NCBI RefSeq assembly: GCF_947492555.1
Contig: NZ_CANLNE010000001.1
Location: 1,116,001 to 1,180,000, forward strand
Direction: 5' to 3'
DNA length: 64,000 bases
DNA from: an uncultured Roseobacter sp.
Lineage (GTDB): Bacteria > Pseudomonadota > Alphaproteobacteria > Rhodobacterales > Rhodobacteraceae
A program made the translations under genes and the position numbers. This document shows, piece after piece, positions 1 to 64,000 of the stretch (within the stretch, counting starts at the first letter, position 1; each line of letters begins with the position of its first letter). The notes under the pieces were generated by a model, which was given only the letters and a program-made list of their open reading frames with translations, ran no database searches and was not told the origin of the DNA.

Positions 1-17
1 CTTGAAAATCATAAAAT

Positions 18-815
18 CTATAGCCCGAACTGCGCAAAGGCGCTGCGCTCTTCGATGCCGTGCAGCGCATCGCCCATGATCTGCGCGCCAAAGCGGGCGA
101 GGAAAGGTTTGCGCACGCCGTAGCGGCGGAACTTCACCTTCTCGCCAAAACGCTCCTGCATCATCGGCTTGAGGTGCCCGATCCCGTCGATCAGCCCCAG
201 ATCAACCGCTTTGCGTGCTAGCCAGATCTCACCAGTGAAAAGGTCGCGATCTTCCGGAAGCTTGCCCTTGCGCCGCGCGGTCACGTGATCCTTGAAGTTG
301 ACGTGGATGTCTTCCAGCAGCTCTTTCAGCCGCGCGACATCTTCGGGGTTCTCCGGGCGGAACGGGTCGAGCATGGATTTCGACTTGCCGGCTGTATAAA
401 CGCGCCGCTCGATGCCCTGCTTGACCAGAAATTCATGCGCCCCAAAAGAAGCCGAGATCACCCCGATGGAGCCAACAACAGAACTGTCATCGGCATAAAT
501 CTCATCCGCTGCCGTGGCCAGCCAATAGCCACCGGATGCCGCGACATCCTCGACAAAGGCGATCACCGGCACGTCCTTCTCCTCGGCCAGCCGTCGGATG
601 CGGCTGCCGATGAGCGAGGATTGCACAGCACTTCCGCCGGGCGAGTTCACTTCCAGCACCACCGCATCCGGTTTGCCGCGTGAAAATGCCTTTTCGATGA
701 CGGGGCCGAGGCTTGCGTCATTGAGGGCGCCGCGCCCGGAGGCGCTGATCATGCCCGACAGACGAATGATCGCGACCGTGGGGTCCGATTTTACAAAGGG
801 TATCCAGCGTTTCAT
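18..815 (-). CDS. S49 family serine peptidase (SppA-like)
   Basis: Protease of the signal-peptide-peptidase/protein-C family, 265 residues, the short form with one peptidase domain. The ATG at 815 is preferred over an upstream frame extension because family homology begins around MKRWIPF. The probable catalytic serine is Ser94 in the ASGGY motif, and the general-base lysine is Lys146 in TAGKSK; the 52-residue spacing fits the Ser/Lys dyad of SppA-type enzymes. No clear N-terminal membrane anchor is visible, so it may be cytoplasmic or peripheral. It is the first complete gene in the window and has no obvious operon partner. The substrate cannot be told from sequence. Confidence 0.85.
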   Translation of the reverse strand: MKRWIPFVKSDPTVAIIRLSGMISASGRGALNDASLGPVIEKAFSRGKPDAVVLEVNSPGGSAVQSSLIGSRIRRLAEEKDVPVIAFVEDVAASGGYWLATAADEIYADDSSVVGSIGVISASFGAHEFLVKQGIERRVYTAGKSKSMLDPFRPENPEDVARLKELLEDIHVNFKDHVTARRKGKLPEDRDLFTGEIWLARKAVDLGLIDGIGHLKPMMQERFGEKVKFRRYGVRKPFLARFGAQIMGDALHGIEERSAFAQFGL

Positions 816-884
816 GTGACCCCATGTAGAATGGCGACCCCCGGCAAACAAGGAGGCGCGTAAGGAGAGTTTTATCCTGCGTCT

Positions 885-1642
885 TTATTGCCGGATGCGC
901 CACCCGGATTTGAAAATCCAGCCGATGACCAGAAGGCAGGCCAGCGTGAACCCGGCAATCGCCAGCAGGGACAGGGCAATCGGCACATCCGCGCTGCCGA
1001 AAAATGCCCAGCGAAATCCCGAGATCAGGTAAACCACAGGGTTGAAGTAGGAAATCGTCTGCCACACCGGCGGCAGCATTGAAATTGAATAGAAAGCGCC
1101 GCCCAGGAACACCAGCGGCGTGACCACCAGCAGAGGCACCAGCTGCAGCTGTTCGAAGTTGCCCGCCCAGATGCCGATGATGAAGCCCAAGAGCGAAAAG
1201 CTCAGGCAGGTCAGCAACAGGAACGAAACCATGGCCAGCGGATGCGCGATGGTCACATCGACAAAGAAGAAGGCGGTGATCAGGATGATGACCCCGATGA
1301 ACAGCGCCTTGGTGGCCGCCGCCCCGACGTAGCCCGCCACGATTTCGAGGAAATTCACCGGCGCCGAGAGCAGCTCGTAAATCGTGCCGATGAACTTGGG
1401 GAAATAGATCCCGAAAGACGCGTTGGAAATCGCCTGGGTGATCACCGACAGCATGATCAGCCCCGGCACGATGAAGGCACCGTAGCTCACGCCTTCGATC
1501 TCCTGGATGCGGCTGCCGATGGCCGCCCCGAAGACCACGAAATAGAGCGAGGTCGAGAGCACGGGCGAAATCAGGCTCTGCGCCAGCGTGCGGAAGAACC
1601 GCGCCATCTCGAAGAGATAGATCGCCCTGATCGCGGTCCAGT

Positions 1643-1646
<4 letters not shown>
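885..1646 (-). CDS. ABC-2 type transporter permease
   Basis: Integral membrane subunit of an ABC exporter, 253 residues, with about six hydrophobic segments (around residues 20-45, 50-75, 105-130, 140-165, 170-195 and 220-245). The layout and the late motif with [13 protein letters not shown] followed by [12 protein letters not shown] are typical of the ABC-2/NodJ-like permease family. The start codon overlaps the stop of the ATPase gene upstream by four bases (ATGA), so the two are translationally coupled. The exported substrate is not predictable; family members export polysaccharides, drugs or lipids. Confidence 0.88.
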
Positions 1647-2581
<935 letters not shown>

Positions 2582-2720
2582 GCCAGTCGTGTCCTCTGCC
2601 TGATCGGGGCAACCTAGGGTGCGGTTTCGCGAAACAACAGATTGGAAGGCGAAATAATATGTGCAGTTCTGTGCAAAATCCCGCAGCCCTCTGTGCGCAA
2701 AACCGCAGCCGGGCGGGCGC

Positions 2721-3230
2721 TCAGCCCTTGCCGGTGACGCGCTTCAGCCAGCTTTTCTTTTCCTCTTCGGGTGCATCGTCGTCCGGCGCGGGACCCTCCA
2801 GCGCGGTTTGCAGGTTGGTGAAAAACTGATCCGCCATCTTCTTGGCAAAGCCGTCGATGATGCGACTGCCCAGTTGCGCCAGCTTGCCGCCGACCTTGGC
2901 CTCGACATCGTAGGAGAGCTCTGTGCCGCCGTCCTTTGCGGTCACGCGCACCTCTGCACCACCCTTGGCAAAACCTGCCGCACCGCCCTTCCCTTCACCG
3001 CTGATGGTCAGCGATTCGCCGGGCACCATGTCCGACAGGGTCACGACCCCCTTGAAGGTCGCTTTCACCGGCCCGACCTTCTGCACCACCGTTGCCTCGA
3101 ACCCCTCTTCGGGCGACCCGGTCACATCCTGCGCGCCGGGCACGCAGGCCTGCAGCACCTCCGGGCTGAGCAGGGCAGCATAGACCTCTGCAGGGCTGGC
3201 GGCGATCTGGCGGGTGTCTGACATCTGCAT
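2721..3230 (-). CDS. CoxG-like SRPBCC family protein
   Basis: A 169-residue protein of the carbon monoxide dehydrogenase subunit G (CoxG) family, which has an SRPBCC/START fold. The conserved opening with [22 protein letters not shown] and the later [24 protein letters not shown] are family hallmarks. The C-terminal tail after residue 145 is acidic then basic and resembles a membrane or partner-binding tail. The ATG at 3230 has an AGGAGG ribosome site 8-9 bases upstream, so it is preferred over the ATG two codons later. No CO dehydrogenase large, medium or small subunit is nearby, so a role in CO oxidation is not supported here; CoxG paralogues without coxLMS are common. Confidence 0.8.
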
Positions 3231-3352
3231 GGGCGGGCTCCTCCTGGCTCGGGTTTCATCGTTCTAACGCAGCCCGCGCGGATGCGCCAATCTGAATTCG
3301 GCCATGTCGTATCTAGGCTCGACAGCAGTGACAGGGCTGATAGGTCTGCGCT

Positions 3353-4330
3353 ATGGCCAATCTCCCCCAAAACCGCGCAGGCCTCGGCATCCTTTTCGTG
3401 CTCGCAGGTGTTTTTGCAATCTCAATCAATGACATGCTGATCAAGCAGCTGTCGGGGGGCTATCCGCTGCATGAGATCGTGTTTCTGCGCTCAGCCATCG
3501 GGCTGATGTTCTCCATGATCATGGTGCAGATGGAAGGCGGCTGGCACATCCTCAAGACACGCAGACCGTTTTTGCACCTCATCCGCGGGCTGCTGATCGT
3601 GATCGCCAACATGAGCTACTTCGTCGCCCTTGCCGCGATCCCGCTGGCCGATGCCACCGCCCTGTTCTTTGCCGCGCCGCTTTTCATCACGCTGCTGTCG
3701 ATCCCGATACTGGGTGAAAAAGTCGGTCTCTTCCGGATGAGCGCGGTGCTGATCGGCTTTTCCGGCGTGATCATTATGCAGCGGCCCTGGGCGGATGCGG
3801 AAAGCCTACAGGCCTCGCGACTTGTGCTGCTGATGCCGGTCCTGGCGGCGCTGACCTATGCGCTCAACCAGTTGATGACGCGCAAGCTCGGGGTGGAGAG
3901 CAAGGCCTCAGCTCTCTCAGTCTATATCCAGGCGACATTCATCGTGGTCTCGGTCGGATTCTATGTGGTCGCGGGTGACGGGCGCTTTGCGGAAGGTATC
4001 GACAACCCCTCGATGCAGTTCCTGCTGCGCGCCTGGGTCTGGCCGTCCAACGCGGACTGGTGGGTGATGCTGGGCATGGGGGCCAATGCCGCCGTGGTCG
4101 GCTATTGCCTCAGCCAGGCCTACCGCATGGCCGACGCCGCCACAGTCGCTCCGTTCGAATACGTGGGCCTGCCGCTCGCGGTCTTCTGGGGCTGGCTCAT
4201 CTTTGCGGAACTGCCGGTCTGGGAGGTCTGGGCCGGCATCGCGCTGATCCTCGGCTCCGGCCTCTTCGTTTTCCTGCGTGAGCAGCAAAAGGCCCGCATC
4301 GTGGCGCGGGCGCCGGTACGGCGGCGTTGA
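3353..4330 (+). CDS. DMT superfamily transporter (EamA-type permease)
   Basis: Membrane protein of 325 residues with two EamA repeats (about residues 10-145 and 165-310) and roughly ten transmembrane helices. The first repeat includes LRSAIGLMFSMIM and ADATALFFAAPLFITLLSIPILGE, and the second ends with APFEYVGLPLAVFWGWLIFAELP, a common DMT signature. Such proteins export metabolites or drugs or take up small solutes; the substrate is unknown. It is transcribed away from the CoxG-like gene and converges on the kinase-like gene at 4399-4902. Confidence 0.87.
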   Translation: MANLPQNRAGLGILFVLAGVFAISINDMLIKQLSGGYPLHEIVFLRSAIGLMFSMIMVQMEGGWHILKTRRPFLHLIRGLLIVIANMSYFVALAAIPLADATALFFAAPLFITLLSIPILGEKVGLFRMSAVLIGFSGVIIMQRPWADAESLQASRLVLLMPVLAALTYALNQLMTRKLGVESKASALSVYIQATFIVVSVGFYVVAGDGRFAEGIDNPSMQFLLRAWVWPSNADWWVMLGMGANAAVVGYCLSQAYRMADAATVAPFEYVGLPLAVFWGWLIFAELPVWEVWAGIALILGSGLFVFLREQQKARIVARAPVRRR

Positions 4331-4398
4331 AAGCAACGCGCGTGGTCCCTTCAACCCAAAGCGCAAGATTCTGCACCGTGATCGAATGCCCAACTTGA

Positions 4399-4902
4399 TC
4401 AGGAGTAGGCGGCAGGCTTGTGCATTACGATGTTGAACCCCTCCTCTAAAGAAGGCGCAACAAAGTGTTTGGAAATCTGCCAAAACTGTTCCTCTGTTGC
4501 AGCAAACGGATGATCGCCTCGCGCATTGCGTGCGTTCAGTCTTGCAAGGCAAACCTCTTCGGGAACATCAAGCACGTGAAGCTTGTGAGCCGCGTTCGTC
4601 TGCTCAAGGATACCCCGCATCCAGGCGCGTGTCCCGGTCGTGTTCGCTTGGAAATCCAGAACAACCGAGACCCCAGCATTTAGCAGCGAGACTACGTGAG
4701 GGCCTATGACCTTTCGAAGTTTGGAAGCGCAACGCCCATAGTCCGATATTGAAGACAACTCCTCTGAATAGAGAGCCTCTAGCCAATCGTCTTCGGCAAT
4801 AACAATTGCTCCGTCTGAGTTGCCCAGCTGAGAAGCCAGTGTGGATTTTCCTGAAGCAATTCTTCCGCACAGCAAGTGCAGGGTCGGCGAGGTTGAGGAC
4901 AT
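4399..4902 (-). CDS. P-loop AAA-family kinase-like protein (zeta/PNK type)
   Basis: Small ATP-binding protein of 167 residues. Walker A is GRIASGKST at residues 13-21, a hydrophobic strand ending in VVLDFQ near residue 83 may act as Walker B, and a short lid-like LNARNARGDHPF lies near residue 130. This is the AAA_33 family, which includes polynucleotide-kinase-like and zeta-toxin-like phosphotransferases. The gene stands alone, with no small antitoxin-like gene next to it, so a toxin role is not supported. It may phosphorylate a small molecule; the substrate is unknown. Confidence 0.65.
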   Translation of the reverse strand: MSSTSPTLHLLCGRIASGKSTLASQLGNSDGAIVIAEDDWLEALYSEELSSISDYGRCASKLRKVIGPHVVSLLNAGVSVVLDFQANTTGTRAWMRGILEQTNAAHKLHVLDVPEEVCLARLNARNARGDHPFAATEEQFWQISKHFVAPSLEEGFNIVMHKPAAYS

Positions 4903-5115
4903 TTGGATAACCCTGATTGGCGCATGGCACGCAATTGCCGTCAGGTGTAACCGGCCCGGTCCGGATTGTCAGTCCAAGACGTCATTCTGACATTTAGGTC
5001 ATCAGCGGCGTGATGAGGTTGATGTCCATTGCATCACCCTGCACGCACCGCCCTGCCATGGTAAGGTGGCTTTCAGGGGCAAGAGGGTATTCATGTTGAG
5101 TACCCAGTCTTTGCC

Positions 5116-5727
5116 TCAACGGTGACTTGGCGCGCCAAGCAATCGGCTGAGGTGGCCCAAGGCACGTTCTGCACGTTCTGCACAAAACGCTGGAGTGGGG
5201 CTTGGCAGGCGGCCAATAACGCGCCGGATCTGCTGATCCCCAATTAACAAGTCGAGATAAAGACCGACTGCTTCGCCAGACCGCTCAAAAGCAAGCTGGC
5301 CTTCCTCCCTCGCGCGCAACATCACCTGTTCCAGCAATGGGAAGACCGTTTCCCGACCAGCTTTTGAAAGCGTTGCACCAAGCTCACCACTGCTGTCTGC
5401 CGCCGCAGCCCTATTCAGGGCGACAGCCCTGTCGCCAGTGAGCAAGCTGAGCAGTTTCGGACCAAGAGTGCCCAGAATTGAGAGGGCATCATTGTCAGTC
5501 TTCAACTCGGCTTCGAGATGACTTTTCACTTCTTCCGCATTGCGGGTGACAAGCGCCTGAAACAGGCCCTGTTTGTCCCCATACCAATTGTAGAGTGTTT
5601 CGTTTGAGGCCCGCGCCTGTTTTGCGATGCCAAGCATTGAGGTGCCCCCATATCCTTTGGCTTCCAAGACTTCATAGGCTGCATTTTCAATCTGTTTTTG
5701 ACGCAGCGACCGCTTCTCTTCTCGCAA
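5116..5727 (-). CDS. TetR/AcrR family transcriptional regulator
   Basis: DNA-binding repressor, 203 residues from the chosen TTG start. The TTG at 5727 has a GGAGG site seven bases upstream and puts the HTH at residues 10-50, as usual in the family; upstream in-frame codons would add about 43 residues running through the likely promoter. The HTH is clear (YEVLEAKGYGGTSMLGIAKQ, then ASNETLYNWYGDKQGLF). The C-terminal ligand domain has no recognisable specificity. It is divergent from a two-gene unit (small membrane protein plus LysE exporter), and an 8-bp-arm palindrome lies between them, so it probably represses that unit and itself. Confidence 0.85.
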   Translation of the reverse strand: MREEKRSLRQKQIENAAYEVLEAKGYGGTSMLGIAKQARASNETLYNWYGDKQGLFQALVTRNAEEVKSHLEAELKTDNDALSILGTLGPKLLSLLTGDRAVALNRAAAADSSGELGATLSKAGRETVFPLLEQVMLRAREEGQLAFERSGEAVGLYLDLLIGDQQIRRVIGRLPSPTPAFCAERAERALGHLSRLLGAPSHR

Positions 5728-5753
5728 TTCATTGCCTCCAACCTGTTGACACA

Positions 5754-5775
5754 ATCCGTAACCTATATTACGGAT
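5754..5775. promoter_or_regulatory. Candidate TetR operator (inverted repeat)
   Basis: Perfect inverted repeat with arms ATCCGTAA (5754-5761) and TTACGGAT (5768-5775) separated by CCTATA. A further half-site, CCGTAA, lies at 5784-5789. It sits in the divergent gap between the TetR gene and the small membrane protein gene, 27 bases upstream of the TetR TTG start. Size and position fit a TetR-family operator; binding is inferred. Confidence 0.6.
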
Positions 5776-5815
5776 ACACACAACCGTAACCTGAAATACG
5801 CTTATTGGAACTGAA

Positions 5816-6217
5816 ATGACACATGCTGATCGCCAAGCTTCTGCTGCCCTTGTCACACTGATTGCATTGCAGGTGACTATGCTGTCTGCGCTCTACGCCG
5901 AGGTCAAACCGCACCCGCCTGTGACCACACCGCTTTTCGGAATCGCGCCTTTTCTTGGGGCCTCCGTATCGAGCGCTCTATCGGCCCTGATCACCCACCC
6001 GCTGAGGACTGCGACTGGCCGGACCCTGAGTGTTCTGTCTGCTTTGATGGCACTGGTTTCATTCGGGCCGCAAAAATACTTCGATGCGCAGATTGGTTTG
6101 ATCTGGCCCGCAGTGCTCCTCGGTCAAATCTCCGTCGTAGTGATCTTCATTCGCGTATTGGGCGCGATCCGCCAGCGTCGTGAGATTGATCTGCCAGCAA
6201 CCGCAGGCAAAGCCTGA
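5816..6217 (+). CDS. Small four-helix membrane protein of unknown function
   Basis: Protein of 133 residues with four likely transmembrane helices (about residues 9-28, 40-60, 70-88 and 95-118) and a charged C-terminal tail. I do not recognise a family. The ATG at 5816 has GGAAC about eight bases upstream. Its stop overlaps the start of the LysE gene by one base, so the two are coupled. With the divergent TetR regulator it may form a regulated efflux cassette in which this protein is an accessory subunit; that is inference. Confidence 0.6.
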   Translation: MTHADRQASAALVTLIALQVTMLSALYAEVKPHPPVTTPLFGIAPFLGASVSSALSALITHPLRTATGRTLSVLSALMALVSFGPQKYFDAQIGLIWPAVLLGQISVVVIFIRVLGAIRQRREIDLPATAGKA

Positions 6218-6858
6218 TGGAACTCTCACTGCTGACATTCGCCCTGATGGCAATGATTGTCGTCATGACGCCGGGGCCGACCGTTCTTATGGCGTTATCC
6301 AACGGCTCCAAATACGGGCTGTACAGCGCCAGTTACGGGATACTTGGCGCTGCACTCTCCGATGGCATCCTGATTGCGGCTGCGGCTCTTGGACTTGGGG
6401 CACTTCTCGCGGCCTCGGTCTTTTGGTTCATGGTCGTCAAATCGATTGGTGTCGCCTACCTCATCTGGATCGGCCTCCAAATGCTGAGATCTTCCGGGAC
6501 GCTCGGATCGGTGCCGGTTCAATCGACCCATGAAAGTGCGGGTACCCCAGACAGTTCACGAACCATCTTCGCCAAGAGCTTTCTTGTGGCGGCAACAAAT
6601 CCTAAGGGGTATCTGTTCTTCTCCGCGTTTCTACCACAGTTCCTGACCCCGTCCGAGCCCCTCATTCCGCAATACATAACCTTGGCATTCGTCTTTATTG
6701 CAGTCGATGTCGCAATGATGTTTGCCTATGCCGGCCTTGGTGCCAAAGCCATGCAGTTTCTAAGCGATCGGGGCGCGCTTTGGCTGGATCGGACATGTGG
6801 TGGTTTTCTGGTTTTACTTGGCCTTGCCCTGGCTTTTGTACGGCACCGTGATGTTTGA
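6217..6858 (+). CDS. LysE family translocator
   Basis: Exporter of the LysE/RhtB family, 213 residues, about six helices. The family signature MTPGPTVLMALSNG is near residues 17-30, and the second half contains KSFLVAATNPKGYLFFSAFLPQF, a typical RhtB/LysE motif. Such proteins export amino acids or amino acid-like compounds. It is the second gene of a unit with the small membrane protein at 5816-6217 and is likely controlled by the divergent TetR. It converges on the AraC gene at 6966-7772. Confidence 0.88.
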   Translation: MELSLLTFALMAMIVVMTPGPTVLMALSNGSKYGLYSASYGILGAALSDGILIAAAALGLGALLAASVFWFMVVKSIGVAYLIWIGLQMLRSSGTLGSVPVQSTHESAGTPDSSRTIFAKSFLVAATNPKGYLFFSAFLPQFLTPSEPLIPQYITLAFVFIAVDVAMMFAYAGLGAKAMQFLSDRGALWLDRTCGGFLVLLGLALAFVRHRDV

Positions 6859-6965
6859 TTTTCCATGGCGCTCGGTCAGACCGACGCAACCGCACTGAGT
6901 GGAAGCCTACACTGCCTTTGGTCCAAACTTCGTGCGTTTCGCTGGCACGCCGAAAGAACTTGTCA

Positions 6966-7772
6966 TCACTCCGCAGTGGACCTGAGAACGGCTGTATTCG
7001 GCAAGAAGCTGCGGGGCGTCACCCCGAGGGTTTTCCGAAACATGTAGCTAAACGCACTCGTCGAGTCGTACCCCATGTCAAAGGCGACTGAACTGATTTT
7101 CTGCCCTGCAGAAATCTGCGACACGGCGTGCAGAATGCGTACGTGTCGTAGCCACCGGGCGGGGGTCATGCCCGTTTCCGCGATGAACAAACGCTCAATT
7201 GTCTTGCGACTTGCGGCGGCGTTGATGAGCCAACTGTCGACTGATTCAACAGGTGCCGGGTTCTCCAGTGCTGTTTGTGCAAAATTGCGAATGCGCTTGT
7301 CCGACGGCATTACCACGGACAGTGCCACATCTTTTCCTGCGACGAGTTCACAGCGCAGCAAACGGTGGAGTGCATCTGTGTGCTCAGAGGTTCGCGCAGC
7401 GGCTTGTGTTGGCAAAGTCGCGTGCATGAGGGCACTCAAGAGTGGCGTCATCGCCAGGATATGGCAGTCACTGTTCAGCTCTTTGGCCTCCTCCCGGTTT
7501 ACATCGACATACAGCATCTCGTTGTTCAATCCGGTCCGCATCCAGTGTTCTGCATCTGGCGGGATCCAGATTGCCATCGCGGGGCTGAGCAACAGAACTC
7601 GATGCGCGGTGCCCACATACATTGATCCGCGGGTCGAGGAGATGAGCTGCCCGAAGTCATGAGAATGCCAGTCGGAGTGTTCGCCTGACACGGACTTGAC
7701 GACTTCGCCCAGAAATCGCGGTCTGCCCATGGGAATGGCAGAGTTTGAAGATGTGCCGTTGCTTGCGCTCAT
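6966..7772 (-). CDS. AraC family transcriptional regulator
   Basis: Regulator of 268 residues with an N-terminal cupin-like sensor domain (about 22-165, including HSDWHSHDFGQLI) and a C-terminal double helix-turn-helix (about 170-262; ASRKTIERLFIAETGMTPARW, then FDMGYDSTSAFSYMFRKTLGVTPRSF). The His-rich sensor opening and domain order resemble AraC/XylS regulators of efflux genes. It is divergent from the MFS transporter at 7878, which it probably controls; the 105-bp gap between them has no repeat I can point to. Confidence 0.87.
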   Translation of the reverse strand: MSASNGTSSNSAIPMGRPRFLGEVVKSVSGEHSDWHSHDFGQLISSTRGSMYVGTAHRVLLLSPAMAIWIPPDAEHWMRTGLNNEMLYVDVNREEAKELNSDCHILAMTPLLSALMHATLPTQAAARTSEHTDALHRLLRCELVAGKDVALSVVMPSDKRIRNFAQTALENPAPVESVDSWLINAAASRKTIERLFIAETGMTPARWLRHVRILHAVSQISAGQKISSVAFDMGYDSTSAFSYMFRKTLGVTPRSFLPNTAVLRSTAE

Positions 7773-7877
7773 GATGTTTGACGTTTTCTCGATATCAATT
7801 GCCTTAGCGTCGACTGAAAGACATATCGTGCCTTGCTACACAACTCCAGTTACTTGGTTTCAACGCAGGCCTCCCCA

Positions 7878-9032
7878 ATGCAAAGACGCACATTGCTGAC
7901 TTGGTTTGCCATTGGGCATCTGGCGAACGATTGGCCCATTGCCTCACTTTGGCTGATCGTGCCGGCGGCTGGCATTGCCATGGATCTTTCGGCGGCAGAG
8001 ATCGGGCTTCTCTTCACCATCTTCAGTATTGGCGGTGCCTTGGCCTATCTGCCCGCCGGTATCCTGACGGATCACGTCTCGAACCGAGGACGATTGTTGA
8101 TTGCAACCTTTTGGTGGGTTGCAATCGGCTATGTACTGGCGGCCAAGGCGCCGGGGTACTGGAGCTTCGCGCTGCTGCTGGCCTTTGCAGGTATGGGTAA
8201 CGCGGCCTGGCATCCGATTGCCACCGGTGTTCTAACTCAGGAAAGCTCGGGCCAGCGTGCTCAGGCACTCGGGGTGCATGCAATCGGCGGATCGTTGGCT
8301 GAGGTTTTAGCACCCTTGTCCGTCGGTTTCCTGTTGGTTTATGTCGACTGGCGCGATGCGTTGATGATCTCTGTTCTGCCAACGATTCTGATGGGCGCAG
8401 GGTTCTCCTGGGTCGCCCGTAGGATTCCCCATGTCGAGACGCCAGCGTTCAACAAACAGGACTTCAAAGATCTCTTGCATGTCTGGCGGCGGGGCAGCGG
8501 GTCGCGCATCGCGGCGATGATTTGCTCTTATAATATGGCCCTGATCGCGCTTTTGAGCATGATCCCTTTCTACCTCACGGATGAACGAGAGCTTGCGCCC
8601 GTGGCCGTTGGTGTGACGTTTTCGGCGCTGCTAGTTGTTGGTGCTTTCGCACAGCCCTGGGTGGGCAAACTATCCGATCGCATTGGCCGTCGGGTCGTCT
8701 TGGTCGTGGGCAACTGCGCGGCGGCCCTATCCGCAGTCGCGCTCATTCTTCAGCCACCTTTTTGGATCATGATCGCCGCGATGACAGCTGCGGTGGCGGC
8801 GTTGGATGCCATACGCGCAACCGTTCTTGCAACGGCTGTTGATCACACGGATCATCGCCAGGGGACAACTCTGGGGCTGGCTTTTGTACTGTTGGAGGGA
8901 GTCGGTGCTTTGGGCGCTGTACTTGCCGGCGTGGCAGCGGGCTACTCCTGGCCACTGATGTTTGCGTTTGCCGCAGGCTTTTCACTCATCGCGGCGGTGT
9001 TGACGTATGTCACGGTGTTGGGTCATGCCTGA
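7878..9032 (+). CDS. MFS transporter (fosmidomycin-resistance-like)
   Basis: Major facilitator superfamily protein, 384 residues from the ATG at 7878, with about 11-12 helices. The opening WFAIGHLANDWPIASLWLIVP and loop motif GILTDHVSNRGR fit the Fsr-like branch of drug exporters. The second half has the duplicated loop GKLSDRIGRR near residue 265. The start has only a weak ribosome site; a start 15 codons earlier is possible but lengthens a polar N-terminus. Divergent from the AraC regulator, suggesting an inducible efflux pair. Substrate unknown. Confidence 0.82.
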   Translation: MQRRTLLTWFAIGHLANDWPIASLWLIVPAAGIAMDLSAAEIGLLFTIFSIGGALAYLPAGILTDHVSNRGRLLIATFWWVAIGYVLAAKAPGYWSFALLLAFAGMGNAAWHPIATGVLTQESSGQRAQALGVHAIGGSLAEVLAPLSVGFLLVYVDWRDALMISVLPTILMGAGFSWVARRIPHVETPAFNKQDFKDLLHVWRRGSGSRIAAMICSYNMALIALLSMIPFYLTDERELAPVAVGVTFSALLVVGAFAQPWVGKLSDRIGRRVVLVVGNCAAALSAVALILQPPFWIMIAAMTAAVAALDAIRATVLATAVDHTDHRQGTTLGLAFVLLEGVGALGAVLAGVAAGYSWPLMFAFAAGFSLIAAVLTYVTVLGHA

Positions 9033-9096
9033 TCGCTCGAACCACCTTTCGTTACTACGCCTACGAGTGACGCCGCCGGTGCAAAGGTAGACCGGT

Positions 9097-9675
9097 ATGC
9101 CCAATTCTGGAAAAGCCCCCGCCACACCTCGTGATCGCCTCGTCGACACATCGCGCAAACTGTCTCCCGAGGAAGGTGCGCCGCATGTCGGCATCAGCAA
9201 ATTGACAGATGTGGCGCAGTTCGTGTGCATGACGCCCTACAATAGTTTCAGATTGCAAAATGACCTTGTGCTGGCTGTTTTCGAGCAGGAAGCAGAGCTG
9301 CGGCGCGCATCGATCTCATCAGTGCAGTCAACGCTTGAGGGGCCTTTTGAGAAGGTGCTCGCCCTTTTCGTTGTTGCCTTGGAACTGGCCGGTCTCAAAG
9401 GGTTTCGAGGATGTGCCTTTATCAACTTCGCCGTTGAAGCCGCCGCCCCGAACAGTGCTGCCCATGCACTGGCAAAAAAGCATAAGGACTGGATCCTCGA
9501 CAACCTGCTTGAGCATCTGACACCAGCGGTGTTCGTCGATCCTGACATGCTCGCTCGGCAAATCCTTGTCCTTTGGGATGGGGGAATTGTGGGGGCATAT
9601 GTTCAACAGTCTGATGACCCCATCCGTGCCGCACGCGATGCGGCGCGGGTGCTGATGCGCGGTGCTGCAAGATGA
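9097..9675 (+). CDS. TetR/AcrR family regulator with degenerate DNA-binding domain
   Basis: A 192-residue protein whose C-terminal half (from about residue 55) is a normal TetR ligand domain with DDPIRAARDAARVLMRG near the end. The N-terminal HTH follows the TetR framework (RDRLVDTSRKL, then YNSF and DLVLAVFEQEAELRR), but the recognition region reads LTDVAQFVCMTPYNSFRLQN where family members normally have a small-residue turn and TLYNHF. The turn glycine and the first Leu are missing. It may bind DNA poorly or be decaying. It is followed directly, in the same frame after its stop, by a truncated MFS gene. Confidence 0.65.
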   Translation: MPNSGKAPATPRDRLVDTSRKLSPEEGAPHVGISKLTDVAQFVCMTPYNSFRLQNDLVLAVFEQEAELRRASISSVQSTLEGPFEKVLALFVVALELAGLKGFRGCAFINFAVEAAAPNSAAHALAKKHKDWILDNLLEHLTPAVFVDPDMLARQILVLWDGGIVGAYVQQSDDPIRAARDAARVLMRGAAR

Positions 9676-10443
9676 CGGACCGGCGGCGGTGGCTTGGGCA
9701 TGATCCTGAGTGGCGCCACACTGCCGACTTTGTTTGAATACCACGGCGCAGGTGCCTGGCCCATGTCCTGGATCGCTCTGGGCAGTGCGAGCCTGCTGGC
9801 TTGCCCTTTATCAATCTGGGCCGCAATGACCGTGCACCTGCCGACATCTGCAGCTGCAGGTGCATCGGCTCTGCCCGCCCGCAAGATGATGGCTGCATTG
9901 CTGGGCTATGGTCTCTTCGCAGCGGGATACATTGTGTATCTGAAGTTCATTGGCGCCTGGATGAATGCGCTGCCTGCAGATTTTTTGCTGGTCTCATTTG
10001 TCTGGATAACGATTGGGATTGCGATCATCGCATCACCCTTCGTCTGGCGTGGACTACTTGCAAGATTTGCCTCCGGTATTCCCTTGGCGCTTGCAACTGG
10101 CGTGGTTGCCATCGGAACAGTGTTACCGGTGTTCTGGACCGGACATCTGGGGCTTTTCCTATCCGCTGCGGTGTTTGGATTGGCCGTTTTCATCGGTCCC
10201 GGCGCGGTAACAAGCTTTAGCAAAAAGAACCTACCGCAGCAGATGTGGGCCAAATCGGTCAGCCTGTTCACCCTGGTTTTCGCTGTCGGGCAAACCCTGG
10301 GTCCGGTCGGTGCGGGATGGCTGATCGATACGACTGGAGAGGTAAAGCACAGCTTGCTCGCCGCGGGGGCAATTCTGGCCACCGGTGCTGCTGCGGCAGC
10401 GACGCAAAGACCGATTGCCACAAACAAAAAGCCCCGCCCCTAG
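9676..10443 (+). pseudogene. N-terminally truncated YbfB/YjiJ-like MFS transporter
   Basis: The open frame encodes about 250 residues matching the C-terminal two thirds of a YbfB/YjiJ-type MFS protein; recognisable pieces are GGLGMILSG at the very start and the FAVGQTLGPVGAGWLID motif near the end. A full member is around 390 residues, so some 140 residues (the first four to five helices) are missing. Family-like sequence starts within about 20 bases of the stop of the degenerate TetR gene and in the same frame, which suggests a deletion joined the two. The first possible start is TTG at 9694. A short functional protein is unlikely. Confidence 0.7.
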
Positions 10444-10473
10444 GGGGCTGCACTCCTGAATGAAAGTAACGAT

Positions 10474-11463
10474 ATGACAATAACAGCCCAGGCCTTTGTT
10501 TTTTCCGAATACGGAGGGCCAGAAAACCTCACCCTGCAAGACATACCAGTCCCGGCTCCAGCCGCAGGAGAGGTACAAATCGCGCATACCGCTATCGGGG
10601 TGAATTTCATCGATATCTATCACCGAAAAGGTGTATTCGCGCCAAAACAGCCGCTTCCCAGCCCGTTGGGCATGGAAGGTGTTGGCACGATCAGAGCGAT
10701 TGGGCCTGACGTGACTGGGTTCAGAACTGGGGACCGGATCGCCTATGCAGGCGGTCCCCTGGGAGGCTACGCCACGCACCGCAACGTGCCGACTGCACGC
10801 GCACTCAAAGTTCCAAGTGATCTGAACAGCGAAACTGTGGCAGCGATGCTCTTTAAGGGCCTGACCGCAGAGTATCTTGTTCATCGCTGCGTGACCGTTG
10901 GTCCCGGTGAAATTGTTTTGTTCCACGCAGCTGCCGGTGGTGTCGGATCGATCGCCTGCCAATGGTTAAAGGCGAATGGTGTCAAAGTCATCGGGACGGT
11001 CAGCACACAGGAGAAGGCCGAAATCGCCTACGCCAACGGCTGTGATGAAGTCATCCTTTACACACAGGATGGTTTTCAGACGCAGGTCGCGGAGATCACC
11101 CGGGACAAGGGCGTCTCGGTCGTCTTTGACTCGGTTGGCGCGGATACTTTTACAGAGTCTTTGCGATGCCTGCGACCCCGCGGAACACTGGTAAGTTTTG
11201 GTGAAAGCTCAGGCCCGGTTCCTCCGCTCAATGTCGCATCCATTGGCGGGTTGGGTTCGCTCTTTGTGACGCGCCCCTCTATTGCCCACTACACCGCTGA
11301 CCGGAGAGAGCTTGAAAGCGCCGCACAGCGTTTGTTGGCAGCGATGGGCGACGGAAAACTGCGCAGGCCAAGAATGACCAGCTACGCATTCAAAGATGCG
11401 GTTTCGGCACATGCGGATTTAGAGGCGCGCGCGACCACTGGGTCCGTCATCCTCGTTCCATGA
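10474..11463 (+). CDS. NADPH:quinone oxidoreductase (QOR-type, zinc-free MDR)
   Basis: Medium-chain dehydrogenase/reductase of 329 residues. The GroES-like domain spans about 1-130 with GVNFIDIYHRKG, a QOR signature, and lacks the structural zinc cysteines. The nucleotide domain has AAAGGVG near residues 149-155 followed by an Arg/Lys-free VSTQEK loop. It is expected to reduce quinones or enals using NADPH in the cytoplasm. It follows the truncated MFS gene by 30 bases and precedes a LysE exporter, so it may belong to a detoxification unit. A second QOR-like enzyme lies at 12393-13355. Confidence 0.88.
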   Translation: MTITAQAFVFSEYGGPENLTLQDIPVPAPAAGEVQIAHTAIGVNFIDIYHRKGVFAPKQPLPSPLGMEGVGTIRAIGPDVTGFRTGDRIAYAGGPLGGYATHRNVPTARALKVPSDLNSETVAAMLFKGLTAEYLVHRCVTVGPGEIVLFHAAAGGVGSIACQWLKANGVKVIGTVSTQEKAEIAYANGCDEVILYTQDGFQTQVAEITRDKGVSVVFDSVGADTFTESLRCLRPRGTLVSFGESSGPVPPLNVASIGGLGSLFVTRPSIAHYTADRRELESAAQRLLAAMGDGKLRRPRMTSYAFKDAVSAHADLEARATTGSVILVP

Positions 11464-11491
11464 TCAAAACCCCTGATAGGAAATCATAGAT

Positions 11492-12112
11492 ATGAATGTT
11501 GAACTCTTATGGACTTTCATTGGTTTCGCGCTTGTTGCCTCGATCACGCCGGGGCCAAACAACTTCATGGTGATGGCATCCGCGGGTGCGTTTGGCTGGC
11601 GGCGTACTGTCCCGCATGTCCTTGGCATCGCCATTGGATTCGCGGCCATGCTTGGAACGGTCGCGCTGGGGTTGGGTGCTGTGCTGATCCAGTTTCCAAG
11701 CCTTCTGGTTATTGTGAAAACATGTGGCGCCGTCTGGTTGTTTTGGCTGGCCTGGCAGTTCGCAGCCCCGACGTTTCGCGCGCAGACCGCTGCATCCCCC
11801 AAGGCACAAGAGGCAGGTGCCCAGCCCATGCGCTTTCATCAGGCTGCACTCTTTCAACTCGTCAATCCAAAGACCTGGACAATCTTGATTGCGGTAACCG
11901 CTGCGTACTCTGAGTTGGCGGATGATGTCTTTGCACGTACCGCAATAATGATCGCGGTATTCATGATTGTTGCTCCACTCAGCAATTCGGCCTGGGTTTT
12001 CGCGGGGGAGGCTCTGCGAAAACTGCTTGGTGCGGGCGCAAGTGCCCGGTGGTTCAGCCGGATCATGGCACTTCTGATCACAGTAAGCGCGCTGATGATC
12101 CTGCTGAGCTAA
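11492..12112 (+). CDS. LysE family translocator
   Basis: Exporter of 206 residues, about six helices. It carries ITPGPNNFMVMASAGAFG near residues 17-34, the LysE/RhtB signature, and ALFQLVNPKTWTILIAVTAAYS near 125. This is a second, divergent LysE-type exporter, only 28 bases after the quinone oxidoreductase stop and probably co-transcribed. Substrates of the family are amino acids, homoserine lactones and similar. The following 280 bases to the next gene hold no gene or motif I can support. Confidence 0.87.
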   Translation: MNVELLWTFIGFALVASITPGPNNFMVMASAGAFGWRRTVPHVLGIAIGFAAMLGTVALGLGAVLIQFPSLLVIVKTCGAVWLFWLAWQFAAPTFRAQTAASPKAQEAGAQPMRFHQAALFQLVNPKTWTILIAVTAAYSELADDVFARTAIMIAVFMIVAPLSNSAWVFAGEALRKLLGAGASARWFSRIMALLITVSALMILLS

Positions 12113-12392
12113 GGCACCCCGGCGACGAGAGTGTCGCGTGGGTATTGGAGGCCAAGGCTCCACGTCCCTGGCGCAACGCCGTGAAAACGACCAGGGCGAC
12201 AGAGATGATGGGCGTTATGATCGATAGTACAAGCCCTTGGGATAACGGTCTGGTGCGGTATCCCCGCTATGCCCGCCCCGGCGATTGTCATGACTGCGCT
12301 TGATCCAACGTGCGGGTTAGAGTGGTTGCAGTGGCGTGATCTTCCAAGAATGGCAGCCATTGGCGAAAGCGCCACTCCTTTGCGCGGGCTCG

Positions 12393-13355
12393 TTAACCGA
12401 TCTTGACGACAACCTTGCCGGTGGCCTTTCGCGTGCGCAACAGATCGAGCGCGGCGTTTGCCTCCTCCAGAGGCAGCACGTTGCTGACATGTGGTTTGAT
12501 CCTGCCCTCTACATACCAGTCAATCAGGACCTTGAAGCTATCGGTCAGCACCTTGGGGTTCACGCGGGTGTACCCGCCCCAATAGAAGCCGATGACGGTC
12601 AGGTTCTTGACCAACAGATGGTTGGCCGGGATCTGTGGCACGTCACCGCTGGCAAAGCCGAGGGGAATGAGACGCGCCTCGGCGTTGCACGCCCGCAGAG
12701 CGGCTTTGAACTGATCGCCGCCAATCGGGTCATAGACCACGTCCGCCCCACCCAATGCCTTGACGGTGCTGCGAATATCATCCGTCTCGGAATCAATGAG
12801 ATGATCCGCGCCCATGGATTTCGCGACCTCCAGCTTGGCCTTGCCGCGCGCCACGGCGATCACCTCTGCCCCCATCAGCTTGCCCAGTTCCACGGCCGTC
12901 AAACCGACACCGCCTGAGGCCCCGAGCACGAGCAGGCGCTCGTTCGGTTGCAGATGCGCCTTGTAGTCCAGCGCCACGTGGCTGGTGCCATAAGCGATCA
13001 AAAAGGCGGCAGCGTCTTCATCACTCATCTCATCAGGGATCGGCACGCAGATATTGGCGGGGATCGCCGCATAGTCCGCCAGCGCATCGAACCCGCAATA
13101 CGCCGCCACGCGCTGACCAACGGCCAGGTTCTCGACGCCCTCGCCAACTTCGGTCACGGTGCCGCAGAGTTCCATACCAAGAGTGAATGGCAGCTCAGGC
13201 TTTTCCTGATAGGCGCCCTTGATGATCAACAAATCGCCGAAATTCAGGCCGCAGGTGTGGACCTTGACCTGCACCTGGCCGGGGCCTGCCGCTGGCATGG
13301 GGATATCCTGAAGGCTCAGCGGTTGGCCGAGGTCGGTGACTTGCATCGCGCGCAT
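12393..13355 (-). CDS. NADPH:quinone oxidoreductase family protein
   Basis: Medium-chain reductase of 320 residues with a GroES-like N-domain (VKVHTCGLNFGDLLIIKGAY) and a Rossmann domain with GASGGVGLTAVELGKLMGAE near residues 140-160. The catalytic and structural zinc ligands are absent, placing it in the quinone oxidoreductase branch. An AAGGA site lies about ten bases before the ATG at 13355. It is 74 bases downstream of phnM on the same strand, so it could share the transcript, but members of this family are not a known part of phosphonate catabolism. Confidence 0.85.
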   Translation of the reverse strand: MRAMQVTDLGQPLSLQDIPMPAAGPGQVQVKVHTCGLNFGDLLIIKGAYQEKPELPFTLGMELCGTVTEVGEGVENLAVGQRVAAYCGFDALADYAAIPANICVPIPDEMSDEDAAAFLIAYGTSHVALDYKAHLQPNERLLVLGASGGVGLTAVELGKLMGAEVIAVARGKAKLEVAKSMGADHLIDSETDDIRSTVKALGGADVVYDPIGGDQFKAALRACNAEARLIPLGFASGDVPQIPANHLLVKNLTVIGFYWGGYTRVNPKVLTDSFKVLIDWYVEGRIKPHVSNVLPLEEANAALDLLRTRKATGKVVVKIG

Positions 13356-13429
13356 GAAAAGCGTGTCCTTATTGGGGTCGTATTGCGACGGATCAGGCCA
13401 GAGCGGGCGCCGATTGACAAGAGGGGATT

Positions 13430-14575
13430 CTAGCTAACCCGACAGCCATTTGACCACACGCCGCGCACGATGGGGGCTTCTCCCATCACCCGGAACCGGG
13501 TGATATCCGCGCGCAAACCGGTCTCGATCCGCCCACGGTCACGCAAATCGCTGCCCGCCGCGGGGTTCGCCGTTACCGTCGCCAACCCGCGCGCCATGTC
13601 ACCCCAGATCTCGCCCAGCTGCACCGCTCCTTTCAGCAAGGCTGCGGGCACGTAGTCCGATGACAGGATGTCCAACAAATTATTCTCCGCCAGTGCTCTA
13701 GCGGCAATATTGCCGGAATGTGAGCCACCACGGACCAGGTTCGGCGCCCCCATGACAATCCCGATACCTTCGGTCCGGCAGGCCTCTGCGGCCTCCAGCG
13801 TTGTTGGAAACTCGGCAACCCGGACCCCATGACGGGCAGAGGCCGCAACCTGATCCGGCGTCGTGTCATCGTGGCTTGCCAGGGTGGCGCCCAGCCTTTT
13901 TGTCGCGGCGACCGTGGCTGTTTCATGCGCATCGCCAAGCCGCGCCCGAAGCTCCGTCAACCGGATCACATGCGCCTCGAATTCCTCGGCGCTCAACCCG
14001 CGTTTGCCGCGTACGTAGGCCTCGAATTGCGCCATATTGCGAAACTGCCTCTGGCCGGGCGTGTGATCCATCAGAGACACGATACCCACGCGGTCGTCGG
14101 GCCCGAACTCCTCCAACTCCTCCGGCAGGGTTTCAGAGCAAACCTCGGCCCGCAGATGCAGGTGGTGGCTGATCCGCAACGCCCCCTGACGGCGCATGTT
14201 CTCGATCTCGCTTGCCAGATTGCGCGCGTAGCGGGGGAAGCGGCTGGGTGTGTCGTCGACAATCGAGCCCACCCTTATGGCATCGAAAACCGTGGTGATC
14301 CCGACGCCTGCCAGTTCCGCGTCGTGGGCAACGATGGCGGCGTCATGTGGCCAGTCAACCTTGGGGCGCGGCATCATGTGGCGTTCGAGGTTGTCGGTGT
14401 GCAATTCGATCAGTCCGGGGCAGAGGTAGTCACCTTCGCAATCGATGGTGCCAGCGGGCACGGCCGCTCCGCTGTCGATGCTGGTGATCTGGCCATCGGT
14501 GATACAGACCGATCCCACCACAACTTCTTTGGGCAGCACGACTTTGGCATTGGCGAAGATGGTTTGGGATGTCAT
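13430..14575 (-). CDS. phnM: Ribose 1-methylphosphonate 5-triphosphate diphosphatase PhnM
   Basis: Amidohydrolase-superfamily enzyme of the C-P lyase pathway, 381 residues. It removes diphosphate from alpha-D-ribose 1-alkylphosphonate 5-triphosphate to give the substrate of PhnJ. The metal site is seen as CPGLIELHTDNLERH near residues 52-66, and family motifs VSLMDHTPGQRQF (about 165) and HDDTTPDQV (about 235) are intact. It is divergent from the 2H-phosphoesterase gene by 53 bases and separated from the rest of the phn genes by that gene and phnN. A second, broken phnM copy is at 21395. Confidence 0.94.
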   Translation of the reverse strand: MTSQTIFANAKVVLPKEVVVGSVCITDGQITSIDSGAAVPAGTIDCEGDYLCPGLIELHTDNLERHMMPRPKVDWPHDAAIVAHDAELAGVGITTVFDAIRVGSIVDDTPSRFPRYARNLASEIENMRRQGALRISHHLHLRAEVCSETLPEELEEFGPDDRVGIVSLMDHTPGQRQFRNMAQFEAYVRGKRGLSAEEFEAHVIRLTELRARLGDAHETATVAATKRLGATLASHDDTTPDQVAASARHGVRVAEFPTTLEAAEACRTEGIGIVMGAPNLVRGGSHSGNIAARALAENNLLDILSSDYVPAALLKGAVQLGEIWGDMARGLATVTANPAAGSDLRDRGRIETGLRADITRFRVMGEAPIVRGVWSNGCRVS

Positions 14576-14628
14576 GAGCGTGTTAACCTTACCTGAAAAA
14601 CTGCGGGACGATTGAAGGATATAGACAG

Positions 14629-15294
14629 ATGCGCTTTACCCGATACGGCGTCTATTTCACACCACGCCCCGGCGCGTTTTCCGATGCCGGGGCATCTTGG
14701 CTGGGGTGGGATCTGGCTGCGGGACGGTCGGTTGGCATGCCGGATGACACGGTTACGGCGCGCCCGCGTAAATACGGGTTTCACGGCACCATCAAGCCGC
14801 CGTTCCGGCTGGCCGATAACACAACCGTCAAGGACTTGAAGGCGGCATTGGAAGAACTGTCGCAGCGTCTTGCGCCGGTGGCTTTGGAAGGGCTCACGCT
14901 CTCGCGGATCGGGTCCTTTGTCGCGCTTACGCCCGTCGGAGACGTGCGTGATCTTGCGGAGCTTGCGGGACATGCCGTACGCGACCTCGACGTCTTTCGG
15001 GCGCCACCGACCGAAGGCGAACTGGCGCGGCGCAGGCAATCCAACCTTACGCCGCTGCAAGACGAGAACCTGCGCACTTGGGGCTATCCCTACGTGATGG
15101 GGGCTTTCAAGTTTCACATGACACTCTCCGGCCCGCTGCCGCAGGACCTCGTGGGAAAGGTCATGGCGGATGCGAACGCCCATTTCGGCGACCTGCCGCC
15201 GCGCCCCTTTGTCATCGACAGCCTGACCTTGGTCGGGGAAGGTGACGGAGAGATGTTCCATGAGATTCATCGCTACACGCTGACCGGGAAATAG
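14629..15294 (+). CDS. DUF1045 2H-phosphoesterase of phosphonate metabolism
   Basis: A 221-residue protein of the putative phosphonate metabolism family (DUF1045, TIGR03223). It has the paired HxT motifs of the 2H phosphoesterase superfamily: His52-Gly-Thr54 in GFHGTIKPPF and His163-Met-Thr165 in FKFHMTLSGP. Proteins of this superfamily act on 2',3'- or 1,2-cyclic phosphates. An AAGGA site lies before the ATG. Its 3' end overlaps the convergent phnN by 22 bases and it is divergent from phnM. No phnP (the cyclic phosphodiesterase of C-P lyase pathways) is in the window, so this protein may fill that step; that is inference. Confidence 0.88.
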   Translation: MRFTRYGVYFTPRPGAFSDAGASWLGWDLAAGRSVGMPDDTVTARPRKYGFHGTIKPPFRLADNTTVKDLKAALEELSQRLAPVALEGLTLSRIGSFVALTPVGDVRDLAELAGHAVRDLDVFRAPPTEGELARRRQSNLTPLQDENLRTWGYPYVMGAFKFHMTLSGPLPQDLVGKVMADANAHFGDLPPRPFVIDSLTLVGEGDGEMFHEIHRYTLTGK

Positions 15295-15848
15295 AGCGCT
15301 TCGATCTCCGCCAATGTATCATCCAGAGGGCGGTCATTGCGGACCTGAGTGATGTTCACGCCTTCCGGCAGCGTAGCCCCTTCGCGGGAGAGCCGCTTTT
15401 CGATATCCGCCGCAGTCTCGCGGCCTCTGCTGGCCAGACGATCCGCGAGGACTCTGGGATCGGCGACCAGAGAGATCACATGCAGGTGGTCAAACCTCTC
15501 ATCTGCCTCGACCAGAACGCCACGCGACAGGTTCACAATCGCATCCCGCCCGGAAGCGAGTACATCGCGCACCGTTGCCGGAATGCCGTAGTGCAAGCCA
15601 TGCGCCCCCCACGACAGGATGAACGCGCCCGCATTCCGCATCTGGTCAAACTGCTCCGATGAAACCGCGTGAAAATCTTCACCCCCGGCCTCAGCCGGTC
15701 GGGTAATGGTGCGTTTGACGCGGCGCAGATCGAGGTGCGCCGCGCAGAGCCCATCCATCACGGAATCCTTGCCCACACCCGACGGGCCGACAACGGCGAC
15801 GAGACGCCCCGCCACCTCAGGCGGCCTTTGGCGTGAAATCGGAGACAT
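15273..15848 (-). CDS. phnN: Ribose 1,5-bisphosphate phosphokinase PhnN
   Basis: Guanylate-kinase-like enzyme that phosphorylates ribose 1,5-bisphosphate to PRPP, the last step of C-P lyase catabolism. Walker A is VVGPSGVGKDS, and the kinase core (FILSWGAHGLHYGIP, then DRLASRGRETAADIEKRL) is intact. The ATG at 15848 gives 191 residues and lies inside the phnL end; a GTG at 15815, three bases after the phnL stop region, would give 180 residues and is a real alternative. Last gene of the phnGHIJKLN run; its 3' end overlaps the convergent DUF1045 gene. Confidence 0.9.
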   Translation of the reverse strand: MSPISRQRPPEVAGRLVAVVGPSGVGKDSVMDGLCAAHLDLRRVKRTITRPAEAGGEDFHAVSSEQFDQMRNAGAFILSWGAHGLHYGIPATVRDVLASGRDAIVNLSRGVLVEADERFDHLHVISLVADPRVLADRLASRGRETAADIEKRLSREGATLPEGVNITQVRNDRPLDDTLAEIEALYFPVSV

Positions 15849-16497
15849 CGATACTGCGATCGCAGACGCGCGCACGCGCCTCGGCGTCATGAAAAATCCC
15901 CAGGATCGCGGCCCCGCGCGCCTTGGCCTCTTCGATCAGCGACAGGACAACCGCGCGGTTGACCGGATCAAGGCTGGCTGTGGGTTCATCTAACAAAAGC
16001 GCCGGGTAACTATAGGCAAATCCACGGGCGATATTGACCCGCTGCTGCTCGCCCCCCGAAAACGTGGTGGGGCTGAGCGACCAGAGCCTTTCGGGGATAT
16101 TGAGCAACCCGAGCAGCTGTTCCGCCCGTGCCATTGCCGCCGCCCGTTCCACCCGCAGCATCAACAACGGCTCGGCAACCACCTCCAGCGTTGGCACCCT
16201 GGGCACCACGCGCAGAAACTGACTGACATATCCCAGCGACTGACGGCGCAGTGCGAGGATGTCGCGCGGGGCGGCGGTGACCAGATCAACCCCATCCACC
16301 ACAATCGCGCCAGCATCCGCCAGATAGTTCCCGTAGACCATGCGCATCAGGGTGGATTTGCCCGCCCCCGAATTGCCCGTCAGCGCCACACATTCACCGT
16401 GCGACACCTGCAACGCGGCCCCTTGAAGAACGGGAATGACGGCACTGCCCTGATTGTGCAGAACGAATTGCTTTGAGACGTCTCTGAGTTCGATCAT
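15817..16497 (-). CDS. phnL: C-P lyase complex ATP-binding protein PhnL
   Basis: ABC-type ATPase of the C-P lyase system, 226 residues, the usual PhnL length. Walker A GNSGAGKST, signature FSGGEQQRVNIARG and Walker B LLLDEPTASLD are present. The ATG at 16497 has a GAGGG site and gives the normal N-terminus IELRDVSKQFVLHNQG. PhnL works with PhnI in forming the ribose triphosphate phosphonate intermediate; it has no membrane partner. It is eight bases after the phnK stop and overlaps phnN, so it lies in one operon. Confidence 0.94.
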   Translation of the reverse strand: MIELRDVSKQFVLHNQGSAVIPVLQGAALQVSHGECVALTGNSGAGKSTLMRMVYGNYLADAGAIVVDGVDLVTAAPRDILALRRQSLGYVSQFLRVVPRVPTLEVVAEPLLMLRVERAAAMARAEQLLGLLNIPERLWSLSPTTFSGGEQQRVNIARGFAYSYPALLLDEPTASLDPVNRAVVLSLIEEAKARGAAILGIFHDAEARARVCDRSIDVSDFTPKAA

Positions 16498-16504
16498 CTT
16501 GCCC

Positions 16505-17296
16505 TCATACCTGCAAAACCGAGCTGACCAGCAGCTGGGTGTAGCCATGTTGCGGATCATCCAGAACCTGATCGGTCAGACCGCTTTCCACCACAAGCCC
16601 GTCCTTCATCACCATGAGCCGGTCGGCCAGCAACCGTACGACGGCCAGATCATGGGTTACGATCACCGCCGACAGCCCCATCTCGCGCACCAGCCCGCGC
16701 AACAGGTCAAGCAGCCGCGCCTGCACGGAGACATCGAGCCCTCCTGTCGGTTCATCCATGAAGACCAGCCGCGGTCCAGTGATCAGGTTGCGCGCGATCT
16801 GCAGCCGCTGCTGCATGCCGCCGGAAAAGGCCGTGGGGCGATCATCTATACGGTCCTCGGCAATCTCGACCCGGCCCAGCCAGTCAACAGCCCCCTCGCG
16901 GATCGCCCCATAGTGCCGCGCGCCCACGGCCATCAGCCGTTCACCTACGTTGCCGCCCGCGGAGACATTCATCCGCAGCCCGTCGCGCGCATGCTGATGC
17001 ACAAAGGCCCAATCGGTTCGGCCCAGCATGCGGCGTTCCGGCTCCGACATCTTTAGCGTATCCTGCAAATCACCATCGCGGCCCGCAAAGAGCACTTCGC
17101 CACAGTCGGGCGCCAGATGCCCGGCCATGCAGTTCAGCAAGGTCGATTTGCCCGACCCGCTTTCCCCGACAATCCCCATCACCTCACCGGGGAAGAGATC
17201 AAAACTGACCTCCGTGCAACCAATTCGAGCACCATAGAACTTGGACAGCCCCCGGACCGACAGCAGCACGTCGGTATCCTGCGTCATGTCCTTCAT
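16505..17296 (-). CDS. phnK: C-P lyase complex ATP-binding protein PhnK
   Basis: ABC-type ATPase of 263 residues that docks on the PhnGHIJ core in E. coli. Walker A GESGSGKST, signature FSGGMQQRLQIARN and Walker B LVFMDEPTGGLD are intact, and GWAFVHQ-like text (TDWAFVHQHARDGLRM) is a PhnK hallmark. The ATG at 17296 overlaps the phnJ stop (ATGA) and has GGAAGGAG upstream, so it is clearly the right start. Part of phnGHIJKLN. Confidence 0.94.
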   Translation of the reverse strand: MKDMTQDTDVLLSVRGLSKFYGARIGCTEVSFDLFPGEVMGIVGESGSGKSTLLNCMAGHLAPDCGEVLFAGRDGDLQDTLKMSEPERRMLGRTDWAFVHQHARDGLRMNVSAGGNVGERLMAVGARHYGAIREGAVDWLGRVEIAEDRIDDRPTAFSGGMQQRLQIARNLITGPRLVFMDEPTGGLDVSVQARLLDLLRGLVREMGLSAVIVTHDLAVVRLLADRLMVMKDGLVVESGLTDQVLDDPQHGYTQLLVSSVLQV

Positions 17297-18147
17297 GACG
17301 GTACTCCTTCCGTCCCCACATGCCCCCGCGCGCGACGGGTGGTACAAAAATCGCTGTCCGAACAGACGAACATCCGGTGGCCCGCATCATCCATGATGAC
17401 CTCGTCTAGATAACTGTTATCCGCCCCGCAAAGCGCGCAAGCCCCCTCCGCCTTGCTGGCCTCAAAGGGATAATCTTCGAAATCAAGGCTCACCACCTTC
17501 GTAAAGGGCGGCACCGCGTAGATGCGCTGTTCCCGACCTGCGCCGAACAGCTGGATCGCCGGGCTGTGCAGTTTCGGGTTGTCAAACTTGGGAATGGGGG
17601 ACGGGTCCATGACATAGCGGTCCCGCACCATCACCGGGTAGGCATAGGCCGTGGCAATCGCGCCATGCTGGCTGATGTCTTCATAGAGCTTGACGTGCAT
17701 CAGCCCGTATTCCTCCAGGCTGTGCATCTTGCGGGTCTCCACCTCGGACGGTTCCAGAAATCGCAGCGGTTCCGGGATCGGCACCTGATAGACAAGGATC
17801 TGCCCCGCCTCCAGCGGCGTCTCCGGAATGCGGTGCCGCGTCTGGATTACGGTTGCCTCCTGCGTCTCCTCGGTGACCGCCACACCGGCGGTGCGTTCAA
17901 AAAACCGCCGGATCGAGACCGCGTTGGTGGTGTCATCCGATCCCTGATCTATGACCTTGAACGTATCATCCGGGGTCATCACCGCAGCCGAGAGCTGAAC
18001 GCCGCCTGTGCCCCAGCCGTAGGGCATCGGCATCTCGCGACTGGCAAAGGGAACCTGATATCCAGGCACGGCCAGCCCCTTGAGGATCGCGCGCCGGATC
18101 ATCCGCTTGGTCTGCTCGTCCAGATAGGCAAAATTGTAGTCGGTCAT
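17293..18147 (-). CDS. phnJ: Alpha-D-ribose 1-methylphosphonate 5-phosphate C-P lyase PhnJ
   Basis: The radical-SAM enzyme that cuts the carbon-phosphorus bond, 284 residues. The four iron-sulfur/catalytic cysteines are present with the expected spacing CX2CX21CX5C near the C-terminus (ACALCGADNSY to FVCSDSDFCTT). The N-terminus NFAYLDEQTKRMIRRAILKG and PMPYGWGTGGVQ match the family. The ATG at 18147 has an AGAGGCAG ribosome site. Downstream phnK overlaps it. Upstream, a 253-bp gap to phnI holds a small ORF on the other strand, so the phnGHI and phnJKLN parts are not tightly joined. Confidence 0.96.
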   Translation of the reverse strand: MTDYNFAYLDEQTKRMIRRAILKGLAVPGYQVPFASREMPMPYGWGTGGVQLSAAVMTPDDTFKVIDQGSDDTTNAVSIRRFFERTAGVAVTEETQEATVIQTRHRIPETPLEAGQILVYQVPIPEPLRFLEPSEVETRKMHSLEEYGLMHVKLYEDISQHGAIATAYAYPVMVRDRYVMDPSPIPKFDNPKLHSPAIQLFGAGREQRIYAVPPFTKVVSLDFEDYPFEASKAEGACALCGADNSYLDEVIMDDAGHRMFVCSDSDFCTTRRARGHVGTEGVPS

Positions 18148-18203
18148 AGTGCTGCCTCTTTTGGGCGCGAAAATGCGCGCCGATGCCAATTGGAGGAGAC
18201 CAT

Positions 18204-18398
18204 ATGGACGGCGACATGATCGGCATCATCGTGATCGGCGGCATTCTCGCACTGTTGATGCTGCGCTCTGCGGTGATTATTTTCTGGCCCGGCAGCGAGT
18301 TTGCCGCCTGGTGCGAAAACACATTCGATTTCGTCGACGACGGCCCCACAATGTCCGACGGTTCCGACGCAGGCGATGGCGGAGATGGTGGCGACTGA
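18204..18398 (+). CDS. Small membrane protein with Asp/Gly-rich tail, opposite to the phn operon
   Basis: A 64-residue protein with one hydrophobic helix (about residues 5-28, MIGIIVIGGILALLML then SAVIIF), a single Cys, and an acidic Gly/Asp-rich tail ending DGGDGGD. The ATG at 18204 is preceded by GGAGGAG five bases away, one of the strongest ribosome sites in the window, which is why I call it a gene despite its size. It lies on the plus strand between phnJ (starting 18147) and phnI (ending 18401), i.e. inside the minus-strand phn run. I do not recognise a family; a role in the C-P lyase system is only suggested by position. Confidence 0.6.
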   Translation: MDGDMIGIIVIGGILALLMLRSAVIIFWPGSEFAAWCENTFDFVDDGPTMSDGSDAGDGGDGGD

Positions 18399-18400
18399 CG

Positions 18401-19486
18401 TCATTCCGCGGCCTCCTGCAAACCGGTCTGAGCTTCTGCGCGCATCTTGCGCACCAGCTCCAGTTCCGCCTGGAAATCAACGTAATGGGGCAGCTTGATG
18501 TGCTCCAGAAAGCCTGTCGCCTGGATGTTATCCGCATGATAGAGGACGAATTCCTCGTTCTGCGCGGGCGCACCGACGTCATCCTCGCCCAACTCCTTCC
18601 ACCGCAACGCCCGGTCCACCAGCGCCATGGAAATGGCTTTGCGTTCCGACTGCCCAAAGATCAGGCCATAGCCACGTGTGAACTGCGGAGGTTCTGTCTT
18701 TGAGCCTTTGAACTGGTTTACGGTCTCGCACTCGCTGACCTCGATCTCTCCGATCTCGATGGCAAACCCGAGTTCGGGGATCTCCATCTCTACCGGCACG
18801 GTGCCAGTGCGCAATTCCCCGACAAAGGCGTGGTTGCGCGCATATCCCCGCTGGGTCGAATAGGCCATACCAAGGATGAACCCCTCGTCTCCTCGCGTCA
18901 GCGACTGCAACCGCAGAGGCCGCTCGGCAGGCAATTCCAGTGGCACACGGGTCAGATCCGGCGGGGTGTCGTCATGCGCCTCTTCCTCTTCGATCAGCCC
19001 TTCGGTGTTGAGAAAATCCATGATGTGGGGCGTGGGTTCAGTGCGCGGAGGTGCTGTTTCGGCCTCCGGCACTTCGCCATCTGCCATCAGTTTAAAATCG
19101 AGCAGACGGTGTGTGTAATCAAACGTTGGCCCCAGCACCTGCCCGCCCGGCGCGTCCTTGAATGTGGCCGACACGCGGCGCGTACAGGCCATCTGACCTG
19201 TCTCGATGGGTCGGGACGATCCAAAGCGGGGCAAGGTCGTCCGGTAAGCCCGGATGAGGAAAATGGCCTCGATCAGGTCCCCTTGCGCCTGTTTGATCGC
19301 AAGCGCCGCAAGATCGGGATCAAAAAGCGAACCTTCCGCCATCACGCGATTAACCGCGAGGCTCAGCTGCTCGCGGATCTGCGCCACGCTCAGCTCGACA
19401 ACCGACGTATCACCGCGCCGTTTTTCCGCCAGCAGCGCATGCGCGTTGTCAATCGCCCGCTCGCCGCCTTTCACCGCAACATACAT
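18401..19486 (-). CDS. phnI: C-P lyase core complex subunit PhnI
   Basis: Core subunit of 361 residues; PhnI is a nucleosidase that, with PhnG, PhnH and PhnL, attaches phosphonate to ribose triphosphate from ATP. The N-terminus YVAVKGGERAIDNAHALL and the internal stretches with RVSATFKDAPGGQVLGPTFDYTHR and ESEQ-like SQSERKAISMALVDRAL are family features. The ATG at 19486 overlaps the phnH stop by one base. C-terminal length is normal. The downstream side is the gap with the small opposite-strand ORF. Confidence 0.95.
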   Translation of the reverse strand: MYVAVKGGERAIDNAHALLAEKRRGDTSVVELSVAQIREQLSLAVNRVMAEGSLFDPDLAALAIKQAQGDLIEAIFLIRAYRTTLPRFGSSRPIETGQMACTRRVSATFKDAPGGQVLGPTFDYTHRLLDFKLMADGEVPEAETAPPRTEPTPHIMDFLNTEGLIEEEEAHDDTPPDLTRVPLELPAERPLRLQSLTRGDEGFILGMAYSTQRGYARNHAFVGELRTGTVPVEMEIPELGFAIEIGEIEVSECETVNQFKGSKTEPPQFTRGYGLIFGQSERKAISMALVDRALRWKELGEDDVGAPAQNEEFVLYHADNIQATGFLEHIKLPHYVDFQAELELVRKMRAEAQTGLQEAAE

Positions 19487-20049
19487 CAGCGCACCTGTGT
19501 CGATCTGGGCAGCGCTGCAACGCGGTTGCCATGGGTGAGAAACATGTCCACGCCAAGCGGGTAGAGCCGCGCATTGACCTGCGAAAACGCGATATCGGGC
19601 ACGGTGAGCTGTGCCTCGGTCTCGATACCGGGCCCGGAAAGACAGGCGCCCTGCGCTGCCAGCGCGGGCATTTCCACGATCAGCGTGGCGGCCCGGTCCG
19701 GGTATTCCGCCGTGCCGATGGCGTAGTCTTGATGCGGCGCCAACGCCTCCCAGGACCCCAGCGCAAACATCGCCTGATCAGCGGCGACAAAGGGTGCACC
19801 GGTATGGAAGGTGATCCACTCCTGCACGTCTTGTGTGTCATGCGCCCACGCCAAGTGGATCGGCGTGTCTGGATCGCAGAGGGTCAGCAACAACACGGAC
19901 GCGGCAGGAGATAGCGGTGCAGGCCCCGCCGCACCGGTCAGCGTCTCGATCGCGCCGGGCATCGCCATGGCGCGCATCGCGGCGCGAAACGCGATGGCCG
20001 CGTCCCGCGGCGCTTCGGCAAATCCGCCCTCAAGCATCTGTGCCTGCAT
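19486..20049 (-). CDS. phnH: C-P lyase core complex subunit PhnH
   Basis: Core subunit of 187 residues, needed with PhnG and PhnI for the C-P lyase complex. Family features are FRAAMRAMAMPGAIETL near residue 25 and a C-terminal YPLGVDMFLTHGNRVAALPRST. The ATG at 20049 overlaps the phnG stop (TGATG) and is preceded by GAGGAGAGG; a TTG one codon earlier is less likely. Translationally coupled to phnG and phnI. Confidence 0.94.
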   Translation of the reverse strand: MQAQMLEGGFAEAPRDAAIAFRAAMRAMAMPGAIETLTGAAGPAPLSPAASVLLLTLCDPDTPIHLAWAHDTQDVQEWITFHTGAPFVAADQAMFALGSWEALAPHQDYAIGTAEYPDRAATLIVEMPALAAQGACLSGPGIETEAQLTVPDIAFSQVNARLYPLGVDMFLTHGNRVAALPRSTQVR

Positions 20050-20501
20050 CAATCCTCTCCTCGCACCAGTGTGAAAAATTCCACCTTTGTCGCGGCAGCC
20101 TTGGCCGCCTTCACCTCCGCAGCGCGCTGTGCCTCGTGTGCCAGCGGGGTCAGAATGGCGGCCCGCACCTCTGGCGCCTGATCGGTCTGCATCAGCGCGT
20201 CAATCAAGGCCGCCGTGACCGCCTTGGCCTTATCGCGCCCCTGCACATAGCCATGCCCGACGGTGCCATCCGCCAGCTTTGCAGCACACCGGGTCACGGT
20301 CATCTCACCCAGATTGAAGGGGGCACCGGTTGCGCCCGTACGCCCCTGCACCATGACCGCCCCCTGTTCGGGTGTGCGCAGAAAACTATGCTCGGGCGCG
20401 TATCCGGCTTCGGACCAAAGTGCTGCAAGACGGCCTGACGGGGCCTTGGCAAGAAGGCTCATCCAGGTCTTGCGGTCGTTTTCACGGGCCGTGTCGTTCA
20501 T
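20049..20501 (-). CDS. phnG: C-P lyase core complex subunit PhnG
   Basis: First gene of the phnGHI(JKLN) run, 150 residues, the expected size for PhnG, a member of the PhnGHI trio forming the C-P lyase core. Recognisable parts are RENDRKTWMSLLAKAPSGRLAALW and PFNLGEMTVTRCAAKLADG with GHGYVQGRDKAKA. The ATG at 20501 is chosen because homology starts about there; the 10 extra upstream codons run through repeated operator-like DNA. Divergent from phnF. Confidence 0.93.
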   Translation of the reverse strand: MNDTARENDRKTWMSLLAKAPSGRLAALWSEAGYAPEHSFLRTPEQGAVMVQGRTGATGAPFNLGEMTVTRCAAKLADGTVGHGYVQGRDKAKAVTAALIDALMQTDQAPEVRAAILTPLAHEAQRAAEVKAAKAAATKVEFFTLVRGED

Positions 20502-20502
20502 G

Positions 20503-20539
20503 CTAGACAACTCTTCGCCTTTACTATACAACTAGACAA
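20503..20539. promoter_or_regulatory. Repeated 8-mers in the phnF-phnG gap (candidate PhnF sites)
   Basis: The 81-bp gap contains CTAGACAA at 20503-20510 and 20532-20539, with the near-copy CTATACAA at 20524-20531 abutting the second. A TATATT element lies at the minus-strand side of the second repeat and could be the phnG -10. Three similar 8-mers between a GntR-type regulator and its likely target suggest the PhnF operator. Binding is inferred. Confidence 0.5.
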
Positions 20540-20578
20540 ATATACCGCGCTACGCCGCTAAACACAATCCCGAACCCT

Positions 20579-20596
20579 GTGAATGTTTCGTGACAT
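20579..20596 (-). promoter_or_regulatory. Weak Pho-box-like repeat upstream of phnG
   Basis: On the minus strand, ATGTCAC (20590-20596) and CATTCAC (20579-20585) are separated by GAAA, i.e. 11-bp phased, resembling two PhoB half-sites (consensus CTGTCAT/C): 13 of 18 positions match. It overlaps the first possible phnF start codon, 78 bases from the phnG ATG. This is less convincing than the repeat upstream of phnC. Confidence 0.3.
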
Positions 20597-21326
20597 GACC
20601 ACCGATACCCCTTCCAGCAAGACGCCCATCTGGCGCGCGATCTGTTCAACGCTTACCAATGAAATCGCCGAGGGTATTTACGCGACGGGTGACAAGCTCC
20701 CGACAGAGGCGGCCCTGTCCCGCCGGTTCGGGGTCAACCGTCACACGGTACGTCATGCGCTCTCTCGCATGGCGACCGAAGGACTGGTGGTACCCCGGCG
20801 CGGGGCCGGTGTTTTTGTGACCGGCACCCCGACAGATTATCCCATCGGCAAGCGGGTGCGCTTTCACCAGAACATCACCGCCGCCGGTCGCACACCGGCA
20901 AAGAAAGTGCTCGACGTGATCACGCGGCGCGCGACCGCCAGGGAGGTCGAGGCTCTGTCGCTTCCGGCGGATGCATTGGTGCATTGCTACGAGGGTCTGT
21001 CGCTGGCAGACAGCATGCCTTTGGCGCTGTTTCAGAGCGTCTTTCCAGCGGACCGGTTCGCAAACCTACCCACAATTCTCGCTGACAAATCCTCCGTCAC
21101 AGCCGCGCTGCAGGCCCATGGGGTCACTGACTACACGCGGGAGTGGACCCGCCTGACTGCCAAACGCGCGACCGCAACGCAAGCCGGACTTCTGCGCATC
21201 GAAGAGGGTGCACCGATCCTGAGATCTGTCGGCATGAATGCGGATATGGACGGCACACCGGTGGAATATGGGCGGACCTGGTTTGTCGGCGACCGGGTGA
21301 CGCTCACGCTCGACACGCCGGACTAG
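20583..21326 (+). CDS. phnF: Phosphonate metabolism GntR-family regulator PhnF
   Basis: HutC-subfamily GntR regulator, 247 residues. The winged HTH is at about 20-85 (YATGDKLPTEAALSRRFGVNRHTVRHAL), the UTRA ligand domain at about 95-240 (LALFQSVFPADRF, and EYGRTWFVGDRVTL at the end). It is divergent from phnG and presumably represses the phn genes in the absence of phosphonate or phosphate stress. The start could be the ATG at 20583 or the fifth codon ATG at 20595; neither has a good ribosome site. The remains of a second phnM follow 68 bases downstream. Confidence 0.9.
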   Translation: MFRDMTTDTPSSKTPIWRAICSTLTNEIAEGIYATGDKLPTEAALSRRFGVNRHTVRHALSRMATEGLVVPRRGAGVFVTGTPTDYPIGKRVRFHQNITAAGRTPAKKVLDVITRRATAREVEALSLPADALVHCYEGLSLADSMPLALFQSVFPADRFANLPTILADKSSVTAALQAHGVTDYTREWTRLTAKRATATQAGLLRIEEGAPILRSVGMNADMDGTPVEYGRTWFVGDRVTLTLDTPD

Positions 21327-21394
21327 GCTGTCACAAAGCTGCCGCCCTTTTCTGCCATGCATTGGAAAAACGACTACTGAGCAGCGATAATCTG

Positions 21395-21895
21395 ATGGCA
21401 CTTCCCCCTCTCACCCTGACGGGCGCGACCGTTCTCTGACCGGATGGATTGTCCGAGCGCCCGGTTTCGATCCGGGACGGGAGAATTTCGGAGGCGGGCG
21501 GCAGTGCAATCGATCTCAGCGGTACATATGTCCTGCCCGGGATTATCGACCTGCATGGCGATGCCTTCGAGCGCCAGGTAGCACCGCGCCCCTCCGCCGT
21601 CTTTCCGCTGGATCAGGCGCTGCGCGCGACGGATTGCGAGGCGGCGGTCCATGGCGTTACCACGGCGTGGATGGCCCAATCCTGGTCATGGGAAGGTGGG
21701 TTGCGCGGGCCGGACGCAACCGCGCGGCTGCTCGACGCACTGGAAATCTACCGGCAGACCGCGCTGATTGATCTGCGTGTGCAGTTGCGCATCGAGACCC
21801 ACACCATCGACACGCTCGATACGCTGAAGGATGTGATCGTCGCGCATGGCATGGACTATGCCGTCTTCAACGACCACCTGCCCGAAGCACGACAG
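21395..21895 (+). pseudogene. Broken second phnM (nonsense codon and 3' truncation)
   Basis: From the ATG at 21395 the frame reads MALPPLTLTGATVL, then an in-frame TGA at 21437-21439, then PDGLSERPVSIRDGRI and on through GTYVLPGIIDLHGDAFERQ, the PhnM metal-site region, to HGMDYAVFNDHLPEARQ near 21893. There the homology stops abruptly next to the end of the convergent phnE; the frame continues as antisense of phnE. About 165 of about 380 residues remain. Two lesions show it is dead. A restart at TTG 21449 would still lack over half the enzyme. It belongs to a PhnM variant different from the intact copy at 13430. Confidence 0.85.
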
Positions 21896-21898
21896 AAG

Positions 21899-23194
21899 TC
21901 ACGCGGGTTTCCCGTGGATCAGGCGGCGGCGCAGCCAGCCGGAGAGCGTGTCCATCACCATGACCATCAGCACGATCAGAACGATGTAATAGGTCACTTC
22001 TTCCCAATCCTTCTGCGTGATGATCGCCTGCGTTAGCAGCAAGCCGATGCCGCCGCCGGTGATGGCCCCGATGATCGTGGCCGACCGCACGTTGGACTCC
22101 AGATAGTAAAGGATCTGGCTGAGCAGGATCGGCGTGACCTGCGGGATCACACCAAACCGGTAGCGTTGCATCGGTTTTGCCCCGGTGGACCGAATGCCTT
22201 CGATCTGCTTGTCGTCCACGTTTTCCAACGCCTCCGAGAAAATCTTGCCGAAGGTGCCAGAGTCAGTGATGAGAATGGCCAGCGCGCCGGTCAAAGGTCC
22301 GGGCCCAAAGGCACGGCTTAGCACCACCGTCCAGATCAACCCATCCACACCGCGTAGAAAGTCAAAGAGCCTGCGCGCGGCAAAACGCGCCGCTCCCAGC
22401 GGGGTGAAATTGCGCGCGGCCAGAAAGGCGAGTGGCAGAGCAATCAGGGCTGCACCGACCGTGCCGAGAAAGGCCATCAGGATGGTCTCGAAGATCGCCC
22501 AGGCGACATCGGAATGGCGCCACATCTTGTTGGTCCAGAAATCGTGCCAGATCGCGCCGGCCTCGCCGGACACCGATTTGCCCAGCACCTCGCTCAGACC
22601 CATCCCGTGGTAGGGGCTGTCGAGGGTGAAGAAGAAAAGCTCCCACCCGGTGAAATAGCGAAAGACTTCGGACCGGTTGCGGGTGATTGTCAGGCGCCCG
22701 GCCGTGGTCGTGATGGTCAACCGGTTCTTGGAAGCGTTGATCCAGTCCGGCACGTCCCCGCCCGGCAGCTGCGCGTTTACGCCGCCGCGCCCGGGGTTTG
22801 CCGTGACCAGACCGTAACCCGGAATGTCATAGCGGATCTCTTCTGGTCCAAAGAGGACTATGTGGCCCTTGTCCAACAGGATCTCGGTTGTCTCGGCAAG
22901 GGTCACCCAGGAGGGGCTGATGCCAGCGTCATAGCGCCCCTTGCGTTCGCCTTCGATGGCGATCTGAATGTCGCCACTGCGGTTATCGCGCGTCACATGG
23001 GTTTTGTAGCTGTAGCTGTCAGACACAAGAATGCCGGCGTTTTTCGTATCCGCCGTGCGGATCATCTCGGGCACACCGAAGGCGAAGAAGATATAGACCA
23101 GATAGGTCCAGATCATCGCCGGGATCGCTGCCGCCACAAGGCGTTTGCGCCGGAAGAGGCCCCGCGTTTCGGTCAGGATTGCAGCGTTGCTCAT
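21899..23194 (-). CDS. phnE: Phosphonate ABC transporter permease PhnE
   Basis: Second of two permeases, 431 residues, longer than a usual PhnE (about 260-290) because of an extended periplasmic N-terminal segment between the first helix (about 20-42) and the core from about residue 215. The core has the inner-membrane permease motif EALENVDDKQIEGIRSTGA, which contacts the ATPase PhnC, and later GGIGLLLTQAIITQKDWEEV. It overlaps the first permease gene by four bases. The stop at 21899 abuts the truncated phnM remnant on the other strand. Confidence 0.92.
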   Translation of the reverse strand: MSNAAILTETRGLFRRKRLVAAAIPAMIWTYLVYIFFAFGVPEMIRTADTKNAGILVSDSYSYKTHVTRDNRSGDIQIAIEGERKGRYDAGISPSWVTLAETTEILLDKGHIVLFGPEEIRYDIPGYGLVTANPGRGGVNAQLPGGDVPDWINASKNRLTITTTAGRLTITRNRSEVFRYFTGWELFFFTLDSPYHGMGLSEVLGKSVSGEAGAIWHDFWTNKMWRHSDVAWAIFETILMAFLGTVGAALIALPLAFLAARNFTPLGAARFAARRLFDFLRGVDGLIWTVVLSRAFGPGPLTGALAILITDSGTFGKIFSEALENVDDKQIEGIRSTGAKPMQRYRFGVIPQVTPILLSQILYYLESNVRSATIIGAITGGGIGLLLTQAIITQKDWEEVTYYIVLIVLMVMVMDTLSGWLRRRLIHGKPA

Positions 23195-24060
23195 GTCCGG
23201 GCTCCCGTGGTCAGCCGGTGGCGCGCATAAGACGACAGCTGGTCAAAGAGAACGATAGCGGCAAAGAGCAGAATGAAGATTGCCGCCGCTTCGTCGAACT
23301 TGCCCTGCCCCCAGCTCATCGCGTTCTTGAGGTCATAGCCAATGCCGCCCGCCCCCACGAAGCCGAGGATGGCGGAAGCACGGATGTTGATCTCGAAGCG
23401 CAGCAAAGCATAGCTGAGGTAGTTGGGGGCCACTTGCGGGACGATGCCCAGCATCATCCGCTGCGACCAGTTGGCCCCGACGGAGGCCAGCCCTTCGACC
23501 GGTTTCAGGGACGCATTTTCGTTGACTTCGGAGTAGAGCTTGCCAATCGCCCCGGCAGTGTGCAGCGCAATGGCGATCATCGCAGGCACGGGTCCCGCCC
23601 CCAGCACGAAGATCAGAACCAGCGCGATCACGATCTCGGGGATGGCGCGGAGAATATCGCTGACCCGGCGAAAGAGCCCGACCAGCGAAGGCCAGCGCGC
23701 CAGCCCGCGTGTGGACAACAGCGACAAAATCGCACCTACCATTACCCCCACCAGCGTGGCAGCAGCGGCGATGTTGATCGTTTCCACCAGTGACGGAAAA
23801 TACTTGGCGAAATGGCCGGGCAGCAGATGGGATTTTTCCCAAGCCTCGTCGATCACATCCACCGGAAAGTCAAAGACATTGTCGATGCCGTTCCAGAACC
23901 CGCCCGCATTGCGCGCATCCGCGGTCATGAACCCTGCGACCAGCAAGGCGACAAACAAGGCCAGCATTGCGCCATTCCACATCCGCCGCGTGCGGATCAG
24001 GCGCGCATAGCCTGTCTGCATCTCGGACAGGCTGTCTGCCTGAAAGGTTGTATCCGCCAT
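23191..24060 (-). CDS. phnE: Phosphonate ABC transporter permease PhnE
   Basis: First permease subunit, 289 residues, about six helices. The coupling motif EVNENASLKPVEGLASVGA and the end segment GFVGAGGIGYDLKNAMSWGQ are typical of PhnE. A heterodimeric pair of permeases (PhnE1/PhnE2) is common in alphaproteobacterial phn transporters. It is separated from phnD by a strong hairpin at 24080-24111 and overlaps the second permease by four bases. Confidence 0.93.
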   Translation of the reverse strand: MADTTFQADSLSEMQTGYARLIRTRRMWNGAMLALFVALLVAGFMTADARNAGGFWNGIDNVFDFPVDVIDEAWEKSHLLPGHFAKYFPSLVETINIAAAATLVGVMVGAILSLLSTRGLARWPSLVGLFRRVSDILRAIPEIVIALVLIFVLGAGPVPAMIAIALHTAGAIGKLYSEVNENASLKPVEGLASVGANWSQRMMLGIVPQVAPNYLSYALLRFEINIRASAILGFVGAGGIGYDLKNAMSWGQGKFDEAAAIFILLFAAIVLFDQLSSYARHRLTTGART

Positions 24061-24079
24061 CCTTGCCCCCGCATGAAGT

Positions 24080-24111
24080 AAAGCGGGCCCTCGGGAAAAA
24101 GGGCCCGCTTT
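24080..24111 (-). terminator. Intercistronic hairpin between phnD and phnE
   Basis: Perfect 12-bp inverted repeat, arms 24080-24091 (AAAGCGGGCCCT) and 24100-24111, with an eight-base loop. It starts 21 bases after the phnD stop on the minus strand. There is no long T run behind it, so it probably acts as a partial attenuator or mRNA stabiliser that raises phnD expression over the permeases rather than ending transcription. Confidence 0.7.
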
Positions 24112-24132
24112 GTCGTCATGAAAAACTTCGAA

Positions 24133-25038
24133 CTAGTTTGCCTTTGCCTTGCGGGCTTCCACGATGGAAACGTAGGCGTCATGTGTGATGGGGTCGAAGC
24201 CAAGGCTCTCGCCTGCAGCAACACCATAGGCGCAATCCGCATCCGCCTCATACAAACCGTCGACCAACGCGGTCATCGTGGCTTTGACCTCTACCGGCAT
24301 GCTGCTGCGGAGCACAATCGGGCCTTCCGGGATGGGGTTCGAGCGCCAGATTTCGACCAGATCGTTCATATCCACCAGACCGGCATCCACAGCCTTGCGC
24401 AGGGCGCCAGAGTTATAGCCGTCTTCCCAATTACCCTGACCGTCAGCCCAGGTCACACCGGCGTTCACGTCCCCGTTGTTGACGGCGACGATGGTCTGTT
24501 CATGACCCCCTGTAAATTTCACTTCCCCGAAATAGTCGCCGGAGTTCATGGTCTTGCCGGTTTCCTGCGGAATTTCAATGGACGGGATCAAGTAGCCCGA
24601 GGTGGAGTTCGGATCGCCGAAACCAAAGACCTTGCCCTGCATGTCATCCAGCGAGGCAATGCCACTGTCTTTGCGCGCGAACCCGATCGAATGATACCCA
24701 TAAGAGCCGTCCAGATTGATTTTCACCAGCACAGGCTCCACCGCTTGCGGGTCCTGAATATGGACGGCAGCGTAGGATGACGCACCGAGCCACGCCATAT
24801 CCAGCGTGCCGCCGAGCAGGCCCTGAATGACGCCGTTATAATCGGCAGGTGCAAAGAGCTTTGTCGGCACGCCCAGCGCTTCTTCGGTATAGGCGCGCAG
24901 GCATTCATTGGAATTCAGACGATCCTGGGCGTTTTCGCCCCCTAGGATACCGATCCGGAATTCGCTGATCTCCTGTGCAAATGCGCCGGATGTCAGAGCT
25001 GTTGTCGCCACCAGGGCGCAGATCACTTGTTTCATCAT
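24133..25038 (-). CDS. phnD: Phosphonate ABC transporter substrate-binding protein PhnD
   Basis: Periplasmic binding protein, 301 residues, with a signal peptide of about 21 residues ending TSGAFAQ. Family features are FRIGILGGENAQDRL after cleavage, GLLGGTLDMAWLGASSYAAVH, and DPNSTSGYLIPS with the Ser/Thr-rich phosphonate pocket. The ATG at 25038 (or the next codon) is preferred because upstream codons would push the signal peptide inside. It is flanked by hairpins at 25058-25080 and 24080-24111. Confidence 0.94.
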   Translation of the reverse strand: MMKQVICALVATTALTSGAFAQEISEFRIGILGGENAQDRLNSNECLRAYTEEALGVPTKLFAPADYNGVIQGLLGGTLDMAWLGASSYAAVHIQDPQAVEPVLVKINLDGSYGYHSIGFARKDSGIASLDDMQGKVFGFGDPNSTSGYLIPSIEIPQETGKTMNSGDYFGEVKFTGGHEQTIVAVNNGDVNAGVTWADGQGNWEDGYNSGALRKAVDAGLVDMNDLVEIWRSNPIPEGPIVLRSSMPVEVKATMTALVDGLYEADADCAYGVAAGESLGFDPITHDAYVSIVEARKAKAN

Positions 25039-25057
25039 GCTGGTCTCTCTTGGTTGT

Positions 25058-25080
25058 CGCCCGCCCGGACGGGCTGGGCG
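25058..25080 (-). repeat. Hairpin upstream of phnD
   Basis: Imperfect inverted repeat in the phnC-phnD gap: CGCCCGCCC (25058-25066), loop GGAC, then GGGC, one bulged base and GGGCG (to 25080), giving about nine base pairs. It lies 20 bases before the phnD start. Likely a processing or stability element. Confidence 0.5.
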
Positions 25081-25096
25081 GTTGAAGTGGAAGGGG

Positions 25097-25927
25097 TCAG
25101 ACGTCGGCGAGTGCGCGCAGCCGCGCGACTTCGAACGCGTCGGAGCGATCAAGCTGCTCGATCTCGGTCGAGGTGGCGCTTTCTGAAAAATCTGCATCGG
25201 CGCCATAGATATCGCGCGCCGCGGCGGTGCTCAGCTGGCCCGGAGTGCCGTCAAAGACGATCCGGCCATCGCGCATCCCGATGACCCGGTCACAGTAGCG
25301 CCGCGCGGTGTCCAGTGTGTGCAGGTTGGCGATGACGGTGCGCCCATCTTCCTCGTGGATGCGGCGCAGGGCCCGCATGACGACCTGCGCGTTCATCGGG
25401 TCAAGCGAGGCAATGGGCTCATCTGCAAGGATGATCTTGGGGTCCTGCATCAGCGCCCGCGCAATGGCGACACGCTGCTGCTGTCCACCGGACAGGTCCT
25501 CGGCCCGCTTGGCCGCATGCTCGGCAATGCCCAGACGGTCCAGGATGGCAATCGCCTGGGTGATATCCGCGTCTGGAAAGAGGTTGAACATCGTCGCCAG
25601 AGTGGAACGTCTGTTCAGCGTGCCGTGCAGCACATTCGAGACCACATCCATCCGCAGCACCAGATTGAACTGCTGAAAAATCATGGCGCATTCGGACTGC
25701 CACGCGCGCTTTGCAGATCCGCGCAGAGAGGTCACATCACGCCCGTCGAAAAGGATTTTGCCGTGGCTGGCATCGGTCAACCGGTTGACCGTCCGCAACA
25801 GGGTCGACTTGCCCGCGCCGGACCGCCCGATGATACCGATCATGGATGGTTTTGTGACTTCGATACTGGCGGCGTCCACGGCCGTGTTCTGCCCGAATGT
25901 CTTGGTCAGATTATCAATCTTAAGCAT
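25097..25927 (-). CDS. phnC: Phosphonate ABC transporter ATP-binding protein PhnC
   Basis: ATPase of the phosphonate importer, 276 residues. Walker [11 protein letters not shown]-loop MIFQQFNLV, signature [15 protein letters not shown] and Walker [13 protein letters not shown] are all present; the FNLV segment and the long [24 protein letters not shown] region are PhnC features. The ATG at 25927 has GGGGGAT upstream and gives the normal N-terminus [11 protein letters not shown]. First gene of phnCDEE, behind a Pho-box-like promoter. Confidence 0.95.
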
Positions 25928-25976
25928 CGTATCCCCCGACGTTGAGGGGTGCTTACGGATTGGCCATGAACCATGC

Positions 25977-26005
25977 ATGACAGAAATCACAAGGTTTTAT
26001 GACAG
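25977..26005 (-). promoter_or_regulatory. Pho-box-like direct repeats upstream of phnC
   Basis: On the minus strand, two exact CTGTCAT half-sites (25999-26005 and 25977-25983) lie 22 bases apart, with the weak half-site CCTTGTG exactly midway and AT-rich 4-base spacers (AAAA and ATTT). The 11-bp phasing and the CTGTCAT sequence are those of PhoB binding sites. It sits about 50 bases upstream of the phnC ATG, on the correct strand for phosphate-starvation activation. Confidence 0.75.
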
Positions 26006-26121
26006 CCTGTGGATCAATAAAACAAGGGGTCTTTAGCGCTTTTGGAGCTCTCACGAGCCATGTCACTTACCGATCCTGCCGGAGTATTCTTGTCGCACTC
26101 ACGCGGCGCCGAGCGTCCTGC

Positions 26122-26334
26122 TCAGATATCAGAAAAGCCAATACGTTGAAGGGCGATTCTTGCGTCATCACGCTCGGTCTGCGTGCCAAAAAGGAGATCG
26201 TTGTTGAGGCTCGTAACCACCCGGCTCAGCGAGCGCTCTTTCACACATTTACGCACAAACGGTGCGATTTCGGCATCGTCGAGACCCATCACATTACGCG
26301 AAACTTTGCTTTCGGAAATCGTCTCGTGCGTCAT
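26122..26334 (-). CDS. Small hypothetical protein
   Basis: A 70-residue, soluble, charged protein; the ATG at 26334 is chosen because the reading opens THETISESKVSRNVMGLDD and GGGGGAC lies a little upstream. I recognise no domain. It is helical in appearance (VSRNVMGLDDAEIAPFVRKCVKERSLSRVVTSL). It stands between phnC and the phytase-like gene, separated from each by over 100 bases. Codon pattern looks coding, but evidence is limited to length, start and composition. Confidence 0.45.
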   Translation of the reverse strand: MTHETISESKVSRNVMGLDDAEIAPFVRKCVKERSLSRVVTSLNNDLLFGTQTERDDARIALQRIGFSDI

Positions 26335-26463
26335 AGCGTCCCCCGCCTCCGCGATTCTCTGACAAAAGATTAACGGCCCCGGGATACGCCTGTCACGCAA
26401 AGTTTAACGGCGTCCCACGCATGTCGCACAGAACACCGTTGAATGCTTTGTCTTTGAGCGATT

Positions 26464-28626
26464 TTACTTTGCAACCGCACCGATGCTGAAGAACATCGTT
26501 TCTCCGGAATGGTCGTCAACGCCGTCATTGTCGGTGGAAATCCAGGCTGTTCCATCGGACATAATCGCCAGGCCCTCGACCTTGTCGAGCACGTATCCAC
26601 CGGTAGATGTCAGATCAGGAATCAGATCACGCACCAATGTCTTGGACACCACCGGCAAGTCTGAGCCGAGTGTCGCAGGGACCATCTCCGACAGAGGCAC
26701 AGAATAGACTTTCTTGGTGACGGCATCGCCGGCGTGCTGATTGTCGCGCTCGACAATATAGACGTGATCGCCATGCACGCTCATATCACTCAGACCGACC
26801 CAGCCCTTTTCAGGTGCCGCCTTTGGATAGAGCACGGCCCCCCAGTCTTCGGTTTCCAGATTGTAGGAGACCAGCTTGACGTGGTCCTTGGGGTCGTCTT
26901 CCCACTCCCGCTGTACTGGCATCCACAGCGTATCACCGACCAGCGTGATGCCTTCGAAACCAAACCGTTTCTCCACTGCCATCAACTCCGGCGGCAGGCC
27001 GATCTCTTCCTTGATCTCGCCTTTGGCGTTCACCTTATAGAGCGCATGCGGAATGACGCGCCCGGTCCGTCCTTCGGAGGCGACCCAGAAGTTACAGTCA
27101 CCATCCAGAACAATGCCCTCCATGTCGAGTTTTTGCGCGGGCATGCCATTGCGGGTTACGTCGATGGCTTCAACAATCCGCGCCGGGGTGGAGGCAGGAT
27201 CGATTTTGAAGATGCGGGGCTGGTAGCCGTAAAAGCTGTCCGAGACTGCGTAAATCATCCCCGCACCATCGGCGACCATGCCGGAAATCGCGCCCCAGCC
27301 GGTCAGTTCATCCATGCCTTCGGAGGTGAGATGTGGATAGGACGCGGGACCTTCGGCGTACTGATAAACCATCACATGGGCGCGGGCAGCACCGTCTTCC
27401 AACCCGTCAAACTCGTTCGCTGTCGCCAAGAGACGCCGCGCCGGGATGGCCACGGCCCCTTCGGGAGAGATACCCGACGGCAACAGCTGTTTGAGCACCG
27501 GTGCGGTCCGGTCGGTCACGTCATAAACCGCCACGACCGATGCGCGCTCGGCCATGACAAAGACGTAAGGTGTGCCATCGAAGGTGCCGAACTCCATACC
27601 CTCAGGCTCAGCCCCTTTGCTGTCGGAACGCTTGTCAGGATAGTGCCCGATCTGGACAATGGCATGTTCGAGCGACGCGCCGCTTTCCCAAACCAGCGTA
27701 CCGTCCTTGCGAAAGATGGTCATGCCGCGTGCACCGCCGTCCATGTCGCCCTCATTGGCGATGGCAAAGTGATCGTTGTCGATCCACTGCACCCCGTCAG
27801 GTTCCCGCAGACGCCCCGGTTGACTTTGATCGAACGTGAGCGCCGCGCGTTCGTCCTTGGTGTCGATCCCCTGCAGATCGACTGCGCCGGCGGAGAAATG
27901 TGAAACCAGACTTCCATCCCGTGCGACCACCGCGATGTGGTTGTTCTCCTGAAGCGTGACGACGACCTCGCCCAGATCGTTGATGTCAACGAACTCCGGC
28001 TCCGGATCCTCACCCGCGACATCGGCCAGACCGGTCAGGCTGGCACGGCGCATGGTGGCGCACTCAAGCGTGCCCTCCACCACGTCGATCATCACCAGAT
28101 CACCAGCGGGCATCTGCGGCACCCGACCGTCACCCAGATCCTCGTCGCGTTCATTCTCAATCGCAATCGCGATGAAGGAGCCGTCCTTGGCCCGCGCCGT
28201 GCTGTCGGGCTGCCCGCCGAGATCACAGCTCGCCGTGATGCTCATATCCGCCAGGTTCACGGCTTTCACGAAACCGGAAGGTGCGGTGTAGCTTTCGGAT
28301 GTATTGACGCCGACAAAGGCGGTGTTGCCGATCACCGAAACCGCAGTGGGCTCGCCATCCACCGCCAACGTGCCTTTGGGCGCAGGTGCTGTCGGGTCGG
28401 TGATGTCAATCACGCCAATGACCCCCGCCGGGCTGTCGGTGTAGACAAGGGTCATGCCATCTGCTGTGGCGTCGATGATCTCTGCCGAGGTTTCATCTGG
28501 CACAGCGCCGTCGAAATTGGCGGTCACCGGGAAGGATGCGACACGGTTGAAATTCATATCCGCATGGGCGGGTGCGATCGCAGCAGTCGCGAGAAGCGTG
28601 CTGGTCAGCAGCAGATGTCTGGTCAT
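26464..28626 (-). CDS. Secreted esterase-like/phytase-like protein
   Basis: Exported protein of 720 residues. Signal peptide of about 22 residues (LLLTSTLLATAAIAPAHA). Residues about 30-430 form a beta-propeller-like domain with repeated IDITDPTAP-type and NLADMS-type blades, resembling choice-of-anchor/LVIVD-like repeats. Residues about 450-715 match the esterase-like activity of phytase domain (PF13449), with LTGWGAISGMVADGAGMIYAVSD and KLDMEGIVLDGDCNFWVASE. Likely acts in the periplasm or outside on phosphate esters, but the substrate is not shown. AAGGAG precedes the ATG at 28626. A Pho-box-like repeat lies upstream. Confidence 0.8.
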   Translation of the reverse strand: MTRHLLLTSTLLATAAIAPAHADMNFNRVASFPVTANFDGAVPDETSAEIIDATADGMTLVYTDSPAGVIGVIDITDPTAPAPKGTLAVDGEPTAVSVIGNTAFVGVNTSESYTAPSGFVKAVNLADMSITASCDLGGQPDSTARAKDGSFIAIAIENERDEDLGDGRVPQMPAGDLVMIDVVEGTLECATMRRASLTGLADVAGEDPEPEFVDINDLGEVVVTLQENNHIAVVARDGSLVSHFSAGAVDLQGIDTKDERAALTFDQSQPGRLREPDGVQWIDNDHFAIANEGDMDGGARGMTIFRKDGTLVWESGASLEHAIVQIGHYPDKRSDSKGAEPEGMEFGTFDGTPYVFVMAERASVVAVYDVTDRTAPVLKQLLPSGISPEGAVAIPARRLLATANEFDGLEDGAARAHVMVYQYAEGPASYPHLTSEGMDELTGWGAISGMVADGAGMIYAVSDSFYGYQPRIFKIDPASTPARIVEAIDVTRNGMPAQKLDMEGIVLDGDCNFWVASEGRTGRVIPHALYKVNAKGEIKEEIGLPPELMAVEKRFGFEGITLVGDTLWMPVQREWEDDPKDHVKLVSYNLETEDWGAVLYPKAAPEKGWVGLSDMSVHGDHVYIVERDNQHAGDAVTKKVYSVPLSEMVPATLGSDLPVVSKTLVRDLIPDLTSTGGYVLDKVEGLAIMSDGTAWISTDNDGVDDHSGETMFFSIGAVAK

Positions 28627-28671
28627 TGGAAACTCCTTGGTCTTGAGATGCGCGCAAGGGCGCAGGCTCAA

Positions 28672-28711
28672 GACACAGGGAGATGACAATCATGTATCAG
28701 TTTTATGAACT
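28672..28711 (-). promoter_or_regulatory. Pho-box-like repeats upstream of the phytase-like gene
   Basis: On the minus strand four 7-mers lie at 11-bp steps: AGTTCAT (28705-28711), CTGATAC (28694-28700), TTGTCAT (28683-28689) and CTGTGTC (28672-28678), with AAAA as the first spacer. The best pair resembles the E. coli Pho box CTGTCAT-AAAA-CTGTCAY at about 13 of 18 positions. It fills the gap between the GMC gene stop and the phytase-like start. Confidence 0.6.
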
Positions 28712-28712
28712 C

Positions 28713-30308
28713 TCACGACGCGGCAAGCATCAGGTCCGAGGCCTTCTCTCCGATCATGATGGCGGGGGCATTGGTGTTGCCGGAGACAATTTCCGGCATG
28801 ATGGAACAATCGGCGACCCGCAGGCCCTTGATCCCGTGCACCCGCAACTCGGCGTCGACCACGGCATCCTCGCCCGACCCCATCTTGCAGGTACCCGTCG
28901 GGTGGTAGATCGATGCGGTGTTGCTGCGCGCCCAGTCCAGCGTCGCATCATAGTCGTCCATGTCGAGGCTGGCATGCGGACGGAACTCTTCGGAAATCTT
29001 GGAGGTCAGCGGCGCATGGCGTGCGATGCCGCGGGCGATGTTAACCCCTGCCACCACCGTCCGACAATCCGTTTCCGTGGACAGGTAGTTCGGGATGATC
29101 TTGGGATACTCACGCGGCTTGGCCGATGTGAGCCTGATTTCACCCTTGCTTTCAGGCCGCAGCTGGCAGACCGACATGGTAAAGGCAGAGAACTTATCCG
29201 CCCCCTTGCCCGGGTTCTCCGCGGACAAGGGTTGCACGTGGAATTGAATGTCCGGCGTTTCCATATCTTCGCGGGTTTTCAGGAAACCGGTGGCGAGGCT
29301 GGCCGCCATCGTCATCGGCCCCGCCCGGAACATCAGATATTTCAACCCGATCTTTGCCTGACCAAAGAGGCTGGAGACCTCGTCATTCAGCGTCGGTTCA
29401 TTGCACTTGTAGACCAGGCGCGCCTGCAGGTGGTCCTGCATGTTCTTACCGACCCCTTTGAGGTCCTTCTTGATCTCAATGCCGTGTTCGGACAGCTGCT
29501 CTGCTTCACCGATGCCCGACAGCATCAGCAGTTGCGGAGAGTTGATCGCCCCGCCACAAAGCACGATTTCGCGCCGCGCGGTGACGGTCTGCACCTTGCC
29601 GCCGCGGTCTGTATAGCTGACGCCAGTGGCGCGGCCTTCCGATATCTCTACCTTATCAACCTGCGCATGGGTGATGATCTGCAGGTTGGGCCGTTTTTTT
29701 ACCGGGTTAAGATAGGCCACGGCCGAACTGCAGCGCCGCCCGTTGCGGGCCGTCAGTTGAAAAAAGCCCACGCCTTCCTGATCCGCGCCGTTGTAATCGG
29801 GGTTGAATTTGTAACCTGCCGCCTGCGCCGCCGCGACCCAGGCATCGGTGATCGGGCGCTGGATGCGCATGTTGGATACCGACAGCGGACCTTCGTCTCC
29901 ATGGTATTCATCCGCGCCCCGCTCATTGTTCTCTGCGCGTTTGAAAAGGGGCAATACATCGTCCCACCCCCATCCGCTATTGCCCATTTGCCTCCAACGG
30001 TCGTAGTCTTGTGGTTGACCGCGAACGTAGAGGAGGCCGTTCAGGGAGGAAGACCCACCCAGAACCTTGCCGCGGGGCCATTCAATGGAGCGTCCATTGA
30101 GGCCCGGATCAGGTTCGGTTTTGTAACACCAGTCGACAGCCGGGTTGTGGATTGTCTTGAAGTAACCAACGGGAATGTGAATCCACGGGTTCAGATCCCG
30201 ACCACCGGCTTCAAGCAGAATGACCTTGTTGCTCGGATCCGCGCTCAGTCGATTGGCCAGGACGCACCCGGCAGACCCTGCACCGACAACGATAAAATCA
30301 GCTTCCAC
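28713..30308 (-). CDS. GMC family oxidoreductase (choline/alcohol dehydrogenase-like)
   Basis: FAD-dependent dehydrogenase, 531 residues from the GTG at 30308, which has GGGAGGT upstream and opens directly into the FAD motif [15 protein letters not shown]. Other GMC marks are [17 protein letters not shown] near residue 80, the second signature [16 protein letters not shown] near 260, and the C-terminal active-site histidine in [10 protein letters not shown] with SGNTNAP. This branch includes choline and other alcohol dehydrogenases; the substrate is unknown. It is divergent from a TRAP transporter, so it may oxidise the imported compound. The 30-base Pho region downstream separates it from the next gene. 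Confidence 0.87.
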
Positions 30309-30372
30309 TTCGACCTCCCAAACCACTGTGAAAAAAACTCTATGCAAAAAGAATTAATCATACTAGTGTTTT

Positions 30373-30391
30373 TTGGGACTATTAGTCTCAA
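30373..30391. promoter_or_regulatory. Palindromic operator candidate between GMC and TRAP genes
   Basis: A 19-bp near-perfect palindrome, TTGGGACTA-T-TAGTCTCAA, with one mismatch per arm pair, in an AT-rich divergent gap (30309-30415) between the GMC dehydrogenase and dctP. The TRAP operon ends with an IclR regulator gene, whose family uses short palindromes. It lies 25 bases before the dctP ATG. Confidence 0.55.
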
Positions 30392-30415
30392 TAAATGACA
30401 TTCAGGGAGGAAGTC

Positions 30416-31645
30416 ATGAAAGTTCAGAACAATATCAAGCACCTGTCGCGTCGGGATTTATTCCGCGTCGCGGGGCGCTATGGTCTCAGCTCGACGCTGC
30501 TGGCTGCAGGGACGTTTGGCGGCGCGATGAGCCTGTCGAACCTCGCACAAGCTGCTGAATCTTCGTACGAAAAGCGCTTTGCGAAAGAGCCGAAATTCAC
30601 GCTGAAAATGGGCGCCGCGGGCTTCAACCCGCAAAACCTGCTGATCGAGCGGGCCGGCGTTCTGGAGTTTGCTCGCGATATCGAAAGCCGCACAGACGGA
30701 GAGATTCGCGTCGAATTCATCGGCAACAACCAGATCTGCAACCAGCTCAGCTGCGTTGAGAAGACACAACAGGGCATCGTCGACATGTATGCGGCGTCGA
30801 CTCAGAACTCCGCTGGTGGCGCGCCTTACCTGAACGTTCTGGACTACGCCTACATGTTCCGGACGCGTGCCGATCAGTACTACTTTATGTACAGCCCGGA
30901 ATCGCAGCGCATCCTGCGTGAGCCGTTCGAAAAACGTCACGGCCTGAAGTTCCTGTTCAGCCACGCCGAACTGCGCGGCATCCAGCTTGGTCTGAAATGG
31001 GCGGACGCGGAAACAGTCACCAGCATCGAACAGCTCAACGGCACCAAGAACCGCGTCACGGGCACACAGCTTGGACGTATCGCGATGAACGCTCTGGGGC
31101 TGAACCCTGTGCCAATCGCGTGGGAAGAAACACTTGACGGTCTGAAGACTGGCCTCATCGACGGTGCCGAAACATGGGCGTCGGCTGTGGCATACGCCAA
31201 CATGTCGCCCGTGGTCAGCCAATCCGTTGATCTGCGCTTCTTCTGCGGTACCGAGCACACGGCAATGTCCGCATCCGTGTTCGACAGCCTGGGCGGCGAA
31301 CTGCAGGATGCGGTCATGGAATCATCCTACCTCACACAGGTGCACGTGCAGGCAGCCAACGAAGCGGCTCTGGTCAACACCGTTGGTGCTACCGACCCGC
31401 AGCTTCCCGGCACGATCTTTGCCGAGAACAACGTGCGCATGGCGACCCTGTCGGACGCAGAGCGCCGGAAAGCCGAAGAGATGTGCTCGCCTGAATTCCA
31501 GCCGCAGCTCTGGGAGCAGTGGCGCGAGCGGATCAATGGCTGGTCCGGTGGCATCGACACCTATCAGGACATCTACAACGACGTCCGCAACAACCCGCAT
31601 ACGCTCGCCGAAAACGTCGAGCCACGCCGGTGGTGGAAAGCCTAA
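30416..31645 (+). CDS. TRAP transporter substrate-binding protein DctP (Tat-type signal)
   Basis: Periplasmic solute receptor of 409 residues. The N-terminus has a twin-arginine motif (SRRDLFRVAGRYG) followed by a hydrophobic stretch ending at about AQAAESS, indicating Tat export. The body has GKTGxx-like DPQLPGTIF and the conserved TRAP-family block with ALGLNPVPIAWEETLDGLKTGLIDGAETW, which contains the ligand-binding Arg region and fold marks. The ATG at 30416 follows GGGAGGAAG by a few bases. The ligand is not known; most TRAP systems carry organic acids. A hairpin follows at 31668-31692. Confidence 0.9.
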   Translation: MKVQNNIKHLSRRDLFRVAGRYGLSSTLLAAGTFGGAMSLSNLAQAAESSYEKRFAKEPKFTLKMGAAGFNPQNLLIERAGVLEFARDIESRTDGEIRVEFIGNNQICNQLSCVEKTQQGIVDMYAASTQNSAGGAPYLNVLDYAYMFRTRADQYYFMYSPESQRILREPFEKRHGLKFLFSHAELRGIQLGLKWADAETVTSIEQLNGTKNRVTGTQLGRIAMNALGLNPVPIAWEETLDGLKTGLIDGAETWASAVAYANMSPVVSQSVDLRFFCGTEHTAMSASVFDSLGGELQDAVMESSYLTQVHVQAANEAALVNTVGATDPQLPGTIFAENNVRMATLSDAERRKAEEMCSPEFQPQLWEQWRERINGWSGGIDTYQDIYNDVRNNPHTLAENVEPRRWWKA

Positions 31646-31667
31646 GCTACGCGCTTTCATATCGACA

Positions 31668-31692
31668 AGCCGGCCCCTGACAGGGGCCGGCT
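31668..31692 (+). terminator. Hairpin after dctP
   Basis: Inverted repeat AGCCGGCCCC (31668-31677), loop TGACA, GGGGCCGGCT (31683-31692). It begins 22 bases after the dctP stop and before dctQ. Very GC-rich with no T tract, so it fits an attenuator or mRNA-stability element that favours the binding protein. Confidence 0.65.
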
Positions 31693-31797
31693 CATTCGTC
31701 CGTAGCGTTGGTGTTCGGGTCGGAGGAGACCAAACCAAAAATACGCGAGAGATCGGTGCAACCGACCAGCGGACCAAACCTTTGGGAGGGACAGGGT

Positions 31798-32466
31798 TTG
31801 TCGACACTTTCTGAAATGGGCGCGATTATTTCGGCTGTGGCGTCGCAAGACAGCTTTGAAATTAGCAACGCACTTCGATCCGACGCAACGTGGCTGCTCG
31901 GCATCATTATTATGCTGGCGGGCGGATACCTGATTTCGCTGATCTATCACAAGGTGCCCCTGATTGACCGACATCTGGAACGCACCATCATGGTTGCGTC
32001 TTATCTGGCCATCGGCTTCATCATCTTCTGGGCGGTGATCGACCGGTTTGTCTTCAACAGCCAGTGGCCCTGGTCGACGACAATTCCACCGTTTCTCTTC
32101 ATGGTCATGGCGTGGTTTGGGGCGGCCTATAACATCCGACTGCGCACACACCTGAGCTTCTCCGAATTTCGCACCAAGATGGGGCCGAGCGGACAGTTGG
32201 CCTGTCTGTTTATTGACTTTGTCTTGTGGCTGGGCTTCGCGCTCATCCTCTTTGTCACGACTTGCAAGGTCGTAGCGAACTCCGCAGCCAACTTTCAGAT
32301 CGTGCTCGGCACGGACAATACCATGCAGTGGTGGTTCCTGATCTCGGCTCCGGTCGCCGCTGTCCTGATCGCAGGACGCGCGATGGAGAACTTTCAGGAC
32401 GATTTGCGCAAATACCGCGCGGGTGAACCGCTTATCGAGCAAGCTGTGATCGGGGGAGACACATAA
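31798..32466 (+). CDS. TRAP transporter small permease DctQ
   Basis: Membrane subunit of 222 residues with four helices (about 35-55, 70-90, 110-130 and 160-185), larger than minimal DctQ. The TTG at 31798 is preceded by GGGAGGG at a good distance; the ATG at 31816 is an alternative. Motifs such as FLFMVMAWFGAAYNIRLRTHLSF are typical of this family. Its stop overlaps the dctM start by one base (TAATG). It pairs with DctM to form the membrane part of the secondary transporter. Confidence 0.83.
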   Translation: MSTLSEMGAIISAVASQDSFEISNALRSDATWLLGIIIMLAGGYLISLIYHKVPLIDRHLERTIMVASYLAIGFIIFWAVIDRFVFNSQWPWSTTIPPFLFMVMAWFGAAYNIRLRTHLSFSEFRTKMGPSGQLACLFIDFVLWLGFALILFVTTCKVVANSAANFQIVLGTDNTMQWWFLISAPVAAVLIAGRAMENFQDDLRKYRAGEPLIEQAVIGGDT

Positions 32467-33824
32467 TGGCCGACGGAACCATCATCACGCTGATTTCGCT
32501 CGGCGTTACCATGCTCTTCATGCTCGGCGTGCCAGTCCTGCTGGTTATCGCCTACTGGGTTGTCGGATGTTCTTTTGTTCTCGGGCTCACGCTCGACAAC
32601 ATGGGCGCAGAGCTGCTCAATGTTTTCAACAAAGGCTACGCCCTTCTGGCGATGCCGCTCTTCATCCTGACAGGTGACCTCATCAACAAATCCGGGATCG
32701 CCAAGCGATTGTCGGATTTTGCCTATGCCTGTCTGGGCTGGTTGCGGGGCGGACTTGCCATGGCCTCCATCGGGGCTTGCGGCCTTTTCGCCGCGATTTC
32801 GGGCTCAAACTCAGCGACAACGGCAACCATCGGGTCGATGCTCCACCCGGAAATGGTCAAAGGCGGTTATGACGAGCGCTTCTCGGCCGCGACGGCTGCC
32901 GCAGGTGGTACGGTCGGGATCATTATCCCGCCCTCGATCATCTTCATCGTTTACGGGTTCCTGCTTCAACTTGAAGTGGGCGAGCTCTTTATCGCAGGCA
33001 TCGTTCCGGGCGCCCTGATGGTCATCGCCATGATGGCCACCTGCTGGGTCGTCTGCAGCCGCAATGGTTGGGGTCACCTGATCTCGATCAACCCGGCGCG
33101 CATCTCCAAGACGGCCCTTGGCGGTTGGCTCGGCTTCTTTGCCATCTTCCTGGTGCTCTGGGGTATCTACACCGGTAAATTTTCACCAACTGAGGCCGCC
33201 GGGGTGACCGTGGGCTTTGGCGTGATTGCCGGTTTGGTAAGCTGGGGGCTAAGCCGACTGTTCCGCATCAAGGACGACAAGACCTGGGATGAGAAAAGCT
33301 ACGGCGAGATGTTGCTGGTGGACGGTTTCACAATCCCCGAAATCCCCGGAATCGTCGTTCGGTCTGCCCAGATCACCGGCATTCTCGCACCGCTGATCGC
33401 GGTCTCGGTTGTCATGCAGCAAATCCTTTCGCTGCTGGGCGCCCAGCAGGTGATTGGCGATTTCGTGACCTCCATGGGCGGCTACTATGCGGTTCTTGCA
33501 ACAGCAATGGTCATCGTCTTCGTGTCGGGCATGGTCCTGGAATCCCTGCCGGTGACGATCATCCTGGCACCGATCCTGGCACCGATCGCGGCAAGCGTGG
33601 GCGTCGATCCGATCCACTTTGCGGTGATCTTCCTTGTTGGTGCGTCGATCGGCTTCATCACCCCGCCCTACGGGTTGAACCTTTACGTCGCGTCCGGTGT
33701 GACAGGTGTGCCTTACTTCCGGTTGCTCAGGTATTCTACAATGTATCTGGGTGCCTTGATGGTCACGTGGATTCTTGTAGCATTGATCCCTGATTTGGCG
33801 CTGTACTTGGTGCCTGGAAGGTAA
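32466..33824 (+). CDS. TRAP transporter large permease DctM
   Basis: Transport channel subunit of 452 residues with about twelve helices. DctM signatures are visible: GMLIAxSG-like FAAISGSNSATTATIGSMLHPEM, VGIIIPPSIIFIVYGFLLQLEVGELFIAGIVPGAL and a C-terminal GFITPPYGLNLYVASGVTG. Pairs with DctP and DctQ. The IclR regulator gene begins 12 bases later, so the operon is dctPQM-iclR. Confidence 0.93.
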   Translation: MADGTIITLISLGVTMLFMLGVPVLLVIAYWVVGCSFVLGLTLDNMGAELLNVFNKGYALLAMPLFILTGDLINKSGIAKRLSDFAYACLGWLRGGLAMASIGACGLFAAISGSNSATTATIGSMLHPEMVKGGYDERFSAATAAAGGTVGIIIPPSIIFIVYGFLLQLEVGELFIAGIVPGALMVIAMMATCWVVCSRNGWGHLISINPARISKTALGGWLGFFAIFLVLWGIYTGKFSPTEAAGVTVGFGVIAGLVSWGLSRLFRIKDDKTWDEKSYGEMLLVDGFTIPEIPGIVVRSAQITGILAPLIAVSVVMQQILSLLGAQQVIGDFVTSMGGYYAVLATAMVIVFVSGMVLESLPVTIILAPILAPIAASVGVDPIHFAVIFLVGASIGFITPPYGLNLYVASGVTGVPYFRLLRYSTMYLGALMVTWILVALIPDLALYLVPGR

Positions 33825-33835
33825 TCAGAAAAGGT

Positions 33836-34621
33836 ATGCCAATGCCGGACGACCTCTTCAATGACAAGCAGGGCCAGATACCCACCAACTTGCGGTTGCT
33901 GGTCCTGCTTGAGGAAGTCGTAAAAGCCGGTGTCCCGGTGACCCCGACGGCACTCAAGGACACGCTCAATCTGCCAAAGCCCACACTGCATCGACTTTTC
34001 AACACGGCCGAGGCGGCGGGCTTTCTGCAGCGAGACATCGACGGGCGGTCCTACGGGCCCGGCCCTCGACTAAGACAACTCTCTGTCTACACGGTTTCAT
34101 CACAACGGATTCGCACTGTGCGACTGGCGATCCTGCGCAGCGTCGCTGAAAAAATCGGTGAGACCTGCAATATCGCCACGCCGGACCGGGACGGAATGAC
34201 CTATCTGGACCGGGTGGAAACCCATTGGCCGCTGCGCATTCAGCTACCCGTAGGCACGCAGGTCCCGTTTTATTGCACGGCCAGCGGCAAGATGTACCTC
34301 TCCTCCCTGCGGCCCGCCTATTTCGACCGGTACCTGTCTGCGGCGATCCTCGACAGTCATGCGCCGGGCACAATTACGGACAAGGACGCACTCAAAGCCG
34401 AAATCGAGATGACCCGCAAACGCGGATACTCCACCGACAATCAGGAGTTCATGGAAGACATGGTGGCGATTGCGGTACCGATCCTTGATGACCGCAAGCG
34501 CCTTGTTTCGACCCTGTCGGTACACACACCACTGCAACGGCACGACATCGCCTCGCTCGGCCATCACATCGAAGACCTCAAAGGGGCGGCTCGCGAGTTG
34601 ACGGCACTCATCAGCAGCTGA
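33836..34621 (+). CDS. IclR family transcriptional regulator
   Basis: Regulator of 261 residues: winged HTH at about 15-80 (VTPTALKDTLNLPKPTLHRLFNTAEAAGFL) and IclR ligand domain at about 95-255 (GETCNIATPDRDGMTYLDRVETHWPLRIQLPVGTQVPFYCTASGK, typical). It starts at ATG 33836 or the ATG two codons later. Co-transcribed with the TRAP genes and probably regulates them and the divergent GMC gene, perhaps via the palindrome at 30373. The inducer is unknown. Confidence 0.88.
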   Translation: MPMPDDLFNDKQGQIPTNLRLLVLLEEVVKAGVPVTPTALKDTLNLPKPTLHRLFNTAEAAGFLQRDIDGRSYGPGPRLRQLSVYTVSSQRIRTVRLAILRSVAEKIGETCNIATPDRDGMTYLDRVETHWPLRIQLPVGTQVPFYCTASGKMYLSSLRPAYFDRYLSAAILDSHAPGTITDKDALKAEIEMTRKRGYSTDNQEFMEDMVAIAVPILDDRKRLVSTLSVHTPLQRHDIASLGHHIEDLKGAARELTALISS

Positions 34622-34631
34622 GCAGTGCGCC

Positions 34632-36443
34632 TCAGACCGACCAGAAATGGACCGTGGCCCAGCCTTCACGTCCGCGAACAGGAACCGGTTTGACGCTGTC
34701 TGCCGGTCGAGGCGGCCCCAAGGCGGAAACATCCAGAAGCGTATCCGTCGCCGCAATGGTGGCCCCTTCGGTTTTTGCTATTTCCAGCAAACGGCTCGCG
34801 AGGTTCACGCTGTCCCCGGCGACCGACACCTGCTGATGCCGGTCCCCGCCCAACCGCGAGAGAATGACGTCGCCATAGTGCAGGCCGATGCGACACCCGA
34901 CGGTGTAGTCTTCCTGACCAAGTGCGCGCACCGCATCGATCAACGCAAAGGAGGTTCGCAGAGCCTGATCCGCACTGTTGCCGTTCGCATCCGTCATGCC
35001 GAAGACCGCCAAGGCGCCATCGCCCATGTAGTTCAGAACGACGCCACCTTCTGTTTCGACGGCTTGTGCGGTGATCTGGTGAAAATGCTTCAAAAGGTCC
35101 TGTGTCCTTGCGGGACCCAACCATTCCGACAGATGTGTAAAGCTGCTGAGATCGATAAAGAAAATCGAAAGTGATTTCGCCGTCGGTTCCTTGAGAAACG
35201 ACGGATCGTCCGCGATCATCTCTGCAAGTGCGGGCGATTGGAATTGCTTCAGCGCGGCAAGAGCTTTTGCACCGTGATTGGCCCTGCGTTTTTCAGTATA
35301 ATAGCGCGCGGTAACCGCGCCCGTGAGCGGTCCGGCGGCACTGACAAGAGGTACGGCAGCGCTCAGCCAAATCCCGGCGGAGAAGGCAAGGAGAACCACA
35401 CCCCCCCACAGAGCCAATATTCCAAGGGCCAGGGGCACGCCAGCGGACAATGGCAACGTCAACACCAGTAAGGTCCCCAGCACCGCCAGTGCGAAACTCG
35501 CAATCATGTCCATCCGGCGCGTTGTCTCGTCACGGCGCAGTGTTTCGCCGCCCAGCATCTGGGACACTGCTGTTGCCATGATCTCCACACCCGGCACGCT
35601 CTCATCAAAGGGGCTGGGAAAGCGGTCCCCGAAGGCGGTCGCGGTGTAGCCCAGAATGACAACCTTGTTCGCCAGCGCATCCTTCAGATCGCCAGAAAGG
35701 ACATCTATTGCCGAATAGGTGGGGATGCTGCTCCGCGGTCCGATCAGCCTCAGCGGCATGTTGAACCCCACATCCAGCGGCAAAACCACGTCACCCAAGG
35801 TCATTTGATCCGCCGAAATCGCAGGTTCGGTATCTGTAAACCGAGCCGCGATGCGGAGCGCGAAAGACGGCTCCACCCCAACATCCGTTGTAAAAATCGC
35901 GGAGACGTAGCGCGGCACGCCGGTCGCATCTGTTGACAGGTTAACAAGGCCAACGTCCGCCACATCTGCAAAAGCCGGTTGCGGACGCAGGACATTGACA
36001 GGACTTGCTACGAGTGTCGCCGCAGCGCCATCAACAAAACTGCCACCTGCAGCAATGACCATCGGGGCCGCGCTCAAAGCCGCAGCAAGCCGGTCGTCCA
36101 CGTCCGCGGCGCCAGCATCCGCCAAAATCACATCCAGGCCGATCACTTTCGGTTCCGCAGCAGCAATCGCGTCAATCGTGTCGGCAAGCAGTAGCCGGGT
36201 GGTCGCTGTTTTTTCCTGTGTTTCAGCCAGCGTTACGTCGTCGATTGCCACGATGACCACATCGGGTGACGGCGACACGGCACCAAAGAGAGAAAACCGA
36301 ATGTCCAGAAGTGCGGCCTCCAGCCGGTCCAGCCCACTGGCACGGGCCGACACGTGAGGGGCCGAGACCATCGCAGCCCACAGAAGCGCTGCGATGATCA
36401 TGAGAACGCCGAAAAGGACCGGCGTCCGACGCGAAGGGGTCAT
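34632..36443 (-). CDS. Adenylate/guanylate cyclase with CHASE2 sensor domain
   Basis: Membrane class III nucleotide cyclase of 603 residues. An N-terminal helix (about 8-28), the CHASE2 extracellular sensor (about 35-305), three helices (about 310-385), and the catalytic domain (about 420-590). The metal aspartates are in FFIDLSSFTHLS and GDGALAVFGMTD, and GLHYGDVILSRLGG and SVNLASRL are conserved. Signal sensed is unknown; product is cAMP or cGMP. It overlaps the FecR-domain gene upstream by four bases (ATGA), a combination often seen for CHASE2 cyclases, so the two likely work together. Confidence 0.9.
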   Translation of the reverse strand: MTPSRRTPVLFGVLMIIAALLWAAMVSAPHVSARASGLDRLEAALLDIRFSLFGAVSPSPDVVIVAIDDVTLAETQEKTATTRLLLADTIDAIAAAEPKVIGLDVILADAGAADVDDRLAAALSAAPMVIAAGGSFVDGAAATLVASPVNVLRPQPAFADVADVGLVNLSTDATGVPRYVSAIFTTDVGVEPSFALRIAARFTDTEPAISADQMTLGDVVLPLDVGFNMPLRLIGPRSSIPTYSAIDVLSGDLKDALANKVVILGYTATAFGDRFPSPFDESVPGVEIMATAVSQMLGGETLRRDETTRRMDMIASFALAVLGTLLVLTLPLSAGVPLALGILALWGGVVLLAFSAGIWLSAAVPLVSAAGPLTGAVTARYYTEKRRANHGAKALAALKQFQSPALAEMIADDPSFLKEPTAKSLSIFFIDLSSFTHLSEWLGPARTQDLLKHFHQITAQAVETEGGVVLNYMGDGALAVFGMTDANGNSADQALRTSFALIDAVRALGQEDYTVGCRIGLHYGDVILSRLGGDRHQQVSVAGDSVNLASRLLEIAKTEGATIAATDTLLDVSALGPPRPADSVKPVPVRGREGWATVHFWSV

Positions 36444-36958
36444 CGTGCGAAACGAGCCAACAGTGCCTTTGCCCGCTCATCACCCCAGCGCCGAACCTCG
36501 AGCGGCAGACCGGGGCCCACATCCACTCCATCGCCCGCTGTCAGCAGCACAGGGTCATCACTTGTGTCATGCTGTGTCACCGAAACCTCGCCATGCACAA
36601 CAAAAACGGATGTTTTCCCCGGCGTGACATCCACAATGTAGACCGTGCCGCGAACCGCCGCGATGGCATGCGGTGTCCGGATCTGCGGACGTGCGGTGCC
36701 TGGTTCGACCTCAATCAACGCCGCACCGACATCAAGATCGATAACCCCAGGGGCGCTACCTGACGACAGGTCTGAAAACCCCATCTGAGCCGCCGCTTCC
36801 AATTCGATAACGATACCGAGGGCACATGTCAGGACCTGACGGTCGGGGTCAGACGCTGTAGTCACGTCGCAGTTTTGTGGAACCTGTGTCTGCGCCCCGG
36901 CGGCCCCTGTAAAACCGGCCAGCAAGATAAGCGCCATGAGAGAACGTAAAATATTCAT
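36440..36958 (-). CDS. FecR domain-containing exported protein
   Basis: Secreted or periplasmic protein of 172 residues. Signal peptide of about 22 residues ends TGAAGAQ. The FecR domain occupies about 50-140, with IRTPHAIAAVRGTVYIVDVTPGKTSVFVVHGEVSV, the usual signature of structural FecR proteins (not the sigma-regulator type, as there is no inner-membrane N-terminus). It is upstream of and overlaps the CHASE2 cyclase, suggesting that it presents a signal to the CHASE2 domain. The ATG at 36958 is chosen to begin the signal peptide. Confidence 0.8.
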   Translation of the reverse strand: MNILRSLMALILLAGFTGAAGAQTQVPQNCDVTTASDPDRQVLTCALGIVIELEAAAQMGFSDLSSGSAPGVIDLDVGAALIEVEPGTARPQIRTPHAIAAVRGTVYIVDVTPGKTSVFVVHGEVSVTQHDTSDDPVLLTAGDGVDVGPGLPLEVRRWGDERAKALLARFAR

Positions 36959-37203
36959 CTTTAAAGCTTTTCCATTGTAATTCTTGTGCAGCTGCCCTGA
37001 TCGATTCGACCAGTATAACAGAGGCAAGGACCACGGTTCGGTGATCACTACGCTGTATAGCAGCAAAACGTGACCGCCTAAAGACGGCATCCGGATTTCC
37101 GCCGAGCGGCAAAACACCTTACCCGTGCGCACGGTGGTTTAAGGCCGCCGCAAGACATTTGACACACCCTCGGCCCGATCAGAATCTTCTCATGGGAATT
37201 CCA

Positions 37204-38280
37204 ATGGCCGATACCTCCAGCTGCCTGTCTTTGCCCTTCATCCAGCCCAGTCAGGCTCAGAAGCATGTCACTCACAATGAAGCCCTGCGCATTCTGGACG
37301 TGCTGACGCAGCTCGGCGTCCTGAGCGATGATCAGCCTGCGCCCCCCGCGACGCCCACCGAAGGTGATCGGCATATCGTGGGGGATGCAGCCACGGCAGC
37401 ATGGTCAGGGCATGACAGTGAGCTTGCCTTGTTCGAGAACGGTTTGTGGCAGTATTTCCAACCCAAGGCCGGCTGGCGTGCCTATGTGACCGGTCGCGAG
37501 ACGATGGTTGTCTATGACGGGACGGATTGGATCGATCTGGACAGCGACGAACTGCAAGAGATCGAGGCGTTCGGCCTCGGCATGGCCGCTCTGCCCACGG
37601 CACCCTTTTCCGCCAAGCTGAACGCGGCGCTGTGGACCGGGCTTTATCAGGCAGACGGTGGCGACGGCAACATGATCTCCACGCTGAACAAGGAGGCATC
37701 GGGCGGCGACACCGGTTTCGTCTTCCAGCAGGATTTCGGCACGCGTGGTCTTTTCGGGCTCTTTGGCAGCGACAATCTGCGCCTGGCCACCTCCGCCAAT
37801 GGGGTCGATTTCCGCGATGGTCTGATCGTGGATGCCGGCACCGGCGTGGTGGAACAGCCCAATCTGCCCCGCTTCAAGGCAACGACAAATTTCGACAATT
37901 ATACCGCTGCAGATGTCTGGACGACGATTGCGATCAACAACGCGGAGTTCAACGACCAGGCCGCGCTGAATGCCGGAACCAATCAGTTCGTGGCCCCGGT
38001 CGCAGGCAGCTACTTCTTTGGTGCTTCCCTGACGTTCAAGCAGAATGCGTCGGCCCAGGCGCGGATGCGCGCGCGATTGCTGTTGAATGGGACAGATGTC
38101 ATCACCGGGTCTTTGGGCGAGGTCACAGGACCGCATGTGTCGGAACAGACAACCCTGACGGTGCAGAGTATGGCGCTGCTCGCCGCAGGCGACACGGTCG
38201 AGGTGCAAGGTCAACTGCGCGGGTTCGATGGCTATTTCAAAGCCGATGAAACCGCCTTTTGGGGCTTCAAGGTCGGCTGA
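37204..38280 (+). CDS. DUF2793 protein with C1q-like C-terminal domain
   Basis: Protein of 358 residues. Residues about 1-110 form a DUF2793 domain (FIQPSQAQKHVTHNEALRIL, then PTEGDRHIVG and FQPKAGWRAYV), a family found in alphaproteobacterial phages and gene transfer agents. Residues about 225-358 look like a C1q/TNF-like jelly roll (NNAEFNDQ, APVAGSYFFGASL, ending FDGYFKADETAFWGFKVG). It may be a surface or particle adhesin/fibre. No other phage gene is near it. The ATG at 37204 fits homology; the ribosome site is weak. Confidence 0.75.
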   Translation: MADTSSCLSLPFIQPSQAQKHVTHNEALRILDVLTQLGVLSDDQPAPPATPTEGDRHIVGDAATAAWSGHDSELALFENGLWQYFQPKAGWRAYVTGRETMVVYDGTDWIDLDSDELQEIEAFGLGMAALPTAPFSAKLNAALWTGLYQADGGDGNMISTLNKEASGGDTGFVFQQDFGTRGLFGLFGSDNLRLATSANGVDFRDGLIVDAGTGVVEQPNLPRFKATTNFDNYTAADVWTTIAINNAEFNDQAALNAGTNQFVAPVAGSYFFGASLTFKQNASAQARMRARLLLNGTDVITGSLGEVTGPHVSEQTTLTVQSMALLAAGDTVEVQGQLRGFDGYFKADETAFWGFKVG

Positions 38281-38443
38281 ACCCGTCCGGGCGCGCAGGT
38301 CACCGCGTCAGCGCCGCGCTTTCTTCAATGAATCGCGACGCGGCGCGGGTTGACCTTGCCGCGCGGAACAGACCAGATCAGGGCAAAGCCGCAGTCTTTC
38401 CCAAACGGCTGCGGCATCGTCCCTTTTGCCTCAGAGGTCTGCC

Positions 38444-40039
38444 ATGAAACTCCGCGCGACGCACCCCTACCCTTCCCGCCGTTCGGCCGTCGCCGCGGAT
38501 AACATCGTGGCCACGTCGCACCCGCTGGCGGCTCAGGCAGGCCTTGGCATGCTGGCGCGGGGCGGCAATGCGGTTGATGCGGCTCTGGCAGCGGCCATTG
38601 CGCTGACCGTCGTGGAGCCCACCGGAAACGGGATCGGGTCGGATGCCTTTGCAATTCTCTGGGACGGGGCGCAGTTGCACGGTCTGAACGCGTCGGGTCG
38701 CTCACCCGCAGGCTGGACAGCGGAACGTTTCGCAGGGCGCCCGGAAATGCCATTTCGCGGCTGGGAGAGCGTCACCGTGCCCGGTGCCGTCTCTGCCTGG
38801 GTCGAGCTGTCGGAACGATTTGGCAAACTGCCTTTTGAAAAGCTCTTTGAACCTGCCGTCCGCTACGCTGAAGATGGATTTCCGGTCTCCCCGGTCATCG
38901 CTGCCCTCTGGCGACGGGCAGCAGATGAACTGAGGGATCAGCCCGGCTTTGCCGAGACCTTCATGCCCGGCGGGCGGCCCCCACGGGCCGGAGAGTATTT
39001 CGCCAGCCCCGGTCATGCGCGCACCCTCAAGCTGATCGCAGAGACCAAAGGTAGAGCGTTCTACGAAGGCGAGATCGCCGCGGAAATCGCGGATTTCGCC
39101 CGCCAGCATGATGCTGTTCTGACCCGCGAGGACATGGCCAATCACACGGTGGACTGGTGCGGCACGATTTCGACGTCATTCGACGACAATACCTTGCATG
39201 AAATCCCACCCAACGGGCAGGGCATTGCCGCCCTGATGGGGTTGGGTATTCTGCGCAACACGGACATCCGCGAGATGCAGGCCGATGACCCGCGGGCCCT
39301 GCATCTGCAGATCGAAGCGATGAAGCTCTCCCTGCGCGATGCGGAAAGCTACGTCGCGGACCTCGATCACATGCAATCCATCAGCGTCGATGATTTGCTG
39401 GATAACGGCTATCTCGCCGCCCGCGCGCGCGAGATCGATCTGACCCGCGCGACCGACTTCGGGGCGGGCGCGCCCAAGCAGGGTGGCACCGTCTATCTGA
39501 CGGCTGCAGATGCCTCGGGCATGATGGTTTCCTTCATCCAGTCGAATTACGCGGGCTTCGGATCAGGGGTCGTCGTGCCCGGCACCGGCATTGCGCTGCA
39601 AAACCGCGGGGCGGGGTTCAGCCTCGATCCTACGCATCAGAACCATGTCGGCCCGAATAAACGGCCTTTCCACACGATCATTCCGGGGTTTCTGATGGGT
39701 CCGGAGGGTCCAAAGATGAGTTTCGGCGTCATGGGTGGGCCGATGCAGGCGCAGGGGCATGTGCAAATGGTACTGCGCACCCAGCTTTTCGGACAGGACC
39801 CGCAGATGGCGGTGGATGCCCCGCGCTGGCGGGTCACCGACGGGCTCGGGGTTGCCTGCGAGACCACTGTGCCCGAGGCGACCGTGGAGGCGTTGCGCGC
39901 GATGGGCCATCAGATCACGCTCGAAGCACCGGACAACGCGTTTGGCTTCGGCGGTGCGCAACTGATCCACCGGCTGCCCGGACGCGGCTATGTCGCAGGG
40001 TCAGACCCCCGCAAGGACGGGGCCGCTGTCGGGTTCTGA
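38444..40039 (+). CDS. Gamma-glutamyltransferase family protein
   Basis: Ntn-hydrolase proenzyme of 531 residues. Features: SHPLAAQAGLGMLARGGNAVDAALAAA, then the autoprocessing/catalytic threonine in KQGGTVYLTAADASG, with downstream GSGVVVPGTGIALQNRGAGFSLDP and the GGPMQAQGHVQ glycine loop. No signal peptide is apparent. It could hydrolyse gamma-glutamyl compounds or act as a cephalosporin-acylase-like amidase. The ATG at 38444 has AGAGG upstream. It converges on the Rieske gene with eight bases between the stops. Confidence 0.85.
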   Translation: MKLRATHPYPSRRSAVAADNIVATSHPLAAQAGLGMLARGGNAVDAALAAAIALTVVEPTGNGIGSDAFAILWDGAQLHGLNASGRSPAGWTAERFAGRPEMPFRGWESVTVPGAVSAWVELSERFGKLPFEKLFEPAVRYAEDGFPVSPVIAALWRRAADELRDQPGFAETFMPGGRPPRAGEYFASPGHARTLKLIAETKGRAFYEGEIAAEIADFARQHDAVLTREDMANHTVDWCGTISTSFDDNTLHEIPPNGQGIAALMGLGILRNTDIREMQADDPRALHLQIEAMKLSLRDAESYVADLDHMQSISVDDLLDNGYLAARAREIDLTRATDFGAGAPKQGGTVYLTAADASGMMVSFIQSNYAGFGSGVVVPGTGIALQNRGAGFSLDPTHQNHVGPNKRPFHTIIPGFLMGPEGPKMSFGVMGGPMQAQGHVQMVLRTQLFGQDPQMAVDAPRWRVTDGLGVACETTVPEATVEALRAMGHQITLEAPDNAFGFGGAQLIHRLPGRGYVAGSDPRKDGAAVGF

Positions 40040-40041
40040 CC

Positions 40042-40057
40042 GGCGGATCATTCCGCC
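40042..40057. terminator. Small hairpin at convergent stops
   Basis: Inverted repeat GGCGGA-TCAT-TCCGCC overlapping the end of the Rieske gene and just beyond the gamma-glutamyltransferase stop. Six base pairs, no T run; could help termination in both directions. Confidence 0.35.
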
Positions 40058-41088
40058 ATCTGGGCGTCCACCGCGCGTTCCTCGTTGATCATCGACCGAA
40101 GCCGGCGCCGGAATCGCAGCTGCCCGCCATCTATGGGCAGATCGATATGCGGCGTGCGTTTGTTTGCCATGCCCTTTTGCACCGCGTTCAGAATGGCGCG
40201 GTCCTCTTCAAAGGCGTGCTGAACGTCCTCGCTCATCATCTGGGACAGTGCCGCGTCGTCAGGCCGGATGTTGCGCAACTGGAACCAGTAGTAGCGGGTC
40301 GTGCTTTGTGTCGTCGGTGTCATGAAATTGTAGCTGTCCATGATGAAGACATCGTCATGCAGCGCGCCCTCCGGCCCGCCGGTGCCCGCAGGGGTAAAGA
40401 TCGCCTTGATCAGCGCGTGCGACGGATAGCGGACCTCATAGTGCTGCAATCGGTCGCAATTGCCCTCAAAGCCGATGACTTTCTTGTAAAACGGCGCAGG
40501 CTCCACATCCATCATCCAGCGGTGCACGATCACGCCGTCATCGGTTTTGGTGACCCGCAGCGGTGCATCCCGGGTCGCACTCTGGCCAAAGCTGCTGGCG
40601 TGTACCCAGGCTACATGCGTCGGATCCAGCAGGTTGTCGCACATCAGCAGATAGTTGCAATCAAGCTCCATGGCGTCGCCACGGTTGATACCCCACGCGG
40701 GATCATCATAGTGCTCAATCTCGAAAATCTCGGACGGATCGGCCAGAGCGGGGTTGCCCATCCAGATCCAGACCAGACCGTATTTCTCCTGCAGGGGATA
40801 GGCATGCACCCGGGCCTCCGACGGAATGCGCCCGGTACCCGGCGCCCAGACGCAATGGCCCGCGCAATCGAACGTCAGCCCGTGATACCCGCATTCCACG
40901 GTGTCGCCCTTGATCCGTCCCTTGGAGAGCGGCAGTTTGCGGTGCGGGCAGGCGTCTTCGAGGCCTACCAATTCGCCGCGTTCGGACCGGAAGATGCAGA
41001 TGTTTTCCCCCAGAACGGTGATCTGCTGCAAGGCACGCGTTACCTCGTGATCCCAGGCGGCCACATACCACGCATTCTTCAGAAACAT
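40048..41088 (-). CDS. Rieske non-heme iron oxygenase (VanA-like)
   Basis: Alpha subunit of 346 residues. The Rieske cluster ligands CPHRKLPLSKG and CGYHG (Cys-X-His, 16 residues, Cys-X2-His) are intact at about residues 47-68. The C-terminal catalytic domain has the mononuclear iron His/His/Asp region around NLLDPTHVAWVHASSFG. Overall it resembles vanillate-demethylase-type oxygenases. No reductase partner is near. It begins only four bases after the end of hutU, so it is the last gene of the hut run. It may demethylate or hydroxylate a histidine-related compound; this is inference. Confidence 0.8.
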   Translation of the reverse strand: MFLKNAWYVAAWDHEVTRALQQITVLGENICIFRSERGELVGLEDACPHRKLPLSKGRIKGDTVECGYHGLTFDCAGHCVWAPGTGRIPSEARVHAYPLQEKYGLVWIWMGNPALADPSEIFEIEHYDDPAWGINRGDAMELDCNYLLMCDNLLDPTHVAWVHASSFGQSATRDAPLRVTKTDDGVIVHRWMMDVEPAPFYKKVIGFEGNCDRLQHYEVRYPSHALIKAIFTPAGTGGPEGALHDDVFIMDSYNFMTPTTQSTTRYYWFQLRNIRPDDAALSQMMSEDVQHAFEEDRAILNAVQKGMANKRTPHIDLPIDGGQLRFRRRLRSMINEERAVDAQMAE

Positions 41089-41092
41089 CTGC

Positions 41093-42763
41093 TTACTCCC
41101 GGAATATCCCCGGCAAATTCAACCCCTGTTCGCGGGCGCAGTCCAGTGCAATTTCATATCCTGCATCCGCGTGGCGCATCACTCCGGTGGCTGGATCGTT
41201 CCAGAGGACACTGGCCAGCCGCCGGTCGGCGTCTTCGGTGCCGTCACAACAGATCACCATGCCGGAATGCTGCGAAAACCCCATGCCGACCCCGCCGCCG
41301 TGGTGCAGCGACACCCAGGTTGCGCCACTTGCCACGTTCAGCATCGCATTGAGCAGCGGCCAGTCCGAAACCGCGTCAGAGCCGTCTTTCATCGCTTCGG
41401 TTTCGCGGTTGGGCGAGGCGACGGAGCCGCTGTCGAGATGGTCGCGCCCGATCACTACCGGGGCCGACAATTCGCCGCTGCGCACCATCTCGTTGAACGC
41501 AAGCCCCAGCTTGTGGCGCTGGCCCAGACCCACCCAGCAGATGCGCGCAGGCAGCCCCTGAAACGCGATCCGATCCCGCGCCATGTCGAGCCAGTTGTGC
41601 AGATGCGGATCGTCGATCAGCTCCTTCACCTTGGCGTCGGTCTTGTAGATATCCTCCGGATCTCCCGAGAGCGCACACCAGCGAAACGGCCCCACGCCCC
41701 GGCAAAAGAGCGGACGGATATAGGCGGGCACGAAACCGGGAAAGGCAAAGGCATTCTCCAACCCCTCCTCCAGCGCCACCTGCCGGATGTTGTTGCCGTA
41801 ATCCAGCGTCGGCACGCCCGCGTTCCAAAAATCAACCATGGCCGCCACATGTATTTTCATGGAAGCGCGGGCGGCTTTCTCGACCGCTTTGGGATCGCTC
41901 TCCTGCTTGGCGCGCCATTCGGCCACGCTCCACCCCTGCGGCAGATAGCCATGGACCGGATCATGGGCGCTGGTCTGATCGGTGACGATATCGGGGTGTA
42001 CGCCGCGCTTTGCCAGTTCCGGAAAGACATCCGCCGCGTTGCCGATCAGCGCCACGGATTTCGCCACGCCTGCCTTGGTCCAGCGGTCGATCATCGCAAG
42101 AGCCTCATCCAGCGAGTGGGTCTTTTCATCCACGTACCGCGTGCGCAGCCGGAAATCTGCGCGGGTCTCGTCACATTCCACGGCCAGACAGCAAGCGCCC
42201 GCCATGACCGCCGCCAGCGGCTGCGCCCCGCCCATGCCACCGAGGCCTCCTGTCAGAATCCACCGCCCGGTCAGGTTCCCGTCGTAGTGTTGGCGACCGG
42301 CCTCCATGAAGGTCTCATAGGTGCCCTGCACAATGCCCTGCGTCCCGATGTAGATCCACGACCCTGCGGTCATCTGCCCATACATCGCCAGCCCGCGCTT
42401 ATCGAGATCATTGAAATGGTCCCAGGTGGCCCAGTTCGGCACCAGGTTGGAATTTGCGATCAACACCCGCGGCGCGTCCTTATGGGTGCGGAAAACGCCC
42501 ACCGGCTTGCCCGATTGCACCAGCAGCGTCTGATCCTCGTCGAGGTCTTTAAGGCTGGAAACAATGCTGTCGAAATCCTCCCAGGTGCGCGCGGCGCGTC
42601 CGATACCTCCATAAACCACCAGTTCATGCGGGTTCTCGGCCACATCCGGATGCAGGTTGTTCATCAGCATCCGCATCGGCGCCTCGGTGAGCCAGCTTTT
42701 GGCGGTGATCTCCGGCCCGGTGGGGGGAAAGACGTCGCGGATGTTGTGACGCGAGGAATTCAT
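41093..42763 (-). CDS. hutU: Urocanate hydratase HutU
   Basis: NAD-dependent enzyme converting urocanate to imidazolonepropionate, 556 residues. Signatures include [35 protein letters not shown] (nucleotide-binding Gly region) and [20 protein letters not shown] with the active-site Cys region. Length is normal. Overlaps hutG upstream by four bases (hutG stop and hutU start), part of hutIHGU. Cytoplasmic. Confidence 0.96.
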
Positions 42764-43560
42764 CGGGAACCTCCAAGGGTTGGGACAAGCGCTGCCAGCG
42801 TGGTCAGGATATGGGTCAGGTGATGCCGCAATCGGGCAGCCTTGGCAGGATCGACCGTCCAGGGTGCGGCTTCGTCGGTCAGATAGGTGGACTGCGCCAG
42901 TTCCATCTGGATCGCATGCACGCCCTCCGCCGGGCGCCCATAGTGGCGGGTCGTCCAGCCGCCCTTGAACCGACCATTAACGACGGTGCTGTAGCCAGGG
43001 GCCGCGGCGCAGATATCCTGCACGGTCTGGGCGATCTGCGGGGCACAGGTCTTGCCGTTGTCGGTCCCGATGTTGAAATCGGGCAGCATGCCGTCAAAGA
43101 GAAAAGGAATGCGCGAGCGGATCGAATGGCAGTCAAACAGGATCACCGCGCCGTGTTTCTGCCGCAGACGTGCAATCTCGGAGGTCAGAGCCGCGTGGTA
43201 GGGGGTGTGAAACGCGGCCCGCCGGTCCGCCACATCTGCGTCCGTTGGCAGCGTCGTCCAGATCCCCTGCCCGTCAAAATCTGTCAGCGGCACCAGCGTT
43301 GTCGTATTCTGTCCGGGATAGAGGCTGTGGCCTTCCGGGTCGCGGTTCGCATCGATTACGTAGCGGTGAAACTCCGCCCGCACAACGGTCGCCTGCGGCA
43401 GCAGCCCGCTATAGAGCGCATCAACATGCCAGTCGGTATCGGCCAGCGCCTTTCCGGTTTCATTCAAGGCCTGCGCAATCTCCGGCGGCACCTCAGTACC
43501 GGCGTGCGGGAGACCCAGTACGATCGGGGCATCGCCACGGGTGACCGTCACAGGGGTCAT
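42760..43560 (-). CDS. hutG: N-formylglutamate deformylase HutG
   Basis: Zinc amidohydrolase of 266 residues, hydrolysing N-formyl-L-glutamate to formate and glutamate, the final step of the HutF/HutG branch. [12 protein letters not shown] near residue 18 carries the first His, [16 protein letters not shown] near 140 the next, and [11 protein letters not shown] is conserved. ATG at 43560 overlaps the hutH stop (ATGA). A second, distant relative is at 63207-63971. Confidence 0.93.
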
Positions 43561-45098
43561 TCCGCGTGCCCTTTCACGAAACTGGGCAAATCCACCGCAT
43601 CGCTGAGCGCCCCCCCTGCGACCATCGCCGCCGCCGCCTCGATCAAGGGAGCCATGTAACAATCGTCGCTGATCTCCGGAACCTCCCGGCGCAGCACATT
43701 GATCCCACGCCGCAAGGGTTCGCTGGTCTGGAGCGGCGCACGAAAGGCGATGCCCTGTGCCGCACAGATTGCCTCCACCCCGATAATGACATTCAGGTTG
43801 GCATTCATCCGCACCAAGCGTCGCGCTGCATGCGCGGCCATGCTGACGTGGTCTTCCTGATTGGCAGAGGTGGGCGTGCTGTCGGTGGTGCAGGGGTTGG
43901 CGAGATGTTTGTTCTCGCTCATCAGCGCGGCGGTTGTGACCTCTGCGATCATCAACCCGGAGTTCAGCCCCGGATCAGGCGTCAGAAACGGCGGCAGATC
44001 AAAGGAGAGCGTCGGGTCGACCATCAAGGCCACGCGCCGCTGCGCAATCGCGCCGATCTCCGATATGGCCACCGCGATCTGATCTGCGGCAAAACCCACC
44101 GGTTCGGCGTGAAAATTCCCACCGGAGACAATCAACCCCTGTTCCACCAACACCAGCGGATTGTCGGTCACAGCATTGGCCTCCACCTCCAGCGTGCGAC
44201 CGGCGGTATGCAGAAGGTCTATCGCCGCCCCGGTGACCTGCGGCTGACAGCGGATGCAATAGGGGTCCTGCACCCGAGTGTCGCCTTCGCGATGGCTTTC
44301 ACGGATCTCCGATCCGGTCATGAGCGCGCGTTGAGCCCGCGCGACAGCAATCTGACCGGCATGCCCCCGCAACGTGTGGATGGCGTCCTGTAGCGGCGCC
44401 GTTGATCCCATGATGGCATCGGTGGAGAGCGCCGCTGTGACCACGCAGGTGGCCGCATTCTGCCACGCGCCCCAGAGGCCCACCAGTGCGCAGGCGGTCG
44501 AAAACTGCGTGCCATTGATCAGCGCCAGACCTTCCTTTGCGCCAAGGATGATCGGGGCCAGACCTGCCTTGGCCAGAGCCTGCCGGGAAGACATCCGCTC
44601 CCCGGCAAAATACGCTTCCCCCTCTCCAATCATACTGGCAGCCATATGTGCCAGCGGCGCCAGATCCCCGGACGCACCAACGGAGCCCTGCGACGGGATC
44701 ACGGGGATGACGTCACACTTCAGCATCCGTTCAATGAGGGTCGCTGTTTCAAGCGCGATACCCGACGCCCCGCGCCCCAGAGACAGCAGCTTGAGCACCA
44801 TCATCAGCCGCGTTGTCGCCAGATCCAGCGGGTCACCAACGCCGCAGCAATGGGACAGGATAAGGTTGCGTTGCAGCTTGGCCGTATCCTCTGCGGCGAT
44901 CTTGACGCTGGCCAGTTTGCCAAAGCCGGTGTTCACCCCGTAGATCGCGACATCATCCGCTGCGGCCTTGGCCACAAGTGCCGCCGCCGCCTCGATCTGC
45001 GGATGGGCGGAAGGGTCGAGCACAGCGGGAACGCCGCTTGCCCAGATATGGTGAAGCTCGTCCAGGGTTGCAGCGCCGGGCGTCAAAACCACCGTCAT
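43557..45098 (-). CDS. hutH: Histidine ammonia-lyase HutH
   Basis: Enzyme of 513 residues converting histidine to urocanate and ammonia. The MIO prosthetic group forms from Ala-Ser-Gly in [16 protein letters not shown] (near residue 142). Other marks are [13 protein letters not shown] and [14 protein letters not shown]. The ATG at 45098 overlaps the hutI stop (ATGA). A longer upstream frame to 45356 is not used because it lacks homology. Confidence 0.96.
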
Positions 45099-46288
45099 AG
45101 CGCACCGTTGAAAAAGCGCGCATGCAGCGGATTGAAACCGATACGGTAGGCCAGTTCCGCCGGGTGCTGAACGTCCCAGATGCACAAATCCGCACGCATG
45201 CCCGCTACGACCCGCCCGCGATCCGTCATCCCAAGGGCCCGGGCGGCATGGGCCGTAACGCCCAGCAGCGCTTCCAAAGGGGTCATCCGAAACAGCGTAC
45301 AGCCCATGTTCATCGCGAGCAGCAGCGAGGTCATCGGTGATGATCCCGGATTGCAATCCGTGGCCAGCGCCATGGCCACGCCGTGATCCCGAAACGCCTG
45401 CACGGGCGGCTGTTGTGTTTCGCGGAGCGTGTAAAATGCGCCCGGCAGCAATACGGCGACCGTTCCCGCCTGCCCCAATACCTGAGCATCCGCATCGGTT
45501 GCATACTCCAGATGGTCGGCAGAGAGTGCGCCAGCGCGAGCGGCCAGTTGCGCGCCACCGCTTCGGGAAAGCTGTTCCGCATGCAGTTTGACCGGCAGAC
45601 CGAGGTCTTGCGCCAAATCGAAAACCTGCGCGATCTGCTCCGTGTTAAAGGCAATGCCCTCGCAAAACCCGTCCACCGCATCGACCAGCCCCTCTGCGTG
45701 GGCCGCCTTGAGCGCTGGCAGGCTCTGCTCCTCCAGATAGCGGTCCGGGTCATCGGCGTACTCCGCTGGCACAGCATGAGCACCCAGAAAACTGGTGCGC
45801 ACCTCGATGGGGCGTTTGTCTGCAATCGCCCGGGCGACACGCAACATTTTCAGTTCTGTCTCCAGATCCAGCCCGTAGCCGGATTTCACCTCGATCAGGG
45901 TGACGCCCTCAGCCATCAGCGCATCCACCCGGGTCAAGGCATCAGCCAGCAGCTGCGCGTCGCTGGCGCCACGCGTCGCCGCGACGGTGGAGACGATCCC
46001 GCCGCCGGCCTGCGCAATCTCTTCATAGCTTGCGCCATTCAATCTCAGCTCGAATTCCGACGCGCGGTTGCCGCCAAAGACCACATGCGTATGACAATCG
46101 ATCAGCGCCGGGGTGACCAATCGCCCGCCAGCATCATAGGGCTCCAGATCTCGCAGTGCGTCCGGCAGTTCAGCCTCCGGCCCCACCCAAGCGATCTGCG
46201 CACCGTCCAGGGCAACCACAGCCTCTTCGATAAGACCGAAACTGTCGGATCGCGCAAGCGTGGCAACCGTGGCGTTCCGAATGAGCAT
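45095..46288 (-). CDS. hutI: Imidazolonepropionase HutI
   Basis: Metal-dependent amidohydrolase of 397 residues, opening the imidazolone ring to N-formimino-glutamate. The metal site is visible as [12 protein letters not shown] near residue 64 and [18 protein letters not shown] near 240. First gene of the minus-strand hut run hutI-hutH-hutG-hutU. The ATG at 46288 faces the hutF gene across a gap holding a HutC-like operator. Confidence 0.95.
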
Positions 46289-46327
46289 GAGGCGCGACTC
46301 GCTTGTATTGATATGTGTTTAATGATT

Positions 46328-46343
46328 TTATGTATGTACATAA
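46328..46343. promoter_or_regulatory. HutC-type operator in the hutI-hutF gap
   Basis: Perfect inverted repeat TTATGTA-TG-TACATAA. The core TGTATGTACA is that of HutC sites described in Pseudomonas. It lies in the 78-bp divergent gap between hutI and hutF, 23 bases before the hutF ATG, and the hutC gene ends the hutF operon. Confidence 0.8.
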
Positions 46344-46366
46344 TAACCCTGTCAAGCGAGACACAC

Positions 46367-47731
46367 ATGCAGCAAATCTGGGCGCAACAGGCGCTTCTTC
46401 CCAGCGGCTGGGCGCAGGATGTCCTCGTTTCAGTCACCGATGCGGGGACCTTTTCAGAGATTGTGCCAAATGCGCGCGCCCAAGGCCTGCAAGTCGGTAT
46501 TTTGCTACCAGCCCCGGTCAACGTGCATTCCCATGCGTTTCAGCGTGCCATGGCGGGATTGACCGAGACACAAGGGCCCGATGCCCGGGACAGTTTCTGG
46601 ACATGGCGCCAGTTGATGTTCCGCTTTCTGGATCGGCTGACCCCGTGGCACGTCGAAGCAATCACCGCTTTCGTGCAGATGGAGATGCTGGAGGCCGGTT
46701 ACGCGACAAGCGCCGAATTTCACTATCTGCATCATCAACCGGGTGGCGCGCCCTATGCAAATCTGGCGGAAATGTCCGAGCGTATCATCGCCGCAGCCGC
46801 CCAGTCCGGCATCGGATTGTGCCTTTTGCCGGTCCACTATCAGTTTGGCGGGTGCGATGGGCGCGCGCTGACCAGCGGACAAATCCGTTTCGGCAACGAT
46901 CTTGATCGGTTCCAGCGGCTGTGCGGCGGGGCAAAGGACGCCCTGGAACACCTGCCGGCAGATGCTTCTATCGGCGTGGCACCGCATTCCTTGCGCGCGG
47001 TCGGCGCGCGGGATCTGCAAAACTACGCATCCTTCTTCCCTCAGGGACCAATTCACATGCACTTGGCCGAGCAACTGGCCGAAGTTGAAGAGGTCCGAGC
47101 CCATTGGGGGGCGCGCCCGGTCGAATGGGCGCTGCAAAACATGGATATTGATGATCGTTGGTGCCTGATCCATTGCACGCAGATGAACCCTAACGAAACC
47201 GCCGCATTGGCAAGGACAGGCGCGGTGGCGGGCCTCTGCCCGATCACCGAAAGCAATCTGGGGGATGGTATTTTCGACGCTGCGGGCTGGCTGCAGGCGC
47301 AGGGCAAAATGGCCATCGGTTCCGACAGCAACATCCGAATTTCCTTGAGTGAGGAGATCCGGATGTTGGAGTACACCCAGCGCCTGCGCGATCACAGCCG
47401 CGCTGCGCTGGCCACGCCGATCCGTTCTACCGGGCGGCACATCTTTGATCAGATCTTGCAGGGGGGCGCTCGGGCAACGGGGCGTGAAACCGGGCGACTG
47501 GAAGAAGGCGCGCTGGCGGATATGCTGGCACTCGATGCCCGTTCGGTTCACCTGAACGGTCGCGCGGGTGACGCCATTCTGGACACATGGTTTTTTGCGG
47601 GCGATGACCGTCTGGTCACAGATGTCTGGTCGGCCGGGCGACAGATGGTAAAAGAGGGGCGACATGTGCACCGCCAGAGCATTCTGGGCGCCTATCGCCG
47701 CACACAGGTTGAGTTGAGAGACGCATTGTGA
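46367..47731 (+). CDS. hutF: Formimidoylglutamate deiminase HutF
   Basis: Amidohydrolase-type deiminase of 454 residues, converting N-formimino-L-glutamate to N-formyl-L-glutamate and ammonia. The HxH metal motif is in PVNVHSHAFQRAMAGL near residue 55, and AIGSDSNIRISLSEEIRMLEY near 320 gives the metal Asp. The ATG at 46367 is chosen because homology starts right there, although the frame is open far upstream. Divergent from hutI. Confidence 0.95.
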   Translation: MQQIWAQQALLPSGWAQDVLVSVTDAGTFSEIVPNARAQGLQVGILLPAPVNVHSHAFQRAMAGLTETQGPDARDSFWTWRQLMFRFLDRLTPWHVEAITAFVQMEMLEAGYATSAEFHYLHHQPGGAPYANLAEMSERIIAAAAQSGIGLCLLPVHYQFGGCDGRALTSGQIRFGNDLDRFQRLCGGAKDALEHLPADASIGVAPHSLRAVGARDLQNYASFFPQGPIHMHLAEQLAEVEEVRAHWGARPVEWALQNMDIDDRWCLIHCTQMNPNETAALARTGAVAGLCPITESNLGDGIFDAAGWLQAQGKMAIGSDSNIRISLSEEIRMLEYTQRLRDHSRAALATPIRSTGRHIFDQILQGGARATGRETGRLEEGALADMLALDARSVHLNGRAGDAILDTWFFAGDDRLVTDVWSAGRQMVKEGRHVHRQSILGAYRRTQVELRDAL

Positions 47732-48429
47732 ATAGACCCGCCTTCCGGAACTGGCAGACCGTACAGGAAGAGGTGCTGCGGCGCATTCACGCGCGGGAAT
47801 GGAAGCCCGGTGATCTGATCCCCAACGAAGCGGACCTTGCCGAAGAGTTCGGCTGTGCGCGGGCGACGGTGAACCGTGCCCTTCGGACCGTGGCGGAAAG
47901 CGGACTGCTGGACCGACGTCGCAAGGCGGGCACACGCGTTGCATTGCAGCCCGTGGCCAAAGCGACCATCGATATCTCCCTGATCCGGCAGGAGATCGAA
48001 GCGCGCGGGCAAAAATATGGCTACCAGTTGATCTCACGCAGCCTGCAAGAGCCGCCCGCGCAGGTCAGCGGCGCATTGCAGGTCCCGATGACGACACGCA
48101 TGTTGCACCTCAGCGCCCTGCACCTTGCCAATGACGCGCCCTATGCGGTCGAAGATCGCTGGATCAATACCGCGACAGTGCCGACAGCCGTGAACGAAGG
48201 TTTCGAGACGATCAGCGGCAACGAATGGTTGCTGGCAAATGCCCCCTATACCCACGGCGAGATCGCTTTTTCCGCTGCTGCCGCGACAAAAGAGGAGGCC
48301 CGGCTTTTGGGCTGCCCGCTGCAAGCCGCGGTTTTTGTCATCGACCGGCTCACATGGGATCACGCCGCCTCGGTCACCAAAGTCAGGCTGATCTTCGCGC
48401 CGGGCCATCAGCTGCGCACGGCCCTCTGA
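47728..48429 (+). CDS. hutC: Histidine utilization repressor HutC (GntR family)
   Basis: Regulator of 233 residues: winged HTH at about 8-75 (GDLIPNEADLAEEFGCARATVNRALRTVAESGLL) and UTRA ligand domain at about 90-230 that senses urocanate in known HutC proteins. GTG start at 47728 overlaps the hutF stop. Likely binds the palindrome at 46328-46343. The 276 bases after it hold no further gene I can support. Confidence 0.92.
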   Translation: MNRPAFRNWQTVQEEVLRRIHAREWKPGDLIPNEADLAEEFGCARATVNRALRTVAESGLLDRRRKAGTRVALQPVAKATIDISLIRQEIEARGQKYGYQLISRSLQEPPAQVSGALQVPMTTRMLHLSALHLANDAPYAVEDRWINTATVPTAVNEGFETISGNEWLLANAPYTHGEIAFSAAAATKEEARLLGCPLQAAVFVIDRLTWDHAASVTKVRLIFAPGHQLRTAL

Positions 48430-48705
48430 CGCCACTTGGACAAGCATTGCCCTTGAATGGATACGGGTGCCCCGACGATATCTCAGGCCGCCAGGTGTTG
48501 TCCCTTCGAACCGACACCCCCCCTGTAGCCCTCTGCCGATGGAGGATGGCGAACACTAAATCCTCGCCGATACAATCACCCGCGCGGCAATTTGCGACTT
48601 GATGCCAGCCTGACCTCTGCAATCATCAACAAAGCGCCTGCGGTCCCCTTTCGCGATCCTGAACTTTTTCTGGCGCCATGCCCGCTTCTGCAATAGAGGG
48701 AATTC

Positions 48706-49068
48706 ATGCCCGCCGTGTTCCGCCTCTTTGCCAAGCTTTGTCTCACGGCAACTCTGCTCGTGGCGATGACAGCGGTTGGCTTTGCGCATCGTTCATCACA
48801 GCCGCCGATGGATCCCGATCTGCTCGCCTTTCTCGACGCAGGCGGCACGCTTGAAGAGCTTTGCGGTCTCACGGGCGGCACTCCGGGACCAAGCCAGAAC
48901 TGCGAGGCCTGCCGTCTGGTGGACACCGTCGCCTGCCCGCCCCATGCGTCGACAGCACAACGCGAAATCCCGGTCATCACCCAACGCATGCGCGTCATTG
49001 CGCAGCTGTATCATCACGCGAAACCTCTCGACCCTGCCCGGCTGACGCGCGCGCCACCCCAAGCCTGA
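48706..49068 (+). CDS. Small exported Cys-containing protein
   Basis: Protein of 120 residues with a signal peptide (LCLTATLLVAMTAVGFAH, cleavage near residue 28). The mature part has four cysteines (LEELCGLTGG, NCEACRL, TVACPP), of which CEAC is a CXXC motif, and two prolines-rich stretches. No family is recognised for certain. It sits 63 bases before the PepSY membrane protein, the same arrangement as metal-uptake accessory genes, so it may be a metal-binding or redox partner. The ATG at 48706 has GAGGG upstream. Confidence 0.6.
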   Translation: MPAVFRLFAKLCLTATLLVAMTAVGFAHRSSQPPMDPDLLAFLDAGGTLEELCGLTGGTPGPSQNCEACRLVDTVACPPHASTAQREIPVITQRMRVIAQLYHHAKPLDPARLTRAPPQA

Positions 49069-49131
49069 TCTTTCACCCTTTCTTGAGATCACACCCCCGC
49101 CCCGCGCGGGCCATTAGGCTTGGAGCATCCC

Positions 49132-50520
49132 ATGACCACACTCGATACCAATGCGCCACTGGATACCGGCGCAAACAAACTCTACTTCGCCGCATGGCGC
49201 TGGCATTTCTACGCCGGGCTGTTCGTTATCCCGTTTCTGACCATGCTCGCCCTGACCGGCATGGCAATGCTGTGGATTGCCTGGATTGACGGGCGGGACG
49301 GCGAACGCACGGGCGTTGTGCCACAAGACGCGGTCTCCGCGATTTCGGTACAGGCCGACGCGGCGATTCAGGCTGTTCCCGGCGGCACGCTGATCCAATA
49401 TGTTGCCCCCCGGACACCGGATGTGGCCGCTCTCTTCCGCGTTGATTACGGCGATGCGGCCACGATGGTCGCCGTTGATCCCTATACCGCGACCGTGATC
49501 GACACCTTCCCGCGACGCAGTGGCTGGTATGATTTTGCCGATAACCTGCACGGCAACCTGATGCTGGGCGTGACCGGCGACCGCATGCTGGAAACCGCCG
49601 CCTCACTTGCCATGGTGCTGATCGCAACCGGGCTTTACATGTGGTGGCCCCGGGGCACCGGATGGCGCACAGCTTTGCTGCCTACCCTGGCCCGTGGGCG
49701 CGGTTTGTGGAAATCCCTGCATGGCGTTGTCGGCATCTGGATCTCACTCATCCTGGTGTTTTTCCTGATCTCCGGTCTGTCCTGGGCGGGCATCTGGGGT
49801 GGCAAGATGGTTCAAGCCTGGAGCCAGTTCCCAGCCGAGAAATGGGATGCCGTACCGCTGTCCGATGACACCCACGCCAGCATGAACCATGCCCGCCGCG
49901 AAGTGCCTTGGGCGCTGGAACTGACGCCAATGCCCGTGTCCGGCAGCGCGGCGGGTGTGGCTGGTGTCACCGGTCCTCTTGTGACGCTCGACACCGTGGA
50001 TTCGTTGGCGCGCGAGATCGGATTTGACGCACGCTATCAGCTGAACCTGCCGCAATCGGCAACCGGCGTCTGGACGATCAGCCGCGATTCAATGAGCACC
50101 GACAGCACCGATCCAACTTCGGACCGCACGGTACATATCGACCAGTACACGGGCAACATCCTCGCCGACGTGCGGTATGAAGATTATTCGCTGGCGGGCA
50201 AAGCGATGGCGGTGGGGATTGCGCTGCACATGGGCACCCTTGGCCTCTGGAGCGTGCTCGCCAACACCGTGGTCTGCCTGAGCGTCCTGTTTCTATGTAT
50301 CAGCTCGGTTGTCCTGTGGTGGAAACGCCGCCCGGCGGGCGCAAACCGTCTCGCCGCCCCGCCCTTTCCGCGTGAACTGCCGCTCTGGCAGGGCGCGGTG
50401 CTTGTGGGTCTCGGCGTGTCGATGGCCTTCCCGATGGCAGGCATTGCCCTGCTGACAGTGCTGGCGCTGGATGTGTTCATCCTGTCGAGACTGCCACAGC
50501 TGCGCCGCGTGCTGACCTGA
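49132..50520 (+). CDS. PepSY-associated TM helix domain-containing protein
   Basis: Membrane protein of 462 residues, four to five helices (about 25-48, 160-180, 200-225, 365-390 and 420-455). PepSY_TM family signs are WRWHFYAGLFVIPFLTMLALTGMAMLW and LHGVVGIWISLILVFFLISGLSW, plus periplasmic PepSY-like repeats between helices one and two. Such proteins are linked to iron siderophore/heme or ferric reductase systems. GGAGCATCCC precedes the ATG at 49132. Downstream of the small Cys protein. Confidence 0.85.
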   Translation: MTTLDTNAPLDTGANKLYFAAWRWHFYAGLFVIPFLTMLALTGMAMLWIAWIDGRDGERTGVVPQDAVSAISVQADAAIQAVPGGTLIQYVAPRTPDVAALFRVDYGDAATMVAVDPYTATVIDTFPRRSGWYDFADNLHGNLMLGVTGDRMLETAASLAMVLIATGLYMWWPRGTGWRTALLPTLARGRGLWKSLHGVVGIWISLILVFFLISGLSWAGIWGGKMVQAWSQFPAEKWDAVPLSDDTHASMNHARREVPWALELTPMPVSGSAAGVAGVTGPLVTLDTVDSLAREIGFDARYQLNLPQSATGVWTISRDSMSTDSTDPTSDRTVHIDQYTGNILADVRYEDYSLAGKAMAVGIALHMGTLGLWSVLANTVVCLSVLFLCISSVVLWWKRRPAGANRLAAPPFPRELPLWQGAVLVGLGVSMAFPMAGIALLTVLALDVFILSRLPQLRRVLT

Positions 50521-50607
50521 TGATCCGGGTGCGCAGCGAACACTTCGCCTGCGCACCCTCCCCCTTCCGCGCTTGGCATCCTGAGCGGTTCCGGGATATG
50601 CGGACGT

Positions 50608-51264
50608 ATGACCCAAAAGACCGCACTCATCTTCGATCTAGACGGCACGCTGGTGCACAGCGCCCCCGACATGCAGGTGGCCGTGAACGCGGCCTTGGGG
50701 CCGCTGGGGCGGGGGCCGCTTGATCTGGCGACCATCATCTCATTTGTCGGCAACGGGGTCGAAGTTCTGATCCATCGCAGTCTCATGGCAACTGGCGGCA
50801 CCGACGATGACATGCATAAGGCGACGCTGTCCCGGTTCCTGACTGTCTATGAGGCGAATGGCGTCGCCCTGACGCGGCCCTATCCGGGCGTGCTGCAGCA
50901 ACTCGAGCATCTTGCGGAGGCGGGTGTGACGCTTGGTCTCTGCACCAACAAGCCAACCGCCCCCGCGCATCATATCTGCGAGGTGCTGGGACTGTCGCCC
51001 TTCCTAAGTTCAATCGTTGGGGCGATGCCCGACCAACCCAAAAAGCCCGATCCCGCGTCACTACGGAAATGCATGGATGCGCTGGGTCAGTCTCCGGCGC
51101 AAACCCTTTACGTGGGCGACAGTGCCGTTGACTACGCGACGGCGCAGGCCGCGGGGGTGGATTTCGGTCTGTTCACCGAAGGCTATCTGAATGCGGAAAT
51201 TCCGACCGACGGGCCGGTGCTGCGATTTAATGACTGGTCGGATTTGAGCCTGTTCCCGCTGTGA
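50608..51264 (+). CDS. gph: Phosphoglycolate phosphatase (HAD family)
   Basis: HAD-superfamily hydrolase of 218 residues. Motif I is IFDLDGTLVHSAPD, motif II CTNKPTAPA (Thr/Asn), motif III lysine in PKKPDP, motif IV GDSAVDYATAQAAG. It is closest to Gph, which removes phosphate from 2-phosphoglycolate formed by DNA repair and by other side reactions. Unlinked to the genes around it. Ordinary ribosome site. Confidence 0.85.
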   Translation: MTQKTALIFDLDGTLVHSAPDMQVAVNAALGPLGRGPLDLATIISFVGNGVEVLIHRSLMATGGTDDDMHKATLSRFLTVYEANGVALTRPYPGVLQQLEHLAEAGVTLGLCTNKPTAPAHHICEVLGLSPFLSSIVGAMPDQPKKPDPASLRKCMDALGQSPAQTLYVGDSAVDYATAQAAGVDFGLFTEGYLNAEIPTDGPVLRFNDWSDLSLFPL

Positions 51265-51290
51265 CGGCGTGCGTGCCTGTCCGTTGCAGC

Positions 51291-52337
51291 TCAGCGCGAC
51301 GGCGCGTCAGCTGTGAACTGGAACCGCATCTTGTGGCGATAGGTCTCGCCCGGGCGCAACAGGCAATCCGGAAAATGCGCAAAGGTCGGAGAGCCGGGAA
51401 ACTTCTGCGTCTCCATGGCGATGCCCGCGAATTTGCACAGCGACGTTCCGTTTTTGCCGGACATCCGCTCATGCAGGTATCCTCCGGTGTAGACCTGCAG
51501 TCCGGGCTCGGTCGTGCTGATCTGCAGGCTGCGCCCGGACACCGGGTCGTGCACTGTGGCGCTGGCCGCTACCGGGTCGCGTGGCGTCGCCAGACACCAG
51601 TTGTGGTCATATCCGCCGCCTTCAGACGACGGACAAAGCGCCGAGATATCCTGTCCAATGCGCTTGCCGGCACGAAAATCAAACGGCGTATCCGCAACGG
51701 ATAGAATTTCGCCCGTGGCCAGCAGCGCATCGTCCACTGGCGTGTAGAACCCGGCATCAATCTGCAATTTGTGGTCGAGCACAGACCCGGTGCCCTGACC
51801 GGACAGGTTGAAATACGAGTGATGCACCATGTTGACCAGCGTGGTTCTGTCGGTATCCGCCGTCATCTCGATCTCAAGCGCGCCCTCCGGGGTCAGATGA
51901 TAGCGACTTGTCAGGTTGGAGCGTCCCGGAAAGCCCATCTCGCCCTCTTCGGAGGTGGCCGAAAAGGTCACGCTGGTGTCGTCGAGCGCGGCGATCCGCC
52001 AGATCTTGCGATCAAACCCTGCCACACCACCGTGCAGGTGGTTGGCGCCCTCATTCGCGTCGAGTTGAATGTCTTGGCCTTCAATCTCGCACCGGGCACC
52101 TGCAATCCGGTTGGCATATTGCCCGCAGGTGGCCCCAAAGAATGCGTCCGACGCGACATAGTTTTCAAGATGGTCGAAGCCCAGAACGACGTCAGCCAGA
52201 TCGCCCTTATGATCAGCCACCCACAGCTCCGTGAGCCGTGCGCCGAAGGTGATCAGCCGTGCCTGAAGACCGCCATTGGAGAGGGTAACGGCCTCAACTG
52301 CGTGACCGTCGAGATGCCCAAATATTTCCGTATGCAT
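51291..52337 (-). CDS. Aldose 1-epimerase (galactose mutarotase)
   Basis: Mutarotase of 348 residues that interconverts alpha- and beta-aldoses. Conserved GQYANRIAG, the substrate-binding NEGANHLHGGVAGFDRKIW, HHSYFNLSG with the catalytic His region, and the C-terminal Glu region (STTEPGLQVYTGGYLH) are seen. ATG at 52337 is used as homology starts with HTEIFGHLDG. No sugar-use cluster is nearby. Confidence 0.88.
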   Translation of the reverse strand: MHTEIFGHLDGHAVEAVTLSNGGLQARLITFGARLTELWVADHKGDLADVVLGFDHLENYVASDAFFGATCGQYANRIAGARCEIEGQDIQLDANEGANHLHGGVAGFDRKIWRIAALDDTSVTFSATSEEGEMGFPGRSNLTSRYHLTPEGALEIEMTADTDRTTLVNMVHHSYFNLSGQGTGSVLDHKLQIDAGFYTPVDDALLATGEILSVADTPFDFRAGKRIGQDISALCPSSEGGGYDHNWCLATPRDPVAASATVHDPVSGRSLQISTTEPGLQVYTGGYLHERMSGKNGTSLCKFAGIAMETQKFPGSPTFAHFPDCLLRPGETYRHKMRFQFTADAPSR

Positions 52338-52456
52338 GCCGTTCAATCCGCTGTCGTTGCCGCGCGATCCTAAGACCCTGCGCGAAAAAGACAAAGCATC
52401 TCTTGGCACTGAACATCAGAGGTGGCACCGGTCCAAGTCGCTACGCCGCGCTCAGT

Positions 52457-53467
52457 CTAATCGTACCGCAACTCCGTCGCCTTGCCGCGGAAGATATAGT
52501 AGGACAGCGCCGTATACCCCAGAATGGCTGGCAGCACGAAAAGCGTCCCGATCAGGATGATGAACAGGCTTTCCGGCGCAGCGGCGGCGTCGTAGATCGT
52601 GATCTGTTCGGGCACCACATACGGGTAGAACGAATAGGCCATCCCCGCAAAAGCCAGCGCAAAGAGCGCCATCGCCGCCGCAAACGGGCTCCAGGCGGTC
52701 TTGTCCCCGACCTGCGGCAGCTTGTGGATGCGCCAGAAGAGGTAGAGCACCAGAGCTCCAGAGAGGATCGGCATCGGCGAGAGATACAGGAATTCCGGCA
52801 GGCTGAACCACTTATCGAAGATGCGCGGGCTGACAAAGGGGGTGGCGACGGAAATCGCACCGATCCCAAGGATCAGGCCCCAGATACCGCCCTTGGCCCA
52901 GCCAACCGCACGGGTCTGCAACGCGCCTTCCGTCTTGGCGATCAGCCATGCAGCCCCGATAAAACTGTATCCGACGGTCAGAAAGACCGCGGTGAGCAGG
53001 GCAAACGCAACATGACTCAGCGTCCAGGTCAGCCCCATGACGTACATGCCCAGCATGAATCCCTGGCTCATCGACGCCATCAGGGACCCGATAAAGAACG
53101 CCGCGTTCCAGCGCTTTTTCTGCGACAGGGGAGCCTTGGCGCGGAATTCAAAGGACACACCGCGCAGGATCAGCCCGACAAGCATTATGAAAACAGGCAG
53201 GTAGAGCGATGTCAGGATGATCCCATGGGCGGGCGGGAAAGCCACCAGCAAGAGACCGATGGCCAGTACCAGCCATGTCTCATTTGCATCCCAGAAGGGC
53301 CCGATGGAGGCGACGAGGCGGTCTTTCTCCCGCTCTTCCGCCAGCGGCATGAGCAGGCCAACACCAAGGTCGAACCCATCCAGGATCACGTAGATCAGGA
53401 TGGACAGGCCCATCAGCGCCGCGAAAGTCCATGGCAGCCAGATGGCGGGGTCTCCGAAGTAAGTCAT
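52457..53467 (-). CDS. Cytochrome bd-type quinol oxidase subunit II (CydB/CioB)
   Basis: Membrane subunit of 336 residues with eight or so helices. Features: FDLGVGLLMPLAEEREKDRLVASIGPFWDANETWLVLAIG, a CydB hallmark, and YVVPEQITIYDAAAAPESL near the end. It sits three bases after subunit I and shares its operon. Complex function: oxidation of quinol with reduction of oxygen. The matching subunit I is of the cyanide-insensitive type. Confidence 0.93.
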   Translation of the reverse strand: MTYFGDPAIWLPWTFAALMGLSILIYVILDGFDLGVGLLMPLAEEREKDRLVASIGPFWDANETWLVLAIGLLLVAFPPAHGIILTSLYLPVFIMLVGLILRGVSFEFRAKAPLSQKKRWNAAFFIGSLMASMSQGFMLGMYVMGLTWTLSHVAFALLTAVFLTVGYSFIGAAWLIAKTEGALQTRAVGWAKGGIWGLILGIGAISVATPFVSPRIFDKWFSLPEFLYLSPMPILSGALVLYLFWRIHKLPQVGDKTAWSPFAAAMALFALAFAGMAYSFYPYVVPEQITIYDAAAAPESLFIILIGTLFVLPAILGYTALSYYIFRGKATELRYD

Positions 53468-53469
53468 CG

Positions 53470-54858
53470 CTATTCTCCCGCATGCAGGGCGGCAACTTCA
53501 GCCTCGCCGCTGCGTGGATAAACGCGAGACGACAGGGGCTCGCCGCGCGAGGCCTTGCGTGCCAGGTAGGTGATCACACCAATGTAGGCCACGATCAGAA
53601 CTGCGTAGATCACGAGGTAGCCAATCAACGTGCTCAGCACCATGCCGGAGGGCACATCGCTGACCGCGTCCTTTGTGCTGAGCACACCCTGCACCAACCA
53701 AGGCTGACGGCCAATTTCAGTGGTGTACCAGCCCGCAAGAGTGGCAATCCAGCCGCTGAAACTCATGGCAGCGAAGGCATAAAGCGGCACGTCAGGCATC
53801 GCGCCCGCCCCGTAGCGGCGCAGCAGGTAGAGGCCCGCCCAGGAGAGCGCGAGCATCGCCATACCGGTGGCCACCATGATGCGGAAGCTGAAGAACACCG
53901 GCGTCACACGCGGGTGCAATGGCGTGCCATCCTCTGCGACGAAATCGTTGAGACCCGGCACCACACCATCCACTTTGTGTTTCAGGATCAGGGACGCGCC
54001 GTTCGGGATGCCGATTTCAAACCGGTTCTCACGCGCCTCTTCATCCGGAATGGCAAAAAGCACCAGCGGGATGTTCGGTCCGGTGTCCCAGTTGCCTTCC
54101 ATCGCGGCCACTTTTGCAGGTTGATGCTCCAAAGTATTGAGACCGTGGAAATCCCCCGCCAGAATTTGCAACGGGATCAGACCCGCCGCCGCGATGATGC
54201 CCACGCGCAGGGTCGTCTTCACGCTCTCGGCCCGGTCGCCCCAGAGCAGCCTCAACGCGGAGATACCCGCAATCAGGAAGGCCACGGTGAGGCCGGAGGC
54301 GAGCAGCATATGGATCAAGCGGTATGGCATCGACGGGTTGAAGACGATGGCCCACCAGTCGGTGGCAAAGACCACGCCATCGCGCAGTTCATACCCCTGC
54401 GGCGTGTGCATCCAGGAGTTCAGCACGATGATCCAGAAGGCTGACATCGTGGTGCCAAAGGCCACGAGGAAGGTCGCCAGCGTATGCACCCACGGCTTCA
54501 CCCGCGAGGCGCCAAAGAGCATGATGCCGAGAAACACAGCCTCTAGGAAAAAGGCCGTGATCACCTCATAGGCCAGCAGCGGCCCCGCGACATTGCCCAC
54601 GGTTTCCATGAACCCGGGCCAATTGGTGCCGAACTGGAAGGACATGGTGATGCCGGACACGACGCCCATCGCAAATGACAGGGCAAAGATCTTCACCCAG
54701 AACATGTAGGCGTCCATCCACTTCCGCTCTCCCGTCACGCTAAAGCGCAGTTTGAAGAACAGCAGCATCCAACCCAAGGCGATGGTGATCGTCGGGAAAA
54801 GGATATGAAACGAGATATTGGCCCCGAACTGGATGCGGGACAAAAGCAGCGTGTCCAC
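53470..54858 (-). CDS. Cytochrome bd-type quinol oxidase subunit I (CydA/CioA)
   Basis: Haem-bearing subunit of 462 residues, shorter than E. coli CydA (522), consistent with a short Q-loop as in the cyanide-insensitive oxidases (CioA). Helix I carries FGANISFHILFPTITIALGW with the haem His. The conserved GRQPWLVQGVLSTKDAVSDV and QPAKVAAMEGNWDTG are seen. Starts with GTG (54858), AGAGG ribosome site. Adjacent palindromes upstream may be regulatory. Confidence 0.93.
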   Translation of the reverse strand: MDTLLLSRIQFGANISFHILFPTITIALGWMLLFFKLRFSVTGERKWMDAYMFWVKIFALSFAMGVVSGITMSFQFGTNWPGFMETVGNVAGPLLAYEVITAFFLEAVFLGIMLFGASRVKPWVHTLATFLVAFGTTMSAFWIIVLNSWMHTPQGYELRDGVVFATDWWAIVFNPSMPYRLIHMLLASGLTVAFLIAGISALRLLWGDRAESVKTTLRVGIIAAAGLIPLQILAGDFHGLNTLEHQPAKVAAMEGNWDTGPNIPLVLFAIPDEEARENRFEIGIPNGASLILKHKVDGVVPGLNDFVAEDGTPLHPRVTPVFFSFRIMVATGMAMLALSWAGLYLLRRYGAGAMPDVPLYAFAAMSFSGWIATLAGWYTTEIGRQPWLVQGVLSTKDAVSDVPSGMVLSTLIGYLVIYAVLIVAYIGVITYLARKASRGEPLSSRVYPRSGEAEVAALHAGE

Positions 54859-54909
54859 AGGAATGACCTCTTTCTAACGTCAGAATTGCCTCTGATGCGA
54901 CATAGGTAG

Positions 54910-54931
54910 TTTCAGAAGCCTGAAATTCAGG
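54910..54931. promoter_or_regulatory. Overlapping palindromes upstream of cydA
   Basis: TTTCAG-AAGC-CTGAAA (54910-54925) and CCTGAA-A-TTCAGG (54919-54931) share the middle half-site, giving three phased TTCAG half-sites about 50-75 bases before the cydA start. They could bind a dimeric regulator; no known box (FNR or ArcA) was matched. Confidence 0.45.
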
Positions 54932-54955
54932 GGCTGTGCGACGAAACGCGCAGCC
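54932..54955 (-). terminator. Hairpin downstream of the rhodanese gene
   Basis: Inverted repeat GGCTGTGCG (54932-54940), loop ACGAAA, CGCGCAGCC (54947-54955), with one G-T pair. It lies 35 bases after the rhodanese stop on the minus strand. No T run; probable weak terminator. Confidence 0.4.
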
Positions 54956-54989
54956 GGTACGCGGTGCCTGAAAGAGGTCGGCAGGCTGT

Positions 54990-55391
54990 TCAGTCTTTGG
55001 GTGGCTCTTTCTCGACCGGGCCGCCCTGCTCCGCCCAGGTGGAAAAACCTTCTTTTAAATGGGCCGCCTCGAACCCCATATCCTGGAGCGTCGCCGTGGT
55101 CAGCGCAGACCGCCAACCCGACGCGCAGTGAAAGACAAATTTCTTATCCTGCCCGAATATCTCTTTGAAATAAGGGCTTTGCGGGTCGACCCAGAATTCG
55201 ATCATGCCGCGCGGCGCATGAAAGCTGCCCGGGATGAACCCGCTGCGCTGCCGTTCGCGCACGTCGCGCATATCGACGATAACGACATCCGGATCATCCA
55301 CCATTGCGATCAGATCCTTGGTCTCGATCTCTTCAATGCGGGCACGGGCGTCTGCGACCATTTGCGCAGAGCTGGTCTTCAGTGGGGACAT
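54990..55391 (-). CDS. Rhodanese-like domain protein
   Basis: Single-domain sulfurtransferase of 133 residues. The domain runs from about 25 to 125, the active-site Cys is in HCASGWRS near residue 95, and VIVDMRDVRERQRSGFIPGSFHAPRG is the CDC25/rhodanese motif. It transfers sulfane sulfur to cyanide or thiols. It lies just upstream of the cydAB-like operon and 146 bases from the divergent TauE/SafE gene, so a sulfide or sulfite setting is possible. Confidence 0.88.
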   Translation of the reverse strand: MSPLKTSSAQMVADARARIEEIETKDLIAMVDDPDVVIVDMRDVRERQRSGFIPGSFHAPRGMIEFWVDPQSPYFKEIFGQDKKFVFHCASGWRSALTTATLQDMGFEAAHLKEGFSTWAEQGGPVEKEPPKD

Positions 55392-55537
55392 GGGTCGGCT
55401 CCTTCACGACGATGGGATATCGCAGGCAGCCTGTCACAGCGACGGGCGGGCGACAACGCGGCAAAGGCGCAATTGACACCCGGTGACGTTTCAAGTGACC
55501 TGTGCGGGCGCCTAATGCCACAGCAGGACCAGCCCCC

Positions 55538-56287
55538 TTGGACTACATCACGACCCTCTTTGTGGCGAGCGCCGCCTTTCTTTTTGCCGGAGCCGTCAAG
55601 GGGTTGGCCGGGATCGGCATGCCTACTGCAGCCATTGCCCTAATGACGCTGCTGCTGGACCCGCGCACGGCCATTGCGCTTGTCCTGTTTCCGATGATCG
55701 GGTCAAACGCCTGGCAGGTCTATCGCGCCGGGGAACTGGCGCGCACCATGCGCCGCTATGCGGTCTTTGCCGTCGTGCTGCTGGTGGGCGTAACCGCGAC
55801 GGCCTTTGCCACGCAAGAAACCGGCGACCGGGCGCTGCTGGCCATTTTGGGGTTCGTCATCCTGTTTTTCGTTGCCGTGTCCTGGCGCGGGTTGGTGCCC
55901 CCCCTGCCCGCACGCTTTGACCGGACGGCACAGATCGGGTTCGGGCTGCTGGCCGGTGTCGTCGGTGGCATGACGGCTGGCTGGGGCGCACCGCTTGCGA
56001 TGTATCTGGCAACCAAGCAGGTGGATAAAGACGAATTCGTGCGGGCCACCGGGTTTCTGATTTTCGTGGGCAGCCTGCCGCTTTGCCTCGCCTATATCCA
56101 GCTGGGCTTCATGACTGGTCCGCTTGCCGGGGTGTCTGCGGCGATGTTGCTCCCCACACTGATCGGGTTCAGCATGGGAGAGGTCTTTCGCAAACGCCTC
56201 TCGGGCATCGCCTTTCGCAATGCCCTTCTGATCGTTTTTGTGTTTATGGGTCTGAACCTGATCCGCCGCGCCATCTGGTACGGCTGA
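55538..56287 (+). CDS. TauE/SafE family sulfite exporter-like permease
   Basis: Membrane protein of 249 residues with about seven to eight helices and the two-repeat TauE/SafE pattern: FLFAGAVKGLAGIGMPTAAIALMTLLLDPRTA in the first and GLLAGVVGGMTAGWGAPLAMYLATKQV in the second. The TTG at 55538 is preferred, with AGGA nine bases upstream; the GTG at 55502 is an alternative adding 12 residues. Divergent from the rhodanese gene. Confidence 0.83.
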   Translation: MDYITTLFVASAAFLFAGAVKGLAGIGMPTAAIALMTLLLDPRTAIALVLFPMIGSNAWQVYRAGELARTMRRYAVFAVVLLVGVTATAFATQETGDRALLAILGFVILFFVAVSWRGLVPPLPARFDRTAQIGFGLLAGVVGGMTAGWGAPLAMYLATKQVDKDEFVRATGFLIFVGSLPLCLAYIQLGFMTGPLAGVSAAMLLPTLIGFSMGEVFRKRLSGIAFRNALLIVFVFMGLNLIRRAIWYG

Positions 56288-56290
56288 GGA

Positions 56291-57436
56291 TCAGAAGCAC
56301 GCCTCCAGCAGTTCAGTGGTGTTCTTGACCGTCATCTTCACCGGGTTTCCGCCGACACTTGGGTCCTGCAGCGCAGATGCCACAAGCGCGTCAAGATCCG
56401 GGTCTTTTACACCAAGATCGGTCAGGTTCTTGGGAATATTCAACTTTGCGTTCATTTCACCCACAAAGCGATGGAAGCCGTCAAAGCCCCCCGAAATGCT
56501 CAGGTAGTTGGCCGCCCGTGCCAGATGCTTGCGCACCTTCGGGCGGTTGAACATCAGCACCTGTTGCATGACCACCGCGTTTGTCGTGCCGTGGTGGGTA
56601 TGATGTACAGCGCCAATCGGATGCGACAGGGCGTGGATCGCGCCGAGCCCCTTCTGGAAGGCCGTCGCCCCCATGGCAGCGGCGGACATCATATGCGCCC
56701 GCGCTGTCAGGTTCGTGCCGTCTTCATAGGCCATCAGCAGGTTGTCCTTAACCAGCCGCATGCCCTCCAGTGCCATGCCTTGACTCATCGGGTGATAGTG
56801 AGGCGAGCAATAGGCCTCCAGACAGTGGGCAAAGGCGTCCATGCCCGTCCCCGCCGTGATTGCGGGCGGCATGCCCACCGTCAGCTCAGGATCGCAGATC
56901 ACAACTGAGGGCAGAATTTTCGGGTGGAAGATGATTTTCTTCTCATGAGTCTCTGAATTGGTGATGACGCTGGCACGCCCCACTTCCGAGCCCGTTCCTG
57001 CCGTGGTCGGCACCGCTACGATGGGGGCAATCGCGTCTGCATCGGCGCGTGTCCACCAATCGCCAATGTCCTCGAAATCCCATAAAGGTCGGGTCTGACC
57101 GGCCATGAAGGCAATCACCTTACCGAGGTCGAGCCCCGAGCCGCCACCGAAAGCCACAACGCCGTCATGCCCACCCTCGCGGAACACGCGCACGCCCTCT
57201 TCGGCGTTCTTCTCGGTCGGGTTTGGATCCACATCCGAGAACATCGCGCGACCTAGGCCCGCAGTGGTCAACAGTTCCAGCGTGTTCTGGGTGATCGGCA
57301 AATCCGCCAACCCCTTGTCGGTGACAAGCAGCGGCTTGGTGATCCCTGCTGCCACACAGGCCTCGGCAATCTCGGAAATGCGTCCCGCACCAAAACGGAT
57401 CGCGGTGGGGTAGGACCAGTTTGCAGTCAACGTCAT
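56291..57436 (-). CDS. Iron-containing alcohol dehydrogenase
   Basis: Group III dehydrogenase of 381 residues. NAD-binding GGGSGLDLGKVIA near residue 95 and metal ligand regions TAGTGSE, GMDAFAHCLEAY, ALSHPIGAVHHTHHG are all seen. It oxidises an alcohol to an aldehyde, or the reverse. Last gene of the TRAP/glutamine-synthetase-like operon, four bases after the aldehyde dehydrogenase stop. Suggested substrate: a hydroxyl on a gamma-glutamylated amino alcohol, by context only. Confidence 0.9.
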   Translation of the reverse strand: MTLTANWSYPTAIRFGAGRISEIAEACVAAGITKPLLVTDKGLADLPITQNTLELLTTAGLGRAMFSDVDPNPTEKNAEEGVRVFREGGHDGVVAFGGGSGLDLGKVIAFMAGQTRPLWDFEDIGDWWTRADADAIAPIVAVPTTAGTGSEVGRASVITNSETHEKKIIFHPKILPSVVICDPELTVGMPPAITAGTGMDAFAHCLEAYCSPHYHPMSQGMALEGMRLVKDNLLMAYEDGTNLTARAHMMSAAAMGATAFQKGLGAIHALSHPIGAVHHTHHGTTNAVVMQQVLMFNRPKVRKHLARAANYLSISGGFDGFHRFVGEMNAKLNIPKNLTDLGVKDPDLDALVASALQDPSVGGNPVKMTVKNTTELLEACF

Positions 57437-57440
57437 CGGA

Positions 57441-58814
57441 TCAGGCCTTCTTGAGGTGGTATGATTTGGGGCGTGTCAGATTGTGATAGCCAATGACCGA
57501 CAGCCCACCGCCCCGTCCGGTATCCTTGCACCCGGTCCAGCACAAGCCCGGATCGAGGTAATCGGCGCGGTTCATGAAAACGGTGCCCGTCTCGATCGCA
57601 TCACCAATGGCCTGGGCGCGCGCGACATCGGGCGTCCACAGCGACGCGGTCAACCCGTAGGCGCTGTCGTTCATCAGCCGGACCGCTTCAGCGTCATCTT
57701 TGACGGCCATGATACCCACAACCGGACCAAAGCTTTCATCGCGCATGACGCGCATGGAATGATCCACATCCACCAGGATCTGCGGCATGAGATAGGCGCC
57801 ACCGTCTTCCGGGAAAAGGCTCTTACGGATCAGAGCCTTGGCCCCCGCTGCTAACGCTTCCTCAGTCTGCGCCCGCACCTCATCGGCAAAGCGGACCTGC
57901 GCCATGGGTCCGAGCGTTGTCTCGTGGTCCAGCGGATTGCCGAGCTTGTAGTTTTCGACAATTGAGACGGCTTTATCCACAAACTGAGAGAAAAGCGCTT
58001 CAGCCACATAAATCCGCTCGATCCCGCAGCAGCATTGGCCAGAGTTGAACATCGCCGCGTCGATCAGCGTCTCGGCCGCCGCGTCGACATCGGCGTCCTC
58101 CATGACGTAGCCCGGATCCTTGCCGCCCAGTTCCAGCCCAAGACCCGTAAAGGTACCCGACGCCGAAGCCTCCATTGCCTTGCCGCCACCAACCGAGCCG
58201 GTGAAGTTTACAAACCCAAAGGCACGATCCGCGATCAGCGCTGACGTGGTCCGGTGATCCAGAAATACGTTCTGGAAAACGTCTTCCGGAACGCCCGCCG
58301 CATGGAACGCACGCGCCATGCGCTCCCCCACCAGCGGCGTCTGGCTGGCGTGTTTCAGCATCACCGCATTGCCCGCGATCAGCGCCGGGGCCACCGTGTT
58401 AATGGCGGTCATGTAAGGGTAGTTCCAGGGTGCCACGACCAGAACCAGGCCATGGGGCACCCGCTTGATCATGCGTAGAAAAGCATCGCTCTCCTCCAGC
58501 GCCATGGGCGCCAGCGCCTCCTGCGCAATCCCGGCCATGTATTGGCTGCGCTCGTCGAATCCGCCAAACTCACCACCATAGCGCACCGGGCGTCCCATCT
58601 GCCACGCGAGCTCCGGCACGATCTCGTCGTTCATCGCGCCGACATTGGCAACGCCTCTCAGCACGAGATCGATCCGGTCCTGCAAGGGTCGCGCCGCCCA
58701 ATCCGCCTGCGCCGCCTTGCCTTTGGCCACGGCTTCGGCAGCCTCAAATTCGTTCAGCACGGGCCGGGTCGCGTAGATCGATCCATCGATTGGGGAGATA
58801 CAGGTGATGGTCAT
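57441..58814 (-). CDS. NAD(P)-dependent aldehyde dehydrogenase
   Basis: Aldehyde dehydrogenase superfamily, 457 residues. The catalytic Glu region is LELGGKDPGYV and the catalytic Cys is in FNSGQCCCGIER, with three adjacent cysteines where one is catalytic. NAD-binding WNYPYMTAINTVAPALIAGN is intact. It begins three bases after the glutamine-synthetase-like gene and overlaps no neighbour; it is probably co-transcribed with the alcohol dehydrogenase. Oxidises the aldehyde formed by the ADH, by context. Confidence 0.9.
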   Translation of the reverse strand: MTITCISPIDGSIYATRPVLNEFEAAEAVAKGKAAQADWAARPLQDRIDLVLRGVANVGAMNDEIVPELAWQMGRPVRYGGEFGGFDERSQYMAGIAQEALAPMALEESDAFLRMIKRVPHGLVLVVAPWNYPYMTAINTVAPALIAGNAVMLKHASQTPLVGERMARAFHAAGVPEDVFQNVFLDHRTTSALIADRAFGFVNFTGSVGGGKAMEASASGTFTGLGLELGGKDPGYVMEDADVDAAAETLIDAAMFNSGQCCCGIERIYVAEALFSQFVDKAVSIVENYKLGNPLDHETTLGPMAQVRFADEVRAQTEEALAAGAKALIRKSLFPEDGGAYLMPQILVDVDHSMRVMRDESFGPVVGIMAVKDDAEAVRLMNDSAYGLTASLWTPDVARAQAIGDAIETGTVFMNRADYLDPGLCWTGCKDTGRGGGLSVIGYHNLTRPKSYHLKKA

Positions 58815-58817
58815 GGC

Positions 58818-60182
58818 TCAGGCCCTTTCAAAGCCGCGTGCGATTTCCCAATCGGTCACAGCGCGATCAAATTCTTCCTGCTCCCACTCTGCGCAGCGGG
58901 TGTAGTGGTCGATTACATCGTTTCCCATGGCCGCGCGCAGCATCGCCGAGCCGCGCAGGGTCTCTGTCGCCGCGCGCAATGTCTGTGGGATATCGGCGGC
59001 TTTTGCGTCTTCGTACACGTCACCCTTGGTCGGCGGGGCCAGCGTCATCTTGTCCTCGATCCCCTTGATGCCAGCGGCCAGCATGGCTGCCTGCGCCAGA
59101 TAGGGGTTCAGGTCCGACCCGCCGATGCGGCATTCCACGCGCACGCCTTTCGTGCCATCGCCGCAAAGGCGGAAGCCCGCCGTGCGATTGTCAACCGACC
59201 AGACGGTTTTCGTCGGCGCAAAGGTGCCCTTGGCGAACCGCTTGTAGCTGTTCACGTAAGGCGCGAGGAAGAACGTATAGTCGGGCGCATAGGCAATGAG
59301 CCCGGCCATGTAGTGCTGCATCAGCTCAGACATGCCAAGGTCACCGCTGGTGTCATAAAACGCTGGGGTGTCGCCCTGCCATAGCGACTGATGCACGTGA
59401 GAAGAACTGCCGACCTTATCCGCCGCCCACTTCGGCAGGAAGCTGGCGGCATGGCCGCGTGCCCATGCGATCTCCTTGACGGCATGTTTCGCAATCGTGT
59501 GGTGATCGGCGCAATCCAGCGCTGCGGCGTATCGGATGTTCAACTCCTCCTGCCCAGTCTCCGCCTCGCCCTTGGTGTTTTCCACCGGGATGCCCGCCGC
59601 GTAGAGGTGATTGCGCAGGGGCCGCATGATCCCTTCTTCCTTGGTGGTCTGCAGGATGTGGTAATCTTCGTTATAACCGCTGATCGGCGCCAGATCGCGG
59701 AAACCGGACTTGCGGATCTCGTCATAGCTTTTCTCGAAAAGGAAGAACTCCAATTCTGTCGCCATCATGGCCGTCAGGCCCATCTCTTCCAGGCGCGCGA
59801 CCTGCTGTTTCAGTATTGCGCGCGGGTCATGTGGCACCGGTGCATGGGTGTGATGATCGAGGATATCGCAAAGCACCATGGCCGTGCCCTCCAGCCACGG
59901 CACCGGTCGGATCGTGCTGAGATCAGGTTGCATCACATAGTCGCCGTAACCCGCTTGCCACGAGGTACTTGCGTAGCCATCGGGTGTAGCCATCTCCAGA
60001 TCGGTGGCGAGCAGATAGTTGCAGCAATGGGTTTCAGCGTGGGAATGCTCGATAAAGTTCGCCGCGTGGAACCGCTTGCCCATCAGCCGTCCCTGCATGT
60101 CCACGAAGCAAACAAGAACGGTGTCGACCGTGCCCTCCGCCACCTGTGATTTCAACTGCTCAAAGCTCAGAGTGCCAGCCAT
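58818..60182 (-). CDS. Glutamine synthetase family (gamma-glutamyl ligase-like)
   Basis: Ligase of 454 residues, of the GS type III/PuuA-like class rather than the housekeeping GlnA. The ATP/metal region MMATELEFFLFEKSYDEI, SSHVHQSLW and the C-terminal GVRVECRIGGSDLNPYLAQAAMLAAGIKGIEDKM are typical. The ATG at 60182 has GGAAC upstream and is preferred to the ATG four codons earlier. Members of this class attach the gamma-carboxyl of glutamate to polyamines, ethanolamine or other amines. Follows dctP with a hairpin between. Confidence 0.88.
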   Translation of the reverse strand: MAGTLSFEQLKSQVAEGTVDTVLVCFVDMQGRLMGKRFHAANFIEHSHAETHCCNYLLATDLEMATPDGYASTSWQAGYGDYVMQPDLSTIRPVPWLEGTAMVLCDILDHHTHAPVPHDPRAILKQQVARLEEMGLTAMMATELEFFLFEKSYDEIRKSGFRDLAPISGYNEDYHILQTTKEEGIMRPLRNHLYAAGIPVENTKGEAETGQEELNIRYAAALDCADHHTIAKHAVKEIAWARGHAASFLPKWAADKVGSSSHVHQSLWQGDTPAFYDTSGDLGMSELMQHYMAGLIAYAPDYTFFLAPYVNSYKRFAKGTFAPTKTVWSVDNRTAGFRLCGDGTKGVRVECRIGGSDLNPYLAQAAMLAAGIKGIEDKMTLAPPTKGDVYEDAKAADIPQTLRAATETLRGSAMLRAAMGNDVIDHYTRCAEWEQEEFDRAVTDWEIARGFERA

Positions 60183-60206
60183 GGGATGTTCCATTTTTAG
60201 AGAGGT

Positions 60207-60230
60207 CGGGGGCGGACTGCACCGCCCCCG
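60207..60230 (-). terminator. Hairpin after dctP (second TRAP operon)
   Basis: Inverted repeat CGGGGGCGG (60207-60215), loop ACTGCA, CCGCCCCCG (60222-60230), seven bases beyond the dctP stop on the minus strand. No T run. Same position as the hairpins after the other two binding-protein genes in this window. Confidence 0.65.
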
Positions 60231-60236
60231 GTTCGT

Positions 60237-61271
60237 TTAAGTATAGCGATAGGGCCGTCCGGCCTTGACCATATCGGCGTTGTACTTCTTGAAGATGTCC
60301 ACGACCTTGGCCTTGATCTCGCTCTCGGCTGCGATCTCGTCCCAGAACTTGAGCGCCGCGTCCTCAACCTGCTGCCATTCCGCATCGGGGATCGAGGTCA
60401 GCTCCATCTTGGTGCCGTTCACCCGCAGGTTGGCCTCGCCGCCCCAGTACCACCACTGGCGATAATAATGCGACTGGTCCATGCAGACCTTGAGCAGTTC
60501 CTGCAGATCCGGCGGCAGCGCATTGTAGCTTTCCATATTGGCAAAGAACGAGCCCGCCCACGCGCCGGAGATGTTGTTGGTCAGGAAGTAGTTGGTCACA
60601 TCCGCCCAGCCCACGGTGTAATCTTCGGTGATACCCGACCAGGCGATGCCGTCGAGCTCGCCGGTTTGCACGGCGACTTCGATGTCTTCCCACGGCAGGG
60701 TCACCGGGACCACACCGAATTGCGTCAGGAACCGGCCCGCGGTGGGGAAGGTGAAGACCCGTTTGCCCTTGAGGTCTTCGAGGCTGCGGATCGGGTCCTT
60801 GGTGGCGAAGTGGCACGGGTCCCAGGCACCCGCCGAGATGTGCTTTACACCGACGGCGGAGTACTGCTCGTCCCATATCTCGTTCAGCCCGTATTGGTTG
60901 AAGAGCACCGGCACATCGAGTGAATAGCGCGAGGCGAAGGGGAAATAGCCGCCAAAAACGGTGACTTCGGTGGGTGAGGCCATGGAGTCGTCATCGGATT
61001 GCACCGCGTCGATGGTGCCGTTCTGCATCGCGCGGAAGAGCTCCCCCGTGGGCACCAGTTGATCGGCAAAGAAAAGCTCGATCTGCATCCGGTCACCGGC
61101 GATCTTGTTGAAGCTGTCGATGGCTGGTTTGATCACATGCTCGGCCAACGCCGGACCTGCATAGGTCTGCATCCGCCATTTGATTGTCGATTGCGCCAGT
61201 GCCGGTGCGGCCAGCGGCGCTGCTGCGGCCCCGGCTGCGGCGCTGGTCAGAAACTTACGTCTTGTTGTCAT
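60237..61271 (-). CDS. TRAP transporter substrate-binding protein DctP (TakP-like)
   Basis: Periplasmic receptor of 344 residues with a Tat signal: MTTRRKFLTSAAAGAAAAP, then cleavage after PALAQ. The sequence STIKWRMQTYAGPALAEHVIKP and the later DLKGKRVFTFPTAGRFLTQFGVVPVTLPWEDIEVAVQTGELDGIAW are typical of the TakP/DctP7 family, many of which bind alpha-keto or hydroxy acids. RBS AAGGAG precedes the ATG. Flanked by hairpins at 61298-61313 and 60207-60230. Confidence 0.92.
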   Translation of the reverse strand: MTTRRKFLTSAAAGAAAAPLAAPALAQSTIKWRMQTYAGPALAEHVIKPAIDSFNKIAGDRMQIELFFADQLVPTGELFRAMQNGTIDAVQSDDDSMASPTEVTVFGGYFPFASRYSLDVPVLFNQYGLNEIWDEQYSAVGVKHISAGAWDPCHFATKDPIRSLEDLKGKRVFTFPTAGRFLTQFGVVPVTLPWEDIEVAVQTGELDGIAWSGITEDYTVGWADVTNYFLTNNISGAWAGSFFANMESYNALPPDLQELLKVCMDQSHYYRQWWYWGGEANLRVNGTKMELTSIPDAEWQQVEDAALKFWDEIAAESEIKAKVVDIFKKYNADMVKAGRPYRYT

Positions 61272-61297
61272 GGTCTTACTCCTTGTTGAGGTGAATG

Positions 61298-61313
61298 CCC
61301 CGGTCAGCCGGGG
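61298..61313 (-). repeat. Hairpin upstream of dctP
   Basis: Inverted repeat CCCCGG-TCAG-CCGGGG in the dctM-dctP gap, 27 bases before the dctP start and 7 bases beyond the dctM stop. Six base pairs of pure G/C. Possible processing or 5' stability element of the dctP message. Confidence 0.5.
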
Positions 61314-61319
61314 TCTTGA

Positions 61320-62642
61320 TTATTTTCCGTAAACATACTCCGGCAGCCACAGGGCGATCTGCGGGAAGGTCATGATCAACGCGAGGCATCCAATCATCAC
61401 GATCACGAAGGGCAGGATCGAGCCGTAGATGTCCTTGAGCGTGATCTCGGGCGGGGCCATCGCCCGCATCAAAAAGAGGTTATAGCCAAAGGGCGGCGTC
61501 ATATAGGCGATCTGTGTGGTGATCGTGTAGAGCACGCCGTACCAGATCAGATCAAATCCCAGAGCAGCGACAAGTGGCACGTAGAGGGGCGCCACAATCA
61601 CCAGCATCGCGGTATCATCAAGGAAGGTGCCCATCAGCAGAAATGACAGCTGCATCAGGATCAGGATCATCCAGGGGTTCAGGCCCAACTGTTCCGTAAA
61701 CAACTGATCGATGGCTTTGACCGCACCCAGACCGTCAAAAACCGCACCAAACCCGAGGGCGGCGAGAATAATCCACATGAACATGCAGGAGATCGCCAGC
61801 GTCTGGCGCACGGAGGTTTCGAACACCTCCTTGTTCATCCGCCCTTTCAGTACGGCTGCCATGAACGCGGTCAGCGCGCCGATGGCTGAGCTTTCCACGA
61901 GGCTGGTCCAGCCGTTCACAAACGGCACCATCATCGCCATGAAGATCACGATAGGTAGCAGACCAGCGCGCAGCAGCCGCAGTTTCTCGGCCATCGGCAC
62001 CGTCCGCTCTTCGGGTGGCAACACGGGGCCCAGCGCAGGGTTCGCCTTGCAGCGCAGGTAGATATAGAGAATGAACGCCGCCGCCATCATCAGCCCGGGC
62101 ACAACACCAGCCAGCCACAATTGCCCCACCGGCTGCCGGGCAATCATCGCGTAGAGTACCAGCACCACCGAGGGCGGCACCAAAATACCCAAACTCGACC
62201 CCGCCTGAATGACCCCTGTCACCATGCGTTTGTCATAACCGCGCCGCAGCAGTTCCGGCAGCGCGATGGTCGCCCCGATGGCCATGCCCGCGACACTCAA
62301 TCCGTTCATGGCGGAGACCAGCACCATCAGCCCGATGGTCCCAATGGCCAGCCCACCCGAGACCGGCCCCATCCAGACATGAAACATCTTGTAGAGGTCA
62401 TCCGCGATCTTCGATTCCGACAGCACGTAGCCCATGAAAATGAACATCGGCAGCGTCAGCAGCGGATACCATTTCATCAGCTTCATGGCGGAGGAAAACG
62501 GGATGTTAACCCCGCCCGGCGTCCAGAGCAGCACCGCTGCAATCGCCGCCACGCCGCCGATGGCACCGAACACCCGCTGACCGGTCATCAGCATCAGCAT
62601 CATCGAGGCGAACATCAGGATCGCGATCATCTCATACGACAT
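61320..62642 (-). CDS. TRAP transporter large permease DctM
   Basis: Channel subunit of 440 residues with about 12 helices. DctM motifs: GLMVLVSAMNGLSVAGMAIGATIALPELLRRGYDKRMVTGVIQAGSSLGILVPPSVVLVLYAM and the C-terminal ITTQIAYMTPPFGYNLFLMRAMAP. ATG at 62642 overlaps the dctQ end by 11 bases. The operon order here is dctQ-dctM-dctP, different from the dctPQM order at 30416. Confidence 0.93.
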   Translation of the reverse strand: MSYEMIAILMFASMMLMLMTGQRVFGAIGGVAAIAAVLLWTPGGVNIPFSSAMKLMKWYPLLTLPMFIFMGYVLSESKIADDLYKMFHVWMGPVSGGLAIGTIGLMVLVSAMNGLSVAGMAIGATIALPELLRRGYDKRMVTGVIQAGSSLGILVPPSVVLVLYAMIARQPVGQLWLAGVVPGLMMAAAFILYIYLRCKANPALGPVLPPEERTVPMAEKLRLLRAGLLPIVIFMAMMVPFVNGWTSLVESSAIGALTAFMAAVLKGRMNKEVFETSVRQTLAISCMFMWIILAALGFGAVFDGLGAVKAIDQLFTEQLGLNPWMILILMQLSFLLMGTFLDDTAMLVIVAPLYVPLVAALGFDLIWYGVLYTITTQIAYMTPPFGYNLFLMRAMAPPEITLKDIYGSILPFVIVMIGCLALIMTFPQIALWLPEYVYGK

Positions 62643-63210
62643 CGAGATCAACCTCGCGCAATGTCGCAATATCCTTGATCAGCTCGGAGATCGCCTGCAG
62701 CAGCATCAGGAAGAACCCCGCGATCATGACCGCCTTGATCGGCCAGATATAGGGTCGCCACGCGGTGCTGGAGCGCTCCAACCGTCCGACCTCCTCCGAC
62801 CCGGTCAGAAGTCCGGCGAAGTAGGTCAGCGGCTCCTGCCCCCAATACCCCAGCGAATAGGCGGTCGACCCCAGCGCGCCATAGAGCAGGATGCCCAGAT
62901 AAAAGATCAGCAGCAGCACGGTGAAGGCGTCGAACCACGCTTTCTTCGCCACCGACCAGTTGTGATAGAAGAGATCCATGCGCACATTGGCGCCCAGCTG
63001 CATCGCGTAAGGCCCACCGGTGATGTAATAGGCCACCATCGCAAATTGCGCCATTTCCAGCGTCCAGAGGGTCGGCAGAAAGAAGGTCTTGGAGATCGAC
63101 GACCACAGCAGGATCGCCATCATGACAAAGATACCGTACATCATGATGCGCCCGATCCGGTAGTTCACCGCATCCACCCAGCGGACATAGAAAGCGGCCA
63201 CGCGCCTCAT
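62632..63210 (-). CDS. TRAP transporter small permease DctQ
   Basis: Four-helix membrane subunit of 192 residues (helices at about 20-45, 55-75, 95-115 and 155-180). The ATG at 63210 has GGAGGCG upstream and overlaps the stop of the amidohydrolase gene (ATGA). Motif AMQLGANVRMDLFYHNW is DctQ-like. Pairs with DctM. Confidence 0.9.
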   Translation of the reverse strand: MRRVAAFYVRWVDAVNYRIGRIMMYGIFVMMAILLWSSISKTFFLPTLWTLEMAQFAMVAYYITGGPYAMQLGANVRMDLFYHNWSVAKKAWFDAFTVLLLIFYLGILLYGALGSTAYSLGYWGQEPLTYFAGLLTGSEEVGRLERSSTAWRPYIWPIKAVMIAGFFLMLLQAISELIKDIATLREVDLDVV

Positions 63211-63971
63211 GCTGCCGCCTCCAGTGCCGCAAGCGCCTGGGCGACCCAACCGGCAAGCATTTCCGCCACGTCCTGCTGCTGTTGCGTGGTGGCGATCAGA
63301 TCATTCCGGATCTCAAGCATCACATTGGGGATGCCGCGGCTCTGCCCGTGCAGTTTCAGCGTATGCGTTACGCCGTCCTCGGGTCCATAGGGCGCATTCC
63401 GCTGGACGTGCAGCGCCGTGTGCCGGATCGCTGTGCTGAGCATGGCGTCCGCAAGCCGCGTGTCGCTGTCATGCAGGATACCGATTTCCACGTCGCGGGT
63501 TTGCCTCATGAAAATCGGCGTGAAACTGTGTACGGTTACCAGAACCCGCGCGTTCGCTGCATCCATGGTGTCGCGCACCGCGGCCTCGAACGGCAGATAA
63601 TAACGCACAACACGGTCCGCCCGGTCCGCCCCGCTCAACCCGATGTTGCCCGGAATGTCGCGGCCCTCGCTCTGGTCCAGAATGGCGGAGGCGGCTTCAG
63701 GCGGACGGTTGCAATCATAGATCAGCCGCGACACTGCGCCTGCCACAAGAGGCGCATCAAGGCGTTCCGACATCCTGCGCGCAACCGCCAGTGCGCCGGG
63801 ATCCCAAGCTGCGTGGCCCTTTTGCATGTCAGGCGGCAGCCCCAGCGCGTTCAGTTCCGGCGGGAAGAAGGCGCTGGCGTGTTCGCAGACCAATACGGTA
63901 CCGGACGCACCATCTGCATGTAGTACATGCACCGGTACATCCTCCTGTTGCGCTGCGCCTGGTTTCGTCAT
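63207..63971 (-). CDS. N-formylglutamate amidohydrolase family protein
   Basis: Zinc amidohydrolase relative of HutG, 254 residues. CEHASAFFPPEL near residue 30, DPGALAVARRMSERLDAPLV, the conserved NRPPEAASAI and VTVHSFTPIF (a metal His) fit the FGase family. It is not the histidine-pathway HutG, which is at 42760-43560, so the substrate is likely a different N-acyl or gamma-glutamyl amide. First gene of the TRAP/ligase/dehydrogenase operon; it overlaps dctQ by four bases. The 29 bases upstream to the window edge hold only its ribosome site. Confidence 0.83.
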   Translation of the reverse strand: MTKPGAAQQEDVPVHVLHADGASGTVLVCEHASAFFPPELNALGLPPDMQKGHAAWDPGALAVARRMSERLDAPLVAGAVSRLIYDCNRPPEAASAILDQSEGRDIPGNIGLSGADRADRVVRYYLPFEAAVRDTMDAANARVLVTVHSFTPIFMRQTRDVEIGILHDSDTRLADAMLSTAIRHTALHVQRNAPYGPEDGVTHTLKLHGQSRGIPNVMLEIRNDLIATTQQQQDVAEMLAGWVAQALAALEAAA

Positions 63972-64000
63972 TCGACCCCCGTTTCGCATAAACTTCTTGC

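Follow-up and report, generated by a model that had tools for sequence, protein, structure and literature searches.

A locus of an uncultured Roseobacter sp. that is very probably an ethanolamine-catabolic operon of the published eto type known from a roseobacter

The window, i.e. the whole stretch of 64,000 nucleotides that was analysed, carries on its minus strand seven closely spaced genes (56291-63989), starting with a gene for an FGase-family amidohydrolase and ending with a gene for an iron-type alcohol dehydrogenase (Fe-ADH). In 5' to 3' order they encode the FGase-family amidohydrolase (63207..63989; PF05013, 133 bits), the TRAP small permease DctQ (62632..63210; PF04290, 51 bits), the TRAP large permease DctM (61320..62642; PF06808, 220 bits), a DctP-type solute-binding protein (60237..61271; PF03480, 71 bits), a glutamine synthetase (GS)-like ligase (58818..60194; PF00120, Gln-synt_C, 327 bits), an aldehyde dehydrogenase (ALDH; 57441..58814; PF00171, Aldedh, 362 bits) and the Fe-ADH (56291..57436; PF00465, Fe-ADH, 166 bits). 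These family calls are based on Pfam profiles, and all seven scores exceed the curated cut-offs. From the first to the last gene, the intergenic spacing is -4, -11, 48, 42, 3 and 4 bases. The seven genes on one strand with short spacing and the families proposed in an earlier reading of the sequence alone are therefore confirmed. At position 63971, which it gave as the upper end of the operon, the FGase-family gene has an internal Met codon; the first ATG of this gene is found at 63989, and a TTG lies further upstream. No tRNA genes were detected in the 64-kb window. Just beyond the end of the window, the same contig contains a divergently oriented gene for an RpiR-type regulator with HTH_6 and SIS domains and a TTG start (L006:10092-10964, equal to contig C1 1180091-1180963), which is likely part of the system.

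The same arrangement has been published for Phaeobacter/Roseobacter sp. MED193, in which Westermann et al. 2023 (PMC10132767) described an ethanolamine (eto) operon (MED193_10021-10056). The legend of their Fig. 5 names RpiR, GGAH (gamma-glutamylglycine amidohydrolase), EtoV, EtoW, EtoX, ETAGA (ethanolamine gamma-glutamylase), GAADDH and GETADH, and the order of the MED193 locus tags given there is the gene order observed here. Searching the MED193 record (L082) by tblastn revealed eight matches in identical order and orientation with 52-88% identity: the binding protein (EtoX ortholog, 88%), the ALDH (GAADDH ortholog, 75%), the ligase (ETAGA ortholog, 74%), the Fe-ADH (GETADH ortholog, gamma-glutamylethanolamide dehydrogenase, 71%), DctM (EtoW ortholog, 66%), DctQ (EtoV ortholog, 59%), the RpiR regulator (54%) and the FGase-family protein (GGAH ortholog, a predicted gamma-glutamylglycine amidohydrolase, 52% over 226 of 260 amino acids). 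The gene set and order RpiR / FGase-DctQ-DctM-SBP-GS-ALDH-ADH of the MED193 eto type is thus present. The MED193 DctM is about 60 residues longer (500 versus 440 here), and the TauE-family and rhodanese genes that adjoin the operon here have no match in the 21 kb of the MED193 record, but no functional difference between the two loci was seen. The locus very probably represents the same eto operon as that of MED193. The statement of the sequence-only reading that no operon with exactly this set had been described cannot be upheld, because MED193 has the same gene order (PMC10132767) and a corresponding prediction for Chromohalobacter salexigens is cited in PMC6529630. A literature search returned no further paper whose title points to this operon.

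In the MED193 ortholog, ethanolamine binding has been shown for EtoX (Kd 7.9 uM), while four other named compounds were not bound (PMC10132767). Five proteins of the MED193 operon were shown to be more abundant on phosphorylethanolamine (PMC10132767, Table 2). EtoX also increased without phosphorus (FC 2.14), and its rise is therefore not specific to phosphorylethanolamine. For MED193 as well as for the locus described here, we infer the individual enzymatic steps and the control by RpiR. According to PMC10132767, which cites Vetting et al. 2015, the eto genes are close relatives of genes whose role was demonstrated in C. salexigens and A. tumefaciens C58, whereas PMC6529630 terms the C. salexigens pathway an in silico prediction. 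The binding protein of the Csal_0678 ethanolamine cluster of C. salexigens (PDB 4uab, E 8e-188) matches its counterpart here, as does PDB 5dm3, presumably the ligase of that cluster.

The best PDB match of the binding protein is 4uab/4xf5, two entries with identical protein sequence (E 8.1e-188; next best match 7.2e-18), and together with the 88% identity to the MED193 protein this supports orthology to both EtoX and Csal_0678. The 4uab structure is Csal_0678 with ethanolamine, in which Glu220 coordinates the amine and the hydroxyl group (PMC12410723). E216 of the protein here probably corresponds to this platform Glu220, assuming an offset in the residue numbering; it is kept in 4uab and unchanged in 80 of 80 relatives, all of them close. 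AlphaFold gave only a poor model for this protein (mean pLDDT 52.2). In a HMMER alignment, the Arg of a KMRIP-type segment in other TRAP proteins, which we take to be Arg-147 of SiaP, aligns with F173, and this Phe is likewise unchanged in all 80 relatives, again all close ones, so that the position associated with carboxylate binding contains no Arg. TRAP systems mostly transport negatively charged carboxylates (PMC5812351), and on the basis of the TRAP transporter the sequence-only reading had proposed an acidic amino alcohol as substrate. This proposal has hardly any chance of being correct, and we reject it: the binding protein belongs to the type that binds ethanolamine and carries, as do its close relatives, a Phe where the carboxylate-binding Arg would be expected. 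Csal_0678 also lacks an equivalent of Arg-147, a residue connected with the binding of carboxylates by TRAP proteins (PMC4646407). The 2018 review PMC5812351 describes a TRAP system for this cation as particularly surprising, and in both PMC5812351 and PMC4646407 the Csal_0678-type protein or its ligand is named as an exception among TRAP systems. Thus, TRAP uptake of this cation is a recognised exception that is explained by the missing carboxylate-binding Arg in this type of binding protein. By orthology, we predict with high confidence that ethanolamine, and not an acidic amino alcohol, is the substrate.

A second alternative concerns other small cationic amino alcohols. The ligand of 4xf5, which has the same protein sequence as 4uab, is presumably 2-amino-1-propanol, and other small amino alcohols may therefore be imported as well. 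If the pathway acted mainly on such a compound, 2-amino-1-propanol would be converted via gamma-glutamylalanine to alanine. This is very improbable, however, because the Kd measured for the 88%-identical ortholog is for ethanolamine, and because the five MED193 operon proteins respond to phosphorylethanolamine (PMC10132767). A pathway broader than described, acting on a range of small amino alcohols (ethanolamine, alaninol and perhaps isopropanolamine), is also unlikely; in that case, the operon would feed glycine, alanine or related amino acids.

The enzymes were also compared with those of other amine-degrading routes. The closest solved relative of the ligase is PDB 5dm3 (E 6.7e-231), which we take to be Csal_0679, followed by 11zs (E 4.6e-176). 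The genome encodes four other GS-family proteins, with which the ligase shares only 28-30% identity. Among all five proteins, an FDGSS segment, presumably part of the ammonium site, is found only in L001, and alignment with L001 showed that it is absent from the ligase. The Puu pathway for putrescine resembles the present operon in that it combines a GS-like ligase, an oxidation, an ALDH and amide hydrolysis; it differs by using the amine oxidase PuuB instead of an ADH and PuuD as hydrolase. A Puu-type polyamine route was rejected, as the ligase scored 207.8 bits against the NCBIfam model GGputSyn (gamma-glutamylputrescine synthetase), far under its cut-off of 650. The Eut ammonia-lyase route was rejected because no EutB match (PF06751) was found in the genome, which is 99.99% complete; among 14 control genomes, only E. 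coli was positive. The ALDH contains GQCCC at position 259 and LELGGK at position 227, which we assume to be the catalytic motifs, and in the Fe-ADH the spacing of D200, H204, H268 and H282 is approximately that of the positions we take to be the metal ligands of this family.

The FGase-family protein matches PDB 2odf (Atu2144 of A. tumefaciens) in sequence (E 2.5e-70), and its predicted model, which is of good quality (pLDDT 89.8), also matches the 2odf fold (TM 0.89, 52% identity). The likeness to 2q7s, deposited as an N-formylglutamate amidohydrolase, is far weaker (TM 0.59, 17% identity). For the modelled protein, this would fit a substrate other than N-formylglutamate, without showing one.

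Taken together, the operon would support the following ethanolamine pathway. The EtoX-type binding protein would capture ethanolamine in the periplasm for import through the TRAP permease. The GS-like ligase would then form gamma-glutamylethanolamide from ethanolamine, glutamate and ATP, the Fe-ADH would oxidise the hydroxyl group of this compound to the aldehyde, and the ALDH would convert the aldehyde into gamma-glutamylglycine. Finally, the FGase-family hydrolase is predicted to cleave gamma-glutamylglycine into glycine and glutamate, and since glutamate is released along with glycine, it would be recycled. The divergent RpiR-type regulator probably controls the operon. Orthology thus supports the earlier suggestion of gamma-glutamylation of an amino alcohol followed by the action of ADH, ALDH and an FGase-family hydrolase. 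In Streptomyces coelicolor, growth on ethanolamine requires GlnA4, and a route with identical steps that ends in glycine and glutamate has been proposed (PMC6529630). Shared features are the gamma-glutamylation of ethanolamine and, as proposed, a dehydrogenase, an ALDH and a last step by a member of the formylglutamate-amidohydrolase family. In contrast, the legend to the S. coelicolor cluster in PMC6529630 names a short-chain dehydrogenase as well as another kind of transporter, and does not list a TRAP system. The ethanolamine gamma-glutamylation route is reviewed in PMC9397018.

A match to the binding protein (E <= 1e-60) was found in 87 of the 149 family genomes searched, including the genome that contains the window, while 62 had no match. 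The gene order was analysed in the best 80 of at least 584 confirmed loci, and the sample therefore leans to close relatives. Within it, 59 loci retain the complete eight-gene layout with unchanged order and orientation; inserted genes were not penalised in this count, and six of the 59 have a longer gap between the binding-protein and ligase genes. Of the other 21 loci, there are eight in which the contig stops where the missing gene is expected (L049, L069, L072, L075, L089, L095, L112, L116), two that are ambiguous (L065, L093), and eleven in which one or more genes are absent despite enough flanking sequence (L047, L052, L067, L080, L081, L083, L087, L101, L107, L109, L113), with genes scored as absent at E <= 1e-15. 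For this sample, conservation of the operon in Rhodobacteraceae is supported.

The operon is already known and ordinary for this group of bacteria, and adds little that is new: it provides, from a marine bacterium, a further well-conserved example of a published pathway by which ethanolamine of membrane lipids is recycled in the sea. Its remaining use may lie in the enzyme steps and in the variation among relatives, such as additional DNA within the operon of six Ruegeria loci. In these six of the 74 loci with both genes (among the best 80), all named Ruegeria, 1.2-1.9 kb separate the binding-protein and ligase genes (L085:11184-12869 and L114:11184-12152, with a similar gap in L092, L097, L098 and L100). 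In both loci tested with Pfam (L085 and L114), the inserted DNA contains a Na/Pi cotransporter gene, and in L085 also a PhoU domain, which suggests that the uptake of ethanolamine and that of phosphate are linked. A different variant is L047, which has the FGase and TRAP genes and no match to the ligase, ALDH or ADH within 10 kb downstream (E <= 1e-15); the next open frame of at least 150 amino acids (L047:11380-12921), on the opposite strand, encodes an MttB-family methyltransferase.

Additional genes flank the operon on both sides. The adjoining TauE-family gene (window 55502-56287) and rhodanese gene (54990-55391) were found in only five and two of the best 80 loci, respectively; they were therefore not counted as parts of the system and are probably unrelated neighbours. 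On the other side, the RpiR gene is followed on the same strand by an AMP-binding gene of the acyl-CoA ligase type (L006:10711-12681), with matches of about 80% or better in three of the best 80 loci and weaker matches in three more.
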